The translations under genes were made by a program, and so were the position numbers. Under the pieces are notes generated by a model. The model had not been told where the DNA came from. It did no database searches and saw only the letters and a program-made list of their open reading frames with translations. 64,000 nt of DNA. Source: Chthonomonas sp. Lineage in GTDB: Bacteria > Armatimonadota > Fimbriimonadia > Fimbriimonadales > Fimbriimonadaceae. The DNA is taken from contig JAEURP010000009.1 in the NCBI GenBank assembly GCA_016788585.1, forward strand, positions 248,001 through 312,000, in the 5' to 3' direction. Below are positions 1 to 64,000 of the stretch, piece by piece (within the stretch, counting starts at the first letter, position 1; every line of letters begins with the position of its first letter).

Positions 1-518
1 TGGGCAACGCCTTTTATACGTGCAAACCGATCGGCAATTTTGTCGTCGGTGAGCGTTCGCAGTTCGCGAGGACTTAGCCGGTCGCTACTGAGAGACATCG
101 TTACGATGGGCTCGCTGGCGCTATCAATCTTGCTGACCGACGGCGCGAGAGCCTCTTGCGGCAGCTCGGAAACAATGCCGTCCACCTTGGACCGAACGTC
201 ATTGAGGGCCGCATCCATGTTCGTGCCGATTTCAAAGTTGGCTACAACGATCGAGACTCCTTCTTGCGAGGTCGACGTGAGTTCAAGAAGGCCGTTAACG
301 CCCGAGATTGCCTCTTCAACACGGCGGCTGATGAGGGTGTTGATTTCTTCAGGGCCAGCGCCGGGATAAACCGTGCTGATCGTGACGACGCCGAATTGAA
401 CTTCGGGGTTGTCCTCAACGCGCATCGAGCACGATGCAAAGAGCCCGCCGAACACGGCGAGACACATCAACATAAAAATGAAGATGGGCCGTGTGATGGC
501 GAGTTTGGTTAGCCCCAT
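1..518 (-). CDS. RND-family efflux pump, inner-membrane subunit (N-terminal part)
   Basis: First 172 residues of an AcrB/HAE-1-type resistance-nodulation-division pump, which exports hydrophobic or toxic compounds using the proton gradient. The 3' end lies beyond the window edge. After a short cytoplasmic start (LTKLAITRP) there is a first membrane segment at about residues 11-30, then the beginning of the periplasmic porter domain with the family motif YPGAGPEEIN at 51-60. The ATG at 518 overlaps the TAA of the upstream adaptor gene by one base (TAATG), so the two are translationally coupled. With the adaptor, TolC-type channel and AbrB-like regulator it forms one operon for a tripartite pump. 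Substrate cannot be told from this fragment. Confidence 0.93.
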   Translation of the reverse strand, partial: MGLTKLAITRPIFIFMLMCLAVFGGLFASCSMRVEDNPEVQFGVVTISTVYPGAGPEEINTLISRRVEEAISGVNGLLELTSTSQEGVSIVVANFEIGTNMDAALNDVRSKVDGIVSELPQEALAPSVSKIDSASEPIVTMSLSSDRLSPRELRTLTDDKIADRFARIKGVA

Positions 519-1957
519 TACTTCTTGGCGCCCTCAACCCGAACGGTCGTGCCGCCGACAACCAAAGTCTGTCCTTGGATGATCACCTGGTCGCCTTCCG
601 AGACTCCAGAGACCACCACTCGGCCCGCCTGGGTCAAGCTCGGCGTTACCATGCGCTTAACTGCCTTGCCGTCATCCACAACGTAAACATATTTGGAGCC
701 TTCGTCACCCAGCATGGCGCCGGACGGGATCGTGATGGCGTCGGGAATTTGGTCGGTCTCAACTTTTGCACGGGCAAACATGCCGACCTTCATGTCGGGT
801 GGGTTGCCGCTGATCGTGATGCGAACCTTATAGAGTCGACCCAGTGATTCGGAGTTTGGCGAGATGGCCGCGACTATGCCGCTGAACATCCGGTTTTGGA
901 GGGCGCTCAACTCGATGGCCATTGGCATGCCAAGCTTGACCTTTGCGATTTTCACCTCGGGTACCTCGCCTTCAAAATAGATCCCCTGTTCGCCTACCAG
1001 GCGGACTACAGGTGTGCCCGGACCAACGAAGGTTCCGATCTGAACTGGCTTGCCAGAGACCTTGCCCGAGAACGGTGCACGGATGATCGCGTCGTCCACG
1101 GCCTGTTGGGCAAGGTCCACTGCATCTCGAGCTGAAGCCACTTGGGCTCGCGCCGCGACGACGCGATCTTGCGACTGAACATCGAGCCGCTGATTGGCCA
1201 GCGCGCTTTGTAGTTGCTCTCGAGCTGCCGAAACTTGGCTCTCAAGTGCTCTGACATCTTCGGGGCGCGCGGCGCTTTGGGCCAAATTGTTGGCCTCCAA
1301 TGCGCTTTCATATTGAGCCAGTGCGTTCGCATAGGTTTGGCGATACCTATCGAAATCTCGTTCGCTAATCGCGCCCTCGTCGAGAAGCTTCTGCCCGCGT
1401 TCGAGGTCCTTCCGTGCGATATCGAGGTTTGTCTTGGCCGCGCGAAGTTGGGCCTCGGCTTGCCTCTTTTCCTCGGAGCGCGCGCCATTACGCGCCTTCA
1501 GCAAGTTAGCTTCAGCCGAGGCCAACTGGGCTCGGGCCGCTCGCACAGCGGCATTCGACCTCTGAGGAGCAACCATCGCCTCGGTCTCGGCTTGGCGCTG
1601 GGCCGCTAGAGCCGCGTTGAGTTGTGCCTGTGCTTGCCGAACGCGGGTCTGAGCTTCTCGAGAATCTTGGCGAGCCAAGACTTGGTCGGCGACAACTGTG
1701 TCGCCGTCCTTAACAGATACGGAGACAAGCCTACCTCCGACCTTGGCGCCTACTTCAGAATCTTCGTTGCTGGTTAAGGACCCGGTCACTTCGAGCAGGA
1801 CAGCAAATGGCTTGGCAATCGCTGTCTCGACCCGGACCGGTACGACCTGGTCGGCGAGTACTTCTTGTGTCTTTTTTGCCTGAGCTTGGGCATCTCGGTT
1901 AACGCAACCGACCAAAACAAGCGAAGCAAGGAGTGGAACAATGATCAAGCGGTTCAT
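518..1957 (-). CDS. RND efflux periplasmic adaptor (membrane fusion protein), lipoprotein
   Basis: 479-residue HlyD/AcrA-family adaptor that bridges an RND pump and a TolC channel. Residues 1-17 are a lipoprotein signal with lipobox LVGC (Cys18), so it is probably lipid-anchored. A split lipoyl/biotinyl domain (about 60-100 and 290-330) flanks a long Ala/Gln/Arg-rich alpha-helical hairpin, about 100-285. That hairpin is longer than in AcrA and may need a longer periplasmic reach. Beta-barrel and membrane-proximal domains follow (IKVGMFARAKV, IPSGAML). Its ATG overlaps the TolC stop by 4 nt (ATGA) and its stop overlaps the pump start by 1 nt. Family call is firm; substrate unknown. Confidence 0.93.
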   Translation of the reverse strand: MNRLIIVPLLASLVLVGCVNRDAQAQAKKTQEVLADQVVPVRVETAIAKPFAVLLEVTGSLTSNEDSEVGAKVGGRLVSVSVKDGDTVVADQVLARQDSREAQTRVRQAQAQLNAALAAQRQAETEAMVAPQRSNAAVRAARAQLASAEANLLKARNGARSEEKRQAEAQLRAAKTNLDIARKDLERGQKLLDEGAISERDFDRYRQTYANALAQYESALEANNLAQSAARPEDVRALESQVSAAREQLQSALANQRLDVQSQDRVVAARAQVASARDAVDLAQQAVDDAIIRAPFSGKVSGKPVQIGTFVGPGTPVVRLVGEQGIYFEGEVPEVKIAKVKLGMPMAIELSALQNRMFSGIVAAISPNSESLGRLYKVRITISGNPPDMKVGMFARAKVETDQIPDAITIPSGAMLGDEGSKYVYVVDDGKAVKRMVTPSLTQAGRVVVSGVSEGDQVIIQGQTLVVGGTTVRVEGAKK

Positions 1958-3246
1958 GGGTTTGCAGGAGGTAAGTTGTCGGAGCCGATCGCCCTCTTCA
2001 GAGAAGCAATTGCAGTAAGGTAGTCGGAACGCGCACTGGCCAAGGCGCCGAGCGCAGTGCGAAGGTCGCTGTCCGCCGTGGTGACATCGAGTAGGATGCC
2101 CTCGCCGGCGCTGTAGCGCAGTTCAGCAAGTCGTAGCGCTTCGCTTTGAAGCTCGACGGTTTTGCGAACGAAGTTGAGTTGAGAAAGAGAGTTCCGAACC
2201 TGAACTAGGGCGGACTGGACTTCGAGTGAAACGGAGAGCCGAGTGCGGTCAGCCGCTAATCTGGTTTGAACTTCATCTTCCTTGGCCACGGCTACTCTGG
2301 CCCGGGTTATGCCGGAATCCCAAATAGGAAAGCTCAATGTGATGCCAAAGGTGACTGCGTTTTCTCTCGAAAACGCTCCTGCGTCGAAGGTATGCAAGTA
2401 GAGCGCCTGCAAATTGAGTGATGGTAAAAGTCCGCCGCGCTCGGTCACTGTGAAGAACTCGCGGGCCTTCAAGAGGGCTTCCAACTGGGTGAGTTCAGGC
2501 CTGTTCTCCAAGGCTTGCTGAAGCAGGGCACCCTCGTTCAAAGTGTAGCGAGGCAGATTGTCTGTACGAACATCTGCGTATGGGCTGGCCAATTCGATTG
2601 GAGTAGCGACATCGCGGCTCATCGCTTGGTTTAAGACTTGCTTGGCCAGCAAGACTTGGTTGTTTGCCGACTCCAGACTTGACTGAGCTCGGCTAACCTC
2701 GGTCTCATAGCGGAGTACGTCGAACCTTGCGATCGCGCCTTGTGTGTAGAGCGTCTGGGCATTCTTTAGGCGGGCCTCGGCTGCCTCGTGGGCACCTGTT
2801 TGAACTTGCACTTGCCATTCCGCCCGTAAGACATTGAAATAGGCGCGGCGGATTGATTCCTTGGTGTTGTTCTCTTCGACGTCGATCCCTCTTTCGGCGG
2901 CAGACTCATTCGACCGTGCCCCGCGAATCGCCTTGCCTCGTAACCCGACCAAATCGATCGGGTAATTGAAAGCGAGGCTGGCCGTCTTGGAGTCCGACTG
3001 ACCCGAACCGCTACCCATTAAGCGACTGGGTTCATATCGCTCGTAGGTCGCTTGCCCGTCGAGGCGAAATCCGAGCATGCCAAGCGCCTGGTTAGTGCGC
3101 TCTTTGGCTTGACGCAATTGGCTGGCTGCCGCTTTTACCCCGAACGAGTTCTGGATGCCGATGGAGATCGCTTCGTCCTCGGTCAGCCCCTGTGCAAACC
3201 CATGAACGGCAAAGGACAAGGCAATAACACTGAAGCCAAGTTTCAT
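1954..3246 (-). CDS. TolC-family outer-membrane efflux channel
   Basis: 430 residues, usual TolC/OprM length. Residues 1-18 form a signal peptide (hydrophobic VIALSFAVHGFAQ). The mature protein has two internally similar halves of long amphipathic helices separated by short strands, as in the trimeric outer-membrane/periplasmic tunnel family (for example LTEDEAISIGIQNS at the start of the first half and LRLAELRYSAGEG in the second). It overlaps the adaptor gene by 4 nt downstream and the AbrB-like gene by 4 nt upstream, so the four genes are one transcription unit. It should supply the outer-membrane exit duct for the adjacent RND pump. Confidence 0.93.
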   Translation of the reverse strand: MKLGFSVIALSFAVHGFAQGLTEDEAISIGIQNSFGVKAAASQLRQAKERTNQALGMLGFRLDGQATYERYEPSRLMGSGSGQSDSKTASLAFNYPIDLVGLRGKAIRGARSNESAAERGIDVEENNTKESIRRAYFNVLRAEWQVQVQTGAHEAAEARLKNAQTLYTQGAIARFDVLRYETEVSRAQSSLESANNQVLLAKQVLNQAMSRDVATPIELASPYADVRTDNLPRYTLNEGALLQQALENRPELTQLEALLKAREFFTVTERGGLLPSLNLQALYLHTFDAGAFSRENAVTFGITLSFPIWDSGITRARVAVAKEDEVQTRLAADRTRLSVSLEVQSALVQVRNSLSQLNFVRKTVELQSEALRLAELRYSAGEGILLDVTTADSDLRTALGALASARSDYLTAIASLKRAIGSDNLPPANP

Positions 3247-3485
3247 TCGGGCTCAGCTCCTTCGTGCTCCTCGGCGAATCGCCGGTAGGCCTGTTCGTAC
3301 TCATCGAGTATCTCTCTCATCTTGTCGATTCGCCCGATGGAGAGACACTTGTGAAAGGGATCGCGCATGACGAGAAGCTTGTCGCCGGGCTTAATGCCCA
3401 TTTCGGCGCGCGCCTCGGCGGGGATGACAACCTGTCCGCGTTCGCCGACGGTTACCGATCCATAAAATAGGTCTGAGATGTTCAA
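3243..3485 (-). CDS. AbrB/MazE/SpoVT-type DNA-binding protein
   Basis: 80-residue swapped-hairpin AbrB-like regulator. The core VTVGERGQVVIPAEAR at about residues 11-26 and the following MGIKPGDKLLVM are the family signature; the remainder is a charged helix (REILDEYEQAYRRF) that may mediate dimerisation. Start is a TTG at 3485 preceded by an AGGA ribosome-binding site. It is the first gene of the efflux operon, overlapping tolC by 4 nt, so it may regulate its own pump operon. No toxin gene accompanies it, which makes an antitoxin role unlikely. Regulator function is inferred from family and position. Confidence 0.85.
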   Translation of the reverse strand: MNISDLFYGSVTVGERGQVVIPAEARAEMGIKPGDKLLVMRDPFHKCLSIGRIDKMREILDEYEQAYRRFAEEHEGAEPE

Positions 3486-3550
3486 AATGAATCCTGTACC
3501 GCAAAGTATGGCATGACATGTATTTCATACGCTGGGTCCATTAATAAAAG

Positions 3551-3573
3551 AAACCCGAGTTTTTCAACTCGGG
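3551..3573 (-). terminator. Rho-independent terminator of rplU-rpmA
   Basis: On the minus strand an 8-bp stem CCCGAGTT/AACTCGGG closes a GAAA tetraloop and is followed by TTTCTTTT. It lies 27 nt after the rpmA stop codon. Confidence 0.9.
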
Positions 3574-3599
3574 CTATAAAGAGAGGTAGAGAAAATCTC

Positions 3600-3857
3600 T
3601 TAGGCTTGGTCGGCGTAAACGCTCATTCGGCGCTTGTTGGTGGGGCCTTCGACCTTGATCTTTCCATCGATGAGGGCGAACAAGGTGTGATCGTTGCCCA
3701 TGCCGACGCCGACGCCCTTGTGGAACTTGGTGCCGCGCTGTCGAATCAGGATCGTGCCTGCCTTGACAACTTCGCCTGCGTATCGCTTCACGCCGAGACG
3801 CTGGGAATTAGAATCTCGACCGTTCTTAGATGAACCTTGACCTTTTTTATGTGCCAT
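3600..3857 (-). CDS. rpmA: Large ribosomal subunit protein bL27
   Basis: 85 residues, full family length. The N-terminus [20 protein letters not shown] is the classic bL27 tail that reaches the peptidyl-transferase centre, with no cleavable Firmicute-type leader. The core [23 protein letters not shown] is canonical. It lies 6 nt downstream of rplU in the usual L21-L27 order, but obg, which often follows, is absent here. A strong terminator follows. Confidence 0.98.
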
Positions 3858-3863
3858 TAAACT

Positions 3864-4181
3864 CTACTTGCCTCCGGCCACGTCGAGGACGCGGATGTGG
3901 GTCTGTGGCTGGCGGTGTCCCCAGCGCTTGCGAACATTCTTCTTCGCTTTGTAGTTGAATGCATTGATCTTTTTCGCCTTACCTTGGCGAACGATCTCGA
4001 CCTTCACCGAAGCGCCCTTCACGAGAGGGGAGCCGACGGTCACTTTGCCGTCGTTCACGAGCATCACGACTTCGTCGAGGGTTACCTTCGTCCCTGGCTC
4101 GCCCTCTAATTTCTCGACGATGATGACATCGTCCTTGGCGGCCTTAATCTGCTTTCCACCGGTCTTGACAATCGCAAACAT
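3864..4181 (-). CDS. rplU: Large ribosomal subunit protein bL21
   Basis: 105 residues starting MFAIVKTGGKQIKAA, with the family C-terminal motif KKNVRKRWGHRQPQT. The reading frame stays open upstream, but the ATG at 4181 is chosen because it has a GGGGAG ribosome-binding site and gives the canonical N-terminus. A 6-bp hairpin sits just before that ribosome-binding site, suggesting leader-level control. Binds 23S rRNA and forms an operon with rpmA. Confidence 0.98.
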   Translation of the reverse strand: MFAIVKTGGKQIKAAKDDVIIVEKLEGEPGTKVTLDEVVMLVNDGKVTVGSPLVKGASVKVEIVRQGKAKKINAFNYKAKKNVRKRWGHRQPQTHIRVLDVAGGK

Positions 4182-4191
4182 AAAAATCTCC

Positions 4192-4206
4192 CCGCTCAAG
4201 GAGCGG
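4192..4206 (-). promoter_or_regulatory. Leader hairpin before rplU
   Basis: Minus-strand stem CCGCTC-CTT-GAGCGG whose 3' arm abuts the GGGGAG ribosome-binding site of rplU. Near the predicted 5' end of the mRNA. Possible L21 autoregulatory leader; function inferred. Confidence 0.5.
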
Positions 4207-4215
4207 CAAAGGAGA

Positions 4216-4221
4216 ATGATA
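4216..4221 (-). promoter_or_regulatory. -10 element of the rplU-rpmA promoter
   Basis: TATCAT on the minus strand, preceded by TG-C (extended -10). A weak -35 TTGCGT lies at 4240-4245 with an 18-nt spacer. Predicted leader is about 28 nt and contains the hairpin. Confidence 0.45.
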
Positions 4222-4278
4222 GCACACGCGGCCGGCGAGACGCAACTCCAAGCCTCAAACCCAGAATCCCAACAAAGG

Positions 4279-4284
4279 TACTCT
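4279..4284 (+). promoter_or_regulatory. -10 box 7 nt before the 4292 start codon
   Basis: TACTCT followed by CGGCCCG and then the ATG. Spacing implies transcription starts at or next to the start codon (leaderless mRNA). Confidence 0.5.
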
Positions 4285-4291
4285 CGGCCCG

Positions 4292-4741
4292 ATGCCATTC
4301 ACGTCTAAAATCGCCTACGAAGCAGCCCGTATTCACGCCGCGGCGATCTACTGCTCTGACGGTCGTATCGGAGCCCAGTGCGATGACTTTCTGACCAATG
4401 GCCTCAGCCTCCCCAGGGTAGATCGCGTTTGCCTCCCCGGCGGCCCGGCCTGCCTTGCCGGCTACCCAGAGGCGACTCTAGCTCAGCAGGGCGTCGTGGA
4501 TGAACTTCACTTCCTGGTCGAGGCGCACGGCCTGGACAGGGTTATCCTCATCGCTCACCAGTCCTGCGCCTTTTACGGGGCGAGGCTCCACTTAGCCGAG
4601 TCGAGATTCAAGCTCGTGCAAGAAGCTGATCTCGTTCGCGCTGCGGCCTTTGTCCACCAGGTCACCAAAGTGGACAATATCGAGGCATATTTCGCCCGAA
4701 TAGATGGAACGGACCTAGTTTTTGACCCCGTTAGGGTTTAA
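4292..4741 (+). CDS. Small beta-carbonic-anhydrase-like zinc protein
   Basis: 149 residues. The N-terminal CSDGR (C21-x-D23-x-R25) and HQSC (H89-x-x-C92) match the zinc-ligand and Asp-Arg dyad pattern of beta-carbonic anhydrases (Cys-x-Asp-x-Arg ... His-x-x-Cys), which interconvert CO2 and bicarbonate. The protein is clearly shorter than classical enzymes of about 200 residues and lacks the usual active-site cleft residues I would look for around the N-terminal arm. It could be a minimal carbonic anhydrase or a related zinc protein with another substrate. No ribosome-binding site; the -10 box sits 7 nt upstream. Convergent 11-nt overlap with the next gene. Confidence 0.65.
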   Translation: MPFTSKIAYEAARIHAAAIYCSDGRIGAQCDDFLTNGLSLPRVDRVCLPGGPACLAGYPEATLAQQGVVDELHFLVEAHGLDRVILIAHQSCAFYGARLHLAESRFKLVQEADLVRAAAFVHQVTKVDNIEAYFARIDGTDLVFDPVRV

Positions 4742-5279
4742 GATCCGCCAGCCATTCGCGAGTCTCTCGAGCCGATCGCAAAATGATCATCGGTCGCCCC
4801 GCCGCCTGCCAGGTAAGAATCCGACGACGTTTCGACGCATACGACCGAAAATGCCATGTAATGATCGAGTCGCGCGAGAACACCTGGCGCCAAGTCTCGA
4901 CATTGCCATTGCAGACCGGCTTCTTATCAATCACCCGGCGCAGCGTTCGACTAATCAAACGGTTAAAGGAAAACCACCTTGGATAGTCGAGCGCGACAAT
5001 TACTGTGGCTCGGCTCTCTACAACATCCAGCCACTTGCCATATGCCGAGTCGAGAATCCAAGAATCACCAGAGCAGAGCTGAGTAAACAAAACACGTTGA
5101 ACTTCCTCGGGCTTGATCTGCCAGTTGGGCTCCCAGCAAAGCTCGTCAACCGAGTGAAAAGGCAAACCCAGCTTTATAGAAAGCTGGGCCGCCAAAGTGG
5201 TCTTGCCGGAGCCAGTGACTCCGTAAACCAAAACCCGGCTTAGATCAAGCCGTTCTCGCGGAAGATCGGATAGTGGCAT
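4731..5279 (-). CDS. P-loop NTPase, adenylate-kinase/topology-modulation-protein-like
   Basis: 182 residues with Walker A GVTGSGKTT at about 20-28 and a kinase-like layout: Leu-Asp-Tyr-Pro-Arg segment near 97-101 and basic lid-like stretch RTLRRVIDKK around 111-120. The family (FlaR/topology modulation proteins) consists of small nucleotide or nucleoside kinase-like proteins with mostly unknown substrates. The ATG at 5279 lies inside the end of secA, giving a 40-nt same-strand overlap; a TTG at 5231 just after the secA stop would start two or three residues before the P-loop strand and is a possible alternative. Probably co-transcribed with secA. Confidence 0.7.
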   Translation of the reverse strand: MPLSDLPRERLDLSRVLVYGVTGSGKTTLAAQLSIKLGLPFHSVDELCWEPNWQIKPEEVQRVLFTQLCSGDSWILDSAYGKWLDVVESRATVIVALDYPRWFSFNRLISRTLRRVIDKKPVCNGNVETWRQVFSRDSIITWHFRSYASKRRRILTWQAAGRPMIILRSARETREWLADLKP

Positions 5280-8200
5280 TGTTTGAACTTCCGGCCGCTA
5301 CCGCATGGGCAGGCGTCATTTCGGCCAACCGTCTTCGGATCGACTTCCTCGGGCCAAGAACCAGGTTCGCGCGAAGCGACCTCACCTTCGATAACCAGGC
5401 CAGAATCGCGAGAAAGGACATCGTCGAGAGCTGGGTCAAAGCCGTCGAACTCAACCGGGTCCGGTGCCATCGGCATGGCTCGGAAGAAGTACTTGACGCC
5501 CTGGTCCCGAATGCCGGCCAGGGTGAGGTTGAAGAGGTCGAACGTCTCTCGCTTATAGGCCACAAGTGGGTCTACCTGACCGTAGGCCCGGAGGTTGATT
5601 CCTTCGCGAATGTACTCGATGAGCTGCAGGTGGTCCATCCATTTGTCATTCACGGCTTGCAGCATGATCTGTCGCTCAACCGTTTCGGCGTCTGCTCCAA
5701 ATTGGCTGCGCTTGTGTTCAAACGCCTTGAGCGCGGCTTCTTCGAGGAAGGTTTGCAGGGCATCCGGTTCGTACTGCTCAAGTTCAGCCGGGCTTGCGTA
5801 GTCTACGATTGGCATCGTCTCGTTCAATCGTTCGAACACTTCTTCCGAGTCGTACACCTGCGAGCCGTCATCTTCCAAGACCCAACCTGCCTTCACGGCA
5901 TTACCTACAACCTCTTTGAGGCCCTCGCGCAACTCGTTGCCAGCATCGTCACCTAGCAAGAAGTCGCGGCGCATGCCGTAGATGTGCTCGCGTTGCGAGT
6001 TCAAAACGTCGTCGTATTCCAGAACGTGCTTTCGAGCTTCAAAGTAGTGATTCTCGATTCGCTCTTGGGTTTTCTGAATGGCCTTCGTCAAGAAGCCAGC
6101 ATTGATTTCTTCCATTGCCGGCCAGGATTTCAGCAACGGATTCTCAAGAAGTTTCGCGTTAAAGATTTTCCAAAGGTGGTCCTCAAGCGAGACAAAGAAC
6201 TTGGACTCGCCGGGGTCGCCTTGTCGACCCGCACGACCACGAAGCTGATTGTCGATTCGGCGGCTTTCATGGCGCTCCGTACCCAAGATGTACAAGCCTC
6301 CGAGCGCTCGAACTTCTTCGGCGAGCCCTCGGCGCTCTTGATCATTGAGCGGGAGCGGCGGTGCCGCCCGCTCCAGGCCGCCTCGGCGGAAGTGTTGAAA
6401 CGTATCGGCATAATCGGGGTCAAAGCTCACCTCATCGGCGGCGTCGTCCGTCTCGCGGGCCTTCTCGATGATGGCGTCGCTGACGCGACCTCCGAGCAAG
6501 ATGTCAACGCCGCGGCCCGCCATGTTAGTGGCAATCGTGATCGCACCTTTTCGGCCCGCTTCGCTAACGATCACCGCTTCCTTTTCGTGAAACTTCGCGT
6601 TCAGCACGTTGTGCGGCGCCCCGTGCTTGAGAGCTTCGATCAGAAACTCTTTGTTCTCTTCCGGCAGGTTGTGCTTCTTCAGGAACCAGTTTAGATTTTC
6701 ATCATTCAGTGCATCACCGCTCATGCCCGCCTTGGCGCAAACCGTACTCAGCGTCTGCCGATTGATCTCTTCGAAAGGCATAAGCGCCAGATCTTCGATG
6801 AGTTTCTTTGCCTCCTTGTCGGTGCCTTTGGCCTCCTTCAGTTCGTAAAGTCGATAGACCAGCAAGGTCTTTTGCAGCATGTCACTGGTCAACCTCGACG
6901 AGATCATCTCGGACATTTCGATGGAACGCGTACCGACGAGTACCGGCTGTTGCTTAGTCCAGAGCCTAAGAATCTCATGGCCCATCGCTCTGAACTTGCT
7001 CTCTTGGGTCTTGAAAACAGCATCTTCGCGGTCAACGCGCGTCATTGCACGGTTCGTCGGAACGCTCACGACATCGAGGCCATAAATCTTGCGAAACTCA
7101 TCTTCTTCGGTCTTGGCCGTACCGGTCATTCCAGCCAGCTTTTCGTACATTCGGAAGAGGTTTTGGAACGTGATAACGGCGACGGTTTGGCTCTCTGGCT
7201 GAACTTTGACATGTTCCTTTGCCTCCAGTGCTTGGTGCAGGCCATCGCTGAATCGGCGACCAAACATCATTCGGCCGGTGTTTTCGTCAACGATGACGAC
7301 TTCGCCAGCTCGCACAACATAGTCCACATCCTTTTGGAAGAGGCCGTGTGCCTTGATCGAGGCATTTACATGGTGGAACAGTTTGGGATCGTGAGCAATG
7401 TTCTCGATGCCAAGGAGTTGTTCAACGAGGTCCATGCCCTCTTCTGTTAGGGTCGCGCCGTGGTTCTTCTTGTCGATGACGTAGTGGATGCCCGGTACTT
7501 CGCTATCGTCCTTCTCGCCCTGTTTTAGCTGGATCACGACGGCATCGATTTGCGTGTACAAGCTAACGTCGGTGTTACTGGGGCCGCTGATAATGTGCGG
7601 AGTTCGCGCCTCGTCGATAAGAATTGAGTCGACTTCGTCGACGATGGCGTAATTGAGCTCGCGCATGCTCAACTGCTCCACTCGGAATGCCATATTGTCG
7701 CGAAGATAATCGAAACCGAACTCGTGGTTGGTGCCGTAAGTGATGTCACAGAGGTAGGCCTCTCGTCGTGAACAGGGTGAGAGGTTAACGTAACGTGGAT
7801 CTTCCAAGACGTCGCTACCGTGTTCGTAGCGATAAGAACCGCCTCGCTCATCCGACTCAACGCTCTGCCCTTGGACAACTCCGACGGTCAGGCCAAGAAA
7901 GTCATAAATCGGCCCCATCCACGTTGCGTCGCGCCGAGCGAGGTAGTCGTTAACGGTAACAAGGTGCGCGCCTTTGCCGGTTAGAGCATTCAAGTAAAGG
8001 GGGGCGACCGCAACGAGGGTCTTTCCTTCACCTGTCTTCATCTCGCTGATTCGGCCGTGATGAAGAACGATGCCGCCAACCATTTGCACGTCGAACTGGC
8101 GCATTCCAAGGAGCCGAAGACTCGCTTCACGAACGACGGCGAAGGCCTCGGGAAGGATGCTGTCGAGCGACTCGCCATCAGCTAGTCTAGATTTGAACTC

Positions 8201-8338
8201 TGGCGTTTTGGCCTTGAGCTCGGCATCGGTTAGGTTTGATAACTCGGCTTCGAACGAGTTGATCCGTTCGATTGTTGGCTGGATGGACTTGACGTCCCGA
8301 TCACTAGTGTCGAAGAGTTTTCTTAAAATTTGAAGCAT
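5240..8338 (-). CDS. secA: Preprotein translocase motor ATPase SecA
   Basis: ATP-driven motor that pushes preproteins through SecYEG. Start chosen at ATG 8338, giving 1032 residues and the typical MLQILRKLF N-terminus; an in-frame GTG at 8362 would add eight residues but sits within a palindrome. Seen: Walker A MKTGEGKT, DEVDSILIDEARTP (DEAD box variant), the preprotein cross-linking domain, RGRAGRQGDPG, and a C-terminal zinc motif CPCGSGRKFKQCH that binds SecB or ribosomes in other species. An insert of roughly 80-85 residues lies in the second nucleotide-binding domain (about 6620-6880). The protein is longer than the common 830-900 residues mainly for this reason. Confidence 0.98.
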   Translation of the reverse strand: MLQILRKLFDTSDRDVKSIQPTIERINSFEAELSNLTDAELKAKTPEFKSRLADGESLDSILPEAFAVVREASLRLLGMRQFDVQMVGGIVLHHGRISEMKTGEGKTLVAVAPLYLNALTGKGAHLVTVNDYLARRDATWMGPIYDFLGLTVGVVQGQSVESDERGGSYRYEHGSDVLEDPRYVNLSPCSRREAYLCDITYGTNHEFGFDYLRDNMAFRVEQLSMRELNYAIVDEVDSILIDEARTPHIISGPSNTDVSLYTQIDAVVIQLKQGEKDDSEVPGIHYVIDKKNHGATLTEEGMDLVEQLLGIENIAHDPKLFHHVNASIKAHGLFQKDVDYVVRAGEVVIVDENTGRMMFGRRFSDGLHQALEAKEHVKVQPESQTVAVITFQNLFRMYEKLAGMTGTAKTEEDEFRKIYGLDVVSVPTNRAMTRVDREDAVFKTQESKFRAMGHEILRLWTKQQPVLVGTRSIEMSEMISSRLTSDMLQKTLLVYRLYELKEAKGTDKEAKKLIEDLALMPFEEINRQTLSTVCAKAGMSGDALNDENLNWFLKKHNLPEENKEFLIEALKHGAPHNVLNAKFHEKEAVIVSEAGRKGAITIATNMAGRGVDILLGGRVSDAIIEKARETDDAADEVSFDPDYADTFQHFRRGGLERAAPPLPLNDQERRGLAEEVRALGGLYILGTERHESRRIDNQLRGRAGRQGDPGESKFFVSLEDHLWKIFNAKLLENPLLKSWPAMEEINAGFLTKAIQKTQERIENHYFEARKHVLEYDDVLNSQREHIYGMRRDFLLGDDAGNELREGLKEVVGNAVKAGWVLEDDGSQVYDSEEVFERLNETMPIVDYASPAELEQYEPDALQTFLEEAALKAFEHKRSQFGADAETVERQIMLQAVNDKWMDHLQLIEYIREGINLRAYGQVDPLVAYKRETFDLFNLTLAGIRDQGVKYFFRAMPMAPDPVEFDGFDPALDDVLSRDSGLVIEGEVASREPGSWPEEVDPKTVGRNDACPCGSGRKFKQCHYPIFRENGLI

Positions 8339-8357
8339 GATTTGGTGTGCAGTCGAG

Positions 8358-8379
8358 CTCACCCAAGCATTTGGGTGAG
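8358..8379. repeat. Perfect 22-nt palindromic hairpin upstream of secA
   Basis: CTCACCCAA-GCAT-TTGGGTGAG: a 9-bp perfect stem with a 4-nt loop, 20 nt before the ATG of secA on the minus strand and overlapping an alternative GTG start. No T-tract follows in either direction, so a leader structure or operator fits better than a terminator. Confidence 0.6.
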
Positions 8380-8407
8380 AAGTGAGAAGAAACCGCCCTA
8401 GCGGTGG

Positions 8408-8827
8408 CTAGGAAGGACCGTCTCGTGACCTATCACTCTCAAGAAAACTCGCCGACGAAAATGCAGGCAGTTCGACGGCTGGCGAGAATGCGGCATCCTC
8501 ATCTACCAACTCTGAATTTGGTGCAAACGTCTGCCACCGGTTGATCCAGGACAGTGCACGAACAGCCAATGAGGCCGCTCTGCTTCGAACTGCTGGTGAA
8601 TCAGGCTTTTGGCTAAGGGCAAAGATAATTCTTTGCGCAGGCAGGAATCCACCCAGCTCACCAGGTTGTCCAAGGTGGCTGTTTACAAGAAGCAGAAGCA
8701 GGGCGGGAATGAACTGAAGCACGTTCTCTTTCTCTAACGCATGATACCTGTCTGAGATTTTGGACCCTAGAAAACTGGGCCCTGGGAACCTGAGCCAACG
8801 ACTTTGAGTATTGCGTTCAGGCACCAA
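8408..8827 (-). CDS. Uncertain hypothetical protein without internal methionine
   Basis: Open frame of 139 codons between secA and the divergent DUF5916 gene, starting TTG-GTG at 8827. Predicted product is helical (LEKENVLQFIPALLLLLVNSHLG, then AVRSRAASLAVRALSWINRW) with an acidic, Ser-rich tail. I recognise no family. In favour: it fills an otherwise empty 420-nt gap and its codons resemble the neighbours. Against: no ATG anywhere, no clear ribosome-binding site, and the start abuts that of the divergent gene. If it is not a gene, this interval holds nothing else I can identify. Confidence 0.35.
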   Translation of the reverse strand: MVPERNTQSRWLRFPGPSFLGSKISDRYHALEKENVLQFIPALLLLLVNSHLGQPGELGGFLPAQRIIFALSQKPDSPAVRSRAASLAVRALSWINRWQTFAPNSELVDEDAAFSPAVELPAFSSASFLESDRSRDGPS

Positions 8828-10785
8828 TGGTTAGATTCTTATTCTTGTTGGTTTTCGGTTGTTTTTTGTGCGATGCTCAGGCAATACCAAAGATCGAGAC
8901 CGAGTCGGTAACGCTGGCAAAGCCGCCAACCATCGATGGAATCATCGAGGCGTCTGAATGGCAAGGTGCGATTACGAGTTCGGGGCTCGTGGATATCGTC
9001 TCGCAAGCTCCGAGCCTCGAGGACATGCGTTTTTGGATCGCGATGGATGAGAATGAAATCTACTTCGCGGCAAAGCTTGCCGATAGCCAGCCAAGCAGCA
9101 TCATTGCTCAGGAGACTCGAAAGAACGTTAGCCTAAGCGGCAATGACACAGTGACCCTGACACTTGATGTGCTTGGCACCTTGACCGACTTCAATGCGTT
9201 CACGATGAACGCGGCGGGTGGTAGCCAACTTCAGATTGCCGGAGGAAGGGCAGCTAAGGCCGAGTGGCTCGGCCAGATTGCGACCGTGGGTCGTATCACC
9301 GCCGATGGCTGGGAGGCGGAAGCACGCATTCCGTGGCGCATCATGCGGTTGCCTGAGGCAGGAAAGCGGTCGATCCGTTTCAATGTCAGACGGTATATGA
9401 GCCGCTTCCAACGCGACTATCAGTGGGCCTATACCGGAGGAGGCGGCCTGAATAATATCGGCCGGATTCACAACGTTATGATTCCAAAGTCTGATCAGCG
9501 GCGAACCTTGCAACTCCTTCCGTACACCTACATCGGGCACGATGACGAAGAGTACATTTTTAACTCGGGCCTCGACTTCAGAACGCAGCTACGCGATCGA
9601 CTTGAGTTGGTGGGTTCAATTAACCCCGATTTTCGCAATATCGAGAACCAAATACTCTCTCTTGATTTCAGCTATTTTGAGCGCCTTGCCGAGGAGCGAC
9701 GGCCCTTCTTTGCTGAAGGAAATTCTTACTTCAATACTGGGTACGACAGCCGTCTCTTTGCCCCGCAGAGGATCAAGGGATTCGATGCCGGCGTGAAAGT
9801 CTTTGGAAAGCTCGACGACCGAACTCAGTTTGGTGTCATGGATCTCAATACTGTTGGTCGCCAGAATGCTTTTGTAGGAACATTCAACCACCGCCCGGGC
9901 ACTCGAAAGAACCTCGATGTCGCGATTACAAGCCTGACAGGTGAAGGCGGGATTCACAACGAAGGCGGATTCATCAACTATTCTCAAGGTGTCGGTCCAT
10001 ACGTTGCCTATGCAAATCTCATGACAACCAACGACCATGCCCTTGGAACAGGGCACAGGATTACAGCCGGGTTCTTTTCTGAAACGCCGGGCAAGGATCT
10101 TTGGTTCGATTTCACGAGCACCGATGAGAGATTCTTCCCTCGTATGGGTTTTAACTTCGACCGAGACTTCATGGGTTTTAGCACGGGTGGAGGCGTGGTG
10201 AAGTCCATTGCAAAAGGGCCTTTGATGGAAACGGCTTGGTTTGCCAATGGTGGGATGTACTGGCGCCAGAATGGTGACCCTTATCGCAGAAACCTTAATC
10301 TTGACTTCAGCGTGACCTGGCGGAGTGGCCTCGACGTGGATCTCCATGCCGAAAAGGGCAGGTTCCTTGAGTTCGATGATGAACTGGTTTTCGCCTCAGT
10401 GGAGTATCCAAGGGGAGACCGCTACCGACGCTACGGGTACGGCGTCGGAACGGGCACCATCAGCGGTAAACGCTATACGAGCCATCGGCTAACGCTCGCG
10501 GCCCAACCAACGAAAGACCTGCAGCTTGCTGCAACGGCCCAATGGCTGAGCCACTTTGAGTCGGCGACTCAGACCATCCTCAGCGCGAGCTACGATCTTC
10601 ATCAGAATCGTGCATTGAGCGGGCGGCTGGTTCGACAAGGCAATGATTGGAACGGGTACGTGAGTTTTCGTCAGAGTGGGGGCTTGGGTACCGAGTATTT
10701 CTTGATTCTCGGCGACCCAAATGCAAAGCGGTTTCGGTCAAATGTCATCCTCAAAGTGACAACGCCATTTGATCTTCAGATTTAA
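8827..10785 (+). CDS. DUF5916 protein: CBM9-like domain plus outer-membrane barrel
   Basis: 652 residues. Residues 1-19 are a signal peptide (FLFLLVFGCFLCDAQA). Residues about 25-210 resemble a family-9 carbohydrate-binding module (PPTIDGIIEASEW; WEAEARIPW). The rest matches DUF5916, with the diagnostic RRPFFAEGNSYF near 293-304, and consists of alternating strands rich in Tyr, Phe and Gly, as in outer-membrane beta-barrels. Such proteins are abundant in diderm bacteria, often near peptidases or transport genes, but their function is not established. Probably outer-membrane located. Monocistronic or the first gene of a unit with the GGDEF protein 52 nt downstream. Confidence 0.85.
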   Translation: MVRFLFLLVFGCFLCDAQAIPKIETESVTLAKPPTIDGIIEASEWQGAITSSGLVDIVSQAPSLEDMRFWIAMDENEIYFAAKLADSQPSSIIAQETRKNVSLSGNDTVTLTLDVLGTLTDFNAFTMNAAGGSQLQIAGGRAAKAEWLGQIATVGRITADGWEAEARIPWRIMRLPEAGKRSIRFNVRRYMSRFQRDYQWAYTGGGGLNNIGRIHNVMIPKSDQRRTLQLLPYTYIGHDDEEYIFNSGLDFRTQLRDRLELVGSINPDFRNIENQILSLDFSYFERLAEERRPFFAEGNSYFNTGYDSRLFAPQRIKGFDAGVKVFGKLDDRTQFGVMDLNTVGRQNAFVGTFNHRPGTRKNLDVAITSLTGEGGIHNEGGFINYSQGVGPYVAYANLMTTNDHALGTGHRITAGFFSETPGKDLWFDFTSTDERFFPRMGFNFDRDFMGFSTGGGVVKSIAKGPLMETAWFANGGMYWRQNGDPYRRNLNLDFSVTWRSGLDVDLHAEKGRFLEFDDELVFASVEYPRGDRYRRYGYGVGTGTISGKRYTSHRLTLAAQPTKDLQLAATAQWLSHFESATQTILSASYDLHQNRALSGRLVRQGNDWNGYVSFRQSGGLGTEYFLILGDPNAKRFRSNVILKVTTPFDLQI

Positions 10786-10837
10786 TGCTTGCTTGAACCT
10801 GTCGCCCAAGGCAAAAACTGCCGAAAACTAGCTTAGA

Positions 10838-12763
10838 TTGACAGATAATCCAAAGATATTGCGGCTTCAAGAAGCGCTCCAGGTTCTTGGAGTCAAGTCT
10901 TCGGCGCCGCCAAGTCCGTTGTCTTCAGACGGGTTTCCGGTGGCGATACCCTTTCTTGATGAGGGGCACCTCCTAGTGGATCTGCCGGTGCCCGGGTTCA
11001 TCGCGGAGCTTGATTCAGGCTCTGTCGGCTTCGTTGTCATCAATGCCTCCGGTTGCGTTCGGCGCGTTTGGGGCCTCGCTGAGCGGGTAAAGCTCCTTGC
11101 TTTGGGTGCAAACTTGCTCGACACCCCTTTGCAACGACTGATCGAGAGCCCAGAGGGCGGATGCTTGTTTCTCGATCGTTACCGATACTTTAGCTCCGCA
11201 ATCGGCTGCGGTGAAGTCGCGCTGTTGGTTTGCGCCGCCACGGAGGAGTCGGAGGCGCGAGCCCATTCCGAGGTGAACGCTCGCTCAGCAGCACTCTTTC
11301 GTCGCATTGGCAAGGCGCTTTCGATGCATGGCAATCTTGAAGAGCTCTCGATTTCTGCTGCCCATGAAATTGCCAGCGCTTGTGAGCTTTCCGCCGTTCT
11401 TCTGTGGACCCGCCTGCCCGAAGACGATCGACTGACTCTCCTGGGCAGAGTTGGGGTCAATCGCCAAGGGTCGCGCGCGCTTCAAGAGCTCGATCCAGAT
11501 GCGAGTCTCTCCTGCGCCGCTGAAATTGTTGCCGCCAAGCGCAATGCCTTAGCCATTCCCAATGTCTCCGAAAATGTTCTTACCAGCCAGTTAGAAGCCC
11601 GGTTTTGCTTCTTGCCCCCCAAGGCAATGATCGCCCTGCCCTTGCTTGTCGGCGACAAACTCATCGGCGTACTGGAGCTTATCGGTCGCGACGATGACCA
11701 GTACTTCAGTTCAAATCATGACTTATACAAGACCTTAGCCGAGCATTTGAGCTTGGCGCTCAACACGGCGATGAGCTTAGAAAGCGCTGAGAAGCTCGCA
11801 AGCTTCGATCCCATGACCGGAGTTGCGAACCACCGAACATTGCAGGATTTTGTTGTTGGCCAGGTCAGCCTCGCCGAACGAAACGGCGCTCCATTGGGAC
11901 TGCTGATGATCGACGTGGACCATTTTCGTGCCTTTAACGAGGAAGAGGGACATGATGCCGGCGATTGGGTTCTCAAACGGGTGGCGGAGAAGCTTAGAGA
12001 GACGCTGCGGCCCTATGACCTTGCCGCACGATATGGTGGGGAGGAATTTACAGCTGTCTTACCCGGACTCGGGATGGATCAGAGTTTTGAGGTAGCCGAA
12101 CGAATTCGACAAGCAATCTGTAGCATCGAGTTCACGGCGGCCAATGGCAGTGTTCGTAATGTCTCGGTTTCCATCGGTGTTTCTTGCTATCCAGAATCCG
12201 CAGCCCAGGCAAGCAATCTCTTTAAGGCAGCCGATCTAGCCCTGTTTCAAGCCAAGAGGGCGGGCAGAAACCGGTGCACCCGGTATGACGGATCATTTGC
12301 AGTGAAATCTGACGATGATGCCCTTACACCTTGGCTCGAGAAGTGGCAGTCGATCGAGGAGCTTGCGGAGGCCCGTGACCTTGCCGTTGGTTTTAACCAA
12401 ATGGTTGGTCCAATTTCTGTAAAACTGCGGTTGAGCTTGAACCAGGCAAACATCTTGCGGAGCGTGCTTCAGGTTCTGCCCACCTACCGACGGCTCTCAA
12501 CTGGAACGGGCAGCGATTCCCTGCATCAGTTCCTTGAGGCACCGGAAATGCGTTCGTTGTTACCGTCGTTGCAGGCCATCCACGAGCGCTTCGATGGTAC
12601 GGGCCCCATTGGCCTTTCCGGCGAGAAGATCCCATTGCTGTCAAGGATTGCCGCTGTGCTTATGGCCGTGGTCGAAGAAAGAGGCGAACCCCTCGTCCGC
12701 GATCCCCAACGCTTTGATCCGCGAATCATCGAGATTGTGCTTGATGTTTGCGAAGCCGCCTAG
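10838..12763 (+). CDS. GAF-GGDEF diguanylate cyclase with degenerate HD-GYP tail
   Basis: 641 residues from a TTG start at 10838. A GAF-like sensor spans about 150-315. A GGDEF domain (about 320-480) has the active-site GGEEF at 400-404, metal-binding Asp in MIDVDHF and an intact inhibitory site RPYD (391-394) five residues before it, so it should make cyclic di-GMP and be product-inhibited. The C-terminal 100 residues (HERFDGTGP at 582-590, GEKIPLLSRIAAV, QRFDPRIIEIV) align with the second half of an HD-GYP phosphodiesterase, but the HD pair is gone and GYP has become GPI. The tail is therefore probably non-catalytic. A flagellin gene elsewhere in the window offers one plausible output. Confidence 0.88.
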   Translation: MTDNPKILRLQEALQVLGVKSSAPPSPLSSDGFPVAIPFLDEGHLLVDLPVPGFIAELDSGSVGFVVINASGCVRRVWGLAERVKLLALGANLLDTPLQRLIESPEGGCLFLDRYRYFSSAIGCGEVALLVCAATEESEARAHSEVNARSAALFRRIGKALSMHGNLEELSISAAHEIASACELSAVLLWTRLPEDDRLTLLGRVGVNRQGSRALQELDPDASLSCAAEIVAAKRNALAIPNVSENVLTSQLEARFCFLPPKAMIALPLLVGDKLIGVLELIGRDDDQYFSSNHDLYKTLAEHLSLALNTAMSLESAEKLASFDPMTGVANHRTLQDFVVGQVSLAERNGAPLGLLMIDVDHFRAFNEEEGHDAGDWVLKRVAEKLRETLRPYDLAARYGGEEFTAVLPGLGMDQSFEVAERIRQAICSIEFTAANGSVRNVSVSIGVSCYPESAAQASNLFKAADLALFQAKRAGRNRCTRYDGSFAVKSDDDALTPWLEKWQSIEELAEARDLAVGFNQMVGPISVKLRLSLNQANILRSVLQVLPTYRRLSTGTGSDSLHQFLEAPEMRSLLPSLQAIHERFDGTGPIGLSGEKIPLLSRIAAVLMAVVEERGEPLVRDPQRFDPRIIEIVLDVCEAA

Positions 12764-13001
12764 AAATTTGGCCGGCGTCCAAGGAAATGTGGAGCCGGCC
12801 GTGGGGATTGGGATGCCCTGGGGGTGGGCATCGTTTGGGTCTTAGGGCCACGCCGCTCCCTGGGGGAGAGAGACAGCAGAGACATAGGCTATTTTCCCCT
12901 TTCTGATGCATTGGCTAACCCATGAAATACGGGCTTAAAAGCCCTTACCCAAAACTCTAGTTGCATTGATAGCAGAGCATTTGCCAGGCTCCGCCCCAAG
13001 T
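12764..13001. other. Gene-free interval with a run of hairpins
   Basis: 238 nt between the GGDEF gene and the antiporter. Contains GGCCGGC/GCCGGCC (12770-12776 with 12794-12800, extended by TCC/GGA), GATGCCC/GGGCATC (12812-12818 with 12826-12832), CTCCC/GGGAG near 12856, and a GGGCT-TAAA-AGCCC hairpin (12931-12944). No convincing reading frame, and T-tracts are short. Either convergent terminators or a structured RNA. Confidence 0.5.
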
Positions 13002-14213
13002 TCAAGCCGTCGTTCCCGTCGGTTCTGCTGGGTCGTCTCCTTTCAGCCCAAGCATGCGGGCTACCCAAGGCAGACTGAGACCCTGAACGAGTGCAGAGAA
13101 AAGCACCATGAAGAACACCACATCGAAAAGGGTTTGTGCCTTAGGCATCTGAGCGAGCAGCGGGAAGGTGGCTAGAACAATCGGAGCGGCACCGCGCAGT
13201 CCGCACCAGGAAACCATAGCTTGGGTCCGCCAATCGATGCGGAAAGGAGTTAGAGAAATGGCGACGCCGATCGGTCTTGCAACGAACATGGCGACTATGG
13301 CGATAAGTAGCCCCAGGATGCTGATGTCGACCAGCTTGCTCGGAAACACGAGGAGCCCAAGTACGAGAAACATGGCGATTTGCATCAGCCATGCCAGCCC
13401 ATCGTGAAACTTGCCCAAGCCCTTACGCTGGTGGAACTCTGCCGCACCAAAGAGCAAACCCGCGAGGTAAACGGCCATAAACCCGTTTCCATGGAGGACG
13501 GCGGCACCGGAATACGCAGCGAGCGCCAGGGCAATCGAAATGACCTGATACATCGCCTGAAACTCTAGGCGGACCTTCTTCATCACGATGACGCCAACTT
13601 TGGCGCAAATGATCCCCCAACCGATGCCGATCAGCAGTTCGAGTATGACCTTGGGAATCACCAGCCAGGAGAGTTCTTCCTTTGAGGAAAGAACGCCTGT
13701 GAACAAGATTGTGAGTGCAACCGCGGTTGTGTCATTGAAACCCGATTCAAGTTCAACGATAGACTGAATTCGGTTTCCAAGGCGGATGCCAGCCCCGCGG
13801 ACCTGACCAAAGACGGCAGCCGAATCCGTGCACGCGACAATCGAACCAAGCAGAAGCCCCTCTATGAGGCTAAAGCCAAGGGCGCCTTGCGCCACCAGCC
13901 CAACGGCGACGGCCGTAGCCAAAACTCCAATGGTCGCCAAAACTCCGGCGGGCGCGATGTACCGGCGCGCGGTTCGCCAATCGGTATCCATCCCGCCTGA
14001 GAACAAGATGAAAGAGAGAGCGAGTACGCCAAGATGCTGGGCCAGCCGATTATCGGTGAACTCGATGCCCCCGAGTCCTTCCGATCCAGCAACCATACCA
14101 ATCCCGATGAACACGAGGAGAACAGGAATCCCAAGCTTTGTCGCGAACTTGCTGGCGATCACACTGAAGCCCAGCAGGACCGCTATCAAGAGCACCGATT
14201 GATCAAACGACAT
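13002..14213 (-). CDS. CPA1-family cation/proton antiporter (NhaP2/CvrA-like core)
   Basis: 403 residues, almost entirely membrane helices (12 or so), without the C-terminal TrkA-C or CorC regulatory domains of NhaP2. The CPA1 transport core is visible: CTDSAAVFGQ (about 128-137) and ELESGFNDTTAV (about 153-164), where the Asn-Asp pair marks electroneutral exchange. Likely exchanges K+ or Na+ for H+ across the inner membrane. ATG at 14213 has a GGAGGGG ribosome-binding site 6 nt upstream. Ion selectivity cannot be read from sequence. Confidence 0.9.
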   Translation of the reverse strand: MSFDQSVLLIAVLLGFSVIASKFATKLGIPVLLVFIGIGMVAGSEGLGGIEFTDNRLAQHLGVLALSFILFSGGMDTDWRTARRYIAPAGVLATIGVLATAVAVGLVAQGALGFSLIEGLLLGSIVACTDSAAVFGQVRGAGIRLGNRIQSIVELESGFNDTTAVALTILFTGVLSSKEELSWLVIPKVILELLIGIGWGIICAKVGVIVMKKVRLEFQAMYQVISIALALAAYSGAAVLHGNGFMAVYLAGLLFGAAEFHQRKGLGKFHDGLAWLMQIAMFLVLGLLVFPSKLVDISILGLLIAIVAMFVARPIGVAISLTPFRIDWRTQAMVSWCGLRGAAPIVLATFPLLAQMPKAQTLFDVVFFMVLFSALVQGLSLPWVARMLGLKGDDPAEPTGTTA

Positions 14214-14260
14214 GGAAGCCCCTCCATGTTAACACCTAGAGTGGTTAGCGAAAGACGCGG

Positions 14261-14266
14261 TATAAT
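14261..14266 (+). promoter_or_regulatory. Consensus -10 TATAAT of rpsR
   Basis: Perfect TATAAT; no good -35. Transcription should begin near 14273, giving a leader of about 48 nt that starts with a GCGCA/TGCGC hairpin (14275-14289). Confidence 0.6.
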
Positions 14267-14320
14267 CTCCGTTCGCGCAGATTTTGCGCAACTCACATTG
14301 GAGATTGAATTAAGGACCAA

Positions 14321-14737
14321 ATGAGCGAAGAAACCACCCCGTCGCCGGCCGAAATGGGTACCGAGGCTGCGCCGAATACCGGTGGACAAGAAATCCAGGA
14401 CCCCAAGAACGACACTGCTGCAATCTTGCGCGACAAAGAAGGCGATGTACGCCCCCGCGGCCGCCGCAAGAAGAAGGTGAGTTACTTGACCACGAACAAG
14501 ATCATGCACGTGGACTACAAGGAGACTGCCCTTCTGCGCCGATTCATGAACGATCGTGGCAAGATGTTGCCCGTACGCCAGAGCGGCAATACGGCGAAGC
14601 AACAGCGCATGGTGGCTCAAGCCATTCGCCGCGCTCGTGAAATGGCTCTGCTTCCATTCGTTGTGAACGAACCAGGTCCAGACCGCCCAATGCGCCCCCG
14701 AGAAGATCGGCGTCCGCGCGAACCACGAGAAAACTGA
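14321..14737 (+). CDS. rpsR: Small ribosomal subunit protein bS18, extended
   Basis: 138 residues, whereas bS18 is usually 70-90. The core (RRKKKVSYLTTNKIMHVDYK through QAIRRAREMALLPFV, about 48-115) is canonical. An acidic N-terminal arm of about 47 residues (Pro, Glu, Ala, Asp rich) and a C-terminal Pro/Arg tail (RPMRPREDRRPREPREN) are added. ATG has an AAGGA ribosome-binding site. It stands alone, without rpsF, ssb or rplI. bS18 binds 16S rRNA beside bS6 on the platform. Confidence 0.95.
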   Translation: MSEETTPSPAEMGTEAAPNTGGQEIQDPKNDTAAILRDKEGDVRPRGRRKKKVSYLTTNKIMHVDYKETALLRRFMNDRGKMLPVRQSGNTAKQQRMVAQAIRRAREMALLPFVVNEPGPDRPMRPREDRRPREPREN

Positions 14738-14760
14738 GCCAGATCATCAAAATTAGCATT

Positions 14761-14787
14761 TAGCGGAAGTCCATGTGGCTTCCGCTA
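14761..14787. terminator. Bidirectional terminator between rpsR and the small Cys-rich gene
   Basis: 9-bp stem TAGCGGAAG/CTTCCGCTA with a 9-nt loop, 23 nt after rpsR. On the minus strand its first bases are the TAG stop of the convergent small gene. T-tracts are modest on both sides. Confidence 0.65.
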
Positions 14788-14985
14788 TTTGCTATGCTTT
14801 CGGTCGGGCCTTGAACCTATATTGCCTCGGCTCTCAACCAACTTTTGTCGGTGGTCGTTAAACGCACAGATGGCCCGAATTCCAAGCACGTTTGAAACTT
14901 CAACCGCCATGCCCCAAGATTGTGGGTTCACTTTCCCATCGACGCATCGTCCATCTATATAGCGCGCGCAATCGCGACAGTTCAT
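14785..14985 (-). CDS. Small four-cysteine protein
   Basis: 66 residues beginning MNCRDCARYIDGRCVDGKVN. Cysteines at 3, 6, 14 and 40 give C-x2-C-x7-C-x25-C, a plausible zinc or Fe-S site. The central segment (WGMAVEVSNVLGIRAICAFNDHRQKLV) looks like a folded helix-strand unit, and the last 15 residues are basic and probably disordered. It ends in a stem-loop shared with rpsR, which supports a real transcription unit. ATG at 14985 has a weak GGA 10 nt upstream. No family recognised. Doubt remains because the divergent gene starts only 12 nt away. Confidence 0.55.
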   Translation of the reverse strand: MNCRDCARYIDGRCVDGKVNPQSWGMAVEVSNVLGIRAICAFNDHRQKLVESRGNIGSRPDRKHSK

Positions 14986-14997
14986 ACTAAATTCCAG

Positions 14998-15951
14998 ATG
15001 CTGAGCCTTGCCGCCGTCATCCTCGCTCCAACCATTTCCTTTGGCAATGGCATATTTTCAATTGTAGATGGAAAGGAGACCATCAAAGTAGCCATCAAAC
15101 CGGGGGCTCGGCAAATCACCAATTCGTTTTCGCTCAAGTCTGGAAACGCGTCCTATAAGTGGGATACGAAGGGCCTGTCCGTTACCGCGGCTGGCAAGAC
15201 CAGAAGTACCAAGTTTGCCGAGTTGCCGACTTCGCCACGATTCTTTAGCGCGGAGGAGATAGCGGCCCGCACAAGTCACGATCGCAATGCGATTGGGCTT
15301 TCCGGCTGGGAAGTCGTGGACGACAAACTGTATCTGGTGCCCAGGTGGGAGGGGAAGGACAAACGCACTTGGCTCGAAATGCTCGTCAAGATCGACTTGA
15401 AGCAGGCGAGTCCTTGGTTCGAGACGGTAACTCAGCTCGAAGGCACCTCCAAAGCATACTCAGCGGTTGAGGATCGAGTCTTTCGAGCCGCCGGCGCACT
15501 TTGCCTAGTTTCGGAAAGTGCTCGAGAATGGGGGATCTCTCTTTGGCCGCTTGCGGGCGGTGTGCCCGAATTTAAGCCGCTTGGGGAGGGCACTCCTGTC
15601 GTGGACCGAACCACCGACGGGTCCTTTCTGCGGTTCATTGAGTCCACAACCTACGGGACTCGCATTGCGGGCGTCGTGCAGCTCCCCAGCTTTGAGCGCC
15701 TCAACTTCGCCGAGACACGGGATCCCATCTTTTATCCTGGTGAGTCAGCAGACATCGTGCAGATCAACTCGACGAACGGTGTTGTCCTAAGAAACACGGA
15801 AAGTGGTCTTGAGCTAAAGTTGCCGACTGGCGTCGGAGTGAAAAATGTAAAGGCGGGCGTGCTGGTTTGGACGCCTCGAGAAGCTCCGACCCAAGCCGTC
15901 CTCTACTCCAAGTCGGGCCTTCGCGCTGTCACACGTTGGAAGAAGCAGTAA
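14998..15951 (+). CDS. Exported protein of unknown function
   Basis: 317 residues from ATG 14998, chosen because it starts a clean signal peptide (MLSLAAVILAPTISFGNG); the frame is open further upstream but that region would lie antisense to the small Cys-rich gene. The mature part looks all-beta, with repeated short strands, LVPRWEGKDKRTWLEMLVKID in the middle and VLVWTPREAPTQAVLY near the end. No domain recognised; no catalytic motif obvious. Its 3' end overlaps the convergent oxidoreductase gene by 23 nt. Confidence 0.75.
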   Translation: MLSLAAVILAPTISFGNGIFSIVDGKETIKVAIKPGARQITNSFSLKSGNASYKWDTKGLSVTAAGKTRSTKFAELPTSPRFFSAEEIAARTSHDRNAIGLSGWEVVDDKLYLVPRWEGKDKRTWLEMLVKIDLKQASPWFETVTQLEGTSKAYSAVEDRVFRAAGALCLVSESAREWGISLWPLAGGVPEFKPLGEGTPVVDRTTDGSFLRFIESTTYGTRIAGVVQLPSFERLNFAETRDPIFYPGESADIVQINSTNGVVLRNTESGLELKLPTGVGVKNVKAGVLVWTPREAPTQAVLYSKSGLRAVTRWKKQ

Positions 15952-16852
15952 GGGACTCGATAGCGAGCCAAGCCCAAGAATCAGCCCTCAGGCCGTCTTC
16001 GAGCGATGTCTTGTATGGTGCGCCACCTAAGAAGTCTTCGATAAGGGCGAGTTCCAAGTTAGAACCGTACCCGGCGCCACGAGGCCGATCATCGGTAACT
16101 CCGATGGATTGAGCGTACAGATCGGCTTCAATGACTCCTTTATCGCCAACAATAGTGAGCGTTAGGTCGCCCCAAACAGGATAGGCTGCGGGGCGGCTCC
16201 AACTGGAGTCGAGGGTCACGAACTTGCCGTTGGGCAGATCATATGTCGACATGGCGGCATCTTCAACGCCTTTTGCCTGGAACAGATTGTTAGCATGGGT
16301 CTTCACCCCGACTGGGGTCCCAAGGCCAAGCTGATTGATGAGGTCGGCGCAGTGCACCGTGTGGTCCAGAATCGTCCCTCCCCCCAGTTCCTTCTCCACA
16401 AACCACCCCCCAGGACACTTGCCATGATTGGTGGCCGTGATGCTGAGGATCTCGCCAATTTCACCGGCCTGAACTCGCTGCAGGATGCGCGACCACATGG
16501 GCGAGAACCGGCAGGGGAGCGCGGCCATAAACGGGTGCCCATTTACCATTTGGTTAATGCGCTCGCCGCTCGCCCTGTCCATCGCGATCGGCTTTTCACA
16601 CAGTATAGGAACATTCGCTTGGACACACAGGGCGATTAGGGTCTCATGGTGGACTGTTTCGGAACATATAACCGCTGCCTCTGACTCGGCGACCAGGGCC
16701 TCGGGATTGTCAAAGAACGGAACATTGTACTTCTCGGCCAGCGGCATCCCGATCCGCGGATCGCAATCGTAGATTCCGTGCAAGTTCGACCCTAAGTGAT
16801 GGAGGTAGGCGTGAACATGGACATGGGCAACACCGAGAATCGCGACCTTCAT
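15929..16852 (-). CDS. Gfo/Idh/MocA-family NAD(P)-dependent oxidoreductase
   Basis: 307 residues. Rossmann N-terminus VAILGVAHVHVHAYLHHL, where the usual GxGxxG is replaced by GVAHVH, a variant seen in sugar dehydrogenases of this superfamily. CEKPIAM at about 85-91 holds the conserved catalytic-loop Lys. GGGTILDHTVHCADL (about 152-166) carries the C-terminal His/Asp typical of the family. Oxidises or reduces a sugar or cyclitol; the substrate is unknown. ATG overlaps tsaE by 4 nt (ATGA), so it belongs to the tmk-tsaE unit, although a metabolic link is not apparent. Confidence 0.88.
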   Translation of the reverse strand: MKVAILGVAHVHVHAYLHHLGSNLHGIYDCDPRIGMPLAEKYNVPFFDNPEALVAESEAAVICSETVHHETLIALCVQANVPILCEKPIAMDRASGERINQMVNGHPFMAALPCRFSPMWSRILQRVQAGEIGEILSITATNHGKCPGGWFVEKELGGGTILDHTVHCADLINQLGLGTPVGVKTHANNLFQAKGVEDAAMSTYDLPNGKFVTLDSSWSRPAAYPVWGDLTLTIVGDKGVIEADLYAQSIGVTDDRPRGAGYGSNLELALIEDFLGGAPYKTSLEDGLRADSWAWLAIESLTASSNV

Positions 16853-17271
16853 GACGGTTCAGTGTAGTTGTTTGGCGGAGTGACTTGCACGAGCCGCCCT
16901 TTGGGATGGAAGTCGAGCCGAATGCACCAATGGGGAAGCTCCGACAGGAGGTCTTGTGCGTGTTCCGGCCACTCGATAAGGCAAAGGTGAGACTCCAGAT
17001 AGTCCTCCAGTCCTGTTCCCGCGGCCTGCTTCACTCGGTAGAAGTCGGCGTGCATGACCGGCGGGTCGGTTTCGAATAATTGAATGAGGTTGAAGGTCGG
17101 CGAGCGAACTGCTTCCACTATGCCAAGCCCTTCGAGGGCGCCCCGAACAAATGTAGTCTTTCCGGCGCCAAGCTCGCCCTCGAGCCACACGATTGTGCCC
17201 GAAGTCCACTCTCGCACCAAGTTGGCTGCGAGGTCCTTAAGTTCTCGCTCTGTCGAAACTAGGTCGGCCAT
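16849..17271 (-). CDS. tsaE: tRNA threonylcarbamoyladenosine biosynthesis ATPase TsaE
   Basis: 140 residues. Walker A GELGAGKTTFVRG at about 33-45, then RSPTFNLIQLFE (57-68) and HADFYR (75-80), the TsaE/YjeE signature. Works with TsaB and TsaD to install t6A37 on ANN-decoding tRNAs; those partners are not in the window. Start overlaps the end of tmk by 13 nt and stop overlaps the oxidoreductase start by 4 nt. Confidence 0.95.
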   Translation of the reverse strand: MADLVSTERELKDLAANLVREWTSGTIVWLEGELGAGKTTFVRGALEGLGIVEAVRSPTFNLIQLFETDPPVMHADFYRVKQAAGTGLEDYLESHLCLIEWPEHAQDLLSELPHWCIRLDFHPKGRLVQVTPPNNYTEPS

Positions 17272-17843
17272 GAGTTCAAAACTTGGTCAACCAGAGACTC
17301 GGTCGTGACCGCGGCATCCAAAACGACGAAGCGGCTAGGTTCCTCCCTTGCCAGACTGAGGAAGCCATCCCTAACCTTTTGGTGAAATTCATTGGTTTCC
17401 AAATCTAGGCGATCTCCTTTCGTCCGACGCTTTGTGGCCTCGGATGGATCTAAGTCCAGAACGAAGGTCCGATCTGGAACGAGATTCCCAGTGGCGAAGG
17501 CATTGAGCTCCTTAAGCATCGCGATATCGAAGCCTCGGGCAAAGCCTTGGTACACGACGGTCGAGTCTCCATAGCGATCGCAAAGCACAATGTCGCCACG
17601 TTCGAGGGCCGGCCGAATCGTGTTTCGAACATGCTCGCTTCGATCGGCGAGAAAGAGGAAAAGCTCCGCCTCGGGGCAGACGTGGCGATCGAGTAGCAAT
17701 CCTCGAACCTCCTTGCCGAACTCGCCGTCACCAGGTTCCCGTGTCACGAGCACTGAGGCCCCGCTGGCATGCAGTCGCCCAGACAAAGTGGCGATCAGCG
17801 TTGATTTGCCAGCGCCATCGACCCCTTCAAACGTAACGAACAT
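17259..17843 (-). CDS. tmk: Thymidylate kinase
   Basis: 194 residues beginning MFVTFEGVDGAGKST, with Walker A at about residues 6-13. DR-Y motif (CDRYGDSTVVYQG) and LDLDP follow the dTMP kinase pattern. Makes dTDP from dTMP. The frame is open for 25 codons upstream, but ATG 17843 gives the canonical N-terminus and lies 8 nt from a TACGAT -10 box, implying a leaderless transcript. Divergent from glcD with only 37 nt between start codons. Confidence 0.95.
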   Translation of the reverse strand: MFVTFEGVDGAGKSTLIATLSGRLHASGASVLVTREPGDGEFGKEVRGLLLDRHVCPEAELFLFLADRSEHVRNTIRPALERGDIVLCDRYGDSTVVYQGFARGFDIAMLKELNAFATGNLVPDRTFVLDLDPSEATKRRTKGDRLDLETNEFHQKVRDGFLSLAREEPSRFVVLDAAVTTESLVDQVLNSWPT

Positions 17844-17851
17844 CGCACCAA

Positions 17852-17857
17852 ATCGTA
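17852..17857 (-). promoter_or_regulatory. -10 box 8 nt before tmk
   Basis: TACGAT on the minus strand, followed by 8 nt and the tmk ATG. Fits leaderless initiation. Lies 11 nt from the opposing glcD box. Confidence 0.5.
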
Positions 17858-17868
17858 CCCGCCTGATG

Positions 17869-17874
17869 TAGACT
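17869..17874 (+). promoter_or_regulatory. -10 box 6 nt before glcD
   Basis: TAGACT, then CGGCCC and ATG. The octamer CTCGGCCC between box and start is identical to that upstream of the gene at 4292. Confidence 0.5.
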
Positions 17875-17880
17875 CGGCCC

Positions 17881-19293
17881 ATGTTTGGCGGAACCGAGCT
17901 CGCTGCCTTGCGGGCCATCGTCGGTGACGATGGAATCCTGCAGGGGGCAAGCGTCGAACGAGCCTATGACTGTGATGCCTACACGGTTGATCGCTCAAGT
18001 CCAACCGCTATTGCCCTGCCGAGTACGACAGAACAGGTATCGCAACTGGTCCAGTGGTGCAATTCCCGCAATGTGGCCTTCACTGCGCGTGGAGCGGGAA
18101 CCGGATTGAGTGGCGGGGCGATGCCGGCGCTGGGTGGCCTGGTTATTTCCACCAAGCGGTTAAACCAAATCTTAGTGATCGACATCGCTGGGTGGCGATT
18201 ACTCGCCCAGGCAGGAGTAGTCAACGCACACGTCTCGCGAGCCGTGGCCGCACACGGATTACATTTCGCCCCTGATCCTTCCAGCCAGTCAGTTTCGACA
18301 ATTGGTGGAAACATTGCCGAGAACTCAGGCGGACCTCACACGCTGAAATATGGCGTCACCGCACCGCATGTCTTGGGCTGCAAACTAGTCTTACCAAACG
18401 GTGAGATCGTGTCCATCGATCGTCACGAAGACTCCCCAGATCTCCTTAGCCTCGTGATTGGCGCTGAGGGACTCCTTGGCATCGTGACCGAAGCTTGGTT
18501 ACGGCTCACCCCAGTTCCCGAACGAGTTGAAACTGTGCTGATTTCATTTTCGACTATTCGCGATGCTACTGAAACAGTGGCGGCGATTATTGGCGCTGGC
18601 ATTTTGCCTGCGGCCCTCGAACTCATGGATCGTCGCATCTTGGACGCCGTACGCCAGGCTTTTGGACTAGAGTTTCCAGAAGCCACCCAGTCGATGCTTC
18701 TCGTTGAATGCGATGGCGACCCCGTCGAATGCAAGCGCGAGATCGAGCAGGTTTTCGAACTAGCGAAAGCACCCATCGAGGCGCGGCTCGCACAATCAGA
18801 GGAACAACGCGCAAGTTTTTGGATGGCAAGAAAGAAGGGCATAGGAGCTATGGGGCGGCTTGCCCCGACGATCGTGACCCACGACGGCGTCATTCCACCA
18901 TCGAAACTCCCGGAGATGCTCGAATTCGTCTACGAGGTTGCTGAACAACACCAGGTTGGAGTGGCAAATCTCTTTCACGCGGGCGATGGGAACTTACACC
19001 CATGTTTTTACTTTGACGATCGTGAACCGGGGGCCGTGGAGAGAGTGGTAAATGCCGGCGAGGCAATCATGCGGCGATGCATCGAACTTGGTGGAAGTCT
19101 CACCGGCGAGCACGGAATCGGCATCGAAAAGCTCGATATGATGCCCCTAATGTTCTCCGAAGCTGACCTTGAGATGCAGGGCTGGGTTCGAGACGCATTC
19201 AATCCAACAAACCTTTGCAACCCGTGCAAAGTCATCCCAAACCAGAAAGGCTGCATCGAGCACCGCCGACGGTGGAGGGGGGCTGCCACTTGA
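17881..19293 (+). CDS. glcD: Glycolate oxidase subunit GlcD (FAD-linked oxidase)
   Basis: 470 residues, normal GlcD length. FAD-binding type-4 domain with GAGTGLSGGAMP at about 73-84 and GGNIAENSGGPHTLKYG (141-157); C-terminal FAD-oxidase cap with HAGDGNLHP (364-372) and GEHGIG (409-414), containing the metal-binding and active-site His residues. Oxidises glycolate (or D-lactate) to the 2-oxo acid, passing electrons through GlcE and the Fe-S protein GlcF. First gene of glcDEF. Leaderless ATG start predicted. Confidence 0.93.
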   Translation: MFGGTELAALRAIVGDDGILQGASVERAYDCDAYTVDRSSPTAIALPSTTEQVSQLVQWCNSRNVAFTARGAGTGLSGGAMPALGGLVISTKRLNQILVIDIAGWRLLAQAGVVNAHVSRAVAAHGLHFAPDPSSQSVSTIGGNIAENSGGPHTLKYGVTAPHVLGCKLVLPNGEIVSIDRHEDSPDLLSLVIGAEGLLGIVTEAWLRLTPVPERVETVLISFSTIRDATETVAAIIGAGILPAALELMDRRILDAVRQAFGLEFPEATQSMLLVECDGDPVECKREIEQVFELAKAPIEARLAQSEEQRASFWMARKKGIGAMGRLAPTIVTHDGVIPPSKLPEMLEFVYEVAEQHQVGVANLFHAGDGNLHPCFYFDDREPGAVERVVNAGEAIMRRCIELGGSLTGEHGIGIEKLDMMPLMFSEADLEMQGWVRDAFNPTNLCNPCKVIPNQKGCIEHRRRWRGAAT

Positions 19294-19859
19294 CCGGTTT
19301 AACCAAAGGGTTAGCTGACTTGGCGGAACAGATCGCTGGGGCCCAAAGGGTCACGACCGATCCGGTGGCTAGCCATGGCGCTGACTTGGACGAGAGGTTC
19401 TCTGCCTCGAGTCAGGATTTTGTCGCCCGGATTCCGGCGTGGTGGACCAGTGACCGAATTGCCAAAGCGCTAGCAGAGCATGGTTTGCGCTTGCCAATTG
19501 AAGCGGCGGGAACTTTGCAAAAGGCAATTGGGTGGAACGAGCCGAATGGCTGGCGAAATTGGGTTCTAGCCATGACTGGCATTACGGCTTCAGGGAAAGT
19601 CGTAAAGAGTGGCGCGCAAGTTACCAAGAGTGTCGCAGGCTTTGAAATTCATAAATTTGTCGTTGGCTCCCGCGACGCGTTCCTATTTCCTGTCGATTAC
19701 ACACTTCGGGTGATCCCTACCTCAGTGGAACCGAATCTAGAGCTGCAGGTTTTGTCGAATACAGAGCTAAGCGACGCCGAGCGGAAACTATTGATCGCGC
19801 TCAAGCAGCGGTTTGATCCAACTGGGAAACTCAACCCAGGAATTTGGGGGTTTATGTGA
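19290..19859 (+). CDS. glcE: Reduced GlcE-like FAD-binding subunit
   Basis: 189 residues from a TTG at 19290 that overlaps the glcD stop and has a GGAGGGGGG ribosome-binding site. GlcE is normally about 350 residues. Retained: the second half of the FAD-binding fold (ITASGKVVKSGAQVTKSVAGFEIHKFVVGS) and the C-terminal RFDPTGKLNPG. Missing: the glycine-rich first FAD loop and the substrate-side cap. Position between glcD and glcF makes the identity secure, but it may only hold FAD weakly or serve as a structural subunit. Confidence 0.8.
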   Translation: MTGLTKGLADLAEQIAGAQRVTTDPVASHGADLDERFSASSQDFVARIPAWWTSDRIAKALAEHGLRLPIEAAGTLQKAIGWNEPNGWRNWVLAMTGITASGKVVKSGAQVTKSVAGFEIHKFVVGSRDAFLFPVDYTLRVIPTSVEPNLELQVLSNTELSDAERKLLIALKQRFDPTGKLNPGIWGFM

Positions 19860-21022
19860 ACGAGTCGAGAAGCCTTGAAGATTTGACCTCGGCTTGCATT
19901 CGTTGCGGCTTTTGCTTAGAGTCGTGTCCAACTTTTCAGCTTACTGGTGAGGAAACGGAGAGCCCCCGTGGACGAATCTACTTAGTGCGATCAGCACAGG
20001 AAGGCAAACTTCCTTGGAGTCAAGTCGGACCTCATATCGAAAAGTGTTTGGGGTGCCGGGCTTGCGAAACGGCCTGCCCAAGCGGGGTGGAGTATGGCCA
20101 GATCTTCGAGATTGCAAAGTCCAATCTTGAGCCCAAATGGTGGCGTAGAGCGTTACTTCGTCAACTGACCGATTCAGGGAAAGCAAGTCGGCAGTTCAGG
20201 TTGGCGGCGCTTTTGCCCGGAAGAAAATTACCGTCGTTTCTTAGTCGGCTCTGGACGGGTGAGCCTACCCAAGCCCGCATTCCAAAGCGGCAATCCCCGC
20301 GTGAATATCCTGCGCTAGAAAGCCGTGCCCCATTTCGCGGGCAAGTTGCTCTACTCAGGGGGTGTGTGATGGACGCCCTGTTTCCAAATGTCCACGAAGC
20401 CACTCGACGTCTCCTGAAGAGATGTGGATACGGAGTGATCGATCTTGAAGGATGTTGCGGCGCGCTGAACGCCCATTCTGGTGACCTAGATCAAGCAAGA
20501 CAGCAGTTTGACCATTTGGATAAGTCTCTGATAATCGTTACCAATTCAGCCGGTTGCGGTAGTTTCTTGAAAGACAGTGGGGCCAGAGCATTTGACGCTG
20601 CTGAGTTCCTGTACGCCAATGGGCTGCGAGAACTTATCAGATCTGCGCCGGGTCTTGTGAAGCGAGTTACGTATCACGATGCTTGCCACTTGGCGCATGG
20701 TCAGGGCGTGAGGAGCCAACCTCGGGAGTTAATCCGGTCAATTCAGGGCATTACTTTGATCGAACTCGAAAATGCGGATCGTTGCTGCGGAAGTGCCGGC
20801 ATTTACAATGTGCAGCAGCCAACGATGGCGAAGCAGCTTCTCGACCTAAAGTGGCAGAGCATCGAAGCAACTGGAGCAGAGATTCTGGTCAGCGGTAATC
20901 CGGGTTGTCACGCTTGGATTGAGCAAGGTTGCGCCGACCGAAGGAGCCCAGTAATGGTGTTGCATACGATGGAGCTACTCGAGGCGGCTTTCAGTGGGCT
21001 CGACGAGCTCGCGAAGAAATAG
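19856..21022 (+). CDS. glcF: Glycolate oxidase iron-sulfur subunit GlcF
   Basis: 388 residues from a GTG at 19856 that overlaps the glcE stop and follows a GGGGG ribosome-binding site (TTG 19844 would add four residues). Two 4Fe-4S motifs, CIRCGFCLESCP and CLGCRACETACP, lie in the first 80 residues. Two CCG domains follow (GCCGALNAHSGD; DRCCGSAGIYN). Transfers electrons from GlcD/GlcE to the quinone pool. Overlaps the convergent thioesterase gene by 48 nt. Confidence 0.93.
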   Translation: MNESRSLEDLTSACIRCGFCLESCPTFQLTGEETESPRGRIYLVRSAQEGKLPWSQVGPHIEKCLGCRACETACPSGVEYGQIFEIAKSNLEPKWWRRALLRQLTDSGKASRQFRLAALLPGRKLPSFLSRLWTGEPTQARIPKRQSPREYPALESRAPFRGQVALLRGCVMDALFPNVHEATRRLLKRCGYGVIDLEGCCGALNAHSGDLDQARQQFDHLDKSLIIVTNSAGCGSFLKDSGARAFDAAEFLYANGLRELIRSAPGLVKRVTYHDACHLAHGQGVRSQPRELIRSIQGITLIELENADRCCGSAGIYNVQQPTMAKQLLDLKWQSIEATGAEILVSGNPGCHAWIEQGCADRRSPVMVLHTMELLEAAFSGLDELAKK

Positions 21023-21391
21023 AGGCAAGGTGACGGCTTTGAAGTCGCTCCCGACGCACACGTGCCATGTGTAGCCCTCGGTGACAACCTTGCCGCCAAG
21101 CACTACCTCGTAGTCGATTCGGACCGCGGCCCGCTTCAATTCACCAACCCAAACCCTTATTGTGATCTCGTCGTCGTACTTAACTTCGCCCTTGTAGCGA
21201 GCATGAGCTTCGACAACCGGAAACTTATATCCGCGTTCTTCTATCTCTTTGTAGGGCAACCCTCTCTCTCGAAAGAACGCCGAGCGAGCTTGTTCGAACC
21301 AGATGAGGTAATTGGCATAGTAAGCGTGCCCCATTTGATCTGTTTCGGCATAACGAACCCGTACTTTTTCCTCGGTAACGCTACCAATCAC
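20975..21391 (-). CDS. YbgC/4HBT-type acyl-CoA thioesterase
   Basis: Hot-dog-fold thioesterase. VRYAETDQMGHAYYANYLIWFEQAR contains the catalytic Asp and the family HAxYxNY-F-E motif. A GTG at 21391 gives 138 residues, typical for the family; the frame stays open to a TTG at 21475, which would run into the divergent ftsE. No good ribosome-binding site marks any start. Hydrolyses acyl-CoA or acyl-ACP. In Proteobacteria ybgC sits next to tol-pal; here it is beside ftsEX instead. Confidence 0.85.
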   Translation of the reverse strand: MIGSVTEEKVRVRYAETDQMGHAYYANYLIWFEQARSAFFRERGLPYKEIEERGYKFPVVEAHARYKGEVKYDDEITIRVWVGELKRAAVRIDYEVVLGGKVVTEGYTWHVCVGSDFKAVTLPLFLRELVEPTESRLE

Positions 21392-21446
21392 GGTCAGATG
21401 GTACTCAGTCCTGGGCAAATGGTTCGAAACTGGTACCCTGTTACTC

Positions 21447-22136
21447 TTGTCTGGGTTGCCAAGTATTGAGTTCAAAGGAGTGAGCGTCGAGTACGGGAAG
21501 TACGTTCGAGCGCTAACCGACGTCAGCTTCTCAGTTCAAAAGGGCGAGTTTGTCTTCTTTGTTGGCCGGACCGGTAGCGGAAAGTCGACGGTTCTAAAGC
21601 TTTTGAGTCGGGAAGTGCAGGCGACGCGCGGCACGGTCATGTTCGATGGCACCAATGTTTCGGCTATGGCGGAGAGTGAGGTTCCGGCCCTTAGGCGCCG
21701 GATGGGAATTGTTCCGCAGGACTTTGGCCTTCTCCCGCGCAAAAAGGCGTGGGAGAACATCGGATATGCCATGCGCGCTGTGGGAAAGCGTCGAAGCGAA
21801 GTTCGCAAAGCGATTGAGCCAATTCTCGAAAATGTGAACTTGGCCCATAGAGCTGATGCGTTTCCGACCGAAATGAGCGGCGGTGAACAACAACGGCTCG
21901 CAATCGCGAGGGCCCTCATAAACTCTCCTCAGTTGATCCTCGCCGACGAGCCGACCGGTAATCTTGACGCCGCCCACAGCCTAGAGATCATTCAGCTTTT
22001 GCAAGATCTCAACCGCCAAGGGGCGACAGTGCTTGTGGCGACCCATGATCTGATGGTTCTGGAGCAGTTTAAGCAGCATCGCGTAGTGACCTTAGATGGC
22101 GGAAAGATTGTTTCCGACGGGGTGCCGAGTGCTTGA
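21447..22136 (+). CDS. ftsE: Cell-division ATP-binding protein FtsE
   Basis: 229-residue ABC ATPase. Walker A GRTGSGKST (about 39-47), Q-loop VPQDFGLL, signature MSGGEQQRLAIARAL, Walker B ILADEPTGNLD, and H-switch ATHD. Starts TTG at 21447 or TTG at 21456; neither has a clear ribosome-binding site. With FtsX it forms a membrane complex that drives peptidoglycan hydrolases at the division site. Overlaps ftsX by 8 nt. Confidence 0.95.
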   Translation: MSGLPSIEFKGVSVEYGKYVRALTDVSFSVQKGEFVFFVGRTGSGKSTVLKLLSREVQATRGTVMFDGTNVSAMAESEVPALRRRMGIVPQDFGLLPRKKAWENIGYAMRAVGKRRSEVRKAIEPILENVNLAHRADAFPTEMSGGEQQRLAIARALINSPQLILADEPTGNLDAAHSLEIIQLLQDLNRQGATVLVATHDLMVLEQFKQHRVVTLDGGKIVSDGVPSA

Positions 22137-23001
22137 TCGAGTTGAGTTCATGTTCAGCGAAGCCTTAACCGCGCTTCGCCGAAATACGTGGATGAGTTTT
22201 GCTGCAATCACGACGAGTTGCATGGCGCTCTTTCTTCTTGGCGGAATGGCCTTCGCATACCGCGGCATAGCTGGCTATGCCGAGACCCTGCCGAGCAAGC
22301 TTGAAGTAAGAGTTTTCCTTAAGGAGCAAAAAACTGGCTTCGAGACAAAGTCGGCGATCGAACAAATTGGGAAGTTGAAAGGCGTGGGCAGCGTCACCAT
22401 GGTCACGAAGGCGGAGGCCTGGGCCAAAATGCAACGGGAGATGCCGGACATTACGAAAGGCATCACAAATCCCTTGCCCGACGCCCTCAATATCACGCTC
22501 AAAGATGTTGATTCCGCCAATAACGTGGCAGCTGCGATTCGGAAAATGCCAATTGTCGAACGGGACGGGGTGAAGTATGAAGGGGAAACTCAGGCGCTAC
22601 TCTCACAAACGCTGACTCTGTTGCGATGGGTTGGATCGGCGCTTGGTGGGCTCATGCTTCTCACTGGTGCCGTTCTAATTTACAATGCGATCCGCATGAC
22701 TATCGTCGCACGCCGCCGCGAGATTAGAATCATGAGTTTGGTTGGAGCAACAAGGCTCACGATTGTCGTTCCATTGCTGATCGAAGGCATCGTTCAGGGC
22801 GCGATAGGCGGCCTACTCGCTGCGATCTTAATCGTAATTGGGCATCAAATGATGATGAAGATGCTTGTGAATTTCGCCAGCTTCATTCGGGTTGGAGCCC
22901 TGCCCATCGGGATGGTTTTCGGATCGCTCGTAGCATTAGGAGCCGTCTATGGGTTAATCTGTTCGTTGTTCGCAGTGCGCGACCCGAGGGGAATTGCATG
23001 A
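22129..23001 (+). CDS. ftsX: Cell-division membrane protein FtsX
   Basis: 290 residues from a GTG at 22129 within the end of ftsE (ATG 22150 is an alternative). One membrane segment near the N-terminus ([18 protein letters not shown]), a periplasmic domain of about 110 residues that in other bacteria binds the hydrolase, then three membrane segments in the FtsX/MacB permease domain ([10 protein letters not shown] loop). ATGA overlap with the M23 hydrolase gene suggests a fixed three-protein complex. Confidence 0.95.
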
Positions 23002-24128
23002 AGCTAGCCAATTGGTGTCTTGTCGCCATCCTGATTTTCGTAATTGCTCCTGGTTCCGAGGCTCAGAAGTCTAAGCAATCTTCAAAGCAACTAAATTCCA
23101 AGCTGAAGACCCTAAACAGTAAAAAAGCCGCTGTCAAGCGCGAACTTAGCCAAACAAGGCGCGAGTCGAAAGAGGTTAGCGGTGATATCCAGTGGGTCGA
23201 TCGGGAAATGGACCGATTCTCGGAGTCGATCGAGCAGACAGAATCCGAACTTCAAGAAAACCGGGAAGAGCAGGCGGTTCTCGTAAAGGAGCTAGGTCGC
23301 GCAAGAATCGAACTTGGGCTAAAGCAAGACCAACTGGGTGACCGATTGCGCTCGATCTACATGCAGAACGCGAAGAGCCCCGTGGCGGCAATCCTCTCCA
23401 GTCGGAGCCTTGGCGACCTCGCGGCTCGCAAGGCTGTCCTGGAGCGAGTGGCGTCGCAGGATCGAGACCTATTTGAGGAAGTGAAGGCGAAACTCATCGT
23501 CGTTCAGCAAAAGAAGGCTAAGCAAGACCTCGTTGTGAAGCGGATTGCAACGCTGATGGAGCGCCAAAAGGACTACAAGGCCGAGCTTCATGGCGCGAAA
23601 GTTCGAAAGCGCGCCTATCTTTCAGTTTTGTATTCAAAGGTCGAAGAACTGAGCGATCAATATGCCGCGCTGGATCGAGAGAGCGACTCGATTGCTGCAC
23701 AAATCCAAGCGTATCAATCCAGGAACACAGGCAATGTTGTTTTCCGCGGCGGATTCATGAGGCCCGTGGCGGGCCGAATCACCAGCGGCTTTGGAAACCG
23801 CTTCCACCCGATTCTCAAGCGGAGCCGGCTACATGCTGGCGTTGACTTTGGTGCTGGCACCGGCACGCGTATCGTGGCTGCTGGGTCTGGGGTTGTAATC
23901 TCTGCCGGCTACCGAGGAGGATACGGGAATGCCGTAGTGATCGATCACGGCGGTGGCGTTTCCACCCTCTATGGGCATTGCTCGCGCCTCTATGTTAGCG
24001 CCGGCGAGAAGGTTACAAAGGGCCAGCATATTGCAGCTGTTGGATCAACCGGTCTCTCTACAGGTCCACATTTGCATTTCGAAGTTCGAGTTAATGGGCG
24101 ACCGGTCAACCCTATGTCCCGTTTGTGA
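22998..24128 (+). CDS. Exported coiled-coil M23 peptidase under FtsEX (EnvC-like, metal ligands intact)
   Basis: 376 residues: signal peptide (1-22), long coiled coil (about 25-240) and a C-terminal LytM/M23 domain (250-376). The layout is that of EnvC, the FtsEX-coupled activator of amidases. EnvC has lost its zinc ligands, but here they are present: H279-x3-D283, H327 and H358-x-H360. It is therefore likely to cut peptidoglycan itself. Overlaps ftsX by 4 nt. The name murein hydrolase is safer than EnvC. Confidence 0.9.
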
Positions 24129-24165
24129 ACGGCACCAGTAATCAAGTCGTAGTAGGTTTCTAGGT

Positions 24166-26112
24166 TTGCAATCTTTTTGTCCGTCCCATGAAGCGGTCCT
24201 TGAGGAGTTGGCGCGATTGGCGCCAGAGGCTCCATTTCTGGCGCTTGGGCAAACTGCCTTTTGGGATGAGCCGATGAAGGGTGGAGTTAAGTTGTGCTCG
24301 GATGCCCTCGGTTACGAGCGTCGATTTATCGCAGGGATTCACGACAGCGACTACTTCGCCAAGCACACGGGTGCAAAGAAGTCGGGCAAATTCGCGGTTC
24401 TGCCCCATAACGATGTCGCCAATAAAGACCTGTGGAGCGCAGCGGGCGAATTCAGCGCTCTGTTTGGCAGCGAGACCGTCGTTCGACGTGATCAGCATGC
24501 GAGGGCCGGCGCCAAACTTGGAAAGGTGATCCGAGAACGTCCCTCAGCCCTGGACCAATTCACCGAGGCGTGGGGATGGCGCGGTGTCGTCTTCCAAGGC
24601 GACGCGACTCCGATCGTCGCCGAGACCCCGTTTCGATCTCTTCAACCGACGCTACTTCAGGCGCTCGACTGGGCCATCGATGAGACTCTAGCCCGTGTGC
24701 CCTGCTGCGACTCCGAGCAAGCGATGACACAGGCGGAGGCTCTGCGCAGTTTGGTTTGCGATATCGCTGAGCAAGACGGCGATGGGTCTCTGGGGCAGTT
24801 CTATCAAGCCTTGCTTGAGCGCATCTACGCTTTTGCCGCCCAGCAACCGGTCTCTATCGAGCCTACGGCGACGACGGAACTGCTGCAATTTAACGGCGAA
24901 ACTGCCAATCTGCCCCGGTTCGCGCTATTGGATCGCTTCCTTAGGCCGGCAACCGGGGCGAAGTACAAGGAAGCCTACAACGAAGCGATTCGCGGAACGG
25001 AAATCTACAATCTGAGCCGATTTGGATCTTGGGCTATTCCTTTCGACCTCGTTGTTCCTGGGCACGGTCGTGGAACCATTCGGGTCGCGCCAAAGGGAAT
25101 CATCATCATGACGCCGCAACCTCTGTTTATCACGACAAAGCGGCCTGTTCAGTCCGTCAACGACTTGGCCATGGCAATCGAAGCGAAGTTTGGTCACAAC
25201 TGTACGCTCGTAGGAAAGGCGGTATCGCTGATCGGCATGTTGGCAGCGGAGTTTGTGTTCGTGTTCCATGAAGGGGCCAGCAGTTACGTAAAGCATAGCC
25301 GCACGTTTCACCAATTGGTGAATGATGGATCTTTGAAACTAAACCCGATCCTCCGGGTTCAGTATCAAACGTGGGACAACCTCAAGCACTGCCACCAATG
25401 GATTTCCTTGCCGCCGCCGCTCCGCCGCCCGTTTGGCGCAAGCGAGTTAGGGAGTCAGAGCTTTGCCTCTCGTTGGAACCTCGTTCAAACGCAGCAGAAA
25501 GAACTGCTTGAGAAGCTGTCTGAACTGAGACGGCCCGTCGAGTTTGTCGAATTCTTAGCCGGCTGGCTAAGTTTCAGTTGGAGCCATCCAGCGGAGCGAT
25601 ACCGCGAACTTCATGATCGCTTGCTTGCTTTGCACGAAAATCTGCGGTTGATTAAGAACAAGAAGTCTGCAGTTCGTCAGGCCTGGCGCAATATCTCCGC
25701 GCGGCGAAATGAACTCGAACACCAAAAGGGGAAGCACTGGAGGAAAGAGATCTTTGGCAATGAGCCCGGTCCAAGTGCGCTTAAACAGCGGGATGATTTC
25801 AGTCGTCAAATCGAGCAGTGTGACATGCAGGTGCGGGAACTGAAGGCTCAGTTTCGCGATTTGGACCGGGAGCAGTCGGACCTCGTTCGGCACCAAAGCA
25901 TTTTAGAGGCCCACGAGGAACGCCGCGCACTCGAACTTGAACTTGAACTGATGAGAATGAGTCTGGTCCACGAAGCGATAACGGTAACTCAGGGGCTTAC
26001 CAATGCCGGACACCGTCCAAGTGCCTGGTGGTTCCCCCTCATTTGCCCGGATGGCGACTGGTTCAGGAACACTATTGCTTCTGCCAAATACTATTTGGAG
26101 CCCCTAATTTGA
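24166..26112 (+). CDS. Orphan 648-residue protein with C-terminal coiled coil
   Basis: Starts TTG at 24166. I recognise no family. The N-terminal 150 residues are mixed (FLALGQTAFWDEPMKGGVKL; GVVFQGDATPIVAETP), the middle (about 245-430) looks globular and strand-rich with GHGRGTIRVAPKGIIIMTPQPL, and about 510-610 is a charged coiled coil (LKAQFRDLDREQSDLVRHQ). No signal peptide or membrane segment, so probably cytoplasmic. Lies between the FtsEX hydrolase gene (37 nt) and dapF, with which it overlaps by 4 nt; co-transcription with dapF is almost certain, so a role in cell-wall metabolism is worth testing. Confidence 0.75.
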   Translation: MQSFCPSHEAVLEELARLAPEAPFLALGQTAFWDEPMKGGVKLCSDALGYERRFIAGIHDSDYFAKHTGAKKSGKFAVLPHNDVANKDLWSAAGEFSALFGSETVVRRDQHARAGAKLGKVIRERPSALDQFTEAWGWRGVVFQGDATPIVAETPFRSLQPTLLQALDWAIDETLARVPCCDSEQAMTQAEALRSLVCDIAEQDGDGSLGQFYQALLERIYAFAAQQPVSIEPTATTELLQFNGETANLPRFALLDRFLRPATGAKYKEAYNEAIRGTEIYNLSRFGSWAIPFDLVVPGHGRGTIRVAPKGIIIMTPQPLFITTKRPVQSVNDLAMAIEAKFGHNCTLVGKAVSLIGMLAAEFVFVFHEGASSYVKHSRTFHQLVNDGSLKLNPILRVQYQTWDNLKHCHQWISLPPPLRRPFGASELGSQSFASRWNLVQTQQKELLEKLSELRRPVEFVEFLAGWLSFSWSHPAERYRELHDRLLALHENLRLIKNKKSAVRQAWRNISARRNELEHQKGKHWRKEIFGNEPGPSALKQRDDFSRQIEQCDMQVRELKAQFRDLDREQSDLVRHQSILEAHEERRALELELELMRMSLVHEAITVTQGLTNAGHRPSAWWFPLICPDGDWFRNTIASAKYYLEPLI

Positions 26113-26930
26113 GATTCTGGAAGACATCCGCCGTCGGAAACACATTTGTTTTGGTTCACGAAAGCGAAAAGCCCGAGGCTGATTGGGTTGCGCTGGCCAA
26201 AAGGGCTTGCCATCCAAGGACCGGCATTGGATCCGATGGGCTCTTAGTCATGAACGGGCGTAAGCTACGCATGTTCAATCCAGATGGCTCGGAAGACTTC
26301 TGTGGAAATGGACTACGTTGCGCAACCGTTCACGGTTATTCTGAGGGTTGGCTCGAAAGAGAAGACTCTATCGAGCATTTCGGGCGTACCGTCAGAACTT
26401 GGATCACAGGTGAGAGCCAAGCAATGGTTGAGCTGCCAGCTGCTACATTTGAGCCGGCTCAAGTGCCCGTGCTCGCCGAGAAAGAGGTGTATATGCAGGA
26501 GTGGCACGATGCAGGTGAGGCCCTAGTCCTTAGCGCTTTGTCGACGGGCTCTACTCACGCAGTGATTATGGGATCCGAGCCAGATGATGACGAGTTTCTC
26601 GCCGTAAGCCGTGTTCTCGAGCATGACCCTAGATTTCCGGATCGGACTAGCACGATGTGGGTAACGGTGATGGGTCCCCACGATCTGAAACTACGTCCGT
26701 ATGAGCGCGGTGCGGGGGAGACCCGTGGATGTGGAACTGGTAGCGCGGCCGCGGCTGTCGTTCATAGCCGCATTTCCGGTATCACTGGCCAGATTAACGT
26801 GCACAACACAGGTGGAACCGTGAATGTTCACTTAGAGGATTGGCATGGTCCCATTCGCCTTGCGAGCGCCGTAGATTTGCATTTCACGGGTGCCATGCAA
26901 GAGGACATCGTCCCGATTTCAACGCCCTAG
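26109..26930 (+). CDS. dapF: Diaminopimelate epimerase
   Basis: 273 residues from a TTG at 26109, which overlaps the upstream stop and has a GGAG ribosome-binding site 8 nt away. Both active-site cysteines are present: C65 in FCGNGLRC and the second in TRGCGTGSAAA. NPDG and the N-terminal GNTFVLV also fit. Converts LL- to meso-diaminopimelate for lysine and peptidoglycan. The N-terminus reads AVGNTF instead of the common GLGNDF. Overlaps the convergent TPR gene by 12 nt. Confidence 0.93.
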   Translation: MRFWKTSAVGNTFVLVHESEKPEADWVALAKRACHPRTGIGSDGLLVMNGRKLRMFNPDGSEDFCGNGLRCATVHGYSEGWLEREDSIEHFGRTVRTWITGESQAMVELPAATFEPAQVPVLAEKEVYMQEWHDAGEALVLSALSTGSTHAVIMGSEPDDDEFLAVSRVLEHDPRFPDRTSTMWVTVMGPHDLKLRPYERGAGETRGCGTGSAAAAVVHSRISGITGQINVHNTGGTVNVHLEDWHGPIRLASAVDLHFTGAMQEDIVPISTP

Positions 26931-27842
26931 CCGTCTCAATTGCTCGCTCGCGACCGGATGCTCAGGGTTCCAATCAAGTACTTGGTCAAACGAGCAGCGT
27001 GCAGAATTCGGGTCCCCGCTTCGCAATTGTGCGACTCCTAGCGCCGCCATTGCATCCGCGTACTTGCTATTAATCTTCAGCGCCGCTTCAAACTGGGCTA
27101 TCGCTGCGTCCACTTGGCCTAGCTCAAGAAGAGTCTCGCCGTACCGGCACCGGACATCGGCGTAACCTGGCACCAATTCCGTCAACCTCAGGTAGCAATC
27201 GCCGGCTTCCTCGTACTGCCCTGAGCTTGCGAGTTTGGTTGCCTGCTCAATTAACCCCTTGGTTGGGTCCGTGCCGCAACTGTCCCAAAGAACCCAGAGG
27301 TGCTCAATAGCTTCCTCGTTCTTACCGGCATTATGAAGTTCGGCAAAGGCTTGGTAGTTTGAATTGTCGAGCGAGGGTTGCAAGGTAATCGCATCAATTA
27401 CAGCGTTCATTGCAAGCTCAATGCTCTCATTTTGGTAATGGAGGATCCCCACGAGCATGTGGGCCACAACCAGGTTTGGGTTGACCTCTAAGGCTCTCCT
27501 TGCCGCTGAGAGAGCTTCGTCGTGGCGGTTATCCCTAACTAAAGAGCGAGCTAAACGAACGTGGTAGTCAGCGAATGTCGGCTGCAGTTCAACCGCCTTT
27601 TGAAAGTTGTCGCATGCTTGAGCGTTTCTTCCCTCTTCTTCGTCAAACTCGGCTCTTCGAAAGAAGCACTCGGCGAGGTACATACGGGCAAGACGGACAA
27701 GTGTACGATCGGAACACTTCTTGGCTAAGAAGTCAGAAAGCGCTTTGATCGCTTCCTGTTGGGCGCCCGACTGGAACAACCGCATCCCTTCGTCGAACCC
27801 GGGATCGCGGCCAAACACGTACCACTTATCAAGCGAGCCCAT
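26919..27842 (-). CDS. TPR-repeat protein
   Basis: 307 residues. At least six tetratricopeptide-like repeats between about 70 and 300, for example ADYHVRLARSLVRDNRHDEA, LLELGQVDAAIAQFEAALKI and AALGVAQLRSGDPNSARCSF. No signal peptide or membrane segment. Such proteins scaffold protein complexes; the partner is unknown. ATG at 27842 has no strong ribosome-binding site. Confidence 0.85.
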   Translation of the reverse strand: MGSLDKWYVFGRDPGFDEGMRLFQSGAQQEAIKALSDFLAKKCSDRTLVRLARMYLAECFFRRAEFDEEEGRNAQACDNFQKAVELQPTFADYHVRLARSLVRDNRHDEALSAARRALEVNPNLVVAHMLVGILHYQNESIELAMNAVIDAITLQPSLDNSNYQAFAELHNAGKNEEAIEHLWVLWDSCGTDPTKGLIEQATKLASSGQYEEAGDCYLRLTELVPGYADVRCRYGETLLELGQVDAAIAQFEAALKINSKYADAMAALGVAQLRSGDPNSARCSFDQVLDWNPEHPVASEQLRRLGR

Positions 27843-27931
27843 GAGCTAAAGAGGGAATATGGCCATCCTGGCCGGATCGGCGGCCAATCCGTTGGCACAT
27901 CTACAGACGCCGTAATGAACGGGAAAGTGGC

Positions 27932-28738
27932 TCAAAGCTTGATGCTCACTCCATCAAATCCAACTTGGATGCCATTTGGAACGAGAAAGGCCTCCAACTC
28001 GGCATGGGTTGCGTCCCCAGCTTGACCATGGTGCGTGGTCGTTACCGATGCGCCAGGGAGCAGACACCCCATACTCACCAAACGGTTAGTTGCATCGACG
28101 ACCTCTTTTGCATCCATGTGACCATGATAGGAAGATCGCTTGAATCCGTCGGTGCATTCAAAGACGACTCCGTCCAACTTCTTGTCCGACAAAAATTCCC
28201 AAGTCGGCTCTCTCCAGTATCCAGTGTCAGCTGCGTATAGAAACGCCTTGCCACCAAACTCAAAAATGAAGTTGTGGCAGTCCTCTTCAAGCCGATGAAA
28301 GGCTTGGATAGGAGTGACTAAATAGCCTTGGTGATCAAACGACTCGAAACTCTTGGTCAGAACCAGTTCAAAGGGCCAATCCGGGAATCGAGCCTGAATT
28401 CTTGCCAGGACCGCATCGTTCCCATAAACCGTAAAGGGTGAGAATTCTTCTTCTGTGAAGGGTGCCAGCGTATATTGCAATTCAGATTCGCACAAATGGT
28501 CGTCGTGTGAGTGCGTAAAGAAGATGCCGGACCAGTCAGAAGGCCGGGTTCCATGAGTGATCATCTGGGAAAACGTATCTGGCCCTAAATCGATCTTTAT
28601 ATGACCGTCGATGATCGCGGCAGACCGGGTTCGAATATCTTTGCCTCCGTAAGCACGGGCGTATTCGCCAACGCGAGATTCCCCAAAAAACGCAGGAATT
28701 CCGTCGGCGGCGCCCGTACCCAGGAGCTTGATTTCCAT
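27932..28738 (-). CDS. Metallo-beta-lactamase-fold hydrolase (PhnP-like)
   Basis: 268 residues. Starts MEIKLLGTGAADG, with metal motif THSHDDH at about 76-82, YAADTG (169-174) and TTHHGQ near 239-244, giving the two-metal site of MBL phosphodiesterases related to PhnP. Substrate uncertain: a cyclic phosphodiester or nucleotide are possible. Directly follows the DUF1015 gene with no gap (stop ends at 28739, this ATG at 28738), so the two are coupled. Confidence 0.88.
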   Translation of the reverse strand: MEIKLLGTGAADGIPAFFGESRVGEYARAYGGKDIRTRSAAIIDGHIKIDLGPDTFSQMITHGTRPSDWSGIFFTHSHDDHLCESELQYTLAPFTEEEFSPFTVYGNDAVLARIQARFPDWPFELVLTKSFESFDHQGYLVTPIQAFHRLEEDCHNFIFEFGGKAFLYAADTGYWREPTWEFLSDKKLDGVVFECTDGFKRSSYHGHMDAKEVVDATNRLVSMGCLLPGASVTTTHHGQAGDATHAELEAFLVPNGIQVGFDGVSIKL

Positions 28739-30007
28739 TTAGAAGTCGCTAAGCCTCCACAGGACGAGTCCGCTGGTGATCTTGGGATGGTAGTAAGTTG
28801 ACTTTTGCGGCATCTTTTCGCCTCCATTGGCGATGACTCTCATGTCGTGAACACTGGGAGGATTCATGAGGAAGCTCGCAAATGCACCGTTATCAACGGC
28901 GTCCAGCGCCTCTTGCTCGATACGGGTGTAGCCGAAGAAATCGAGGCCAGTCATGCCGAGGTGCTTCGCAAAGATGACTTCGTGAAGAATAGTTACATCG
29001 AGGCTCTTTAGTTCGGTGCTTGAGTCGCCGGAAATCTCGTTAACCACTTGGTCAAGGTTGGCGATTCTTAGCACAAATCCACTACCCCCAGGCAGGGCAA
29101 TCCCAAAAGCCCTCTGCCCGGAAGAGTTGATGGCTTCGATGGTTGCCAGCAGATTGCCATTGGGGCAATCTTCGATTGTCCAGTAGGGCGCCTGCAGCCT
29201 AGCGCGAAGGTCACCCGGATCGCGATTCAAAATGCGGTGCGTGGGCAGTAGAACAAGGCCAGGGTCCTCCATGCTGCTCAGGGCCATCATCATATAGTCC
29301 TCAGCGATCGGGGAGGTTGCACCGCCTGCTGCCTGTCGAAAGGCGAGCGCGGTCTCATACCGATGGTGCCCGTCTGCGATCCATATCTTCTTGTCTTTGA
29401 ACAATGTGACCAAATGGTTAAGTGACTCCGAGTCGTTGACAACTTCGAATCGGTGTTCAATTCCATCGTCGCTCACGAATTGGCCCGCAATCTCGCCTGG
29501 CGCCTCAGCAACGGCTTTGTAGATCCCTTGGTCGCTATCCTCATATAGGCCATAGATGCACTCAAGATGCGAGCGCGTCGCCTCTAAGATGCGGAGCCGA
29601 TCTTCCTTGTGCTTGGGGAAGGTCTGCTCATGGGGCAACACGACTCCATTCTCATAGGGCTCGACCTTGATCAAGGCGATCATGCATTGCCGCTGGATCC
29701 GAGCACCATCCGGTGTGGTGAACGTCTGGAGGTAGCGATAGAAGCTTTGCTCAGGCTCGACCGCCATAGCGCCAGACTGGATCCACTGCTCGAGGCGGCT
29801 TGAGCTCCGAGCGTACTTGACAAACTTGCTTCTATCCCCTTCTTCTGATTCCGGAAGAGTAAGAAGGACAACATTGTGAGGATTTTGCCCGGCAAGGGCT
29901 TCTCGCTCGGTCGGACTGATCACATCATAGGGTGGAGCAACCAGCGCTTTCAATTCACCGGCCTTAGCGGTGAAGCGCGTTCCATGAAAAGGACGGAGGT
30001 CAGCCAT
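28739..30007 (-). CDS. DUF1015 protein
   Basis: 422 residues, full length for the family. N-terminal LRPFHGTRFTAKAG...LVAPPYDVIS and central ADGHHRYETALAFR are the DUF1015 signatures. The family is sometimes adjacent to serC or serA and has been suggested to be a kinase-like enzyme, but I treat the function as unknown. The ATG lies 8 nt from a TACACT -10 box on the minus strand, implying an almost leaderless mRNA. Confidence 0.9.
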   Translation of the reverse strand: MADLRPFHGTRFTAKAGELKALVAPPYDVISPTEREALAGQNPHNVVLLTLPESEEGDRSKFVKYARSSSRLEQWIQSGAMAVEPEQSFYRYLQTFTTPDGARIQRQCMIALIKVEPYENGVVLPHEQTFPKHKEDRLRILEATRSHLECIYGLYEDSDQGIYKAVAEAPGEIAGQFVSDDGIEHRFEVVNDSESLNHLVTLFKDKKIWIADGHHRYETALAFRQAAGGATSPIAEDYMMMALSSMEDPGLVLLPTHRILNRDPGDLRARLQAPYWTIEDCPNGNLLATIEAINSSGQRAFGIALPGGSGFVLRIANLDQVVNEISGDSSTELKSLDVTILHEVIFAKHLGMTGLDFFGYTRIEQEALDAVDNGAFASFLMNPPSVHDMRVIANGGEKMPQKSTYYHPKITSGLVLWRLSDF

Positions 30008-30015
30008 AGCGGGGG

Positions 30016-30051
30016 AGTGTACCGAACGTCTTCCATTGTCCTTGGTACACT
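30016..30051. promoter_or_regulatory. Mirror-image divergent promoters (DUF1015 and polyprenyl synthetase)
   Basis: Inverted repeat AGTGTACC (30016-30023) and GGTACACT (30044-30051). Each arm is a TACACT -10 box. Reading right it lies 6 nt before the GTG at 30058; reading left it lies 8 nt before the ATG at 30007. Both transcripts should be leaderless. The symmetry could also be an operator. Confidence 0.6.
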
Positions 30052-30057
30052 CGATTT

Positions 30058-30903
30058 GTGGACGCTACGCCGGGACTCAAGACCTATGCCGAAATGGTCG
30101 ATGCCCGAATGGAAGAACTGCTTCCGAGCTTGTCCGAAGAGCCGATCAAGCTTCACGAGGCCATGCGGTACTCCGCGTTAGCCCCTGGCAAACGCCTGAG
30201 ACCCGCGCTCCTGCTCGAGTGTTCTAGGGTCGTCGGAGGTGATGTAAGCCTCCACATCGATACGGCTTGCGCGGTGGAGTTTGTCCACGTCTTCTCGCTT
30301 ATTCACGATGACCTCCCTGCCCTCGATAACGACGATCTGCGAAGAGGGCAACCAACCTGCCATATCAAGTTTGGCGAAAACATCGCTATCATGGCCGGCG
30401 ACGCGCTGTTCGCAACGGCATTTACTTTGATAAAGGATGGCAGAGCAGTTCGAGAACTGGCTCGAGCATCCGTTTCTCTCGTTCGCGGCGAGACTATGGA
30501 CCTTATGAGCGAAGGAATGAGCGCGGACGCGGAGAAGTTGGAGTTCATACACCAGAACAAGACGGTTGCCCTCGTCTCGGCATCGTGTGCAATTGGCGCC
30601 TGGTTGGGCGGTGGTTCAGGACCTCAGGTCGAAGCACTCCGTCAATACGGGCAACATGTTGGCTTGGCCTTCCAAATCGCCGACGACCTTCTCAACGAGA
30701 CTTCCACTCCAGAGCAGCTTGGCAAGGCGGCTGGGAGCGACCGTGAACGCAAGAAGCTGACCTATCCCGCGCTATATGGCGTCGACGAGTCGAGGCGGAT
30801 GGCAGAGGAACAGGTTAGCCAGGCGATTGGACTGCTGGCAGATTTTGAGGATTCCGGCAAGTTGATTGACTGGGCCCAGTTCGCCTTGCAGCGCAAGCTC
30901 TAA
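30058..30903 (+). CDS. Polyprenyl (farnesyl/geranylgeranyl-type) diphosphate synthase
   Basis: 281 residues from a GTG at 30058. First Asp-rich motif HDDLPALDNDD (DDx4D) and RRG follow the IspA class of short-chain prenyl synthases; the second motif reads QIADDLLNE, with the third Asp replaced (DDxxN). GDALF and KT near the middle are also family features. Condenses isopentenyl diphosphate with allylic diphosphates. Chain length cannot be read safely. Ends 1 nt from the convergent waaA stop. Confidence 0.9.
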   Translation: MDATPGLKTYAEMVDARMEELLPSLSEEPIKLHEAMRYSALAPGKRLRPALLLECSRVVGGDVSLHIDTACAVEFVHVFSLIHDDLPALDNDDLRRGQPTCHIKFGENIAIMAGDALFATAFTLIKDGRAVRELARASVSLVRGETMDLMSEGMSADAEKLEFIHQNKTVALVSASCAIGAWLGGGSGPQVEALRQYGQHVGLAFQIADDLLNETSTPEQLGKAAGSDRERKKLTYPALYGVDESRRMAEEQVSQAIGLLADFEDSGKLIDWAQFALQRKL

Positions 30904-30904
30904 A

Positions 30905-32152
30905 CTATGTGGCGTCGACAGCGCTCAGAATTGCCTGTGCATAGCGGTCGCTTGCGCCGCGATTGCTTTCGACCAGGTCATGGCCCTTTCTTCCCATTTC
31001 CCGCCTCAAATCTGGATCGGAGATGAGCAACGATATCTTTTCTCGCAGGTCGGCTGGCGTCCTGCAGGACAATGATGCCCCCGCGGTTTCAGCGAGTGCA
31101 GCGACATCACGAAAGTTCTGCATATTTGGCCCATGGAGTACGGCGACCCCGCACGCCATAGGCTGAATGATGTTCTGCCCCCCAAGCGGCAAAAATCCAC
31201 CGCCAACAATGGCAATATCGGCAGCGGAATATGCCTGACCCAACTCACCGTATGTATCGAGGATCAGATATGGACCGGTTTGGTTCCTTGACCGTTGTGC
31301 GGGAACTCCTCGTGCCTTAGTCACTCGGTCGATAAGCCCGTCGACACCTTCAATATGGCGCGGCGCGTGGATGACCTTAACGGACGGTAAACCAGAGAGG
31401 GCCTCGAGCAGAAAAGCCTCTTCTGCTTCACCGCGAGTTGATCCGGCGACAATGACAACATCATCATCCGAAGCGCTGACCTGATTTCGCCAGTATTGCC
31501 TTGCCTCCGGATTAGCGGACAGGTTCTCATCGAACTTCGTATTGCCAAAGACCTCGACGTTCTTAGCGCCGTAGGTCCTGATTCGCTCCGCATCGGCTTC
31601 AGTTTGCATGAGGCACCGATCCAGCTTCTCGACCAATGTTTGGTAATAGAACATCACCCACCGAGACCTTCGAAAACTTCGGTCGCTGATTCGCCCATTC
31701 ACCAAGAGGTTTGTGGCTCCTGCTTGCTTGGCGAAATGCAGGAAGTTCAGCCAAAGCTCGGTTTCAAAAACGGCAACGACTTGGGGCCGTACACGCCAGG
31801 TGGCCACCCACATAAACCGGGCAACGTCGATGGGAAAATACACCAAATGGTCAAATGCGCCATCCAGCTTGATCGCCGTTTCATGACCGGTGCTTGTGGT
31901 TGTCGAAAGCACGACCTGAATGTCGGGCCTTTGCTTCTTAATCGATCGCAATACGGGAACGGCAGCGATGACCTCGCCGACGGAAACAGAGTGGACCCAA
32001 ATGGAGGGTCTGCTCTTATCGAGCGGCAACGAATAGTCGCCAAAGCGCTCCTTCCAATTGGGCGCTTCCTTACGACGCCTTGATTTCAGCCAGACCCAAG
32101 GCACCCAGATAGGAGCGAGGATGTGGATGAGGATGTTATAGATCCAGATCAT
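30905..32152 (-). CDS. waaA: 3-deoxy-D-manno-octulosonic acid (Kdo) transferase
   Basis: 415 residues from ATG 32152, inside the last codons of purC (17-nt overlap). N-terminal membrane anchor (IWIYNILIHILAPIWVPWVWL), then WVHSVSVGEV and STTTSTGHETA, typical of WaaA. The C-terminal GT-B nucleotide-binding half shows GGGFLPLGGQNIIQPMACG. Transfers Kdo from CMP-Kdo to lipid A precursor at the inner face of the inner membrane. Its presence is the best evidence in the window that this organism makes LPS. Confidence 0.93.
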   Translation of the reverse strand: MIWIYNILIHILAPIWVPWVWLKSRRRKEAPNWKERFGDYSLPLDKSRPSIWVHSVSVGEVIAAVPVLRSIKKQRPDIQVVLSTTTSTGHETAIKLDGAFDHLVYFPIDVARFMWVATWRVRPQVVAVFETELWLNFLHFAKQAGATNLLVNGRISDRSFRRSRWVMFYYQTLVEKLDRCLMQTEADAERIRTYGAKNVEVFGNTKFDENLSANPEARQYWRNQVSASDDDVVIVAGSTRGEAEEAFLLEALSGLPSVKVIHAPRHIEGVDGLIDRVTKARGVPAQRSRNQTGPYLILDTYGELGQAYSAADIAIVGGGFLPLGGQNIIQPMACGVAVLHGPNMQNFRDVAALAETAGASLSCRTPADLREKISLLISDPDLRREMGRKGHDLVESNRGASDRYAQAILSAVDAT

Positions 32153-33029
32153 GCCCGGTAATGCGTCGGTAGGCGTCCAGATAGCGCTCGCGCGTGCCTT
32201 GGATGACGGCTTGAGGGAGTTCAGGCGCTGGGTAAGTCTTGTCCCAGCCAGAGGACTCCAAAAAGTCGCGAAGGAACTGCTTGTCAAAGCTCGGAGGCGA
32301 ATCGCCGGGCACATAGTCGGCGGTCCAGTATCGGGACGAGTCGGGCGTCAGGGCTTCGTCGATCCAGATCGGCCCGTCTTCCGTCAATCCAAATTCAAAT
32401 TTCGTGTCGGCGAGAATCAGTCCCACAGACTCGCAGTGCTTCGAGGCTTCGGCATAGATATTCATCGTCCATTCTCGAAGCTTGGAGGCCAGTTCAAAGC
32501 CGATTTGATCGGCGGCGGCCTCAAAAGAAATATTCTCGTCATGCCCCGCGTCATTCTTCGTGGCCGGCGTAAAGATCGGCTCCGGAAGCTGTGATCCATT
32601 CCTTAGGTTTTCGGGCAGTCGCAAACCATGAATCTCGCGCGTTCCACTGGCATAATCTTTGTACCATGAGCCCGCCAGGTAGCCGCGGGCAACACACTCG
32701 ATCAAGACCGGATCGGTCTTGCGAGCGATCATCCCACGGCCAGCAACCTGAGGCAAGTCCTCGCCCACAATAGCCTCAAGATCCTTTGAGCTGACACTCA
32801 CCATATGGTTAGGAACCAGATCACCCAGTCGTTCAAACCAAAAGGCGCTGAGCTGGGTTAGTACTTTGCCTTTGTCGGGAATTCCCTCGCCCATCACGAC
32901 GTCGAATGCCGAGACTCGATCACTTGCGACCAAAAGCAATTGATCTCCGAGATCATAAATGTCCCGAACTTTGCCTCGTCGCGGAGCGGGCAGCCTGGAT
33001 AAGCGAGATTCTAGTAGAGCTTGGCTCAC
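32136..33029 (-). CDS. purC: Phosphoribosylaminoimidazole-succinocarboxamide synthase
   Basis: 297 residues, the longer yeast-Ade1-like form. RRGKVRDIYDLGD (17-29) and LVASDRVSAFDVV (32-44) are the SAICAR synthase signatures; IDEALTPDSSRYW is near 218-230. Sixth to eighth step of purine synthesis, joining CAIR with aspartate using ATP. Starts GTG at 33029, 6 nt after a CATAAT -10 box that lies at the end of the upstream gene, so it may be leaderless. Confidence 0.95.
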   Translation of the reverse strand: MSQALLESRLSRLPAPRRGKVRDIYDLGDQLLLVASDRVSAFDVVMGEGIPDKGKVLTQLSAFWFERLGDLVPNHMVSVSSKDLEAIVGEDLPQVAGRGMIARKTDPVLIECVARGYLAGSWYKDYASGTREIHGLRLPENLRNGSQLPEPIFTPATKNDAGHDENISFEAAADQIGFELASKLREWTMNIYAEASKHCESVGLILADTKFEFGLTEDGPIWIDEALTPDSSRYWTADYVPGDSPPSFDKQFLRDFLESSGWDKTYPAPELPQAVIQGTRERYLDAYRRITGHDLDL

Positions 33030-33035
33030 TCACCG

Positions 33036-33041
33036 ATTATG
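33036..33041 (-). promoter_or_regulatory. -10 box 6 nt before purC
   Basis: CATAAT on the minus strand, then CGGTGA and the GTG start of purC. Sits in the 14-nt gap between the DUF433 gene and purC. Confidence 0.5.
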
Positions 33042-33043
33042 GG

Positions 33044-33541
33044 CTACTTGGCGAATGGATACTTTGCTTGGCGTCGCGCGAGAACCTGCTCATACTGCTC
33101 GATTTCACCGTTGATCTCATCGGGATGCTCGTTTGCGTAGGCCAGGGCCATTTCGAGTTCGAGCTTTGAGAGGGCAGGGAATGACTTTCTAAGCGCATCG
33201 ATGGATTGGACACGTCGTTGCTCGCGCACAATTTCCCAAACTGAGATGCCAGCACCAACGACTCTAGCTACTGCCTTCTCGGACGGCTTCTCGATTCTTA
33301 CGTCACGCTGCGCCATCAGGGTCCGAAACTCCACTAGTCGGGCATCGATTTCATCGGTCGACATTCCCGTGTAGTCAGCTGCCTGCTGGACAGTGAGCAT
33401 CTCCTGATCGACCGCGCCGATAACAAGTTCGTTGCGCAAGTGAGGATCAAGTTCAAATAGGCGGTGCATCGCTTCATCGACTCGTTCTGGAAAGAAGCGA
33501 GTCATGCGTTGCAATTGCAGTGTGGACCAGTTGTTTGTCAT
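33044..33541 (-). CDS. DUF433-domain protein
   Basis: 165 residues. C-terminal half (about 95-155: VVGAGISVWEIVREQRRVQS ... LSKLELEMALAYANEHPDEI) fits DUF433, a winged-helix-like domain found in many small antitoxin-like and regulatory proteins. The N-terminal half has another helical region with a TVQQAADYTGMSTDEIDARL helix-turn-helix-like stretch. No toxin gene sits beside it. A perfect 12-bp palindrome lies 73 nt upstream. Probably a DNA-binding regulator; target unknown. Confidence 0.75.
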   Translation of the reverse strand: MTNNWSTLQLQRMTRFFPERVDEAMHRLFELDPHLRNELVIGAVDQEMLTVQQAADYTGMSTDEIDARLVEFRTLMAQRDVRIEKPSEKAVARVVGAGISVWEIVREQRRVQSIDALRKSFPALSKLELEMALAYANEHPDEINGEIEQYEQVLARRQAKYPFAK

Positions 33542-33613
33542 TTGTTAAGACGGGCTTTCGGCTCGTCGTTCACCACACTGTGAGACGGTTGACCAAGCAA
33601 AGAACGTTTACCT

Positions 33614-33625
33614 GAATACGTATTC
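33614..33625. promoter_or_regulatory. Perfect 12-bp palindrome upstream of the DUF433 gene
   Basis: GAATACGTATTC in an AT-rich 111-nt gap. A separate 7-bp hairpin (33549-33567) lies nearer the start codon. Candidate operator; no direct proof. Confidence 0.4.
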
Positions 33626-33652
33626 TAGACCAAAAACAGATCTAAATACTTA

Positions 33653-34531
33653 CTAATTATCGGTAAGAATCCCGTTCTTTCGCAGAAATTCCATAACGCG
33701 AGCGTCATAAGTTGCCGTTTGCTGCCATCGAGGCTGAGAATGTTGCATACCTTCGAAAACCACGAGTTCGGTCAACTCATTCGCTCTTTGATTCCGTTTG
33801 GCCGCTTCTAGCGGAACGATCATGTCGGCGTCGCCATGCAAAAGTAGAATGGGCTGTTGCAGCCTCGATAGGGCGTCAGCAACGTCGACCCCACGAGGGT
33901 CGATTCGCGTGAAGAGCCAGCCGAGCACCCAAGTGGGCATCAGCATAAAAGTGACCACGGGGCCGACAAAGGTCTTCCACCATCCACCGGTGGCATCCAC
34001 GAGGCGCGAATAGGCCGAATCCAGGATGAGGGCGTCCGCGTGGCAATCAGGTTCGTGAGCAACGGCAAGTGCGGCGGCGGCGGCTCCCATGCTGCTTCCC
34101 CAAAGAACCAGCTTTACACCCGGGTAGCGCTCTCGGGCGAGGGCGACGGCTGCCGCCACGTCGTGCCGCTCCGCCCAGCCAACGGTGCTGATCTTTCCGC
34201 CGCTCAACCCATGCCGGCGAAAGTCAAACAGCAGGCATGCGAATCCCTCTTCAAAGAGCCTCTTGGCCATTGGAGTGGGCTCGGCGCGATTCATCAAAAA
34301 CCCGTGAGCCAGCACGGCTACCGCTCGCGGATTCTCTTGGTCGATCCACCATCCTCGCAAGGGAACTCCATCTTTACTTTTGAAAGCTACTGACTCTTGA
34401 GGCAAGCCAAGCGCGCCTGGAGATAGGAAAATCGGGATTCGAAGCGGGTGAAGGGAGAACCACGACACTCCCAACAAGATCGCCAGATAGATGACCAAGA
34501 GGGCAAGGATAACGATCGCAAGAATGTTCAT
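33653..34531 (-). CDS. Membrane-anchored alpha/beta hydrolase
   Basis: 292 residues. N-terminal membrane helix (ILAIVILALLVIYLAILLGV) anchors a serine hydrolase domain like BEM46/YqkD. Oxyanion region AHGFLMNR, nucleophile elbow WGSSMGA (Ser about 146), Asp in LLLHGDADMIVP and a late His in GMQHSQPRW complete the triad. Substrate unknown; likely an esterase or peptidase at the inner membrane. Divergent from the ASCH gene with 38 nt between starts. Confidence 0.87.
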   Translation of the reverse strand: MNILAIVILALLVIYLAILLGVSWFSLHPLRIPIFLSPGALGLPQESVAFKSKDGVPLRGWWIDQENPRAVAVLAHGFLMNRAEPTPMAKRLFEEGFACLLFDFRRHGLSGGKISTVGWAERHDVAAAVALARERYPGVKLVLWGSSMGAAAAALAVAHEPDCHADALILDSAYSRLVDATGGWWKTFVGPVVTFMLMPTWVLGWLFTRIDPRGVDVADALSRLQQPILLLHGDADMIVPLEAAKRNQRANELTELVVFEGMQHSQPRWQQTATYDARVMEFLRKNGILTDN

Positions 34532-34569
34532 TGGTTCAAAATGGCTACAATAAGGATTCGCGAAGCCTA

Positions 34570-34920
34570 ATGTTTGCCCTTAACTTTTACTCCGATCTCT
34601 ACGAAGAGGTTCTAAGAACTGGTCGAAAAACCGCAACGATCCGGTTGGGAGATAAATCAGACAAATATCAAATGGGCCAGTTAGTCTGGGTGACTCTCGG
34701 TCCTAGGTTTGCTCGACGGCAGAAGCTCTATGCAGCGATCTTGGACCGAGTCGAGACGAAGGTGATCAGTGATCTGAGTCCGCGGGATATCGAACGCGAG
34801 AATCCGGAGCTGAGAAGTCACGATGAAGTCATTACGTTGCTGAGCCGCATCTACGGTGAGTTCGTTACTCCAGCAAATCTGGTCACTGTCATCTACTTTT
34901 CGCGCGTCGACGAACTGTAA
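34570..34920 (+). CDS. ASCH-domain protein
   Basis: 116 residues from ATG 34570, preceded 18 nt upstream by a TACAAT box. The pattern VLRTGRKTATIRLGDKSDKYQMGQLVWV (basic, Gly-Lys-Lys/Arg then beta strands) is the ASCH/PUA-like fold, with ERENPELRSHDEVITLLSRIYG as the typical helical end. ASCH proteins bind RNA or modified nucleotides; one branch has N4-acetylcytidine amidohydrolase activity. The catalytic set of that branch is not clearly present here. Confidence 0.8.
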   Translation: MFALNFYSDLYEEVLRTGRKTATIRLGDKSDKYQMGQLVWVTLGPRFARRQKLYAAILDRVETKVISDLSPRDIERENPELRSHDEVITLLSRIYGEFVTPANLVTVIYFSRVDEL

Positions 34921-34949
34921 AAAAATGCCCCACCTTTTTGAGATGGGGC
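34921..34949 (-). terminator. Rho-independent terminator of ftsZ
   Basis: Stem GCCCCA/TGGGGC (34927-34932 with 34944-34949); on the minus strand it is followed by ATTTTTTTA. Overlaps the 3' edge of the ASCH gene. Confidence 0.88.
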
Positions 34950-34998
34950 GAATGTTGTTGGACCAGTACGTTTTTGTCGTTTGCTGTGTAAAAGTCGG

Positions 34999-36165
34999 TT
35001 AGGCGCCGCTTCGTTGTCGGCGAAGGAATGTCGGCACATCGAGATCGAGTTCCAGTTCGGCGGGGCGAACAGCCGTTTCGGCTTGTGCCACTGTCACGAA
35101 CTCGCGTTCGTCGATGATGTTGGGATGGGCGGTTCGATCTGGCTCGGGGAAGACCTGACGGTCGATCACGCGTCGAGGCGTCGTGCTTAGCCCGGCGGCA
35201 AGTAATGTGACGAGCACTTCGCCCTTTACGTTTTCGTCGAGGACGTGCCCCATGAAAATGTCTGCGTCGTCGGCATCGGCGAACTGCTGGATGTACTCCA
35301 TTACTTCAGCCGATTCATCGAGGGTGAAGTCCGATCCGCTGGTGATGTTCACGAGAAGGCGCTTGGCGCTCTGAATGCTCGTTTCCAAGAGGGGGCTATT
35401 CGCGGCTGCCTCGGCTGCCAAGCGTGCACGTTGCTCGCCGCTTGCCTTGGCCATACCCATCACCGCTCGCCCGGCGTTTGAAAGCACGGTACGAACGTCG
35501 GCAAAGTCCACATTGATCAGACCAGGCTTGAGGACAATGTCAGATATTCCCTGGACTCCTTGGCGGAGGACATCATCGGCGACAGCAAAAGCCTCGGCGA
35601 CGCTCGATCGTCGATCGACCACTTCGCTCAGATTGTCGTTAGGGACAATGATGAGGGTGTCGACGTGCTCGGCAAGTCGAAGCGCTCCTTCCTCGGCAAC
35701 TTTCCTCCGCTTAGGACCTTCGAAACCAAATGGTTTGCTGACCACGCCAACCGTTAAGATGCCCTTTCGCTTGGCAATTTCTGCCACGATGGGAGCGGCC
35801 CCAGTTCCCGTTCCACCGCCCATTCCAGCGGTCACGAAAACCATGTCGGCATTGTCGATCAACTCGAGAATTGCCTTCTCGCTTTCCTTGGCGGCGGCCT
35901 CGCCGATCACAGGATCGCCGCCCGCGCCTAGGCCACGGGTAGCCGTCTCACCAAGACGCAATTTCTTGTGGGCCTTGTTTGGGGCAAGAACTTGAGCATC
36001 GGTATTCAACGCGATGAATTCGACGCCCTTCATTCCTTCGCTAACCATTCGGTTAACGGCGTTTCCACCTGCTCCGCCAACGCCAATCACCTTGATCTTG
36101 GCGTGGGGTTCACTCGCGGCAAACATGCTTGTGGTCTCGTTGATGGGACCGAATTCTTGCTCCAT
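34999..36165 (-). CDS. ftsZ: Cell-division protein FtsZ
   Basis: 388-residue tubulin-like GTPase that forms the division ring. G-box GGGTGTG at 116-122, N-terminal VIGVGGAGGNAVNRM at 27-41, ALNTD at 52-56. The linker is short and ends in the conserved C-terminal peptide DVPTFLRRQ that binds FtsA and other partners. ATG at 36165 lies downstream of a hairpin (36188-36205). No ftsA, ftsQ or mur genes adjoin it, so the dcw cluster is split here. Confidence 0.97.
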   Translation of the reverse strand: MEQEFGPINETTSMFAASEPHAKIKVIGVGGAGGNAVNRMVSEGMKGVEFIALNTDAQVLAPNKAHKKLRLGETATRGLGAGGDPVIGEAAAKESEKAILELIDNADMVFVTAGMGGGTGTGAAPIVAEIAKRKGILTVGVVSKPFGFEGPKRRKVAEEGALRLAEHVDTLIIVPNDNLSEVVDRRSSVAEAFAVADDVLRQGVQGISDIVLKPGLINVDFADVRTVLSNAGRAVMGMAKASGEQRARLAAEAAANSPLLETSIQSAKRLLVNITSGSDFTLDESAEVMEYIQQFADADDADIFMGHVLDENVKGEVLVTLLAAGLSTTPRRVIDRQVFPEPDRTAHPNIIDEREFVTVAQAETAVRPAELELDLDVPTFLRRQRSGA

Positions 36166-36187
36166 GTGCCCGTACAGACGGGGTGCC

Positions 36188-36205
36188 CCCGCAAAAAGAC
36201 GCGGG
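36188..36205 (-). promoter_or_regulatory. Hairpin in the ftsZ leader
   Basis: CCCGC/GCGGG stem with an 8-nt loop, 23 nt upstream of the ftsZ ATG on the minus strand and 5 nt upstream of the divergent 36210 start. Role unknown. Confidence 0.35.
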
Positions 36206-36209
36206 TCCT

Positions 36210-37277
36210 ATGTGCCAAAGTGTTGATGTGCGCGCAGAACGAGAGGCCCTCGACATTAATGGTGGTCATGGCGAAGGTGGGGGAGCGCTCTTTCGGACTG
36301 CACTGGCCATGTCGGCGCTTACTCAGACGCCAGTAAGGATTCACCAAATTAGGGCGGCAACCCGAAAGCCCGGCATTTCTCCTGAGGACCTTACGTTTAT
36401 CCGGATGGTTGAAACGGTTTCAAACGCGGATTTAAAGGGAGATGATCTGGGGTCCAATGAATTGACATTTTGTCCTCGCCGGGCTCCGAAGCCGCTGACG
36501 GGTAGCTTCGATGTCCAGTCTCACCAGAAGGGCTCGTCGCCAGGTAACGCGCTCATGTTGGCGGACTCCATTCTGCCCGTCTTGGCCCGAACAGGAGCGT
36601 ATTCTGCCTTTTCGCTTCATGGCGAAACCTATAACAACCACACGCTCACGTACGATGCTTTCTCGCTCGGCACGCTTGAACTTCACGCTCGACAAGGGGT
36701 TGTTGCGTTCTCCCGTCAAAAGGTTGCCGGGTTTGGATTTGCTGGGCTTGGCAGCGTGGAAATCGAGGTTGAGCCCAGCGCTCCACATGGGTTCCAATGG
36801 GCCAAGCGGGGCGAGTTGAGGGCGATCCGTGGAATTGTCGCCTACCAAGGGATGAGCAAGGACGTCCCCGAACGGGCGCGCGATGAACTGATGGCGCTCG
36901 TTCCCGAGAACCTAGATGTAGAAATTATTCAGGTCGAGTCACACGAAACGGGGATACACATCACGCTGGTTGCCGATTTCGAGACTGGCCTTGGCATTGG
37001 AGCGTGCATGGGTGCCAAGGGCATCGATATCGAAGCCGCCTGCCGATCCGCCCTCGCGTCTCTCCGAGAGTTTACGGATACCGCGGCCACCCTCGACGCC
37101 TTCCTTGCCGATCAGGCCCTTATCTCTGCTGCCCTCGCTAGCGAGCCAACCCTTTTCGTCACTCCGCGGATCACCCCGCGTCTCCAGACGATGGCCTACA
37201 TCATTCGCCAGTTCATCCCCATTCCAATCACGATTCTGGGGAGACTCAATGACGTGGGCACTGTAAAGGTGGGTTAG
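36210..37277 (+). CDS. RtcA-family RNA 3'-phosphate cyclase-like protein lacking the catalytic His
   Basis: 355 residues from ATG 36210 (a GTG at 36228 is possible). Clear RtcA fold: GGHGEGGGALFRTALAMSAL at the N-terminus, ADSILPVLARTG in the middle and FLADQALISAALASEP near the end. RtcA is adenylylated on a His in a motif like TLHTQTA; here the aligned segment reads TPRLQTMA, with Arg in place of His. The usual Pro-Pro-x-Asp region is also replaced by NNHTLTYDAFS. Probably not a cyclase, more like the non-catalytic Rcl1 branch. No rtcB nearby. Confidence 0.8.
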   Translation: MCQSVDVRAEREALDINGGHGEGGGALFRTALAMSALTQTPVRIHQIRAATRKPGISPEDLTFIRMVETVSNADLKGDDLGSNELTFCPRRAPKPLTGSFDVQSHQKGSSPGNALMLADSILPVLARTGAYSAFSLHGETYNNHTLTYDAFSLGTLELHARQGVVAFSRQKVAGFGFAGLGSVEIEVEPSAPHGFQWAKRGELRAIRGIVAYQGMSKDVPERARDELMALVPENLDVEIIQVESHETGIHITLVADFETGLGIGACMGAKGIDIEAACRSALASLREFTDTAATLDAFLADQALISAALASEPTLFVTPRITPRLQTMAYIIRQFIPIPITILGRLNDVGTVKVG

Positions 37278-37281
37278 TCGC

Positions 37282-37287
37282 CATAAT
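37282..37287 (+). promoter_or_regulatory. -10 box 8 nt before the 37296 start codon
   Basis: CATAAT, then 8 nt, then ATG. Fits leaderless initiation in the 18-nt gap after the RtcA-like gene. Confidence 0.5.
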
Positions 37288-37295
37288 CTCCGTAC

Positions 37296-38012
37296 ATGCC
37301 CGAGAGTCCTCTCTTCGCACTCTATCGCCTTCACCTGGTGGACTTCGCGTTGCACGACATGAGGAAGCGCGCCGCGTCTCTGGATGGGGGGAAGGCCATC
37401 GCTGACGAGGTCGCGAAAATCAAAGCTGAGCATCGGGCGATTCTCGAAAGGCCAGGCGAGATCGATGCCGAGGTCAAAGAGCTTGAAAACAAGAATTCCA
37501 TCTATGCCGACAAGATCAAGAGCCTCGAAGCAAAACTCTACGGCGGATCAGTCGTGAACTCGAAGGAGGCTGCCGGTTTCGAGCAGGAAATTGAGAGCCT
37601 CAAGAGCACCATCGACAAGAACGAAATGAGGTCGTTAGAGCTTCTGGATGAACTACCCCAAGCTCAAGGAATTGCACGGCCGATCCAAGTTCAGATCGCC
37701 AATCTCGTCCGTGAGTTCACTGCAAAGAAGAAGTCTGACCAAGAAGAGTCAGTCAGCCTTCAAGCTGCATTCAAGGCAAAGTCAGCTGAGCGCGCTCCTC
37801 TCGCCGCCGAAGTAGACAAGCCACTGCTTGCGCAATATGATGCCATACGTCAAAAATACGGAGGCATTGGAATGAGCGTCGTCGAAAAAGGCTCGTGCGG
37901 TGCCTGCGGAACTCTATTGCCCACCAAAGTGATCGATTCACTAGACCTCGATAAGGTGATTACATGCGAAAGTTGCCACCGTTTGCTCATCAAGCTTGTG
38001 CCGGGCTCCTAG
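37296..38012 (+). CDS. Coiled-coil protein with C4-type zinc ribbon
   Basis: 238 residues. Two-helix coiled coil through about residue 180 (EIDAEVKELENKNSIYADKIKSLEAKL), then a C-terminal zinc ribbon CGACG ... CESCH. This is the widespread zf-RING_7/DUF164 (CdsZ-like) family, linked in some bacteria to translation or ribosome association. Cytoplasmic. The last 49 nt overlap the start of the lipoprotein gene. Confidence 0.88.
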   Translation: MPESPLFALYRLHLVDFALHDMRKRAASLDGGKAIADEVAKIKAEHRAILERPGEIDAEVKELENKNSIYADKIKSLEAKLYGGSVVNSKEAAGFEQEIESLKSTIDKNEMRSLELLDELPQAQGIARPIQVQIANLVREFTAKKKSDQEESVSLQAAFKAKSAERAPLAAEVDKPLLAQYDAIRQKYGGIGMSVVEKGSCGACGTLLPTKVIDSLDLDKVITCESCHRLLIKLVPGS

Positions 38013-38686
38013 CGCTCGCGTTCGCCGGGTGCGCGAAGTACCCGGATGTACCGGACGCCGCAGGAACACGCCTCATTTTCACCATGACCGTAACTGGGGC
38101 AATTCGTACGGGACAAGAGGTTGGTGGAAATGGCATTCCTTACATCTACATGGTCGCACTGCGCACGAGCACGGATTCAGTGCCAACAACCAGTGGCCCC
38201 ATTCCCGTCATCGCTCCTCCATGGGGCAATGGCTACGTTGCCGGCAACGCAACGCACTTCGTTTGGTGGGATCCGACAGCGACGAGTGATTATCTGCTTT
38301 ACAAGTTCCTCGATGTTCAATTGAATAACCGGATCATTGTTGGCGTACCCGTATCAGTTGAGAATGTCGGTGTCGGTTCACGTCGGATTCGATTCGAATT
38401 GCTCCTGACCCAACTCGTGGATGACCCACTGGATGCGGCAAACCTTCAGAGCTTGCAAGTTAACTTTTTGACCATGGACCGGATACCTCAGAGCGGCTCG
38501 AACAAGCAGTGGGATGCCCTTGGCAACAATGTCATTCCCAGCGAGATAAACAGCTATGTCCGAATTCCGTTGGGCTTGAACGGAATCTACAATAATCAGT
38601 CGGCGAACAGTCTGGAGCCCGAAAATGATCAAGCTGATCCCAGCCTAGACATCAGCGACTGGAGCGTCGAAGTACGAATCGAATAA
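37964..38686 (+). CDS. Lipoprotein of unknown function
   Basis: 240 residues with a lipoprotein signal ending LAFAGC (Cys23). The mature part looks like a beta-sandwich (GTRLIFTMTVTGAIRTG, YIYMVALRTST, YVAGNATHFVWWDP) with no recognised domain. Likely attached to a membrane and facing the periplasm. The start lies inside the zinc-ribbon gene and the stop overlaps the glycosyltransferase ATG by one base (TAATG), so the three genes form one unit. Confidence 0.8.
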   Translation: MRKLPPFAHQACAGLLALAFAGCAKYPDVPDAAGTRLIFTMTVTGAIRTGQEVGGNGIPYIYMVALRTSTDSVPTTSGPIPVIAPPWGNGYVAGNATHFVWWDPTATSDYLLYKFLDVQLNNRIIVGVPVSVENVGVGSRRIRFELLLTQLVDDPLDAANLQSLQVNFLTMDRIPQSGSNKQWDALGNNVIPSEINSYVRIPLGLNGIYNNQSANSLEPENDQADPSLDISDWSVEVRIE

Positions 38687-39600
38687 TGCCCAAAGTCTCA
38701 ATTCTCCTCACCTGCTACAACCACTTCGACTTCCTGCCAATTGCGGTTGAGGCGATTCGTGCTCAGACTTTCAAGGATTACGAGATTTTGGCGCTCGACG
38801 ATGGAAGCACCGACGGTTCGCGCGAGTGGATTCTACAGCAGCCAGACCTGATTCCCCATTTTCAAGAGAAGAATCTCGGCACCTATGGCAACCTCAACTA
38901 TGGGCTGAGCGTCGCTAAAGGAGAGTACATCGCCGAGCTCAATGACGACGACTTTTGGGCGCCGGAAAAGCTCGCCAAGCAGGTCAATGCTCTGGATTCC
39001 ATGCCCAATGTTGGTCTGGTTCACACGTCGGGTTGGTTTGTTGGCGACGAGGGCCAACGAATGGATGGCGACCCAATCGGCTATTACTGGCCGACCTGCG
39101 GAAGCGGTCAAATTCTCCACGAACTCATCTTTCATAACCGAATCATCGCCAGTTCGGTGATGTTTCGCCGCTCTCTCCTTGAAGAGACAGGCCGCTTCGA
39201 CCCAAGCTTCTGGGGCTGCGGCGACTGGCATATGTGGCTCCGATTCGCCGAGGCGGCAGAAATTTATCGCCTCGAGGACGACCTGACCTTTTATCGCGTG
39301 CATGGCGGTATGGCGAGTCACCAAGTTGACAAAATGAACGAGGACGCTCGGCGCATTCGCGAGTGGCTTGTCACGAAATGGCCAACCTATGAAGCCAAGT
39401 TTGGCGCGACGCCAGGGCTTCGTTCTGCAGCCTCACACAATCTTGCCTGTCTGGGGACCGAGCGAATGTGGGCCGGCGACATGAAAGGAGGGCGGCGAGC
39501 CTATTGGCAGTCGTTGAAGCTCAACCCACTCAGGCTCAAGAGCGCGATGCGGCTGGCGCTTTCATGGCTTCCTCGTCGGGCATTTCGAGCCCTTCAATGA
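38686..39600 (+). CDS. Glycosyltransferase family 2
   Basis: 304 residues. GT-A fold: MPKVSILLTCYNHFDFLP at the N-terminus, ALDDGSTDGS (36-45), DxD-equivalent ELNDDDFWAPEK near 84-95, then WGCGDWHMWLRFAE. Transfers a sugar from a nucleotide-sugar donor; the acceptor is unknown but surface polysaccharide is likely. No membrane segment. Overlaps the convergent SpoIIM gene by 65 nt. Confidence 0.9.
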   Translation: MPKVSILLTCYNHFDFLPIAVEAIRAQTFKDYEILALDDGSTDGSREWILQQPDLIPHFQEKNLGTYGNLNYGLSVAKGEYIAELNDDDFWAPEKLAKQVNALDSMPNVGLVHTSGWFVGDEGQRMDGDPIGYYWPTCGSGQILHELIFHNRIIASSVMFRRSLLEETGRFDPSFWGCGDWHMWLRFAEAAEIYRLEDDLTFYRVHGGMASHQVDKMNEDARRIREWLVTKWPTYEAKFGATPGLRSAASHNLACLGTERMWAGDMKGGRRAYWQSLKLNPLRLKSAMRLALSWLPRRAFRALQ

Positions 39601-40567
39601 GGGCATTCGGCTCATTTCTGGCATAAAACGCCCAGTAGGCACACCATCCTAGGAACACCAGTAATCCGACAATGGACTTCAGCCACTGTGGTACTCCTGG
39701 GTTGAAGCTAAAAAATCCCTCAAATGGCGCCGCGATATACATCATCAGCGTGCCCATTCCAAGCAGAACCAGTGCATCCTTGCCCCTGTCCCTCAGCGAA
39801 TCTAGTCGCCTCCGACGCCCCGGTGCAATGACGGCCCAGCCAAGCGAATAGCCAGCTGCTCCGCTGACGATCATGCCACTCAGTTCGCTGGCGCCATGGG
39901 GGGCAAGGCTGCTGAGGAGGAAGCCCAGCTTTCCGACCCTTGCCATATCCCAAGAAAGCGCCCCCAGCATTTGCCCGTTCATCACCAAGAGGAAGAACGA
40001 GCCAACGCCGAGCGTGCTGGCCCCGATAGCCGAAGTTGTGACGGCAACGCGTGGATTATTTGAAGCATAGAAACTCGACATCAGCAAGTTTTGCCCACTC
40101 GTTCTCTTCTCGAAATCAGCTTTGCGCCAGTGCTCGAACAGAGGCTCCATCTCTTGCGAAATCACATAGGATCGTAGGTCGGGCCGAAAGTGGAGGATGC
40201 CAGCAGCGGTAAATGTGGCTCCTAGGGTCGTTAGCAGGCTGAGAAGAATCGCAATGAACTGCCTTCGGAATGCTTGGGCGCCAGCGGCAAGAACCGTGTG
40301 TGCCGTTTGTCTAACTCCCTTTCTTGGCCTGCGGTACAAGGCCGAATACGCAATGCCCAAGACGCTGTTTAGACTCTCGATGAGCTCGGGGTTCGACGTC
40401 TCGGCGCGAGCTCGGGCCAAATCAGCGGAGGTCTGGCGGTAGAGTCTAAGGAACTCGTCGATTTCAGCCGCCTCCATCTTCGTTGGACTCTGCTCGAGCT
40501 TGGTCGCTAAGTACCTCAAGCGAAGCCAATAATCTTTCCCTTGCCTTACAAATTCAGATTCGTTCAC
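39536..40567 (-). CDS. SpoIIM-family membrane protein
   Basis: 343 residues from a GTG at 40567. N-terminal helical cytoplasmic part, then about five membrane segments (FIAILLSLLTTLGATFTAAGI, GASTLGVGSFFLLVMNGQMLG, LAPHGASELSGMIVSGAAGYSLGW). The LAPHGASEL motif is diagnostic for the SpoIIM/DUF95 family. In sporulating Firmicutes SpoIIM acts in engulfment, but the family is common in non-sporulating bacteria, where its role is not known. No other spore genes are here. Confidence 0.88.
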   Translation of the reverse strand: MNESEFVRQGKDYWLRLRYLATKLEQSPTKMEAAEIDEFLRLYRQTSADLARARAETSNPELIESLNSVLGIAYSALYRRPRKGVRQTAHTVLAAGAQAFRRQFIAILLSLLTTLGATFTAAGILHFRPDLRSYVISQEMEPLFEHWRKADFEKRTSGQNLLMSSFYASNNPRVAVTTSAIGASTLGVGSFFLLVMNGQMLGALSWDMARVGKLGFLLSSLAPHGASELSGMIVSGAAGYSLGWAVIAPGRRRRLDSLRDRGKDALVLLGMGTLMMYIAAPFEGFFSFNPGVPQWLKSIVGLLVFLGWCAYWAFYARNEPNALIEGLEMPDEEAMKAPAASRS

Positions 40568-40648
40568 CCGGTAAGCCCTGCAAAATCACCAGTTTTCTTT
40601 GCGTTAACAGTTTGGACGAAAGATCGAAAGTAAACTCATGGTGTTGCA

Positions 40649-40674
40649 GGTTCAGTTTACGTTAAATCTGAACC
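40649..40674. repeat. Inverted repeat in the sigma-factor upstream region
   Basis: GGTTCAG and CTGAACC arms around a 12-nt TTTACGTTAAAT core that is itself nearly symmetric. Lies in the 269-nt divergent gap between the SpoIIM and sigma-factor genes. Candidate operator or hairpin. Confidence 0.45.
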
Positions 40675-40718
40675 GATTACATGCTTTTGCTTTCGCAAAG
40701 TTGGCTACGAACAGGATT

Positions 40719-40737
40719 CGTCAAAGGACCGTCAAAG
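40719..40737 (+). repeat. CGTCAAAG direct repeat with 11-bp period
   Basis: Two exact copies of CGTCAAAG separated by GAC, so the copies face the same side of the helix. About 100 nt upstream of the sigma-factor start. Candidate activator site. Confidence 0.45.
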
Positions 40738-40805
40738 AGAACCATAAGATTGGTCTGGCATGAGAATTGCCTGACAAAGCTCTGGCCCGGCGGCAGACTT
40801 TGTTT

Positions 40806-40834
40806 TTGACCACGAATAGCGTGATTGGCATAAG
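40806..40834 (+). promoter_or_regulatory. Possible sigma-factor promoter
   Basis: TTGACC (40806-40811) and CATAAG (40829-40834) with a 17-nt spacer. The start of transcription would fall at about 40841, inside the first codons, favouring the ATG at 40852 or leaderless use of the second Met. Confidence 0.35.
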
Positions 40835-40836
40835 TA

Positions 40837-41691
40837 ATGATGCGCAAACCAATGGACCGCGACGACGAGATACCTAGCTATCTTGGGAAACTGACGCAGG
40901 CACCGTTGCTCGGCTCCGAAGAGGAGCTCGAACTGACGGAGGCCGCGCAGAAAGGCGACGCCCATGCACGCCTCAGGCTCATCGAGTCCAATATGCGCCT
41001 CGTCATTAACATCGCAAAAAGCTACCGCACACGATCCGTTCCGATCGAAGACCTCATTCAAGAGGGCGCGATTGGCTTGATGCACGCCGTAGATCGCTTC
41101 GACCCAAGCAAGGGATTCCGTTTCTCCACCTACGCCACGCACTGGATTCGCCAATCCATTGGAAGGGCGCTCGATAACAAATCAAAGGCGATTCGCCTAC
41201 CAGCTCATATCAGCCAGTCGCTTCGCCGCGTTGAGCGCGAGCGGGTTCGCCTCATGCGAGAACTCGGGCACGAGCCCACGCACGAAGAGCTTTCAACCGC
41301 CCTGGGGCTCAGCCCCAAAAAACTTACCCTGCTGCTCCAGTCCAGCATGGACATGCTGTCGCTTGATATGCGCATTGGCGAGGGCGAAAGCACGACGCTC
41401 GGCGCGATTCTCGAGGACGAGCACACGGTGAACCCAGAAGATGTCGCGATCGCCAATGAGCGGGTCGAGGAACTTCATGAGATCATGACCGAACTCACTG
41501 ATCGCGAGCGCCGTGTGATGATGCAACGCCTCAAGATGGACGATGGTGAGGAACTCAGCTCGGTTCGTGAGCGCCTTGCCAAAGAACTCATGATCAGTCG
41601 CGAGCGCATCCGCCAAATCGAACTCCAAGCGATCAAGAAGCTTCGGACCGTTGCCCAGCGTCGCAAGTTTCGCGAAATGATGTCCCGGTAA
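40837..41691 (+). CDS. Sigma-70 family RNA polymerase sigma factor (RpoD/SigA group)
   Basis: 284 residues with no region 1.1. Region 1.2 (SYLGKLTQAPLLGSEEELEL), region 2 (NMRLVINIAKSYR, DLIQEGAIGLMHAVDRFDPSKGFRFSTYATHWIRQSIGRAL), region 3 and region 4 (SRERIRQIELQAIKKLR) are all present. It is shorter than a housekeeping SigA and probably a group-2 (alternative, SigA-like) factor, although a minimal primary sigma is not excluded. ATG codons at 40837, 40840 and 40852 are all possible starts. Confidence 0.93.
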   Translation: MMRKPMDRDDEIPSYLGKLTQAPLLGSEEELELTEAAQKGDAHARLRLIESNMRLVINIAKSYRTRSVPIEDLIQEGAIGLMHAVDRFDPSKGFRFSTYATHWIRQSIGRALDNKSKAIRLPAHISQSLRRVERERVRLMRELGHEPTHEELSTALGLSPKKLTLLLQSSMDMLSLDMRIGEGESTTLGAILEDEHTVNPEDVAIANERVEELHEIMTELTDRERRVMMQRLKMDDGEELSSVRERLAKELMISRERIRQIELQAIKKLRTVAQRRKFREMMSR

Positions 41692-41694
41692 TCT
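41689..41694 (+). promoter_or_regulatory. -10 box overlapping the sigma-factor stop codon
   Basis: TAATCT, whose first three bases are the TAA of the sigma gene, lies 7 nt before the ATG at 41702. Fits leaderless initiation of the small membrane protein. Confidence 0.4.
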
Positions 41695-41701
41695 GGACTC
41701 G

Positions 41702-42022
41702 ATGATTTGGCTTCAAGCCACCGTTTGCCTCTTCGTTTGGCTTGCCTATGGACTTTTCCTGCGAGGGCGCTCCGATGCTCTCAGGACCCGACTCCAGTCA
41801 CTTTCACGCAACCAACTCATTCTGCGCGGGATAGGCGGGTTCATCTTGAGCGCTGTGATCATGCTCGCGGGCCTCTGGGGCATCTCGGCGGGCGGTGGAC
41901 TAACGATCAAGGGTCTTAACGAATGGGGGTGGCCGACCACCGCCCTCCTCGGCCTCATCTTTGTTCACATTCAGGTGCTCAGCGCAGCTGCGATGATCGT
42001 GGTCATTCAAAGAGATAGTTGA
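41702..42022 (+). CDS. Small three-helix membrane protein
   Basis: 106 residues with three predicted membrane segments (QATVCLFVWLAYGLFL, GIGGFILSAVIMLAGLWGI, TALLGLIFVHIQVLSAAAMIV) and a basic loop RGRSDALRTRLQSLSRNQ after the first. No family recognised. Starts 10 nt after the sigma-factor stop, possibly co-transcribed. Confidence 0.65.
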   Translation: MIWLQATVCLFVWLAYGLFLRGRSDALRTRLQSLSRNQLILRGIGGFILSAVIMLAGLWGISAGGGLTIKGLNEWGWPTTALLGLIFVHIQVLSAAAMIVVIQRDS

Positions 42023-42095
42023 ACAAGAATTGGGGTCCCTCGTAACCCACTGCCCGCTAGCCCGTCCTTCGGATATAGTCATCGCAGGACTCAAC

Positions 42096-42695
42096 ATGAA
42101 CGCAAAGTGGTTATTTTCCATCATCCTTCTCGTGTTTCTTGGCACGATGCTCAGTGCGCAAACCAGCCGCGACCAGCGCGGGAAGCGGGCGGATGAGATT
42201 CTGATCAAGATTCGGCGAATGGATCTCGCGAACCAGATATTGCCTCTTGTACTGACCAAAGACCAACTCGACAAACTCTTGCCAGCCATTGAAAAGGCGC
42301 GAACGGAGGGTCGAAAGGCCGAAGAGGTCGAACTTGAGATGTTGACAAAAGTCGAGGCTAATGTCGACTTGGCGCTGAAGGAAGCTTACGAGGACCAAAA
42401 ACTCCCGAAGCAAGAAACCATGGTCCAGGTAGCGAGCACGTTCAAGACCATGCGCCTTCGACGCGGAGCTATTACAAGCGACAATGTGGACGCCGTCATG
42501 GCGGTTGTTGAGAAGGAACTTAATGCCGGTCAGAAGAAAGCGGCTGCAAATGCAGTTCAGCCGAGCCTTTTCGACCCGACGCTTGACCCAAGCAAGATGT
42601 CGGACACCGAGAAGCTGCGATTCTATGTCCAGGCGATCCTCTTGGATTACGAAGCTTACGACGTGCTCCTTCAGATGCGCGCCAAGCGCAAGTAA
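42096..42695 (+). CDS. Exported helical protein of unknown function
   Basis: 199 residues from ATG 42096, chosen because it opens a signal peptide (MNAKWLFSIILLVFLGTMLSAQ). The mature part is highly charged and helical (IEKARTEGRKAEEVELEMLTKVEANVDLAL), resembling small periplasmic sensor or chaperone-like helical proteins (Spy-like layout), but I see no diagnostic motif. A TATAGT box lies 17 nt upstream. It is convergent to flagellin with a terminator between them. Confidence 0.75.
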   Translation: MNAKWLFSIILLVFLGTMLSAQTSRDQRGKRADEILIKIRRMDLANQILPLVLTKDQLDKLLPAIEKARTEGRKAEEVELEMLTKVEANVDLALKEAYEDQKLPKQETMVQVASTFKTMRLRRGAITSDNVDAVMAVVEKELNAGQKKAAANAVQPSLFDPTLDPSKMSDTEKLRFYVQAILLDYEAYDVLLQMRAKRK

Positions 42696-42728
42696 AAAGT
42701 TGGAGCCACCCCGAAGGATGGCCCCATT
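42694..42728 (-). terminator. Terminator after flagellin
   Basis: On the minus strand a GGCC-A-TCC / GGGTGGC-type imperfect stem around the CGAA loop (42706-42722) is followed, after AGTTCC-like bases, by TTTTTAC. Ends flagellin transcripts before the convergent gene. Confidence 0.6.
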
Positions 42729-42747
42729 TGCCCCAGAGTAACTGGTC

Positions 42748-44166
42748 TTATCGCAGAAGCGAAAGGACGGACTGTGGCGCTGCGTTCGCCTGCGCTAGCA
42801 TTGCGAGACCGCTTTGCTGAACGATTTGAAGCTTCGTGTAGTTCGTCATTTCGGTGGCGACATCGATGTCTCGGATGGCGCTTTCGGTAGCGGCGAGGTT
42901 CTCTCGCTGTACGCCGAGCGATCGGACATTGGTTTCCAAGGTGTTTCGGATGAAGTTTCCGATGTTTCCTCGAGCGGAGCTGACTTCGCTGATTGCCTTG
43001 TCGATGACGCTCATCGCATCAGTCGCACCGGAATCAGAGAGCAAGCTCAGTGTGCTGAGGTTTGCACCGCTGACAACACCTGTACCCAACGTGGAAGCCG
43101 AGAAGTTGCTGAGAGCGAGGCCAACCGTCTCACCGGCATTCGCACCAACTTGGAACGAAGCCGAACCAGCGGTGACATAACCGACAACCGTAGCGGCGCC
43201 GTTGGTGTTACCAAAGACTTCGCCGAGTTGTATCGAGTTACCTTCTGAGTCGCGAAGGGTGAGACCCTTTCCAGTTGCGAATGAGACAGTTGCAGAGCCG
43301 ATGGTGACGTCGGCCACTGCATCAACGCCAACTTCGTTGTGAACGTTGCCGGCGAAGCCCAGGAGACCGCTGGTGTCTACCAAGTTGATCTTGCCATCGC
43401 TACCGTATTCGGTTGCGGTCAAAACCAAGTTGTTGCTGCCGTTGAGCGAAGCGACGACCCCCGTTTGGGCCGATGCTTGGTTCAGGCGAGCGACGACATC
43501 GGCTGAAGTGTCTGCGGTGGTCCAAGACACCGAGACCCCGTTGAGTGTTGCAGACCCGGCTGCCGTCATCGCTGCGGTGCTGGTCAACGTACTCGTTCCG
43601 GCTTGTGTCGCCTTCGTAGCGGCCGTCGTAATATCGACCGTAATATTGCCGCTGGCAGTCACAGTGGAGCCATTAAAAGTTCCGCTGAGATTGATCGAGC
43701 GTGCATTAGCTGCATTGGTGCTGGTTGCTCGGATACCCGAGGTGCCATCGAGCAGCTTCTTGCCACCAAAACTGGTGTTGCTGGCGATACGGTTGATGGA
43801 GCTGACAATCGAACTCATCTGTTGCTGGTTCGCTTGTCGCTGTGCATCGGTCAAGGTCGCACCGCTGGCACTGGCAACCGCCAGGGCTCGAGCGTCATTC
43901 AGAAGCTTATTGACTTCGCTAAGAGCGCCTTCGGCAGTCTTGGCGTAGTTCTGAGCATCCTGATTGTTGCGAACCGCTTGGTCAATTCCGGCAAGCTGTG
44001 CGCGGAAACTCTCGGAAGCGATTAGACCCGCTGGATCTTCGGAAGCGGAGTTGATACGCAGACCCGTCGAAAGACGCGTCATTGCCTTCTCCATTTCGAC
44101 TCCCGAATTCCCCAGATTTCGGAGAGTATTCATCGCTTGGATGTTAGTATTGATTCTGAACGACAT
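42748..44166 (-). CDS. Flagellin
   Basis: 472 residues beginning MSFRINTNIQAMNTLRN at ATG 44166; the frame is open upstream but the ATG with a GGAGGAG sequence a few bases away fits. Conserved D0/D1 helices at both ends (LSTGLRINSASEDPAGL; LGVQRENLAATESAIRDIDVATEM ... SVLSLLR) and a Thr/Ala/Ser-rich central variable domain. Exported by the flagellar type III system and polymerised into the filament. No other flagellar genes are present. The leader of about 150 nt is unusually structured. Confidence 0.96.
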   Translation of the reverse strand: MSFRINTNIQAMNTLRNLGNSGVEMEKAMTRLSTGLRINSASEDPAGLIASESFRAQLAGIDQAVRNNQDAQNYAKTAEGALSEVNKLLNDARALAVASASGATLTDAQRQANQQQMSSIVSSINRIASNTSFGGKKLLDGTSGIRATSTNAANARSINLSGTFNGSTVTASGNITVDITTAATKATQAGTSTLTSTAAMTAAGSATLNGVSVSWTTADTSADVVARLNQASAQTGVVASLNGSNNLVLTATEYGSDGKINLVDTSGLLGFAGNVHNEVGVDAVADVTIGSATVSFATGKGLTLRDSEGNSIQLGEVFGNTNGAATVVGYVTAGSASFQVGANAGETVGLALSNFSASTLGTGVVSGANLSTLSLLSDSGATDAMSVIDKAISEVSSARGNIGNFIRNTLETNVRSLGVQRENLAATESAIRDIDVATEMTNYTKLQIVQQSGLAMLAQANAAPQSVLSLLR

Positions 44167-44199
44167 GTTATCTCTGTGACTCCTCCATGAATGGAAGGA

Positions 44200-44297
44200 C
44201 CAATCCCCTTGGCCCTGGCTCGACCCTCTCAGGCCGCGCCACCCATGGGATTCCGTAGGGATACGGGGCATGTCACCGTTCGAAATACCGGGATTGG
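44200..44297 (-). ncRNA. Structured flagellin leader (candidate cis-regulatory RNA)
   Basis: Arms CCAATCCC/GGGATTGG (44200-44207 with 44290-44297) pair perfectly and enclose 82 nt that contain CCGTA-TCCC-TACGG (44253-44266) and a GGCCTG/CAGG(G)CC stem. Not a recognised riboswitch class; matches to cyclic di-GMP motifs were looked for and not found. Confidence 0.35.
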
Positions 44298-44321
44298 GCA
44301 AACGCCGTCAGAATTAACAGG

Positions 44322-45437
44322 GTGCTGACATCAAACGAAGCCGGAGCATTAGAGGCCAGTAGGGACCTTGTGGCGACCGCCACTCAGCTTACGAAGCTGA
44401 GTAAGCGGTTCGGCCAGGCCGAGTCGGCTTGGGCTTTCGGGCAATGGGAGCTTCGCAAGCGCGCACGTCAGAAGTTCGCCCTTGCAGATAAGATGCTGTT
44501 TGTACGAGAGGCCCTGGAGCAAGCCTCCAACGAGGTAGTGGCGGACTACCACGCCTCGTTGTTCGAATCCGGCGAGCGGGTACTTGATGCCACAGCGGGA
44601 ATTGGTGGCGATCTGATCTCGTTGGCAAGGAGAGGCCTGGCCGTTGGCTGCGAAATCGATCCGATTCGGGCAGGCTATGCGGCCCACAACTTGTCCGTTC
44701 ACAGGCTCGAAGCCGACGTCAGGGTGACAAGCGGTCTAACTTTCCAAGGTCCATATTCGGGCGCATTTGCCGATCCATCGAGGCGAGTGGCCGGTCGGCG
44801 CGTTGAGGGGATGGAGTCGTATGCCCCCGATCCCATCGCTTTAGCGGCCAAGTTTAAAGCCTTGCCTCGGGCCGTGATGAAACTCTCCCCCATGTTAAGC
44901 GATGAGGTCTTGAACGAGTTTGGAGTGGGCATCCAATTTGTAGAGTTCAAAGGCGAATGCCGGGAGGCGCTACTGGTCTTCCATGAGCCTGCAGGGGTCT
45001 GGGCTATTCAAGTGGAGACCCGGGAGAGACTCGCACCATTAGAGTTGACCAAAACGCAAGCGGGCCCCGACCAACTCCTCGCCGAGGCGTCGCCGGCTGC
45101 TGTTCGAGCCCACTGCCTTGGCCAATTTGGGCTGGCTGGCCTGGGAGATTCTAACGGCTATCTGACGGGCGACATGATCGAAGCCAACCCATGGCTCACG
45201 ATCTATCCCGTTCTGTGGGAGGGGAGGCCGACCGAGGTGGCGAAGCAGCTCAAGGTTCTGGGTGCCTCAACCCCAGAGATCAAGCAACGTGGGGCTGGAC
45301 AAGACCTCGTTCAACTCCGCAAAAAGTGGAGGTCGGAGGGAAATCGCCCAGTTTGTGTTGCCCTTTACGCCGTGGGGAAGAGCCTCCACGCCGTCATTAC
45401 GGGGCCGCCACTTACTTCAAAAAGCTTGGCGCCTTGA
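44322..45437 (+). CDS. Class I SAM methyltransferase with THUMP-like domain
   Basis: 371 residues from GTG 44322. Methyltransferase motif I VLDATAGIGGDLISLARRG (about 87-105), GCEIDP, and FADPSRRVAGRRV (the motif IV region), followed by a THUMP-like C-terminal domain. This fold is found in a family of RNA or protein methyltransferase-like proteins whose targets are mostly unknown. Stands alone; convergent overlap of 26 nt with the YHS gene. Confidence 0.82.
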   Translation: MLTSNEAGALEASRDLVATATQLTKLSKRFGQAESAWAFGQWELRKRARQKFALADKMLFVREALEQASNEVVADYHASLFESGERVLDATAGIGGDLISLARRGLAVGCEIDPIRAGYAAHNLSVHRLEADVRVTSGLTFQGPYSGAFADPSRRVAGRRVEGMESYAPDPIALAAKFKALPRAVMKLSPMLSDEVLNEFGVGIQFVEFKGECREALLVFHEPAGVWAIQVETRERLAPLELTKTQAGPDQLLAEASPAAVRAHCLGQFGLAGLGDSNGYLTGDMIEANPWLTIYPVLWEGRPTEVAKQLKVLGASTPEIKQRGAGQDLVQLRKKWRSEGNRPVCVALYAVGKSLHAVITGPPLTSKSLAP

Positions 45438-45972
45438 TCGTATTCCTGAATTTTGCCGCGTACTTAGTCGGGTTCTTGCCAAACTCAGATGTGCAACTGC
45501 CGCAACACAAGTAGAACCGCACGCCATTCAGGTCTCGATAAGACCAGGCATCGTCGTAGCCTGCCATCTTGTCGCCCATTACGGGACAGGTCAGCGACTC
45601 CTTGGCCGGCGCGGTTGCAAAAGTTGCCGGTGCCTTATCGAACTTCGCCTTGTCAGTTGCCTTGGCAAAGTAGTATCGCACACCCTTGTAATCCGAAGAC
45701 GCCTTTGCATTCTTTGCCTGGATTCGTAGCCGAGAGATGGGGTCGAAGAGTCCCTGACCGGCAACCTTTCCCTTCGAAATGACCTTGGCCATCGCGCCGC
45801 TCATGTCCTTCTCAAACGTACCTTCGCATCCACCGCAACAATAGGCATAGCGCACGCCTGCGAAGTCGCTATATTCGGTCGGGTTATCGGGTGCCTTGTG
45901 CCCCATGATCGGACAAGTGACATCGACAGGAGCTAGTGTGACTAGGGTGGTGAGAAGGGCAGAAATCATCAT
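45412..45972 (-). CDS. Exported protein with two YHS-like metal-binding domains
   Basis: 186 residues. Short hydrophobic N-terminus (MMISALLTTLVTLAPVDV), so probably exported. Two repeats: TCPIMGHKAP ... YAYCCGGCEGTF and TCPVMGDKM ... FYLCCGSCTSEF. Each has Cys-Pro followed by Cys-Cys-Gly-x-Cys, the YHS pattern seen in copper and other metal-handling proteins. Starts ATGATG with a GAAGGAAG ribosome-binding site. Likely a metal chaperone or sensor in the periplasm. A P1B-4 metal ATPase lies 4 kb away, but not in the same operon. Confidence 0.8.
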   Translation of the reverse strand: MMISALLTTLVTLAPVDVTCPIMGHKAPDNPTEYSDFAGVRYAYCCGGCEGTFEKDMSGAMAKVISKGKVAGQGLFDPISRLRIQAKNAKASSDYKGVRYYFAKATDKAKFDKAPATFATAPAKESLTCPVMGDKMAGYDDAWSYRDLNGVRFYLCCGSCTSEFGKNPTKYAAKFRNTIKAPSFLK

Positions 45973-45982
45973 GGTGCTTCCT

Positions 45983-47224
45983 TCATTTTACGCTTTTGGT
46001 GGCCGCAGTGTCTCCGGCGACAAAGCCAGTGGACCAAGCTGCTTGGAGGTTATAGCCGCCGACCGGCCCGGCAATATCGAGCACCTCTCCACAGAGAAAC
46101 AGGCTCGAGACAACCCGACTCTCCATTGTCTTGGGATCGACCTCGCTCAGTTCGACACCTCCAGCGACAACTTCGCCCTTTTCGAGTGGCACCGCTCTCG
46201 CTTCGCCAAGTGGAAGCCCTTTCATGAATTCGACCACTTGGTTGCGTTGCTTCTTACCTAATGTGCCCAGCTTAGTCCCCGTCCCAATCTCCGCCTGATC
46301 GAGGATCCGTTCAGCATAGCGTTCGGGAGCCTTTGCCTCCAGATGAGTTCTGACGAGCCGGTGGGGGGAGGACTTGGCTTCGGCGATCAGTTCTTCACGA
46401 AGGCTTTCAAAGGTCTCATCGGGCCATCCGTCGACGACAAAGGCTACCGGACCTTTTTCCATGGCCTCGGCGACTTCTCGGCTCACCCCCAAGGCGCAAG
46501 GGCCGCTAATTCCTTGGTGCGTAAACAGGAGGTCTCCTCTCCAGCGGGCGATTTCTTTTCCCGCACTCCGACCTCGCAAAAAGACGTCTCGCAACGCCAG
46601 CCCACTGTAGGCCTTATCGTGAAGATAGATCGGGGCCAATGCGGCCCGAAGAGGGGTGACTTTGTGACCAAGGGTCCGTAGCCATGCCCACGCGTCTCCG
46701 GTCGTCCCGCTGTTCGGATAGCTGCTTCCCCCAGCCGCAACGATAACCTTGTCCGCCTTTAATGGGCCAAACTCAGTTTCGACCCCGATGACTCGTCCGG
46801 CTTCGATCAGGAGTCCCATCACTCTGCAATCGAGTCGCACTTCGACCCCAGCTTCTTCGATGACATCGGTAAGGATTCGGACAACGTCTTTGGCGGTTTG
46901 GTGAACAGGGAAAATCCGTCCGTCAGGCCTCGTGTAGACCTCGAGCCCGCGCGAAAAGACGATCTTAAGAAACGAGGCGGGTGGAAATCGATAGAAGCTC
47001 GGGCGCAAGAATTGAGCTTCGTTCTTGCGAAACGCCCGCAGAATGTCTTCAAGACTCCCGTCATGCGTTAGGTTACACTTCCCACCGCCCGAAATCATGA
47101 TCTTGGTGCCAATCCGAGGGGTCTTTTCGAGCAGGACTACCTTTGCCCCGAGGCTGGCAGCTCGCCAAGCGGCGATGATGCCAGCGGCTCCGGCTCCGAC
47201 GACGGCAACTGTTGGCTCTCTCAC
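45983..47224 (-). CDS. HI0933/YhiN-family FAD-dependent oxidoreductase
   Basis: 413 residues. Dinucleotide-binding AVVGAGAAGIIAAWRA at about 6-21, then MISGGGKCNLTH (49-60), which is diagnostic for the HI0933 family, and a C-terminal GYNLQAAWSTGFVAGD. The family's substrates are not known; it is often called aminoacetone-oxidase-like or flavoprotein. Starts GTG at 47224, 8 nt from a TATTAT -10 box, so likely leaderless. Confidence 0.9.
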   Translation of the reverse strand: MREPTVAVVGAGAAGIIAAWRAASLGAKVVLLEKTPRIGTKIMISGGGKCNLTHDGSLEDILRAFRKNEAQFLRPSFYRFPPASFLKIVFSRGLEVYTRPDGRIFPVHQTAKDVVRILTDVIEEAGVEVRLDCRVMGLLIEAGRVIGVETEFGPLKADKVIVAAGGSSYPNSGTTGDAWAWLRTLGHKVTPLRAALAPIYLHDKAYSGLALRDVFLRGRSAGKEIARWRGDLLFTHQGISGPCALGVSREVAEAMEKGPVAFVVDGWPDETFESLREELIAEAKSSPHRLVRTHLEAKAPERYAERILDQAEIGTGTKLGTLGKKQRNQVVEFMKGLPLGEARAVPLEKGEVVAGGVELSEVDPKTMESRVVSSLFLCGEVLDIAGPVGGYNLQAAWSTGFVAGDTAATKSVK

Positions 47225-47232
47225 CTGAGGTC

Positions 47233-47238
47233 ATAATA
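47233..47238 (-). promoter_or_regulatory. -10 box 8 nt before the HI0933 gene
   Basis: TATTAT on the minus strand. On the plus strand the overlapping CATAAT (47232-47237) faces the CorC-like gene at 47254, 16 nt away, so two divergent promoters share these bases. Confidence 0.45.
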
Positions 47239-47253
47239 ACCCCAACAGACCCC

Positions 47254-48546
47254 ATGTCACCGACTGTCGCCGCTCTGTTGAGCGTGCTGTTGATCATTCT
47301 TTCTGCCTTTTTTGTTGCAGCCGAGTACACCCTGGTGGCCTCGCGCAGAAGCCGAGTCGAGGCGCTGGCCAGCAAGGGTTCACGTTCGGCAAAGATGCTT
47401 TTGCGAGCCTTGGGTGAAACGCCGCGATACGTTGCCGCGACCCAAGTGGGGATCACGATCTGTGGTCTTGCGATGGGCTCGCTCACGGAGCCCTTGGTAT
47501 CTCACCAGCTGGTGCGCCTTATCGGTCCAGTTCTGCCCAAATCGGTAACGTTTATCCTCTCGCTCATTATCGTAACCTTCACACTCGTTGTCATCGGCGA
47601 GCTTGCACCTAAGTACATCAGCCTGAAATTTCCGGAGCGCTTGGCCCTATACTTGATTGGTACCTTGCGATTCGTCGCCTTGTTACTAACGCCGATAGCG
47701 GCCGTTGCACAGGCGCTTGCAAGTTGGCTCGTAAAGCCTCTTGGCATCGAAGTGAGCGCTCTTAGCGATACCAGCATCTCGCGAGAGGAGCTTGCAATGC
47801 TCGTTCGTACAGCCGACACCGAGGGGATGCTAGAAGAGACTCACGCGAATGTGGTTTCAAAAGCACTAAGGTTTGACAAGCTCGATGCTGCCGACATCAT
47901 GATTCATCGGCTCGATATTAAGTGGATTGATGTAGGACTAAACTATGCGGAGGCCCTTGAGGCATGCGGCAAGATCCCCCACAGTCGCATCCTTGTTTGC
48001 CGAGGTGACGTGGACGACACGGCCGGCGTTTTGTACCTCTATGATCTCATTCGAGCGGACCCAAACGACTTTGATCTTGAGAAGCTGGCGCGACCAGTGG
48101 AACTCGTTCCCGAGAACCTAACGCTGAACAAACTCGTGAATCGAATGCGCGAGGTGCGCACACAGCTTGTACTTGTGGTGGACGAGTATGGCGGCACGAG
48201 CGGACTAATCACCCTGGAAGATGTCGTCGAGGAGGTCTTTGGCGAAATGGAAGACCAATTGGAGAGCGAGCGTCCACCTATCGAGCGCGTCGCCTCCAAT
48301 CGCTTGTCGGCTCGATCCGATGTTCGCTACGATGAACTGCTCGACTTTTTAGACTTTGAACCGGACACTGAGGTTAGTACCGATACTTTGGCCACGCTGG
48401 TCATCAATACCCTCGAGCGGATGCCAAAGCTCGGCGACTCCGTCGAAATCGAGATAGGCACGCTCATGGTTGAAAACATGGCACGACAACGCATTACTCG
48501 TGTCCGCGTCATGATTTCACCCGAAATTGCTGAACGATCACAGTAG
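47254..48546 (+). CDS. CNNM/CorC-type hemolysin family protein
   Basis: 430 residues from ATG 47254. N-terminal DUF21 domain with about four membrane segments ([37 protein letters not shown]), a tandem CBS pair in the middle ([25 protein letters not shown] near the end of it), and a C-terminal CorC_HlyC domain. Members are linked to magnesium or cobalt efflux and stress. The VDEYGG and EDVVEE motifs make the call firm; substrate unknown. Overlaps the convergent dehydrogenase gene by 9 nt. Confidence 0.9.
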   Translation: [430 protein letters not shown]

Positions 48547-49896
48547 GTGAACGTTTGGACGAGTGCCAATCGACTTGGTCATGTGCCGTGTATCGAGGAA
48601 CTCCCGCGAGTTATCGACAACCCAAGCCACATCAGTACAGGCGTGCGCAGTCGTGCCGATAACGAGGTCGCATGAACCAAGTAGCTCGGGGCTCAAGTCC
48701 GATGAAAGCATCAATACACCGTGTTCATTGATGGATCGAACGTAAGGATCGTGGTAGAAAACCTCGGCACCGCGCTCAACGAGCCCGCGGATGACTTCGA
48801 TGGCGGGGGACTCGCGAGCGTCGTCAATATTGCTCTTGTAGGCCACTCCTAGGACAAGGATTCTCGATCTCGAAAGAGCAACGCCGCTCTGATCTACAAT
48901 CCGAATGGCCTTTTCGACCACAAATCGGGGCATCGAACGGTTGATTTCACCCGCCAAAGCCACAAAGCGAGTTTGGAAGTTGAATTCGCGCGCCTTAAAT
49001 TCCAAATAATGGGGATCAAGCGGAATACAATGTCCTCCAACGCCAGGCCCCGGATAAAACGGCATGATGCCAAATGGCTTGGTGAATGCAGCGTCGAGCA
49101 CTTCCCAGACATTGATGTTCATTCGGTCGCAAAGCTGCGCCAGTTCGTTCACGAGTGCAACATTAACTGATCGAAAAGTGTTTTCGAAGACCTTTACTAA
49201 CTCGGCCGCCTTCGCACTACTCACGGTAACTGTGTGGTCCACTGTGCTCGAGTAAAAGAGTGATGCCAATTCGCTGGAGTTTGGACCGATGCCTCCTACC
49301 ACTTTGTTTGTGTTCTTCGTGTTGAACTGGTGGTTACCAGGATCGACGCGTTCGGGAGAATGGGCCAAAAAGAAATCCTGCTCCGCCGTTAGCCCGGAGC
49401 TTTCCAGAATCGGTTTCATCACTTCTTCCGTGGTGCCTGGGAACGTCGTGGATTCGAGGGATATTAGCTGCCCCGGACGAAGATGCAGGGCAATTTCCTG
49501 CGTGGCTGCTTCAATGGCGCCTAAGTCAGGTGTGAGGTTCTTAGTGAGCGGCGTTGGCACAGCGACGACGACGACGTCGCAATCGGCCAAGGCGGCAAAG
49601 TGATCCGTGGCAAACAGCCCATGCTCGGTGATGGCCTCCTGCAACTGAGTATCGCTCACGTCACCAATATAGCTATGGCCCTCATTTATCGAGATCACCT
49701 TATCCCTCGCGAGATCGAGGCCCACTGTGTCGAATCCCGCTAACGCTGACTGTACTGCGAACGGCAACCCGACATATCCCAGGCCAACGACACCTACGAT
49801 TGCGGTTCGCGAACTGATCTTCTCCTTCAGCTGGTCAAATATGGTCTGAGGGTCAGACACCGCATCGTGCCAGGAAATATGCTGGGCAGGGTTCAT
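48538..49896 (-). CDS. UDP-N-acetyl-mannosaminuronate/galactosaminuronate-type nucleotide-sugar dehydrogenase
   Basis: 452 residues. Rossmann GLGYVGLPFA at about 38-47, AVPTPLTKNLTPDL, and the catalytic GPGVGGHCIPLDP, with Cys at 290. The C-terminal NAD domain LGVAYKSNIDDARESPA follows. Four-electron oxidation of a UDP-sugar to a uronic acid, WecC/TviB-like rather than UDP-glucose dehydrogenase; exact sugar not certain. A GAGAAT box lies 9 nt from the ATG. No other polysaccharide genes adjoin it. Confidence 0.9.
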   Translation of the reverse strand: MNPAQHISWHDAVSDPQTIFDQLKEKISSRTAIVGVVGLGYVGLPFAVQSALAGFDTVGLDLARDKVISINEGHSYIGDVSDTQLQEAITEHGLFATDHFAALADCDVVVVAVPTPLTKNLTPDLGAIEAATQEIALHLRPGQLISLESTTFPGTTEEVMKPILESSGLTAEQDFFLAHSPERVDPGNHQFNTKNTNKVVGGIGPNSSELASLFYSSTVDHTVTVSSAKAAELVKVFENTFRSVNVALVNELAQLCDRMNINVWEVLDAAFTKPFGIMPFYPGPGVGGHCIPLDPHYLEFKAREFNFQTRFVALAGEINRSMPRFVVEKAIRIVDQSGVALSRSRILVLGVAYKSNIDDARESPAIEVIRGLVERGAEVFYHDPYVRSINEHGVLMLSSDLSPELLGSCDLVIGTTAHACTDVAWVVDNSREFLDTRHMTKSIGTRPNVHLL

Positions 49897-49973
49897 ACAA
49901 CGGAGATTCTCGGCGAACCTGATCGATTACTTGAGCTTCCAGAACCTCAATCTTCAACAATTTTTGGCTTTTT

Positions 49974-51911
49974 TCACTTCGGCCCGCGAAGAAGGCGAAG
50001 GCCATTGAGGATGACGAGCACTGTCGAGCCCTCATGCCCAAGTACCGCAATTGGCAGTGGTAGCTTGATAACGAACGACAAGGTAGTGAGCGTCACGACA
50101 ACTCCGGCAGCAAAGACCAGGTTAGCGCGTATGATTGCGTTGGTCATCCTTCCAAGCTTGATAAGCGTTGGGATGAGTTGTAGCCGGTCTTGGACCAGCA
50201 CAATATCTGCCGCGCGAAGGGCCGCCTCACTTCCAAGACTGCCCATCGCGATACCCAGGTCGGCGGCTGTTAGGGCCGGAGCATCGTTGATTCCATCGCC
50301 CACCATCATCACATGCTCTCCTTGTTTTCGCCATTCCTCAGCGAACTTAAGCTTGTCTTGGGGCATGAGTGCACTGCGAACGTCGGTAATTCCTACTTGC
50401 TTCGCAACCGCCTGGGCGGTGACATCATTGTCGCCGGTGAGGAGAGCGAGCTTCTTTATCCCAGCCTTCTTTAGATCTTCAATGAGCTGGGGCGATTCGG
50501 ACCTAACTGCGTCTCTGAGGCCAATAGCCGCCCATTGGCCATCGGCTTTCATCAGAACGGCCGTCATTCCGCGGCTTCTAATCTCATTAACGTGGTCTTC
50601 AAAGTCCAAGGGAAGCTCGTCGTTGGCGAAAAACTTTAACTGGCCAATACGTACCAATTTTTCACCGATGACGGCTTCAACTCCGAGTCCGGCGTGAGCT
50701 TGATGGGAGGTTGCCTCAGGAATGTCGATCGACAGCGCTCTAGCCTGATTGACGATTGCTTCAGCAATTGGATGTGTACTGTAGGCTTCAGCCGCAGCGG
50801 CTAACCTCAGAGCTTCCCGAGAGTCTGCGCGCAGATCTTCATTTGGGTGCCAGCACGTAATGCCAGCGCAATCAGGTCCTGCTGTTGAAACTAAGGCTGG
50901 CGATCCGATGCAAATCTCGGCAACTTGGGGGCGCCCGAGGGTTAGTGTGCCAGTTTTGTCCATCGCAACCACCGTAATATGCCCCGCCTTCTCCAAGTAC
51001 TCGCCTCCTCGAATGAGTGCGCCCTTTCGTGCGGCAAATGCCAAAGCGGAGAGGGACGCGGCGGGCGAACTTATGACAAGGGCGCAGGGCGATAGAGCCA
51101 CCAGCAGAATGAGGGAGGCATAGAAGGCGTCCGCGTACGGTTGGCTGAGCGCCATTCGGATGCCCAAAGACAGGGCAAATGCGACGATCACGAAGACCGT
51201 GTAGTACTGGCCAAACCAATTGCTGATTCGTTCGCCAGTTGCCTGATTTTCTTGCGCTTCGCGGACGAGAGTGACGATCTTGTCCAGCGACGAATCGCCA
51301 ACGGCGTGCGTGACTTCCATGAGGAGCATCGAGTCAAGATTCTGTGTCCCGGCCATCACGCTGTCTCCTGCGACTTTCGAAACCGACACGCTTTCTCCCG
51401 TCAGAGCTGACTCGTCGATGCCAGCGCTGGCCGAAACGAGTTTGCCATCAGTGGGAATCGGCTCAAAAGGTAGAACGCGAACCTGATTGCCGACCTTTAG
51501 TTCTTCGATCGGAACAGTTCGGTCGGTCCCAGCCTCGACAAGAATTGCCTGATCTGGTCTTAATTTGACCAAGGCCTCGATGGCGCTCTGGGTCTTTCCC
51601 ATCGCCATTGCCTCCAGAGCGCTACCTAGGCTGAACAGGAATAGCAGAACCGCTGCATCTTCGATGCGACCGACAACCACGGCTCCGACGGCGGCGATCA
51701 ACATCAAGAGATTGACATCGAGACTCTTGCCCTTTAGCGATCGCCACGCCGCTCCGAGGGCGAAGTAAGCGCCGCAGGCCACACTTGGAATAGCCCATTG
51801 TTCGGGCTGGCCCACGAACCAACCAGGAATCATGCTGAGGAGGGTGAGCAGCAGGAAGAACCCACACATGGTGGTCAGGATAAGCTGAAGTCGTTCCGCG
51901 GTGAGCCGCAC
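49974..51911 (-). CDS. P1B-4-type heavy-metal-transporting ATPase (CtpD/CoaT-like)
   Basis: 645 residues, with no N-terminal metal-binding domain. Membrane motif SPCALV (274-279) replaces the CPC of copper and zinc pumps, and the last membrane segment carries HEGST (626-630): both are P1B-4 hallmarks for Co, Fe or Zn efflux. TGES actuator motif, phosphorylated Asp318 in DKTGTLT and GDGINDAPAL hinge are present. Starts at 51911, 25 nt from purE, in the same unit. Confidence 0.9.
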   Translation of the reverse strand: MRLTAERLQLILTTMCGFFLLLTLLSMIPGWFVGQPEQWAIPSVACGAYFALGAAWRSLKGKSLDVNLLMLIAAVGAVVVGRIEDAAVLLFLFSLGSALEAMAMGKTQSAIEALVKLRPDQAILVEAGTDRTVPIEELKVGNQVRVLPFEPIPTDGKLVSASAGIDESALTGESVSVSKVAGDSVMAGTQNLDSMLLMEVTHAVGDSSLDKIVTLVREAQENQATGERISNWFGQYYTVFVIVAFALSLGIRMALSQPYADAFYASLILLVALSPCALVISSPAASLSALAFAARKGALIRGGEYLEKAGHITVVAMDKTGTLTLGRPQVAEICIGSPALVSTAGPDCAGITCWHPNEDLRADSREALRLAAAAEAYSTHPIAEAIVNQARALSIDIPEATSHQAHAGLGVEAVIGEKLVRIGQLKFFANDELPLDFEDHVNEIRSRGMTAVLMKADGQWAAIGLRDAVRSESPQLIEDLKKAGIKKLALLTGDNDVTAQAVAKQVGITDVRSALMPQDKLKFAEEWRKQGEHVMMVGDGINDAPALTAADLGIAMGSLGSEAALRAADIVLVQDRLQLIPTLIKLGRMTNAIIRANLVFAAGVVVTLTTLSFVIKLPLPIAVLGHEGSTVLVILNGLRLLRGPK

Positions 51912-51936
51912 AAGTTGAATTTTAGCCGTCTGACCG

Positions 51937-52419
51937 CTAGGACTGGATTCGTGCGTTCATTTCGCCTACTTTCGTCACAAGATCTTTGCGGTATGTCCGA
52001 AGCTTATTGGTGAGGGTCGCATCACTCGTTGCCAAAATTTGGATGGCGAGGAGACCCGCGTTGAGCGAATTTCCAATGGCAACTGTCGCCACCGGGATTC
52101 CGCCGGGCATTTGAAGAACGCTGAGAAGAGAATCCTTGCCTTCAAGTGCACGCGTATTCACGGGCACGCCAATGACAGGCAAAATCGTGTAGCTTGCGGT
52201 CATTCCCGGCAAGTGAGCGGCTCCGCCAGCGCCGGCAATGATGACCTTTAGTCCTCTGGATTCAGCGGTTTCGGCATACTCAGCCATTCGGTGGGGGGTT
52301 CGGTGTGCGCTCACGACCTCGACTTCATGGGGCACACCAAATTCGTTTAGCACGTCTATCGCCGCTTGCATCGTTGGCAAGTCGCTTTCACTGCCCATGA
52401 TAATGCCGACCAAAGCCAT
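51937..52419 (-). CDS. purE: N5-carboxyaminoimidazole ribonucleotide mutase
   Basis: 160 residues. [10 protein letters not shown] (8-17) and SAHRTPHRM (38-46) are the class I PurE signatures; [13 protein letters not shown] and [10 protein letters not shown] also fit. Converts N5-CAIR to CAIR in purine synthesis. Overlaps the upstream membrane-protein gene by one base. purC is 19 kb away; purK is not seen. Confidence 0.96.
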
Positions 52420-53480
52420 TAGATCTTTACTTTGAACAAGAGATACTCGATCAGCTTCATAAGGTAGGCCAAGATCATCACCATGATGAGAACCACAAGC
52501 AACTCTCGGAATGCGGCAAGATGCATGGGATCGGTAACCGACTTCTTCCCGCCTAAGGTTGCCTGACCAAGGAACCGGTCTGAAGTCATCAGAACGGACT
52601 GAAGGAGATTCTTCATCGGCTCACGCGCGACCAGCCAAATGCCGACCATCGCCGCAAGTGTCGCTGGCAGAGCGAGCTTGTATTTCTGACGCTGGTGCTC
52701 GTTATAGATGACGCACTGTCGGCAACGCTCCACCTTGATTTGCATCGGCAGTTTGTCGTTGTACGGAATGTACTTTGCTGCCGTAAGAGCGTCCTTCGGA
52801 ATTGTGAAGTTCCCGCTCATTGCATTAGCGATCACCTTTTCTTCGCACATGCACCCAACACGCTCCTTCCAACAGGTTCGCTTGGCATGGAAAATTGGGC
52901 ACTTGTCTCGAACAAACTTGCGGCAATATGGGAGCTGCCAGCACTTGCCAAGAAAGATATTCTGGCGGTCTGGTTCTTCCTTAACACCCTTTCCATACTT
53001 GAGTGTGTCGGCCTTTGAACCATGGGTTAGTCGGGTGCGAATCCGCCCAGTGACATCTACGACAGTCACCAAAATGGCAACAATCCCCATCATGCCGCCA
53101 ATTTGCTGAACCCCCGCCATCGAGCTCGAAGCAACAGCGGCGACCGAGTCTCCAACCATCATCGGCAGATACATCGGAGAGAAATACAGCCCTCCTGAGA
53201 CTAAGATTAGAATCACGCTCAGGATGTCTTCGCCCCACCAAACAATGGAGAGTCCAACTGCCAGTAGAACTGCGGCGACACCGCCCCAGAGTGAAAACGC
53301 GCCGATGAGTTGCTGCGCCTGAGCAACATTGGGTGGATTCTCGCGCGCAAAACTAAAGAAGTAATACAGCAAGAAACCGGTGCCAACCAACGTGCCGAGA
53401 CCGCCGATTCCGAGCATCAGACGAGCGACCTGTTCTTGTAGGCCGGATACGAGGTCTTCGACGTCCGTGTTTCTTTGCAT
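52419..53480 (-). CDS. Membrane protein with an eight-cysteine cytoplasmic insert
   Basis: 353 residues. About four N-terminal membrane segments (22-45, 57-80, 84-105, 122-142), a soluble region 145-265 and two C-terminal segments (268-286, 326-348). The soluble region holds Cys 180, 186, 194, 203, 210, 212, 253 and 256, in [24 protein letters not shown] and CRQC. The CW...CP...CW...C arrangement resembles two-CW-type Cys domains seen in signalling proteins. A metal or Fe-S cluster is plausible. Function unknown. Between purE and efp (4-nt gap to efp). Confidence 0.75.
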
Positions 53481-53483
53481 AGG

Positions 53484-54056
53484 CTACTTCTTGTTGACGC
53501 GCTCGATATATGCCCCGGTGCGAGTATCCAGTTTGATCGTATCCCCTTCGTTAATGTGGTACGGCACTTGAACCTTCGCGCCAGTTTCGACCGTAGCTCC
53601 CTTGCTCGAGCCGCTCGCCGTATCGCCGCGAATACCTGGTTCAGCCTCGACGATTTGAAGCTCCACAAAGTTCGGAAGTTCGAACGTTAGGAACCGATCG
53701 TTAACCGAAAGACCAAGAATCTTGGACTCTTCCTTCAGGAACTGGCTCCCATCACCCAAGACATCCATCGGAACATGGACTTGATCGTAGCTCTCAAGGT
53801 CCATCAGAACCGCTTCATTGTCCGACTGATTCACATAGAGGAACGAAAGCTCTCTCTTGTCCAGGAATACGTCCTCTACCTTTTCGCCAGAACGGAAGGT
53901 CTTTTCAATCGTTGATCCGTTCTTAACGCGCTTTAGCTTCGTTCGCACAAACGCGCCGCCTTTTCCTGGCTTAACGTGTTGAAACTCCAGGATGATGTAG
54001 ATCTCGCCTTCCATCTTGAAAGCTAGGCCGTTTCTAAAGTCACTTGTGTCTGCCAC
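53484..54056 (-). CDS. efp: Translation elongation factor P
   Basis: 190 residues. Domain I loop is PGKGGA with Lys32 at the tip, where many EF-Ps carry a modification (beta-lysine, rhamnose or other); no earP or epmA gene is seen here. The domain II core (FLKEESKILGLSVND) and C-terminal EGDTIKLDTRTGAYIERV are canonical. Rescues ribosomes on polyproline stretches. Starts GTG at 54056, 6 nt from a TACAAT box, probably leaderless, with a gap of 16 nt from the caspase-like gene. Confidence 0.97.
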   Translation of the reverse strand: MADTSDFRNGLAFKMEGEIYIILEFQHVKPGKGGAFVRTKLKRVKNGSTIEKTFRSGEKVEDVFLDKRELSFLYVNQSDNEAVLMDLESYDQVHVPMDVLGDGSQFLKEESKILGLSVNDRFLTFELPNFVELQIVEAEPGIRGDTASGSSKGATVETGAKVQVPYHINEGDTIKLDTRTGAYIERVNKK

Positions 54057-54062
54057 GGCGAG

Positions 54063-54068
54063 ATTGTA
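54063..54068 (-). promoter_or_regulatory. -10 box 6 nt before efp
   Basis: TACAAT on the minus strand, then CTCGCC and the GTG of efp. Fits leaderless initiation. No -35 seen. Confidence 0.5.
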
Positions 54069-54072
54069 CTTG

Positions 54073-57000
54073 CTATGGCTTTGCCGGGGTGCTTTTGGCC
54101 AGCTCTAACGCCTGAATCTCCTTTTCAACAACTTCACGAATCCCCTTGGCAATCGCCTGTGGCTTGCCAACCGCACCTAAAACTTCTACTGTCTTCAACG
54201 TCGTGCGCTTCTGAGTCGCGTCGAACTTTTGGATAAAGACCTTGACCGTCACTTGGCGATTCTCGACCGTATACGTTCCGGCGATTCGGTACACGTTGGG
54301 GTGCTTTGCGACATCTGCCCATGCTTTGACTGCAGATGACTCGGCCATTACGGCACGAATTGCTTCCTCAAGGTTCTCTGGGTCTTCTTGGTCTTGCTCG
54401 AACGGCCCCAAAATGACGACGGGTACCGGAGGCTTAAGCCCAACCGCCCCTCGATCTTTCTCGTTGAGCACTCCAATATCAAAAGAGCTTCCATTTGCAG
54501 CTCGCTTAAACTGGGGTCGCTGTATTCCGGGAAGACCGACCTCGTTTTTGAGCGATTCCACGCGGTTTGCCGCATAGTTGAGCCATCGCTCGACATCCAC
54601 AAACAGTTCTCCTGATTGGCCAGGCCGCAATCCATCGGAATTAGCTTTGTCGATTGCTTCTAAGAGCGCGTACGTGAGCATCCCATGATCTACGTTTGGG
54701 CTTTCGTAGCTTAACTGGTCTGCAGCTGCACCCGCGAGCATCCAAGTTCCGGTGGCTTGCCGAATCGAGTCCCAAGCGCGTTGATAGTCTCCGCTCACGC
54801 TTCGTTCTAGGCCAACCACGTTTGAGGCGGCGGCTCCGGAGTGGCACGTATCCAAGATAACGATCTGTTTGTTCGCTGCAACCGCTTTGAGCCGGGTTTG
54901 CAGATCCTCGCCAGAAATACTGACCTGCCCAATATTGGCTTCGCTCAAGGAATTGGGGTCAGCTTCAGAAGTCAGGAAGAAATAGCCTGACTTACTGCCC
55001 AGCTTGTCCATCCCATGCCCGGCAAAGAAAACCATGACGATGTCGCTACTCGTCGCCTTTTTGCTGACCTCATCGAACCAACGGAGAATGTTGTTGCGGG
55101 TTGGCCTCGCTTGCCCCTCCTTTTCAGTTGTTGTCAGCTCCGTGATCTCGACCCGGTTAGCTAAGAAACCTCCGGCCACTCGTCGGATTGCCTTGGCCAA
55201 GTCGGTGGCATCGTTGGGCGGAGCTGCAAGGTCACGGGTGGTGCCAACGTAATCGCCGGCACCGACGCAGAGGGCATAGAGCTTTACATCAGGCGCCTGT
55301 AGGCCCTTAGGAATCCCCAAGTCAAGGGTCACCGGAAGAGAGGTCAATGTTCCGTCTGCATTTGATGCTCGCACCGATATAAGATTGCCCTTGCCTGGCT
55401 CTAAGCGGTTCTCTGGTAGCAAGAAGGGTTTGAGATCGTCCGCGTCGACACGAAAGTAGCCAGTTCCAATCTTTCGGAGTACTTCTTTGCCATTGAGGCT
55501 GACGATGACAGTGCCGATGCCGCCATTGTCTCGTTCTTCCAACTCGATATCGACCGCGCCGCGCTGGTTCGCCGACAGTTTAATCGTCGGATAGAGATGG
55601 AGAGATTTCAGGTCGGGCACGTCGCGCTTCGGCTCCTTATGGGTGCCAAGGAGCTTTTCCAGCAACCCGGGATCCCAAAAGTAGCCTTTGAATTGGCTCA
55701 CTTCAAGTGGCTCTAGTCCGCCTTCCCATTCATAAACATAGAGGGCCCCGCGAACTTCGTCGGGATCGTTCGCGTCGTAGCGGCCTTCGGTGTCCATAAC
55801 TAGCCAAGTGCCATCCCTCATTTGCACCATGCTTCCCAGTCGCTTAAAGGTCGTCGCATCCCAGATCACGATGCCATCAATGAGGTCAGCCGTTAATATC
55901 CGCTTCTCATCGGGCGAGAAGATTGCACACAGAGCTGTATCGTTGAGCTCGAAACGGTGAATGACTTTCTTGGTTGTCGTTTCAGTGATGTAGACCTTGT
56001 TGCCTTGCCATGATAGGAACTTATCCGCATTAGCAGAGAACCTCTGGTCGACATCTTCAACGATCGAGCTCGTAAAATTGTGCTGGAAGGACTGGCTGTC
56101 TTCGATCTTGATCGCGGCAACCTGGCTTCCTCGCCATATCATGAAGTGGGAGCCATCGCGACTAAATCTGATTTGTATCGGATATTGAGCGAAGGAGATA
56201 GCTTCGACCCCGTGGGGTGCCGTTGAAATTAGGCTTCCCGTCTGGGCATCCCACCAGGCTGCCTTTTCTCTTCCGGCTCCGGCGATGATGCGACCGTCGG
56301 GAGAAAACTTCAGTGCTCCGATCCCCAGGGATTCCGCTCCCTGTAGAGTGCACTTGATCTCACGGGAGTCGATATCCCAGACCGAAAAGGTCTTGGATTG
56401 CGAATATGGTCCGTGGACCGCAAAGCGCGCGTCTGGGCTAATCGCGCCAGTGAAACCTGGCTGCGCCTCCGGAAACTGGACATTCAGGACCTCCTTTTGT
56501 TGGCTAAAGTCGTAGCCAATAACAGTGCCATCGGCAAGGACCATCATGGCGAAGTCCGAGTTGGGGACAAACTCGCCTATCTGACCTTGGTCCGACTTCG
56601 TTTCAAAAAGCGACTTATTGCTCCACAAGTCAAATCCGATGAACTTGATCGGAGTCTGAAAGATATTGCCACCCTGATCAGCCAAGTTGTATCGCCCTGA
56701 GTCCGAAAACAGTTCGTAGGCGTAAGCATAAAGCGAGTCGTCCTGCCGTCGTTGCGGCAGTACGATGATTTTGCTTTCAGCCAAGTTGTCGATAAACAGT
56801 GATCCGGTCGAATTCCTGCCGATTGCCAGGAGCCGGTTGCTTCCCAAAAACCGGATGCGAGCCAGCGATGTGGTGGCACCGAGCGTCCCGCTCTTGACTC
56901 CGCCTGTTCGCAAGTCGTATTTGCGGAGTTCGCCGTTCATAAACCCGACCCAGCACTCGTCTTGGTTAGCGCCGAAGGCGGCGGCCGTAGGCATGTCGTC

Positions 57001-58026
57001 GCTCTTTAGATTCAGCGGTGTTTGTGCTCCACTGACAAGGTCCCACATCAAGACTCTCTCGTCGTCACCGTGGGTGCCGAGACGAGTTTTGGAACGGTTG
57101 AGTCGGAATTCGTCTACAGGTGCCGTATGGCCCTTGAGCCTTCTTTGCTCTTTGCCGGTAGTTGGATCCACCAAAACCATATCTCCGCCCCTCTCGCAGT
57201 AGAGAATCGAACTGTCGTTGGGCATAACGAACATGGCTCCTACGTAGGCTCGAAGCGCCTCGGTCCGATCGCCAATGGCATTAGGAAGCGTGAACTTCTC
57301 CTTGCCAGTAGTGGCGTCAAAAACGGTTGCCCCGTCGACCCAATTTGAAGCGACAACCAGTGTCCCTGACTCATTAATGTCGAGACTTCGAACTAGCGCC
57401 ATCTTTGGCGATGCGAGTTTGACTTTGTTGTCAGTCTCGGGTGTCCATACGACGGCGGTGTCACCGGAACCCATGACGAGTTTTTTCCCGTCGCCCGACC
57501 AATCTACCCAGCCGACATAGGTTTGCTCGGACTTCATCGCGTGTAGTCGCTTGCCAGTCGCCGCGTCAACGACATAGAGATCGCCATCGCTGCTACAGAC
57601 GGCGAATCGTCTTCCGTCTGGTGAAAACTGTGCATCGACAAAGAATTCTCCATCCCCGGCTGGAAACCTCGAAATCTGTCTCGCTCGTGTGGCGTCCCAA
57701 ATTCGGGTTTCTTCCATTCCCATGGTTAGCGCCTGCTTTCCATCGCGACTTAGCCTTACGGCAAGCACTCGGTCTTGCGCTCCTCCAAGGACGGCCAGAA
57801 GGCGAAGGGTCTTTCCGTCCCAAAGCTGGGGGGCGAATTGGCGCGAGTGCGTAAGGAGACGCGAGCCATCGGCAGACTCCTCAATATCCACCATGATGAA
57901 ACTGTTGGTCTGAGGAACCAAGCGTAGGCGTGGCTGATCCTGCTCCAGAGGCAAAGCGGCCTGCGTGCGAACACACAGGCCGACCATGAGGAGCGCTACT
58001 GAATACAGCCAAGCGCAGCGAATCAC
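54073..58026 (-). CDS. Exported WD40-repeat/caspase fusion protein
   Basis: 1317 residues. Signal peptide (1-23), then WD40-type repeats to about 735 (DGKQALTMGMEETRIWDATR; FSPDGRRFAVCSSDGDLYVVD; RLGTHGDDERVLMWDL), probably two propellers. A linker (GTWLVMDTEGRYD) and an Ig-like domain (about 820-905) lead to a caspase domain (913-1140) with catalytic His1004 in FFAGHGM and Cys1061 in DTCHSG. The last 110 residues form an extra domain of unknown type. Expected to be an active, periplasmic or surface C14 peptidase with a propeller for binding partners. Lies 10 nt after the second caspase gene. Confidence 0.87.
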   Translation of the reverse strand: MIRCAWLYSVALLMVGLCVRTQAALPLEQDQPRLRLVPQTNSFIMVDIEESADGSRLLTHSRQFAPQLWDGKTLRLLAVLGGAQDRVLAVRLSRDGKQALTMGMEETRIWDATRARQISRFPAGDGEFFVDAQFSPDGRRFAVCSSDGDLYVVDAATGKRLHAMKSEQTYVGWVDWSGDGKKLVMGSGDTAVVWTPETDNKVKLASPKMALVRSLDINESGTLVVASNWVDGATVFDATTGKEKFTLPNAIGDRTEALRAYVGAMFVMPNDSSILYCERGGDMVLVDPTTGKEQRRLKGHTAPVDEFRLNRSKTRLGTHGDDERVLMWDLVSGAQTPLNLKSDDMPTAAAFGANQDECWVGFMNGELRKYDLRTGGVKSGTLGATTSLARIRFLGSNRLLAIGRNSTGSLFIDNLAESKIIVLPQRRQDDSLYAYAYELFSDSGRYNLADQGGNIFQTPIKFIGFDLWSNKSLFETKSDQGQIGEFVPNSDFAMMVLADGTVIGYDFSQQKEVLNVQFPEAQPGFTGAISPDARFAVHGPYSQSKTFSVWDIDSREIKCTLQGAESLGIGALKFSPDGRIIAGAGREKAAWWDAQTGSLISTAPHGVEAISFAQYPIQIRFSRDGSHFMIWRGSQVAAIKIEDSQSFQHNFTSSIVEDVDQRFSANADKFLSWQGNKVYITETTTKKVIHRFELNDTALCAIFSPDEKRILTADLIDGIVIWDATTFKRLGSMVQMRDGTWLVMDTEGRYDANDPDEVRGALYVYEWEGGLEPLEVSQFKGYFWDPGLLEKLLGTHKEPKRDVPDLKSLHLYPTIKLSANQRGAVDIELEERDNGGIGTVIVSLNGKEVLRKIGTGYFRVDADDLKPFLLPENRLEPGKGNLISVRASNADGTLTSLPVTLDLGIPKGLQAPDVKLYALCVGAGDYVGTTRDLAAPPNDATDLAKAIRRVAGGFLANRVEITELTTTEKEGQARPTRNNILRWFDEVSKKATSSDIVMVFFAGHGMDKLGSKSGYFFLTSEADPNSLSEANIGQVSISGEDLQTRLKAVAANKQIVILDTCHSGAAASNVVGLERSVSGDYQRAWDSIRQATGTWMLAGAAADQLSYESPNVDHGMLTYALLEAIDKANSDGLRPGQSGELFVDVERWLNYAANRVESLKNEVGLPGIQRPQFKRAANGSSFDIGVLNEKDRGAVGLKPPVPVVILGPFEQDQEDPENLEEAIRAVMAESSAVKAWADVAKHPNVYRIAGTYTVENRQVTVKVFIQKFDATQKRTTLKTVEVLGAVGKPQAIAKGIREVVEKEIQALELAKSTPAKP

Positions 58027-58035
58027 GTTTACTCC

Positions 58036-58986
58036 TTAATTACTCAAGAAAACCGGCTGGTTGGCGCGGGTCGAGTTGCTGAATTCGGTGTTCGGGCCCT
58101 GCTTGAACCCCTTTTCCGTGGCAAACTCATTAATGGCATCGACCAGGTCCTTCGCTGGCGACTTTGGTTCTGCCTCAAGCACGGCAGTTAAAAGAAGTGT
58201 AAACAAACCATGGGCTGGGCTATCAGCGCCGGCAGCGCCTAAGTCGACCGATGGTTCGGTTTCCTTACTCGCATAGATCCAGGCCGCGGTACCGGTGGGA
58301 TTGAAGGTCGCCCGAGTTTTAATGGAATCGATCGAGGGGCGCCAGTTATTCATCATCGCCCGGCTCATGGATTTGTAATTTGCGCCGGTCTGCTTCTTGC
58401 CCAAGAATTTTTCGCGAGCTGAGCGACCATTAACCATGAATTCGCGGGACATGCCTCCGCTAAAGCAACTGTCAAAAACGAAGGTTACGTTTACGCCATT
58501 TGCGGTCAGAATGCCCTTCACTTCGTCGAACAAGTCATCGATAACCAGCGTGCCGTCGGCGAGTACGAGAGTTTCGTCGATCTTATCGCCGGGTGTTGGC
58601 TCCTTGGCCTTATCATCTTCGAGCTGTGCGCCATGACCACTATAATAGAAGACCACGTTGTCACCAGCTTTCGCGGTGGTCGCGAGCCACTTGATGTTCT
58701 CTAGAAAGTTCTTGCCCGTGGCGTCCTTATCGAAGGATTTCCGGATGTTGCTCGAGTTATAGCCGTACTTGAGATTTAGCAGGCTCATGATCGAATTGCA
58801 GTCATTGATTGGGCCAGCTAAGTCGTTGTCGACGACATTTCCCTTTTCGTCCTTCAGCGGATTGCCCTGGGCATCCAGAGGCGTAGGATAGTCTTTGATG
58901 CCGACCAGATAGGCATAAGATTCTGCGTTGGCGGCCAACGGTGCCGCGGCAACTGCGATAGCGATAAGCGTCTGAAGTACCTTCAT
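58036..58986 (-). CDS. Exported caspase-family (metacaspase-like) peptidase
   Basis: 316 residues with a signal peptide (1-21: MKVLQTLIAIAVAAAPLAANA). The C14 core is complete: SGHGA with His118 and DSCFSGG with Cys174, where DxCxSG is the metacaspase/orthocaspase signature. These cut after Arg or Lys and often depend on calcium; the acidic D172 fits. Typical TGG-AGHG ribosome-binding site GGAG is present (GTGGAGAAATAAAATG). First gene of a unit with the WD40-caspase. Probably secreted and possibly self-processed. Confidence 0.9.
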   Translation of the reverse strand: MKVLQTLIAIAVAAAPLAANAESYAYLVGIKDYPTPLDAQGNPLKDEKGNVVDNDLAGPINDCNSIMSLLNLKYGYNSSNIRKSFDKDATGKNFLENIKWLATTAKAGDNVVFYYSGHGAQLEDDKAKEPTPGDKIDETLVLADGTLVIDDLFDEVKGILTANGVNVTFVFDSCFSGGMSREFMVNGRSAREKFLGKKQTGANYKSMSRAMMNNWRPSIDSIKTRATFNPTGTAAWIYASKETEPSVDLGAAGADSPAHGLFTLLLTAVLEAEPKSPAKDLVDAINEFATEKGFKQGPNTEFSNSTRANQPVFLSN

Positions 58987-59118
58987 TTTATTTCTCCACA
59001 GAGTGCATCATCTGCACGTTCGAAGGTTCTAAACGGATGTAAGCCAAGGGCGTTACATTCCCACCTTCGTTGTTTGTCGAACTTCCCCTTATTATAGGTT
59101 CAAGACGGGTCCCAATGG

Positions 59119-59124
59119 TATCAT
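59119..59124 (+). promoter_or_regulatory. -10 box 9 nt before lipA
   Basis: Extended -10 TGG-TATCAT with the ATG of lipA 9 nt downstream, so the leader is at most a few bases. Confidence 0.45.
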
Positions 59125-59133
59125 GAGTCTAAG

Positions 59134-60036
59134 ATGTCTCAACCTCTTCCAGAGTGGCTCAAGATCCGGTTGCCTCGGCCCGATACGATCTCGGAAGTAA
59201 CGGAGATGATGCGCTCGAAGAATCTGCACACGGTGTGCGAAAGTGCCCGTTGCCCAAATCTTCCGGAATGCTGGAGCAAAAAGACCGCGACCTTCATGAT
59301 TCTCGGCAACACTTGCACGCGATCCTGCGGCTTCTGTGCAATCAATGTTGGGAAGGGCGAGGAACTCGACCCATTCGAGCCAGCCAATGTTGCTTACACG
59401 GCCAAGAAGATGGGCATGAAGCACGTGGTGGTCACTTCAGTAGCCCGTGATGACCTCAAGGACGAGGGCGCGAGCCAATTTGCGAAAACGATTACTCAAC
59501 TGCACAAGGTCGTTCCAGAAACGATCGTTGAGGTCTTGACTCCAGACTTCAAGGCTAAGCCAGAGCTGATCCAGACAGTTACCGACGCATTTCCCGAAAT
59601 TTATAATCACAACATCGAGACCATCGAGCGACTTCACACGATCGTGCGACCACAGGCACGGTACGCCAGGACGCTACGCGTTCTGGAGATGGTCAAGGAA
59701 CTGAACCCAAGAATTTACACAAAGAGCGGCATCATGCTCGGTCTCGGCGAAACAAGGGAAGAGGTCTTGCGCACGCTCCAAGACCTGCGGGACATTGGAT
59801 GCGACGCTGTTACGATTGGCCAGTACTTGCGGCCGACAATGAAGCACCTTCCTGTGACCAAATACATCCATCCAGATGAGTTCAAAGAGTACGAAAAGAT
59901 TGGCGAGGACTTGGGATTTGCGTTTGTCGCATCGGGGCCTTTCATTCGATCGAGCTACAACGCCATCGAGTTTAGCAAGAAGGTCATGGCGGAGCGCCTG
60001 GAAAAGGCTGAGGTCGCGATTGCCGCTCGGTCATAA
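59134..60036 (+). CDS. lipA: Lipoyl synthase
   Basis: 300-residue radical-SAM enzyme. Radical cluster motif CTRSCGFCAI; the auxiliary 4Fe-4S cluster cysteines are in CESARCPNLPECW, and the C-terminal RSSYNA provides the Ser ligand. Inserts sulfur at C6 and C8 of protein-bound octanoate to make lipoate for 2-oxoacid dehydrogenases and the glycine-cleavage system. lipB is not in the window. Start ATG 59134, leaderless candidate. Confidence 0.97.
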   Translation: MSQPLPEWLKIRLPRPDTISEVTEMMRSKNLHTVCESARCPNLPECWSKKTATFMILGNTCTRSCGFCAINVGKGEELDPFEPANVAYTAKKMGMKHVVVTSVARDDLKDEGASQFAKTITQLHKVVPETIVEVLTPDFKAKPELIQTVTDAFPEIYNHNIETIERLHTIVRPQARYARTLRVLEMVKELNPRIYTKSGIMLGLGETREEVLRTLQDLRDIGCDAVTIGQYLRPTMKHLPVTKYIHPDEFKEYEKIGEDLGFAFVASGPFIRSSYNAIEFSKKVMAERLEKAEVAIAARS

Positions 60037-60068
60037 ACCCAACTACCGACATTAGGCGTCAATAAGAA

Positions 60069-63000
60069 GTGCGTCCCATCGTCCGAATTGTCCGAATGCT
60101 CGCCGGTCTTGGCGCGTGGACGATGTGGGTTCCGCCGATCCTGCTTGCGAGTTGGTCGGTGATGTACCTTTGGGATGTCTTTGAGTACGCAACAGCGCCG
60201 GGTGTTCCCGTTGCATTTGAGTATGAGGGCCCCCGTGGCATGGTTCGGGTGAGGGCTAAGTCCTATGCAATCGACGTCACCAGCCGCCGCGCGATTGCCC
60301 TTGAGCTGGAGGTCCGCTCTCCAGCGAATACGCGAGTGATTTATGTCGACCGCGCCATCATCGAACAAGACAAACTGAATGTGACTAATGTCCAAGCCCA
60401 CGGGGTGCATGCGGTGCTGGAACGCATGCCGAATGGTGAATTTACCTTTCATGATGTTATCCCAAAGGCACCCGAGACGAAAGGACCCGAATCCTCGGTT
60501 AGAGTCGAGGCCCATAACGTCAAGCTGTCCTACCTTGACCGCACTCGCCAACTCGTTACCCTAGGCGGAAGGGCTGGTCAGGTCGTGGCCAATGGACGCG
60601 GCTCTGGTTGGCTAGTGAACGGAACATTTGAGTTTAAAGGAGTGGGTGCCGTTCCGACCCAGCTTCTCATTGGCCCCGATAATCTGTTTGAAGTAGACCT
60701 TGGACTTCAGAACACTGAGGCTGCCCCGCTAGTACCGCTAATCAATCGCTATCTTGCCCAGGATGAGCAATTGCCATTTAATGTGCAGACCGCACGTTTT
60801 GATGGCAAGCTCCAACTCGTAGGTGCGGCCGGAGCCCTAATGAAAGCTTATGGAAACCTAAAGGTTCGAGCGAGCCAGTATTCCGCGGCCGGCTTTCAGG
60901 GAAACAAACTACTTAGCAGTTTTAGACTCTATGGAGAGCGCGCTAGCGGCAGTTTTGATACTCAGGGCGGTGGCTTAGAGATCAATGCGGATCGTTTTGC
61001 TTTTGATTGGTCAAAGGGAGCAAAACTCTATGCCGAGGGATCGGCCCGACTAAAAAGCCTCGCACAATTGCCCAAGGCTTGGCGACAGGGAATCCCGGCA
61101 TCCACTGCCGTTTCGGGTGGCCGTTTTGAAGGAAATGCGGGGATCCAGGGTGACCGCTGGCAGGTGAACGGCAAGCTCGCTTCGACCACCGTCGTCGCGG
61201 AGGGTGAAAGGGTTTCGAATGTGCGTGTCAGCATTGCGGCGTCCGAACGAAGTGCCGTGGGCAAGATCGAGTCTGCGACTTGGAGCGGAGTGCCCTTGCG
61301 AGGGGCCTTCGATGTTTCGGCAAAGAGCGGGGCGGTCAATGCCTTCATTCAAAGCGATTCGGTGAACTTGGGGCCGCTTGCCCGGCGATACAACCTCCCT
61401 CTAACCGGCTCGGGAGATCTGCGCGCGGTCATTTCATCGCTCAAAGGGAGGCCCCAAATCTGGATTTCCAGCGCTGGCAGGGCGCGTTACCGCCTCGATA
61501 ATGGTCAGCCCTTTTCCGGAGACTATGAAGCCCAGCTCAGTGGGAACCTGACACGCCTTGACGTAAACCAAGCAGTCTTGAGTGGAAAGCAGGGCACCTT
61601 GGCAGCGACCGGAAAGATCGAGCCCAATCGTAAATCACTGGACATTGCGGTGTTTGGAGGTCAGATTCAAGCGAGCGCCTTTGCGCCCGAATCAAAGGGG
61701 GAACTTTATCTCTCGGGCCGGGTTAAGGGAACGTTTGCCCAACCCCAGTTCACCAGTGTCGTCGATGTCCATGACCTTATTATCGGAGACTCAAAGGTCC
61801 CGTGGATTCAACTTCGAGCGAGCGGCAATCCGAATCTCATTAAGTTCGAGCAGGTTCAGGCCCAATACGGCTTTAGCAGCCTGGTGGGAAATGTCACCTA
61901 TCAACCTAGATCAGGCAAACTGAGCGGAACGTTCAGTTCTCCGGCGATCCAATTGGCGGAATTTGGTCAAGGAAATGCCGCTGGGGTAATCCGCTTGCTC
62001 GACGGAAAAGTGAGCGGAACACTCAAAAGCCCTAATGTGAGCGCCAAGTTGGAGGGAGGAACAATCTCCTATTCTGGGGCGACCCTTGCCGGACTTTCCG
62101 CCAGCATCTCGGCAAGCAACGACCTCATCAAAATTTTGAACGGCAATGTCGCAGTTGCCGATGGTGACAAGACTGGTTCGCTTCAGTTTAGCGGCCTTTA
62201 TAGCCCGAGCGGCAAATCGGGCGAAGTCGAGGCAGCATGGTCAAGCCTCCCGCTTCGCCCATTGGCCCAGTTCGACGAGCGCTTCGCCGTCCAGGGTGAA
62301 ACGACGGGCACGGCAAAATTTGCCTTGAACGACAAGGGACCAGTTTCTGGATCGGCAAGTGGTTCGCTGTCCGAAGTGGCTCTGAATGGTGAGCTAGTGG
62401 GATCCGGTCCATTCGAGGCCAAGGTTGAAAAGGGCCAGTGGGTCGCCAGCGGCTCAATCGGATCTCTCGATCAGTATGCGTCCGTAGACGAGCTAAAGTC
62501 AGACCAAAAGGGCAACTTGACCGGTCGCCTCACCTCTTATAAGATGAGGGCAGAGGCGTTGATTCGCCTGACTCGCGTTCAATGGAAGGAGACACCAGAA
62601 GACATCCAACGATTTGTAGCCGGGCTCACGGGAGAAGTGGACGGCACGTTAGCATTTTCAAACATTAACAATGAGTTCAGGCTGCAAACCGACAACCTGA
62701 CCGTGAGCGATTTGAATGTCGAAGGCCGGTCGGTCGGGACCCTTACCGCCAGTGTTTTTCGCGAGGGTCCTGCTTGGAGTATTGCCAGGGCCGAACTCGC
62801 GAATGGTGAAGAGCGGATTAGCGGCAAAGGGCGGATCTTCGACGACGGAAACTTGTCCTTTGAAGGAGAAGCCAATAAGGTTAGCCTTTCGTGGCTCAAT
62901 GCGATCAACCCCGATCTTGCCGTGGTTCCGGCTACGGCCGACGCCTCATTTATCTTGAGTGGCAAGTCCGATAACCCGAACCTCTTGGCTTCACTAAAAG

Positions 63001-64000
63001 TTGAAGGTGTACAGCGGGGAGACAAAGAAGAAACCTCCGTTCCACCAAGCTTGAATATCGATCGAATCGAGCTGAAGGACAAGATGATCACGGCAGGCGG
63101 CGCGTTTCAGGCCCAAGGCTTTACTGGCTCAGTTTCCTTCCATGGTCCATTAGCCACACTCATGCCTGCGCCGAAAGAAGGCCGAAATCCCGGCGAGTCC
63201 TTTGCACTGGAAGCCAATGTTGCCGAGCGCCAAATCGACGAATTCAAAGACCTGCTGACCTTCTTGGACTTTGAAAGGAGCTCAGGAAAGTTGGGCGGTA
63301 AGGTCTTGGCGACGGGGCATGTCGATGACGTAAAGCTGTCTGGCGGTCTGTCATTTGGCGGGGAGCCCGGGCGCCTGGCTTTCGCAGGCTATCGGACCGA
63401 ACTAGAGAACCCACTCCTGTCATTGGCCTTGAATGGTGACAGGCTGGAGTTTAACGCGACGGCAACCGGGAACCAGGGCGGCACATTGAGTGCGTCCATG
63501 AGTATCCCGAGCAAGTTGCCAAGCGGCTCTTTCGACGAGTGGCTTGCCAGTACCCCGATCCAAGGAGAAATTCGACTCAACAACCTCAAGGTCAATGAAG
63601 GGGATGCTACGAAAGCCAATCAGATCACGAGTTCATTGTCCACGATTTCAAGTGATGGCAATTCACCGGAGCCCATCCGTATTAGCGGAAATCTAAGTTC
63701 TCCGCTTATAGCTGGCAAGGTGCAAGTTGCTGGGGGAACTGGTGATTTACCAACTTTTGCCCAGGCAGAGACCGCAGCCGCTCCCCCGGTCGATCCGCGA
63801 TTTGACCTTGAATTTGCGACAGCAAACCCGCTGAGCATTCGGACAATCTCTGCCAACCTCATCGCGAATGCATCAGGTTCGATGAAGGGGAGCCTCACCC
63901 GTCCTCAAGCCGAGGGAACGTTCTTTGTAGATGGGGGCACCCTTCGTTTGCCGAACGCCAGGATCAAGCTCGATGACGGAGGTCTGGTGAGCTTCTCGAT
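60069..64000 (+). CDS. AsmA/TamB-like giant envelope protein (N-terminal part)
   Basis: One uninterrupted reading frame of about 1310 codons, running off the window end. GTG at 60069 (an ATG at 60096 is possible). N-terminal membrane anchor (GLGAWTMWVPPILLASWSVMYLW, about 13-35), then many repeating short beta strands with the spacing SGxL/GxF, including DDGGLVSF near the end, as in AsmA/TamB/YdbH bridge proteins that move lipids between inner and outer membranes. Repeats such as LSGRVKGTFAQPQF and VSGTLKSPNVSAKLEGG recur. Which subfamily cannot be told without the C-terminal DUF490-type end. Follows lipA after 32 nt. Confidence 0.85.
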   Translation, partial: MRPIVRIVRMLAGLGAWTMWVPPILLASWSVMYLWDVFEYATAPGVPVAFEYEGPRGMVRVRAKSYAIDVTSRRAIALELEVRSPANTRVIYVDRAIIEQDKLNVTNVQAHGVHAVLERMPNGEFTFHDVIPKAPETKGPESSVRVEAHNVKLSYLDRTRQLVTLGGRAGQVVANGRGSGWLVNGTFEFKGVGAVPTQLLIGPDNLFEVDLGLQNTEAAPLVPLINRYLAQDEQLPFNVQTARFDGKLQLVGAAGALMKAYGNLKVRASQYSAAGFQGNKLLSSFRLYGERASGSFDTQGGGLEINADRFAFDWSKGAKLYAEGSARLKSLAQLPKAWRQGIPASTAVSGGRFEGNAGIQGDRWQVNGKLASTTVVAEGERVSNVRVSIAASERSAVGKIESATWSGVPLRGAFDVSAKSGAVNAFIQSDSVNLGPLARRYNLPLTGSGDLRAVISSLKGRPQIWISSAGRARYRLDNGQPFSGDYEAQLSGNLTRLDVNQAVLSGKQGTLAATGKIEPNRKSLDIAVFGGQIQASAFAPESKGELYLSGRVKGTFAQPQFTSVVDVHDLIIGDSKVPWIQLRASGNPNLIKFEQVQAQYGFSSLVGNVTYQPRSGKLSGTFSSPAIQLAEFGQGNAAGVIRLLDGKVSGTLKSPNVSAKLEGGTISYSGATLAGLSASISASNDLIKILNGNVAVADGDKTGSLQFSGLYSPSGKSGEVEAAWSSLPLRPLAQFDERFAVQGETTGTAKFALNDKGPVSGSASGSLSEVALNGELVGSGPFEAKVEKGQWVASGSIGSLDQYASVDELKSDQKGNLTGRLTSYKMRAEALIRLTRVQWKETPEDIQRFVAGLTGEVDGTLAFSNINNEFRLQTDNLTVSDLNVEGRSVGTLTASVFREGPAWSIARAELANGEERISGKGRIFDDGNLSFEGEANKVSLSWLNAINPDLAVVPATADASFILSGKSDNPNLLASLKVEGVQRGDKEETSVPPSLNIDRIELKDKMITAGGAFQAQGFTGSVSFHGPLATLMPAPKEGRNPGESFALEANVAERQIDEFKDLLTFLDFERSSGKLGGKVLATGHVDDVKLSGGLSFGGEPGRLAFAGYRTELENPLLSLALNGDRLEFNATATGNQGGTLSASMSIPSKLPSGSFDEWLASTPIQGEIRLNNLKVNEGDATKANQITSSLSTISSDGNSPEPIRISGNLSSPLIAGKVQVAGGTGDLPTFAQAETAAAPPVDPRFDLEFATANPLSIRTISANLIANASGSMKGSLTRPQAEGTFFVDGGTLRLPNARIKLDDGGLVSFS

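Follow-up and report, generated by a model that had tools for sequence, protein, structure and literature searches.

Two adjacent genes for predicted exported caspases, a small metacaspase-like protein and a WD40-caspase with a TolB-N-like tail, form a conserved unit in Armatimonadota

The role of bacterial caspase homologues is a long-standing question. In a window of 64,000 nucleotides from a Chthonomonas sp. contig (JAEURP010000009.1), two caspase genes of different type lie side by side on the minus strand, and the locus raises the question of whether the two proteases work together and, if so, which acts on which. On the coding strand the small caspase gene comes first (58036-58986, ATG start, 316 aa, metacaspase-like p20 and p10) and is followed by the large WD40-caspase gene (54073-58026, GTG start, 1317 aa). 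The spacing calculated from the ORF coordinates is 9 nt, not the 10 nt of the preliminary description. A Shine-Dalgarno-like AAGGAG (58032-58037, minus strand) overlaps the TAA stop codon of the small gene and lies 5 nt upstream of the GTG of the large one. Pfam Peptidase_C14 (PF00656) matched the small protein with 76 bits and the large protein with 64.5 bits, both above the gathering score of 21.4, and Pfam WD40-type propeller matches span the N-terminal half of the large protein. Judged by the sequence criteria tested, both proteins are members of family C14, and the large one, with a WD40 propeller and a C14 domain in one chain, has the WD40-caspase (orthocaspase) architecture. Such fusions had previously been tied to large-genome bacteria; the fusion was confirmed, but the host genome is small (2.38 Mb, 95% complete; nearest named relatives Fimbriimonadaceae, phylum Armatimonadota). 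An Rfam search of the window gave no match, and promoter-like sites were no more frequent than expected by chance.

Two further genes in the window were recorded. A 353-aa protein, probably membrane-embedded, is encoded between efp and purE (52419-53480, minus strand); it is 78% identical in genome G004 and had no Pfam or NCBIfam match. Downstream of lipA, a plus-strand reading frame (60069-63998, continuing past the window) encodes a very long product that is conserved in the genus, reaches 1512 aa in G004 and G001, and had no Pfam match.

Export signals were called by eye and from hydropathy. The signal peptide of the small caspase (58921-58986, minus strand) is predicted to be cleaved after residue 22, between ANA and ES, a site that is kept in the family alignment. 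Nearly all of the 21 small proteins have a signal-peptidase-like A-x-A site directly before the E/D-T-Y start of the core, and the mature small protein would begin at the catalytic core, right after this site. For the large protein (57958-58026, minus strand), cleavage is predicted after residue 23, between TQA and AL, and a hydrophobic N-terminal stretch was found in all large proteins. The host is probably diderm because an Omp85/BamA-family protein is encoded in its genome. Both caspases are predicted from these signals to be exported and periplasmic.

The small-family profile aligned with residues 67-339 of yeast metacaspase-1 (Yca1), covering p20 and p10, at an E-value of 1.7e-35. The p10 region that follows p20 agrees with a C14B metacaspase. 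The codons of the catalytic His118 (58633-58635, minus strand) and of Cys174 in the motif D172-S-C174 (58465-58467, minus strand) specify residues that are invariant in 21 of 21 relatives. The S1 pocket of TbMCA2 contains Asp95, Ser156 and Asp211 (PMC4357240). By motif position these correspond to D62, S116 and D172 of the small protein, again invariant in all 21, and with pocket acids as in TbMCA2 the small protein should cleave after Arg or Lys. The strict four-Asp calcium site was taken as D173, D189, D190 and D220 of TbMCA2. The Asp pair D150/D151 is present in P0001, and only 12 of the 21 relatives have that pair. At the fourth ligand position (TbMCA2 D220), Arg or Lys is found in 19/21 (Arg in 18/21), which makes calcium alone an unlikely switch of the small caspase. 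A proline-rich N-terminal prodomain, another type I criterion, is absent from the small protein, the signal peptide running directly into p20. The label of a strict calcium-regulated type I metacaspase was dropped since the calcium site is eroded.

A basic and variable linker was recognised between p20 and p10 of the small caspase from composition and conservation (residues 183-236; 58279-58440, minus strand). It contains 8-16 Lys/Arg and 1-7 Asp/Glu in each of 21 relatives, and both its sequence and its length vary (the aligned segment spans 47-71 residues across the 21 small proteins). Linker identity, at 65%, is the lowest in the mature small protein (81-84% elsewhere). By its composition, this linker is of the sort that an Arg/Lys-cutting enzyme could cleave, in cis or in trans.

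The large protein begins, after its signal peptide, with a beta-propeller region delimited by the WD40-type matches (residues 26-735; 55822-57951, minus strand), estimated to be long enough for two 7-8 bladed propellers. It is followed by a conserved hinge (D-x-x-G-R-Y-D-A) and a predicted Ig-like beta-sandwich (residues 736-913; 55288-55821, minus strand), placed by conservation and the AlphaFold2 model, and by the caspase domain (residues 914-1187; 54466-55287, minus strand), placed by VIA-align and Pfam. The C-terminal half was modelled with AlphaFold2 using 46 homologues (pLDDT 87.9), and the model contains, in order, a beta-sandwich, a complete caspase fold and a small alpha/beta domain. 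The caspase domain was superposed on metacaspase-4 with a VIA-align Z of 20.0 and an rmsd of 3.2 over 227 residues. The catalytic residues His1004 (55015-55017, minus strand) and Cys1061, in the motif D1059-T-C1061 (54844-54846, minus strand), are invariant in 46/46, as are the predicted S1-pocket acids D939 and D1059; cleavage after Arg or Lys is therefore predicted for the large caspase domain too. In the preliminary description the genes had been read as an exported pair with intact dyads in a two-gene unit and Arg/Lys cleavage had been proposed for testing; the first reading held, with the invariant dyads of both families, and the second is supported, as a prediction, by the S1-pocket acids of both. 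The p20-p10 loop of the large protein (residues 1064-1074, pLDDT under 50) is the only disordered loop of its caspase domain. Beside it lies Arg1075 (54802-54804, minus strand), which is Arg or Lys in 44/46 large proteins and, from conservation and the model, is a candidate processing site at which cleavage may occur.

Averaged over orthologues, identity was 62% for the caspase domain, 55% for hinge plus beta-sandwich and 45% for the tail; the two halves of the propeller region reached only 33% and 22%. By sequence comparison, the putative recognition part, the propellers, is the fastest-changing part of the large protein; the cause may be nothing more than repeat-domain drift, as opposed to selection for new ligands. 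Between the host genome (G000) and G004 synonymous sites were saturated, and non-synonymous change per site was far below synonymous change.

The last 110 residues of the large protein had been described as lacking an identified domain. Profile searches of this tail against Pfam and the PDB gave nothing firm, and only a structure model helped. A fold search with the whole C-terminal half listed the caspase domain only, and the tail was therefore modelled alone (AlphaFold2 pLDDT 89.6). The best Foldseek match of this model was the N-terminal domain of TolB (4.1e-5). VIA-align gave Z of 10-11.5 against TolB, CT253, XCC0632 and CsgG, with about 102-111 of 132 residues aligned, and 8.9-9.7 against PelC and PqiC. 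The modelled tail (about residues 1199-1307; 54106-54432, minus strand) thus falls in the TolB-N/CsgG/PelC/PqiC fold group, which settles its identity at fold level, as far as the model goes. Most of the six matched proteins are periplasmic or outer-membrane-associated, in agreement with the export signal of the large protein, and a shared TolB-like fold is no proof of envelope docking or of function. TolB_N (PF04052) was absent among the 25 Pfam families listed for 38 homologous tails, and no TolB_N match was found anywhere in the host genome. The tail of the window's own protein matched only LutB_C, at 0.015, and one homologous tail matched FlgO at 2.8e-4. By alignment, the TolB-N-like tail is also present in homologues from Bacteroidota, Gemmataceae and Neptunomonas.

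When 100 related genomes were first searched, the genomes with strong orthologues of the small protein were also those with strong orthologues of the large one. Family profiles were then run over 291 Armatimonadota genomes, with a large orthologue defined as scoring over 620 bits. Large orthologues were found in 22 of the 291, and every one of these 22 also has a small orthologue; G008 has a small orthologue with only a divergent large one. In 21 of 22 genomes the two genes are adjacent and codirectional, the small one leading. G030 retains both, each on its own contig, and a contig break interrupts the large gene of G003. Adjacency in relatives, on which the preliminary description had staked its proposal, was thus borne out. 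It is mainly members of the window's genus that have flanking genes in common (lipA upstream in four of them, efp downstream in two), and no conserved flanking gene was found outside it. Since the flanks change outside the genus and the pair stays, the two genes are regarded as a conserved unit; chance neighbours are ruled out by the same data. Comparison of flanks across the relatives' loci revealed no inhibitor, toxin or third conserved gene linked to the pair.

Beyond what the species marker SecA accounts for, the distances of the small and large genes correlate with each other (partial Mantel 0.47, p 0.0001). In both gene trees, G003 and G021 are displaced against SecA in the same way, which suggests that the pair was transferred or replaced as a unit. 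The pair of G003 (loci L075 and L074), a member of the window's genus, clusters with the g30/G021 lineage in both trees, and a replacement of the whole pair is likely there from the tree positions. Co-inheritance of adjacent genes can also follow from linkage. Strong terminator-like hairpins were found between the genes in G009 (-25.2 kcal/mol, z -5.3) and G013 (-20.5, z -3.5), at loci L077 and L071, and would leave more of the small product. Prophage or mobile-element cargo was rejected: no relatives were found in 2.9 million viral contigs, and plasmids yielded nothing closer than distant C14 proteins.

Beyond the family, this C-terminal half is shared by large-type proteins of Gemmataceae, Neptunomonas, Bacteroidota and others, encoded singly or in tandem arrays of large genes, so that in those groups the large protein can work without the small one. 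In Saprospiraceae and other Bacteroidota (L120, L124, L125, L127), large WD40-type caspase genes form tandem groups of two or three. Pairs of a metacaspase-type and a WD40-caspase gene were found in Acidobacteriia (L123), Alphaproteobacteria (L154, L160) and a planctomycete (L151), and the pairing theme therefore recurs. At L154:1285-6014 (Rhodospirillales) a WD40-caspase gene overlaps that of a second caspase ending in a DUF4384-like region, another two-type pairing. A third caspase of the host genome, G000 (L089:9362-10681, contig C23; 439 aa), has only a partial (p20) C14 match and adjoins trmD, rplS and a signal peptidase gene.

In known caspase systems, recognition or docking modules mark the initiator, and a cleavable linker without a recognition module marks the executioner. 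Here the putative modules for recognition and docking are on the large protein, and the small one has the cleavable-looking linker but no recognition module, which favours the large protein as sensor and initiator and the small one as a cleavage-activated executioner in a periplasmic two-tier system. The larger amount of small product expected from the terminator-like hairpins is part of the same case. This order, the reverse of that first proposed, is held tentatively, with a probability of about 0.4. Both proteases would be exported by Sec into the periplasm of a diderm host. The propellers of the large protein would bind a ligand or substrate, the TolB-N-like domain at its C-terminus would dock the protein at the envelope, and the caspase domain would cleave after Arg or Lys. 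Activation of the small protein would follow when its p20-p10 linker is cut, either by the large enzyme or autocatalytically, and the activated executioner would then amplify periplasmic proteolysis. The activation step and its direction are inferred, and the small enzyme might just as well cut its own basic linker in cis, which counts against the order with the large protein as initiator. The fullest form of the proposal, a genuine periplasmic cascade of an envelope-docked propeller initiator and a dedicated small executioner, inherited as a unit and serving as a switch for envelope death or remodelling, is rather doubtful.

The two enzymes may instead be independent periplasmic proteases of Arg/Lys specificity that are expressed together but form no cascade, and that serve scavenging, quality control or turnover of the envelope. 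The complete active sites of both proteins and the large-type proteins found alone or in tandem arrays agree with this, as does the functional diversity of operon neighbours of bacterial caspases (PMC3501461). The strict co-occurrence (22/22), the retention of both genes where they are separated in G030, and a patchy, unit-wise distribution unlike that of housekeeping proteases argue against it, and it is considered somewhat unlikely. In the order of the preliminary description, the small enzyme may activate the large one; on this reading the small metacaspase would mature itself and then activate the large protein, for example by cutting at Arg1075, while the propeller brings the large protein to substrates. 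The conservation of Arg1075 at the border of the sole disordered loop would suit such a step, and the small gene is translated first, perhaps in excess. The large caspase domain, however, is predicted to adopt its full fold without any cleavage, and the cleavable-looking linker sits on the small protein. Arg1075 is also kept where the search found no small partner nearby, as in Bacteroidota, and its conservation is thus uninformative about action of the small enzyme on it. This order is not supported, or at best unsettled, the opposite order being at least as likely, and it is judged improbable. A phage-defence or programmed-death module akin to cytoplasmic caspase-based conflict systems (EACC1 and similar) is very improbable, since both proteins have export signals, no effector, NTPase or effector-associated domain gene lies beside the pair, the flanks are housekeeping genes (lipA, efp, purE) and none of 2.9 million viral contigs held a relative, even though a generic PADLOC caspase model matches (E 1.7e-14 and 3.7e-13), the EACC1-associated caspase model NF047832 matches both proteins below its cut-off of 140 bits (26.6 and 73 bits), and the inheritance is patchy and unit-wise with poorly conserved propellers.

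The pair is compact and repeatedly conserved, and it combines two distinct caspase types with intact active sites and a predicted specificity and compartment. Whether bacterial caspases form cascades thereby becomes testable with two purified proteins. Operons with more than one metacaspase were described for four bacterial groups in a survey that also found WD40 domains in 10.9% of prokaryotic metacaspases (Asplund-Samuelsson et al., 2012; PMC3501461). The preliminary description had called a paired exported set unusual, a judgement that holds in part only, since multi-metacaspase operons and WD40-metacaspases were already known. Searches of the literature on caspases with Armatimonadetes, Fimbriimonadaceae or TolB returned no relevant paper. 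As far as the literature searched shows, the ingredients are singly known, and no published description of a conserved pair of exported caspases, inherited together and with such a tail, is apparent. The prokaryotic WD40 metacaspases or orthocaspases (PMC3501461; Klemencic and Funk, PMC5756287) likewise have a C14 p20 fused to WD40 and occur in multi-caspase operons. They are a loose set, whereas here a fixed two-gene unit was found, both members with export signals, which differs further by its complete p10, by the Ig-like part and by the TolB-N-like domain at the C-terminus; Armatimonadota are a phylum not mentioned in the main text of the 2012 survey (PMC3501461). Like the type I metacaspases (yeast Yca1, T. 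brucei MCA2), with which it aligns over p20 and p10, the small protein keeps the S1-pocket Asp and the SGH/DSC motifs; it differs from them in having a signal peptide, no proline-rich prodomain and only part of the calcium-site aspartates.

Among metazoan initiator and executioner caspases, the WD40 protein Apaf-1 provides a propeller-bearing activator, and the small executioner has a cleavable linker. The comparison concerns the way of working only, and no homology of pathway is claimed; the pair described here differs in its predicted P1 specificity, is predicted to be exported, has the propeller inside the protease and has no CARD or NTPase. Like the large protein, TolB, the exported periplasmic propeller protein of the Tol-Pal system, unites a beta-propeller and an alpha/beta domain with the fold of the tail in a single chain. 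The large protein differs from TolB in its reversed domain order, in the lack of a TolB_N sequence match, in its WD40-type propellers and in the protease domain between the two parts. With the TolB-N-like tail present, by alignment, in homologues from Bacteroidota, Gemmataceae and Neptunomonas as well, a broad class of WD40-caspases would be placed in the envelope.
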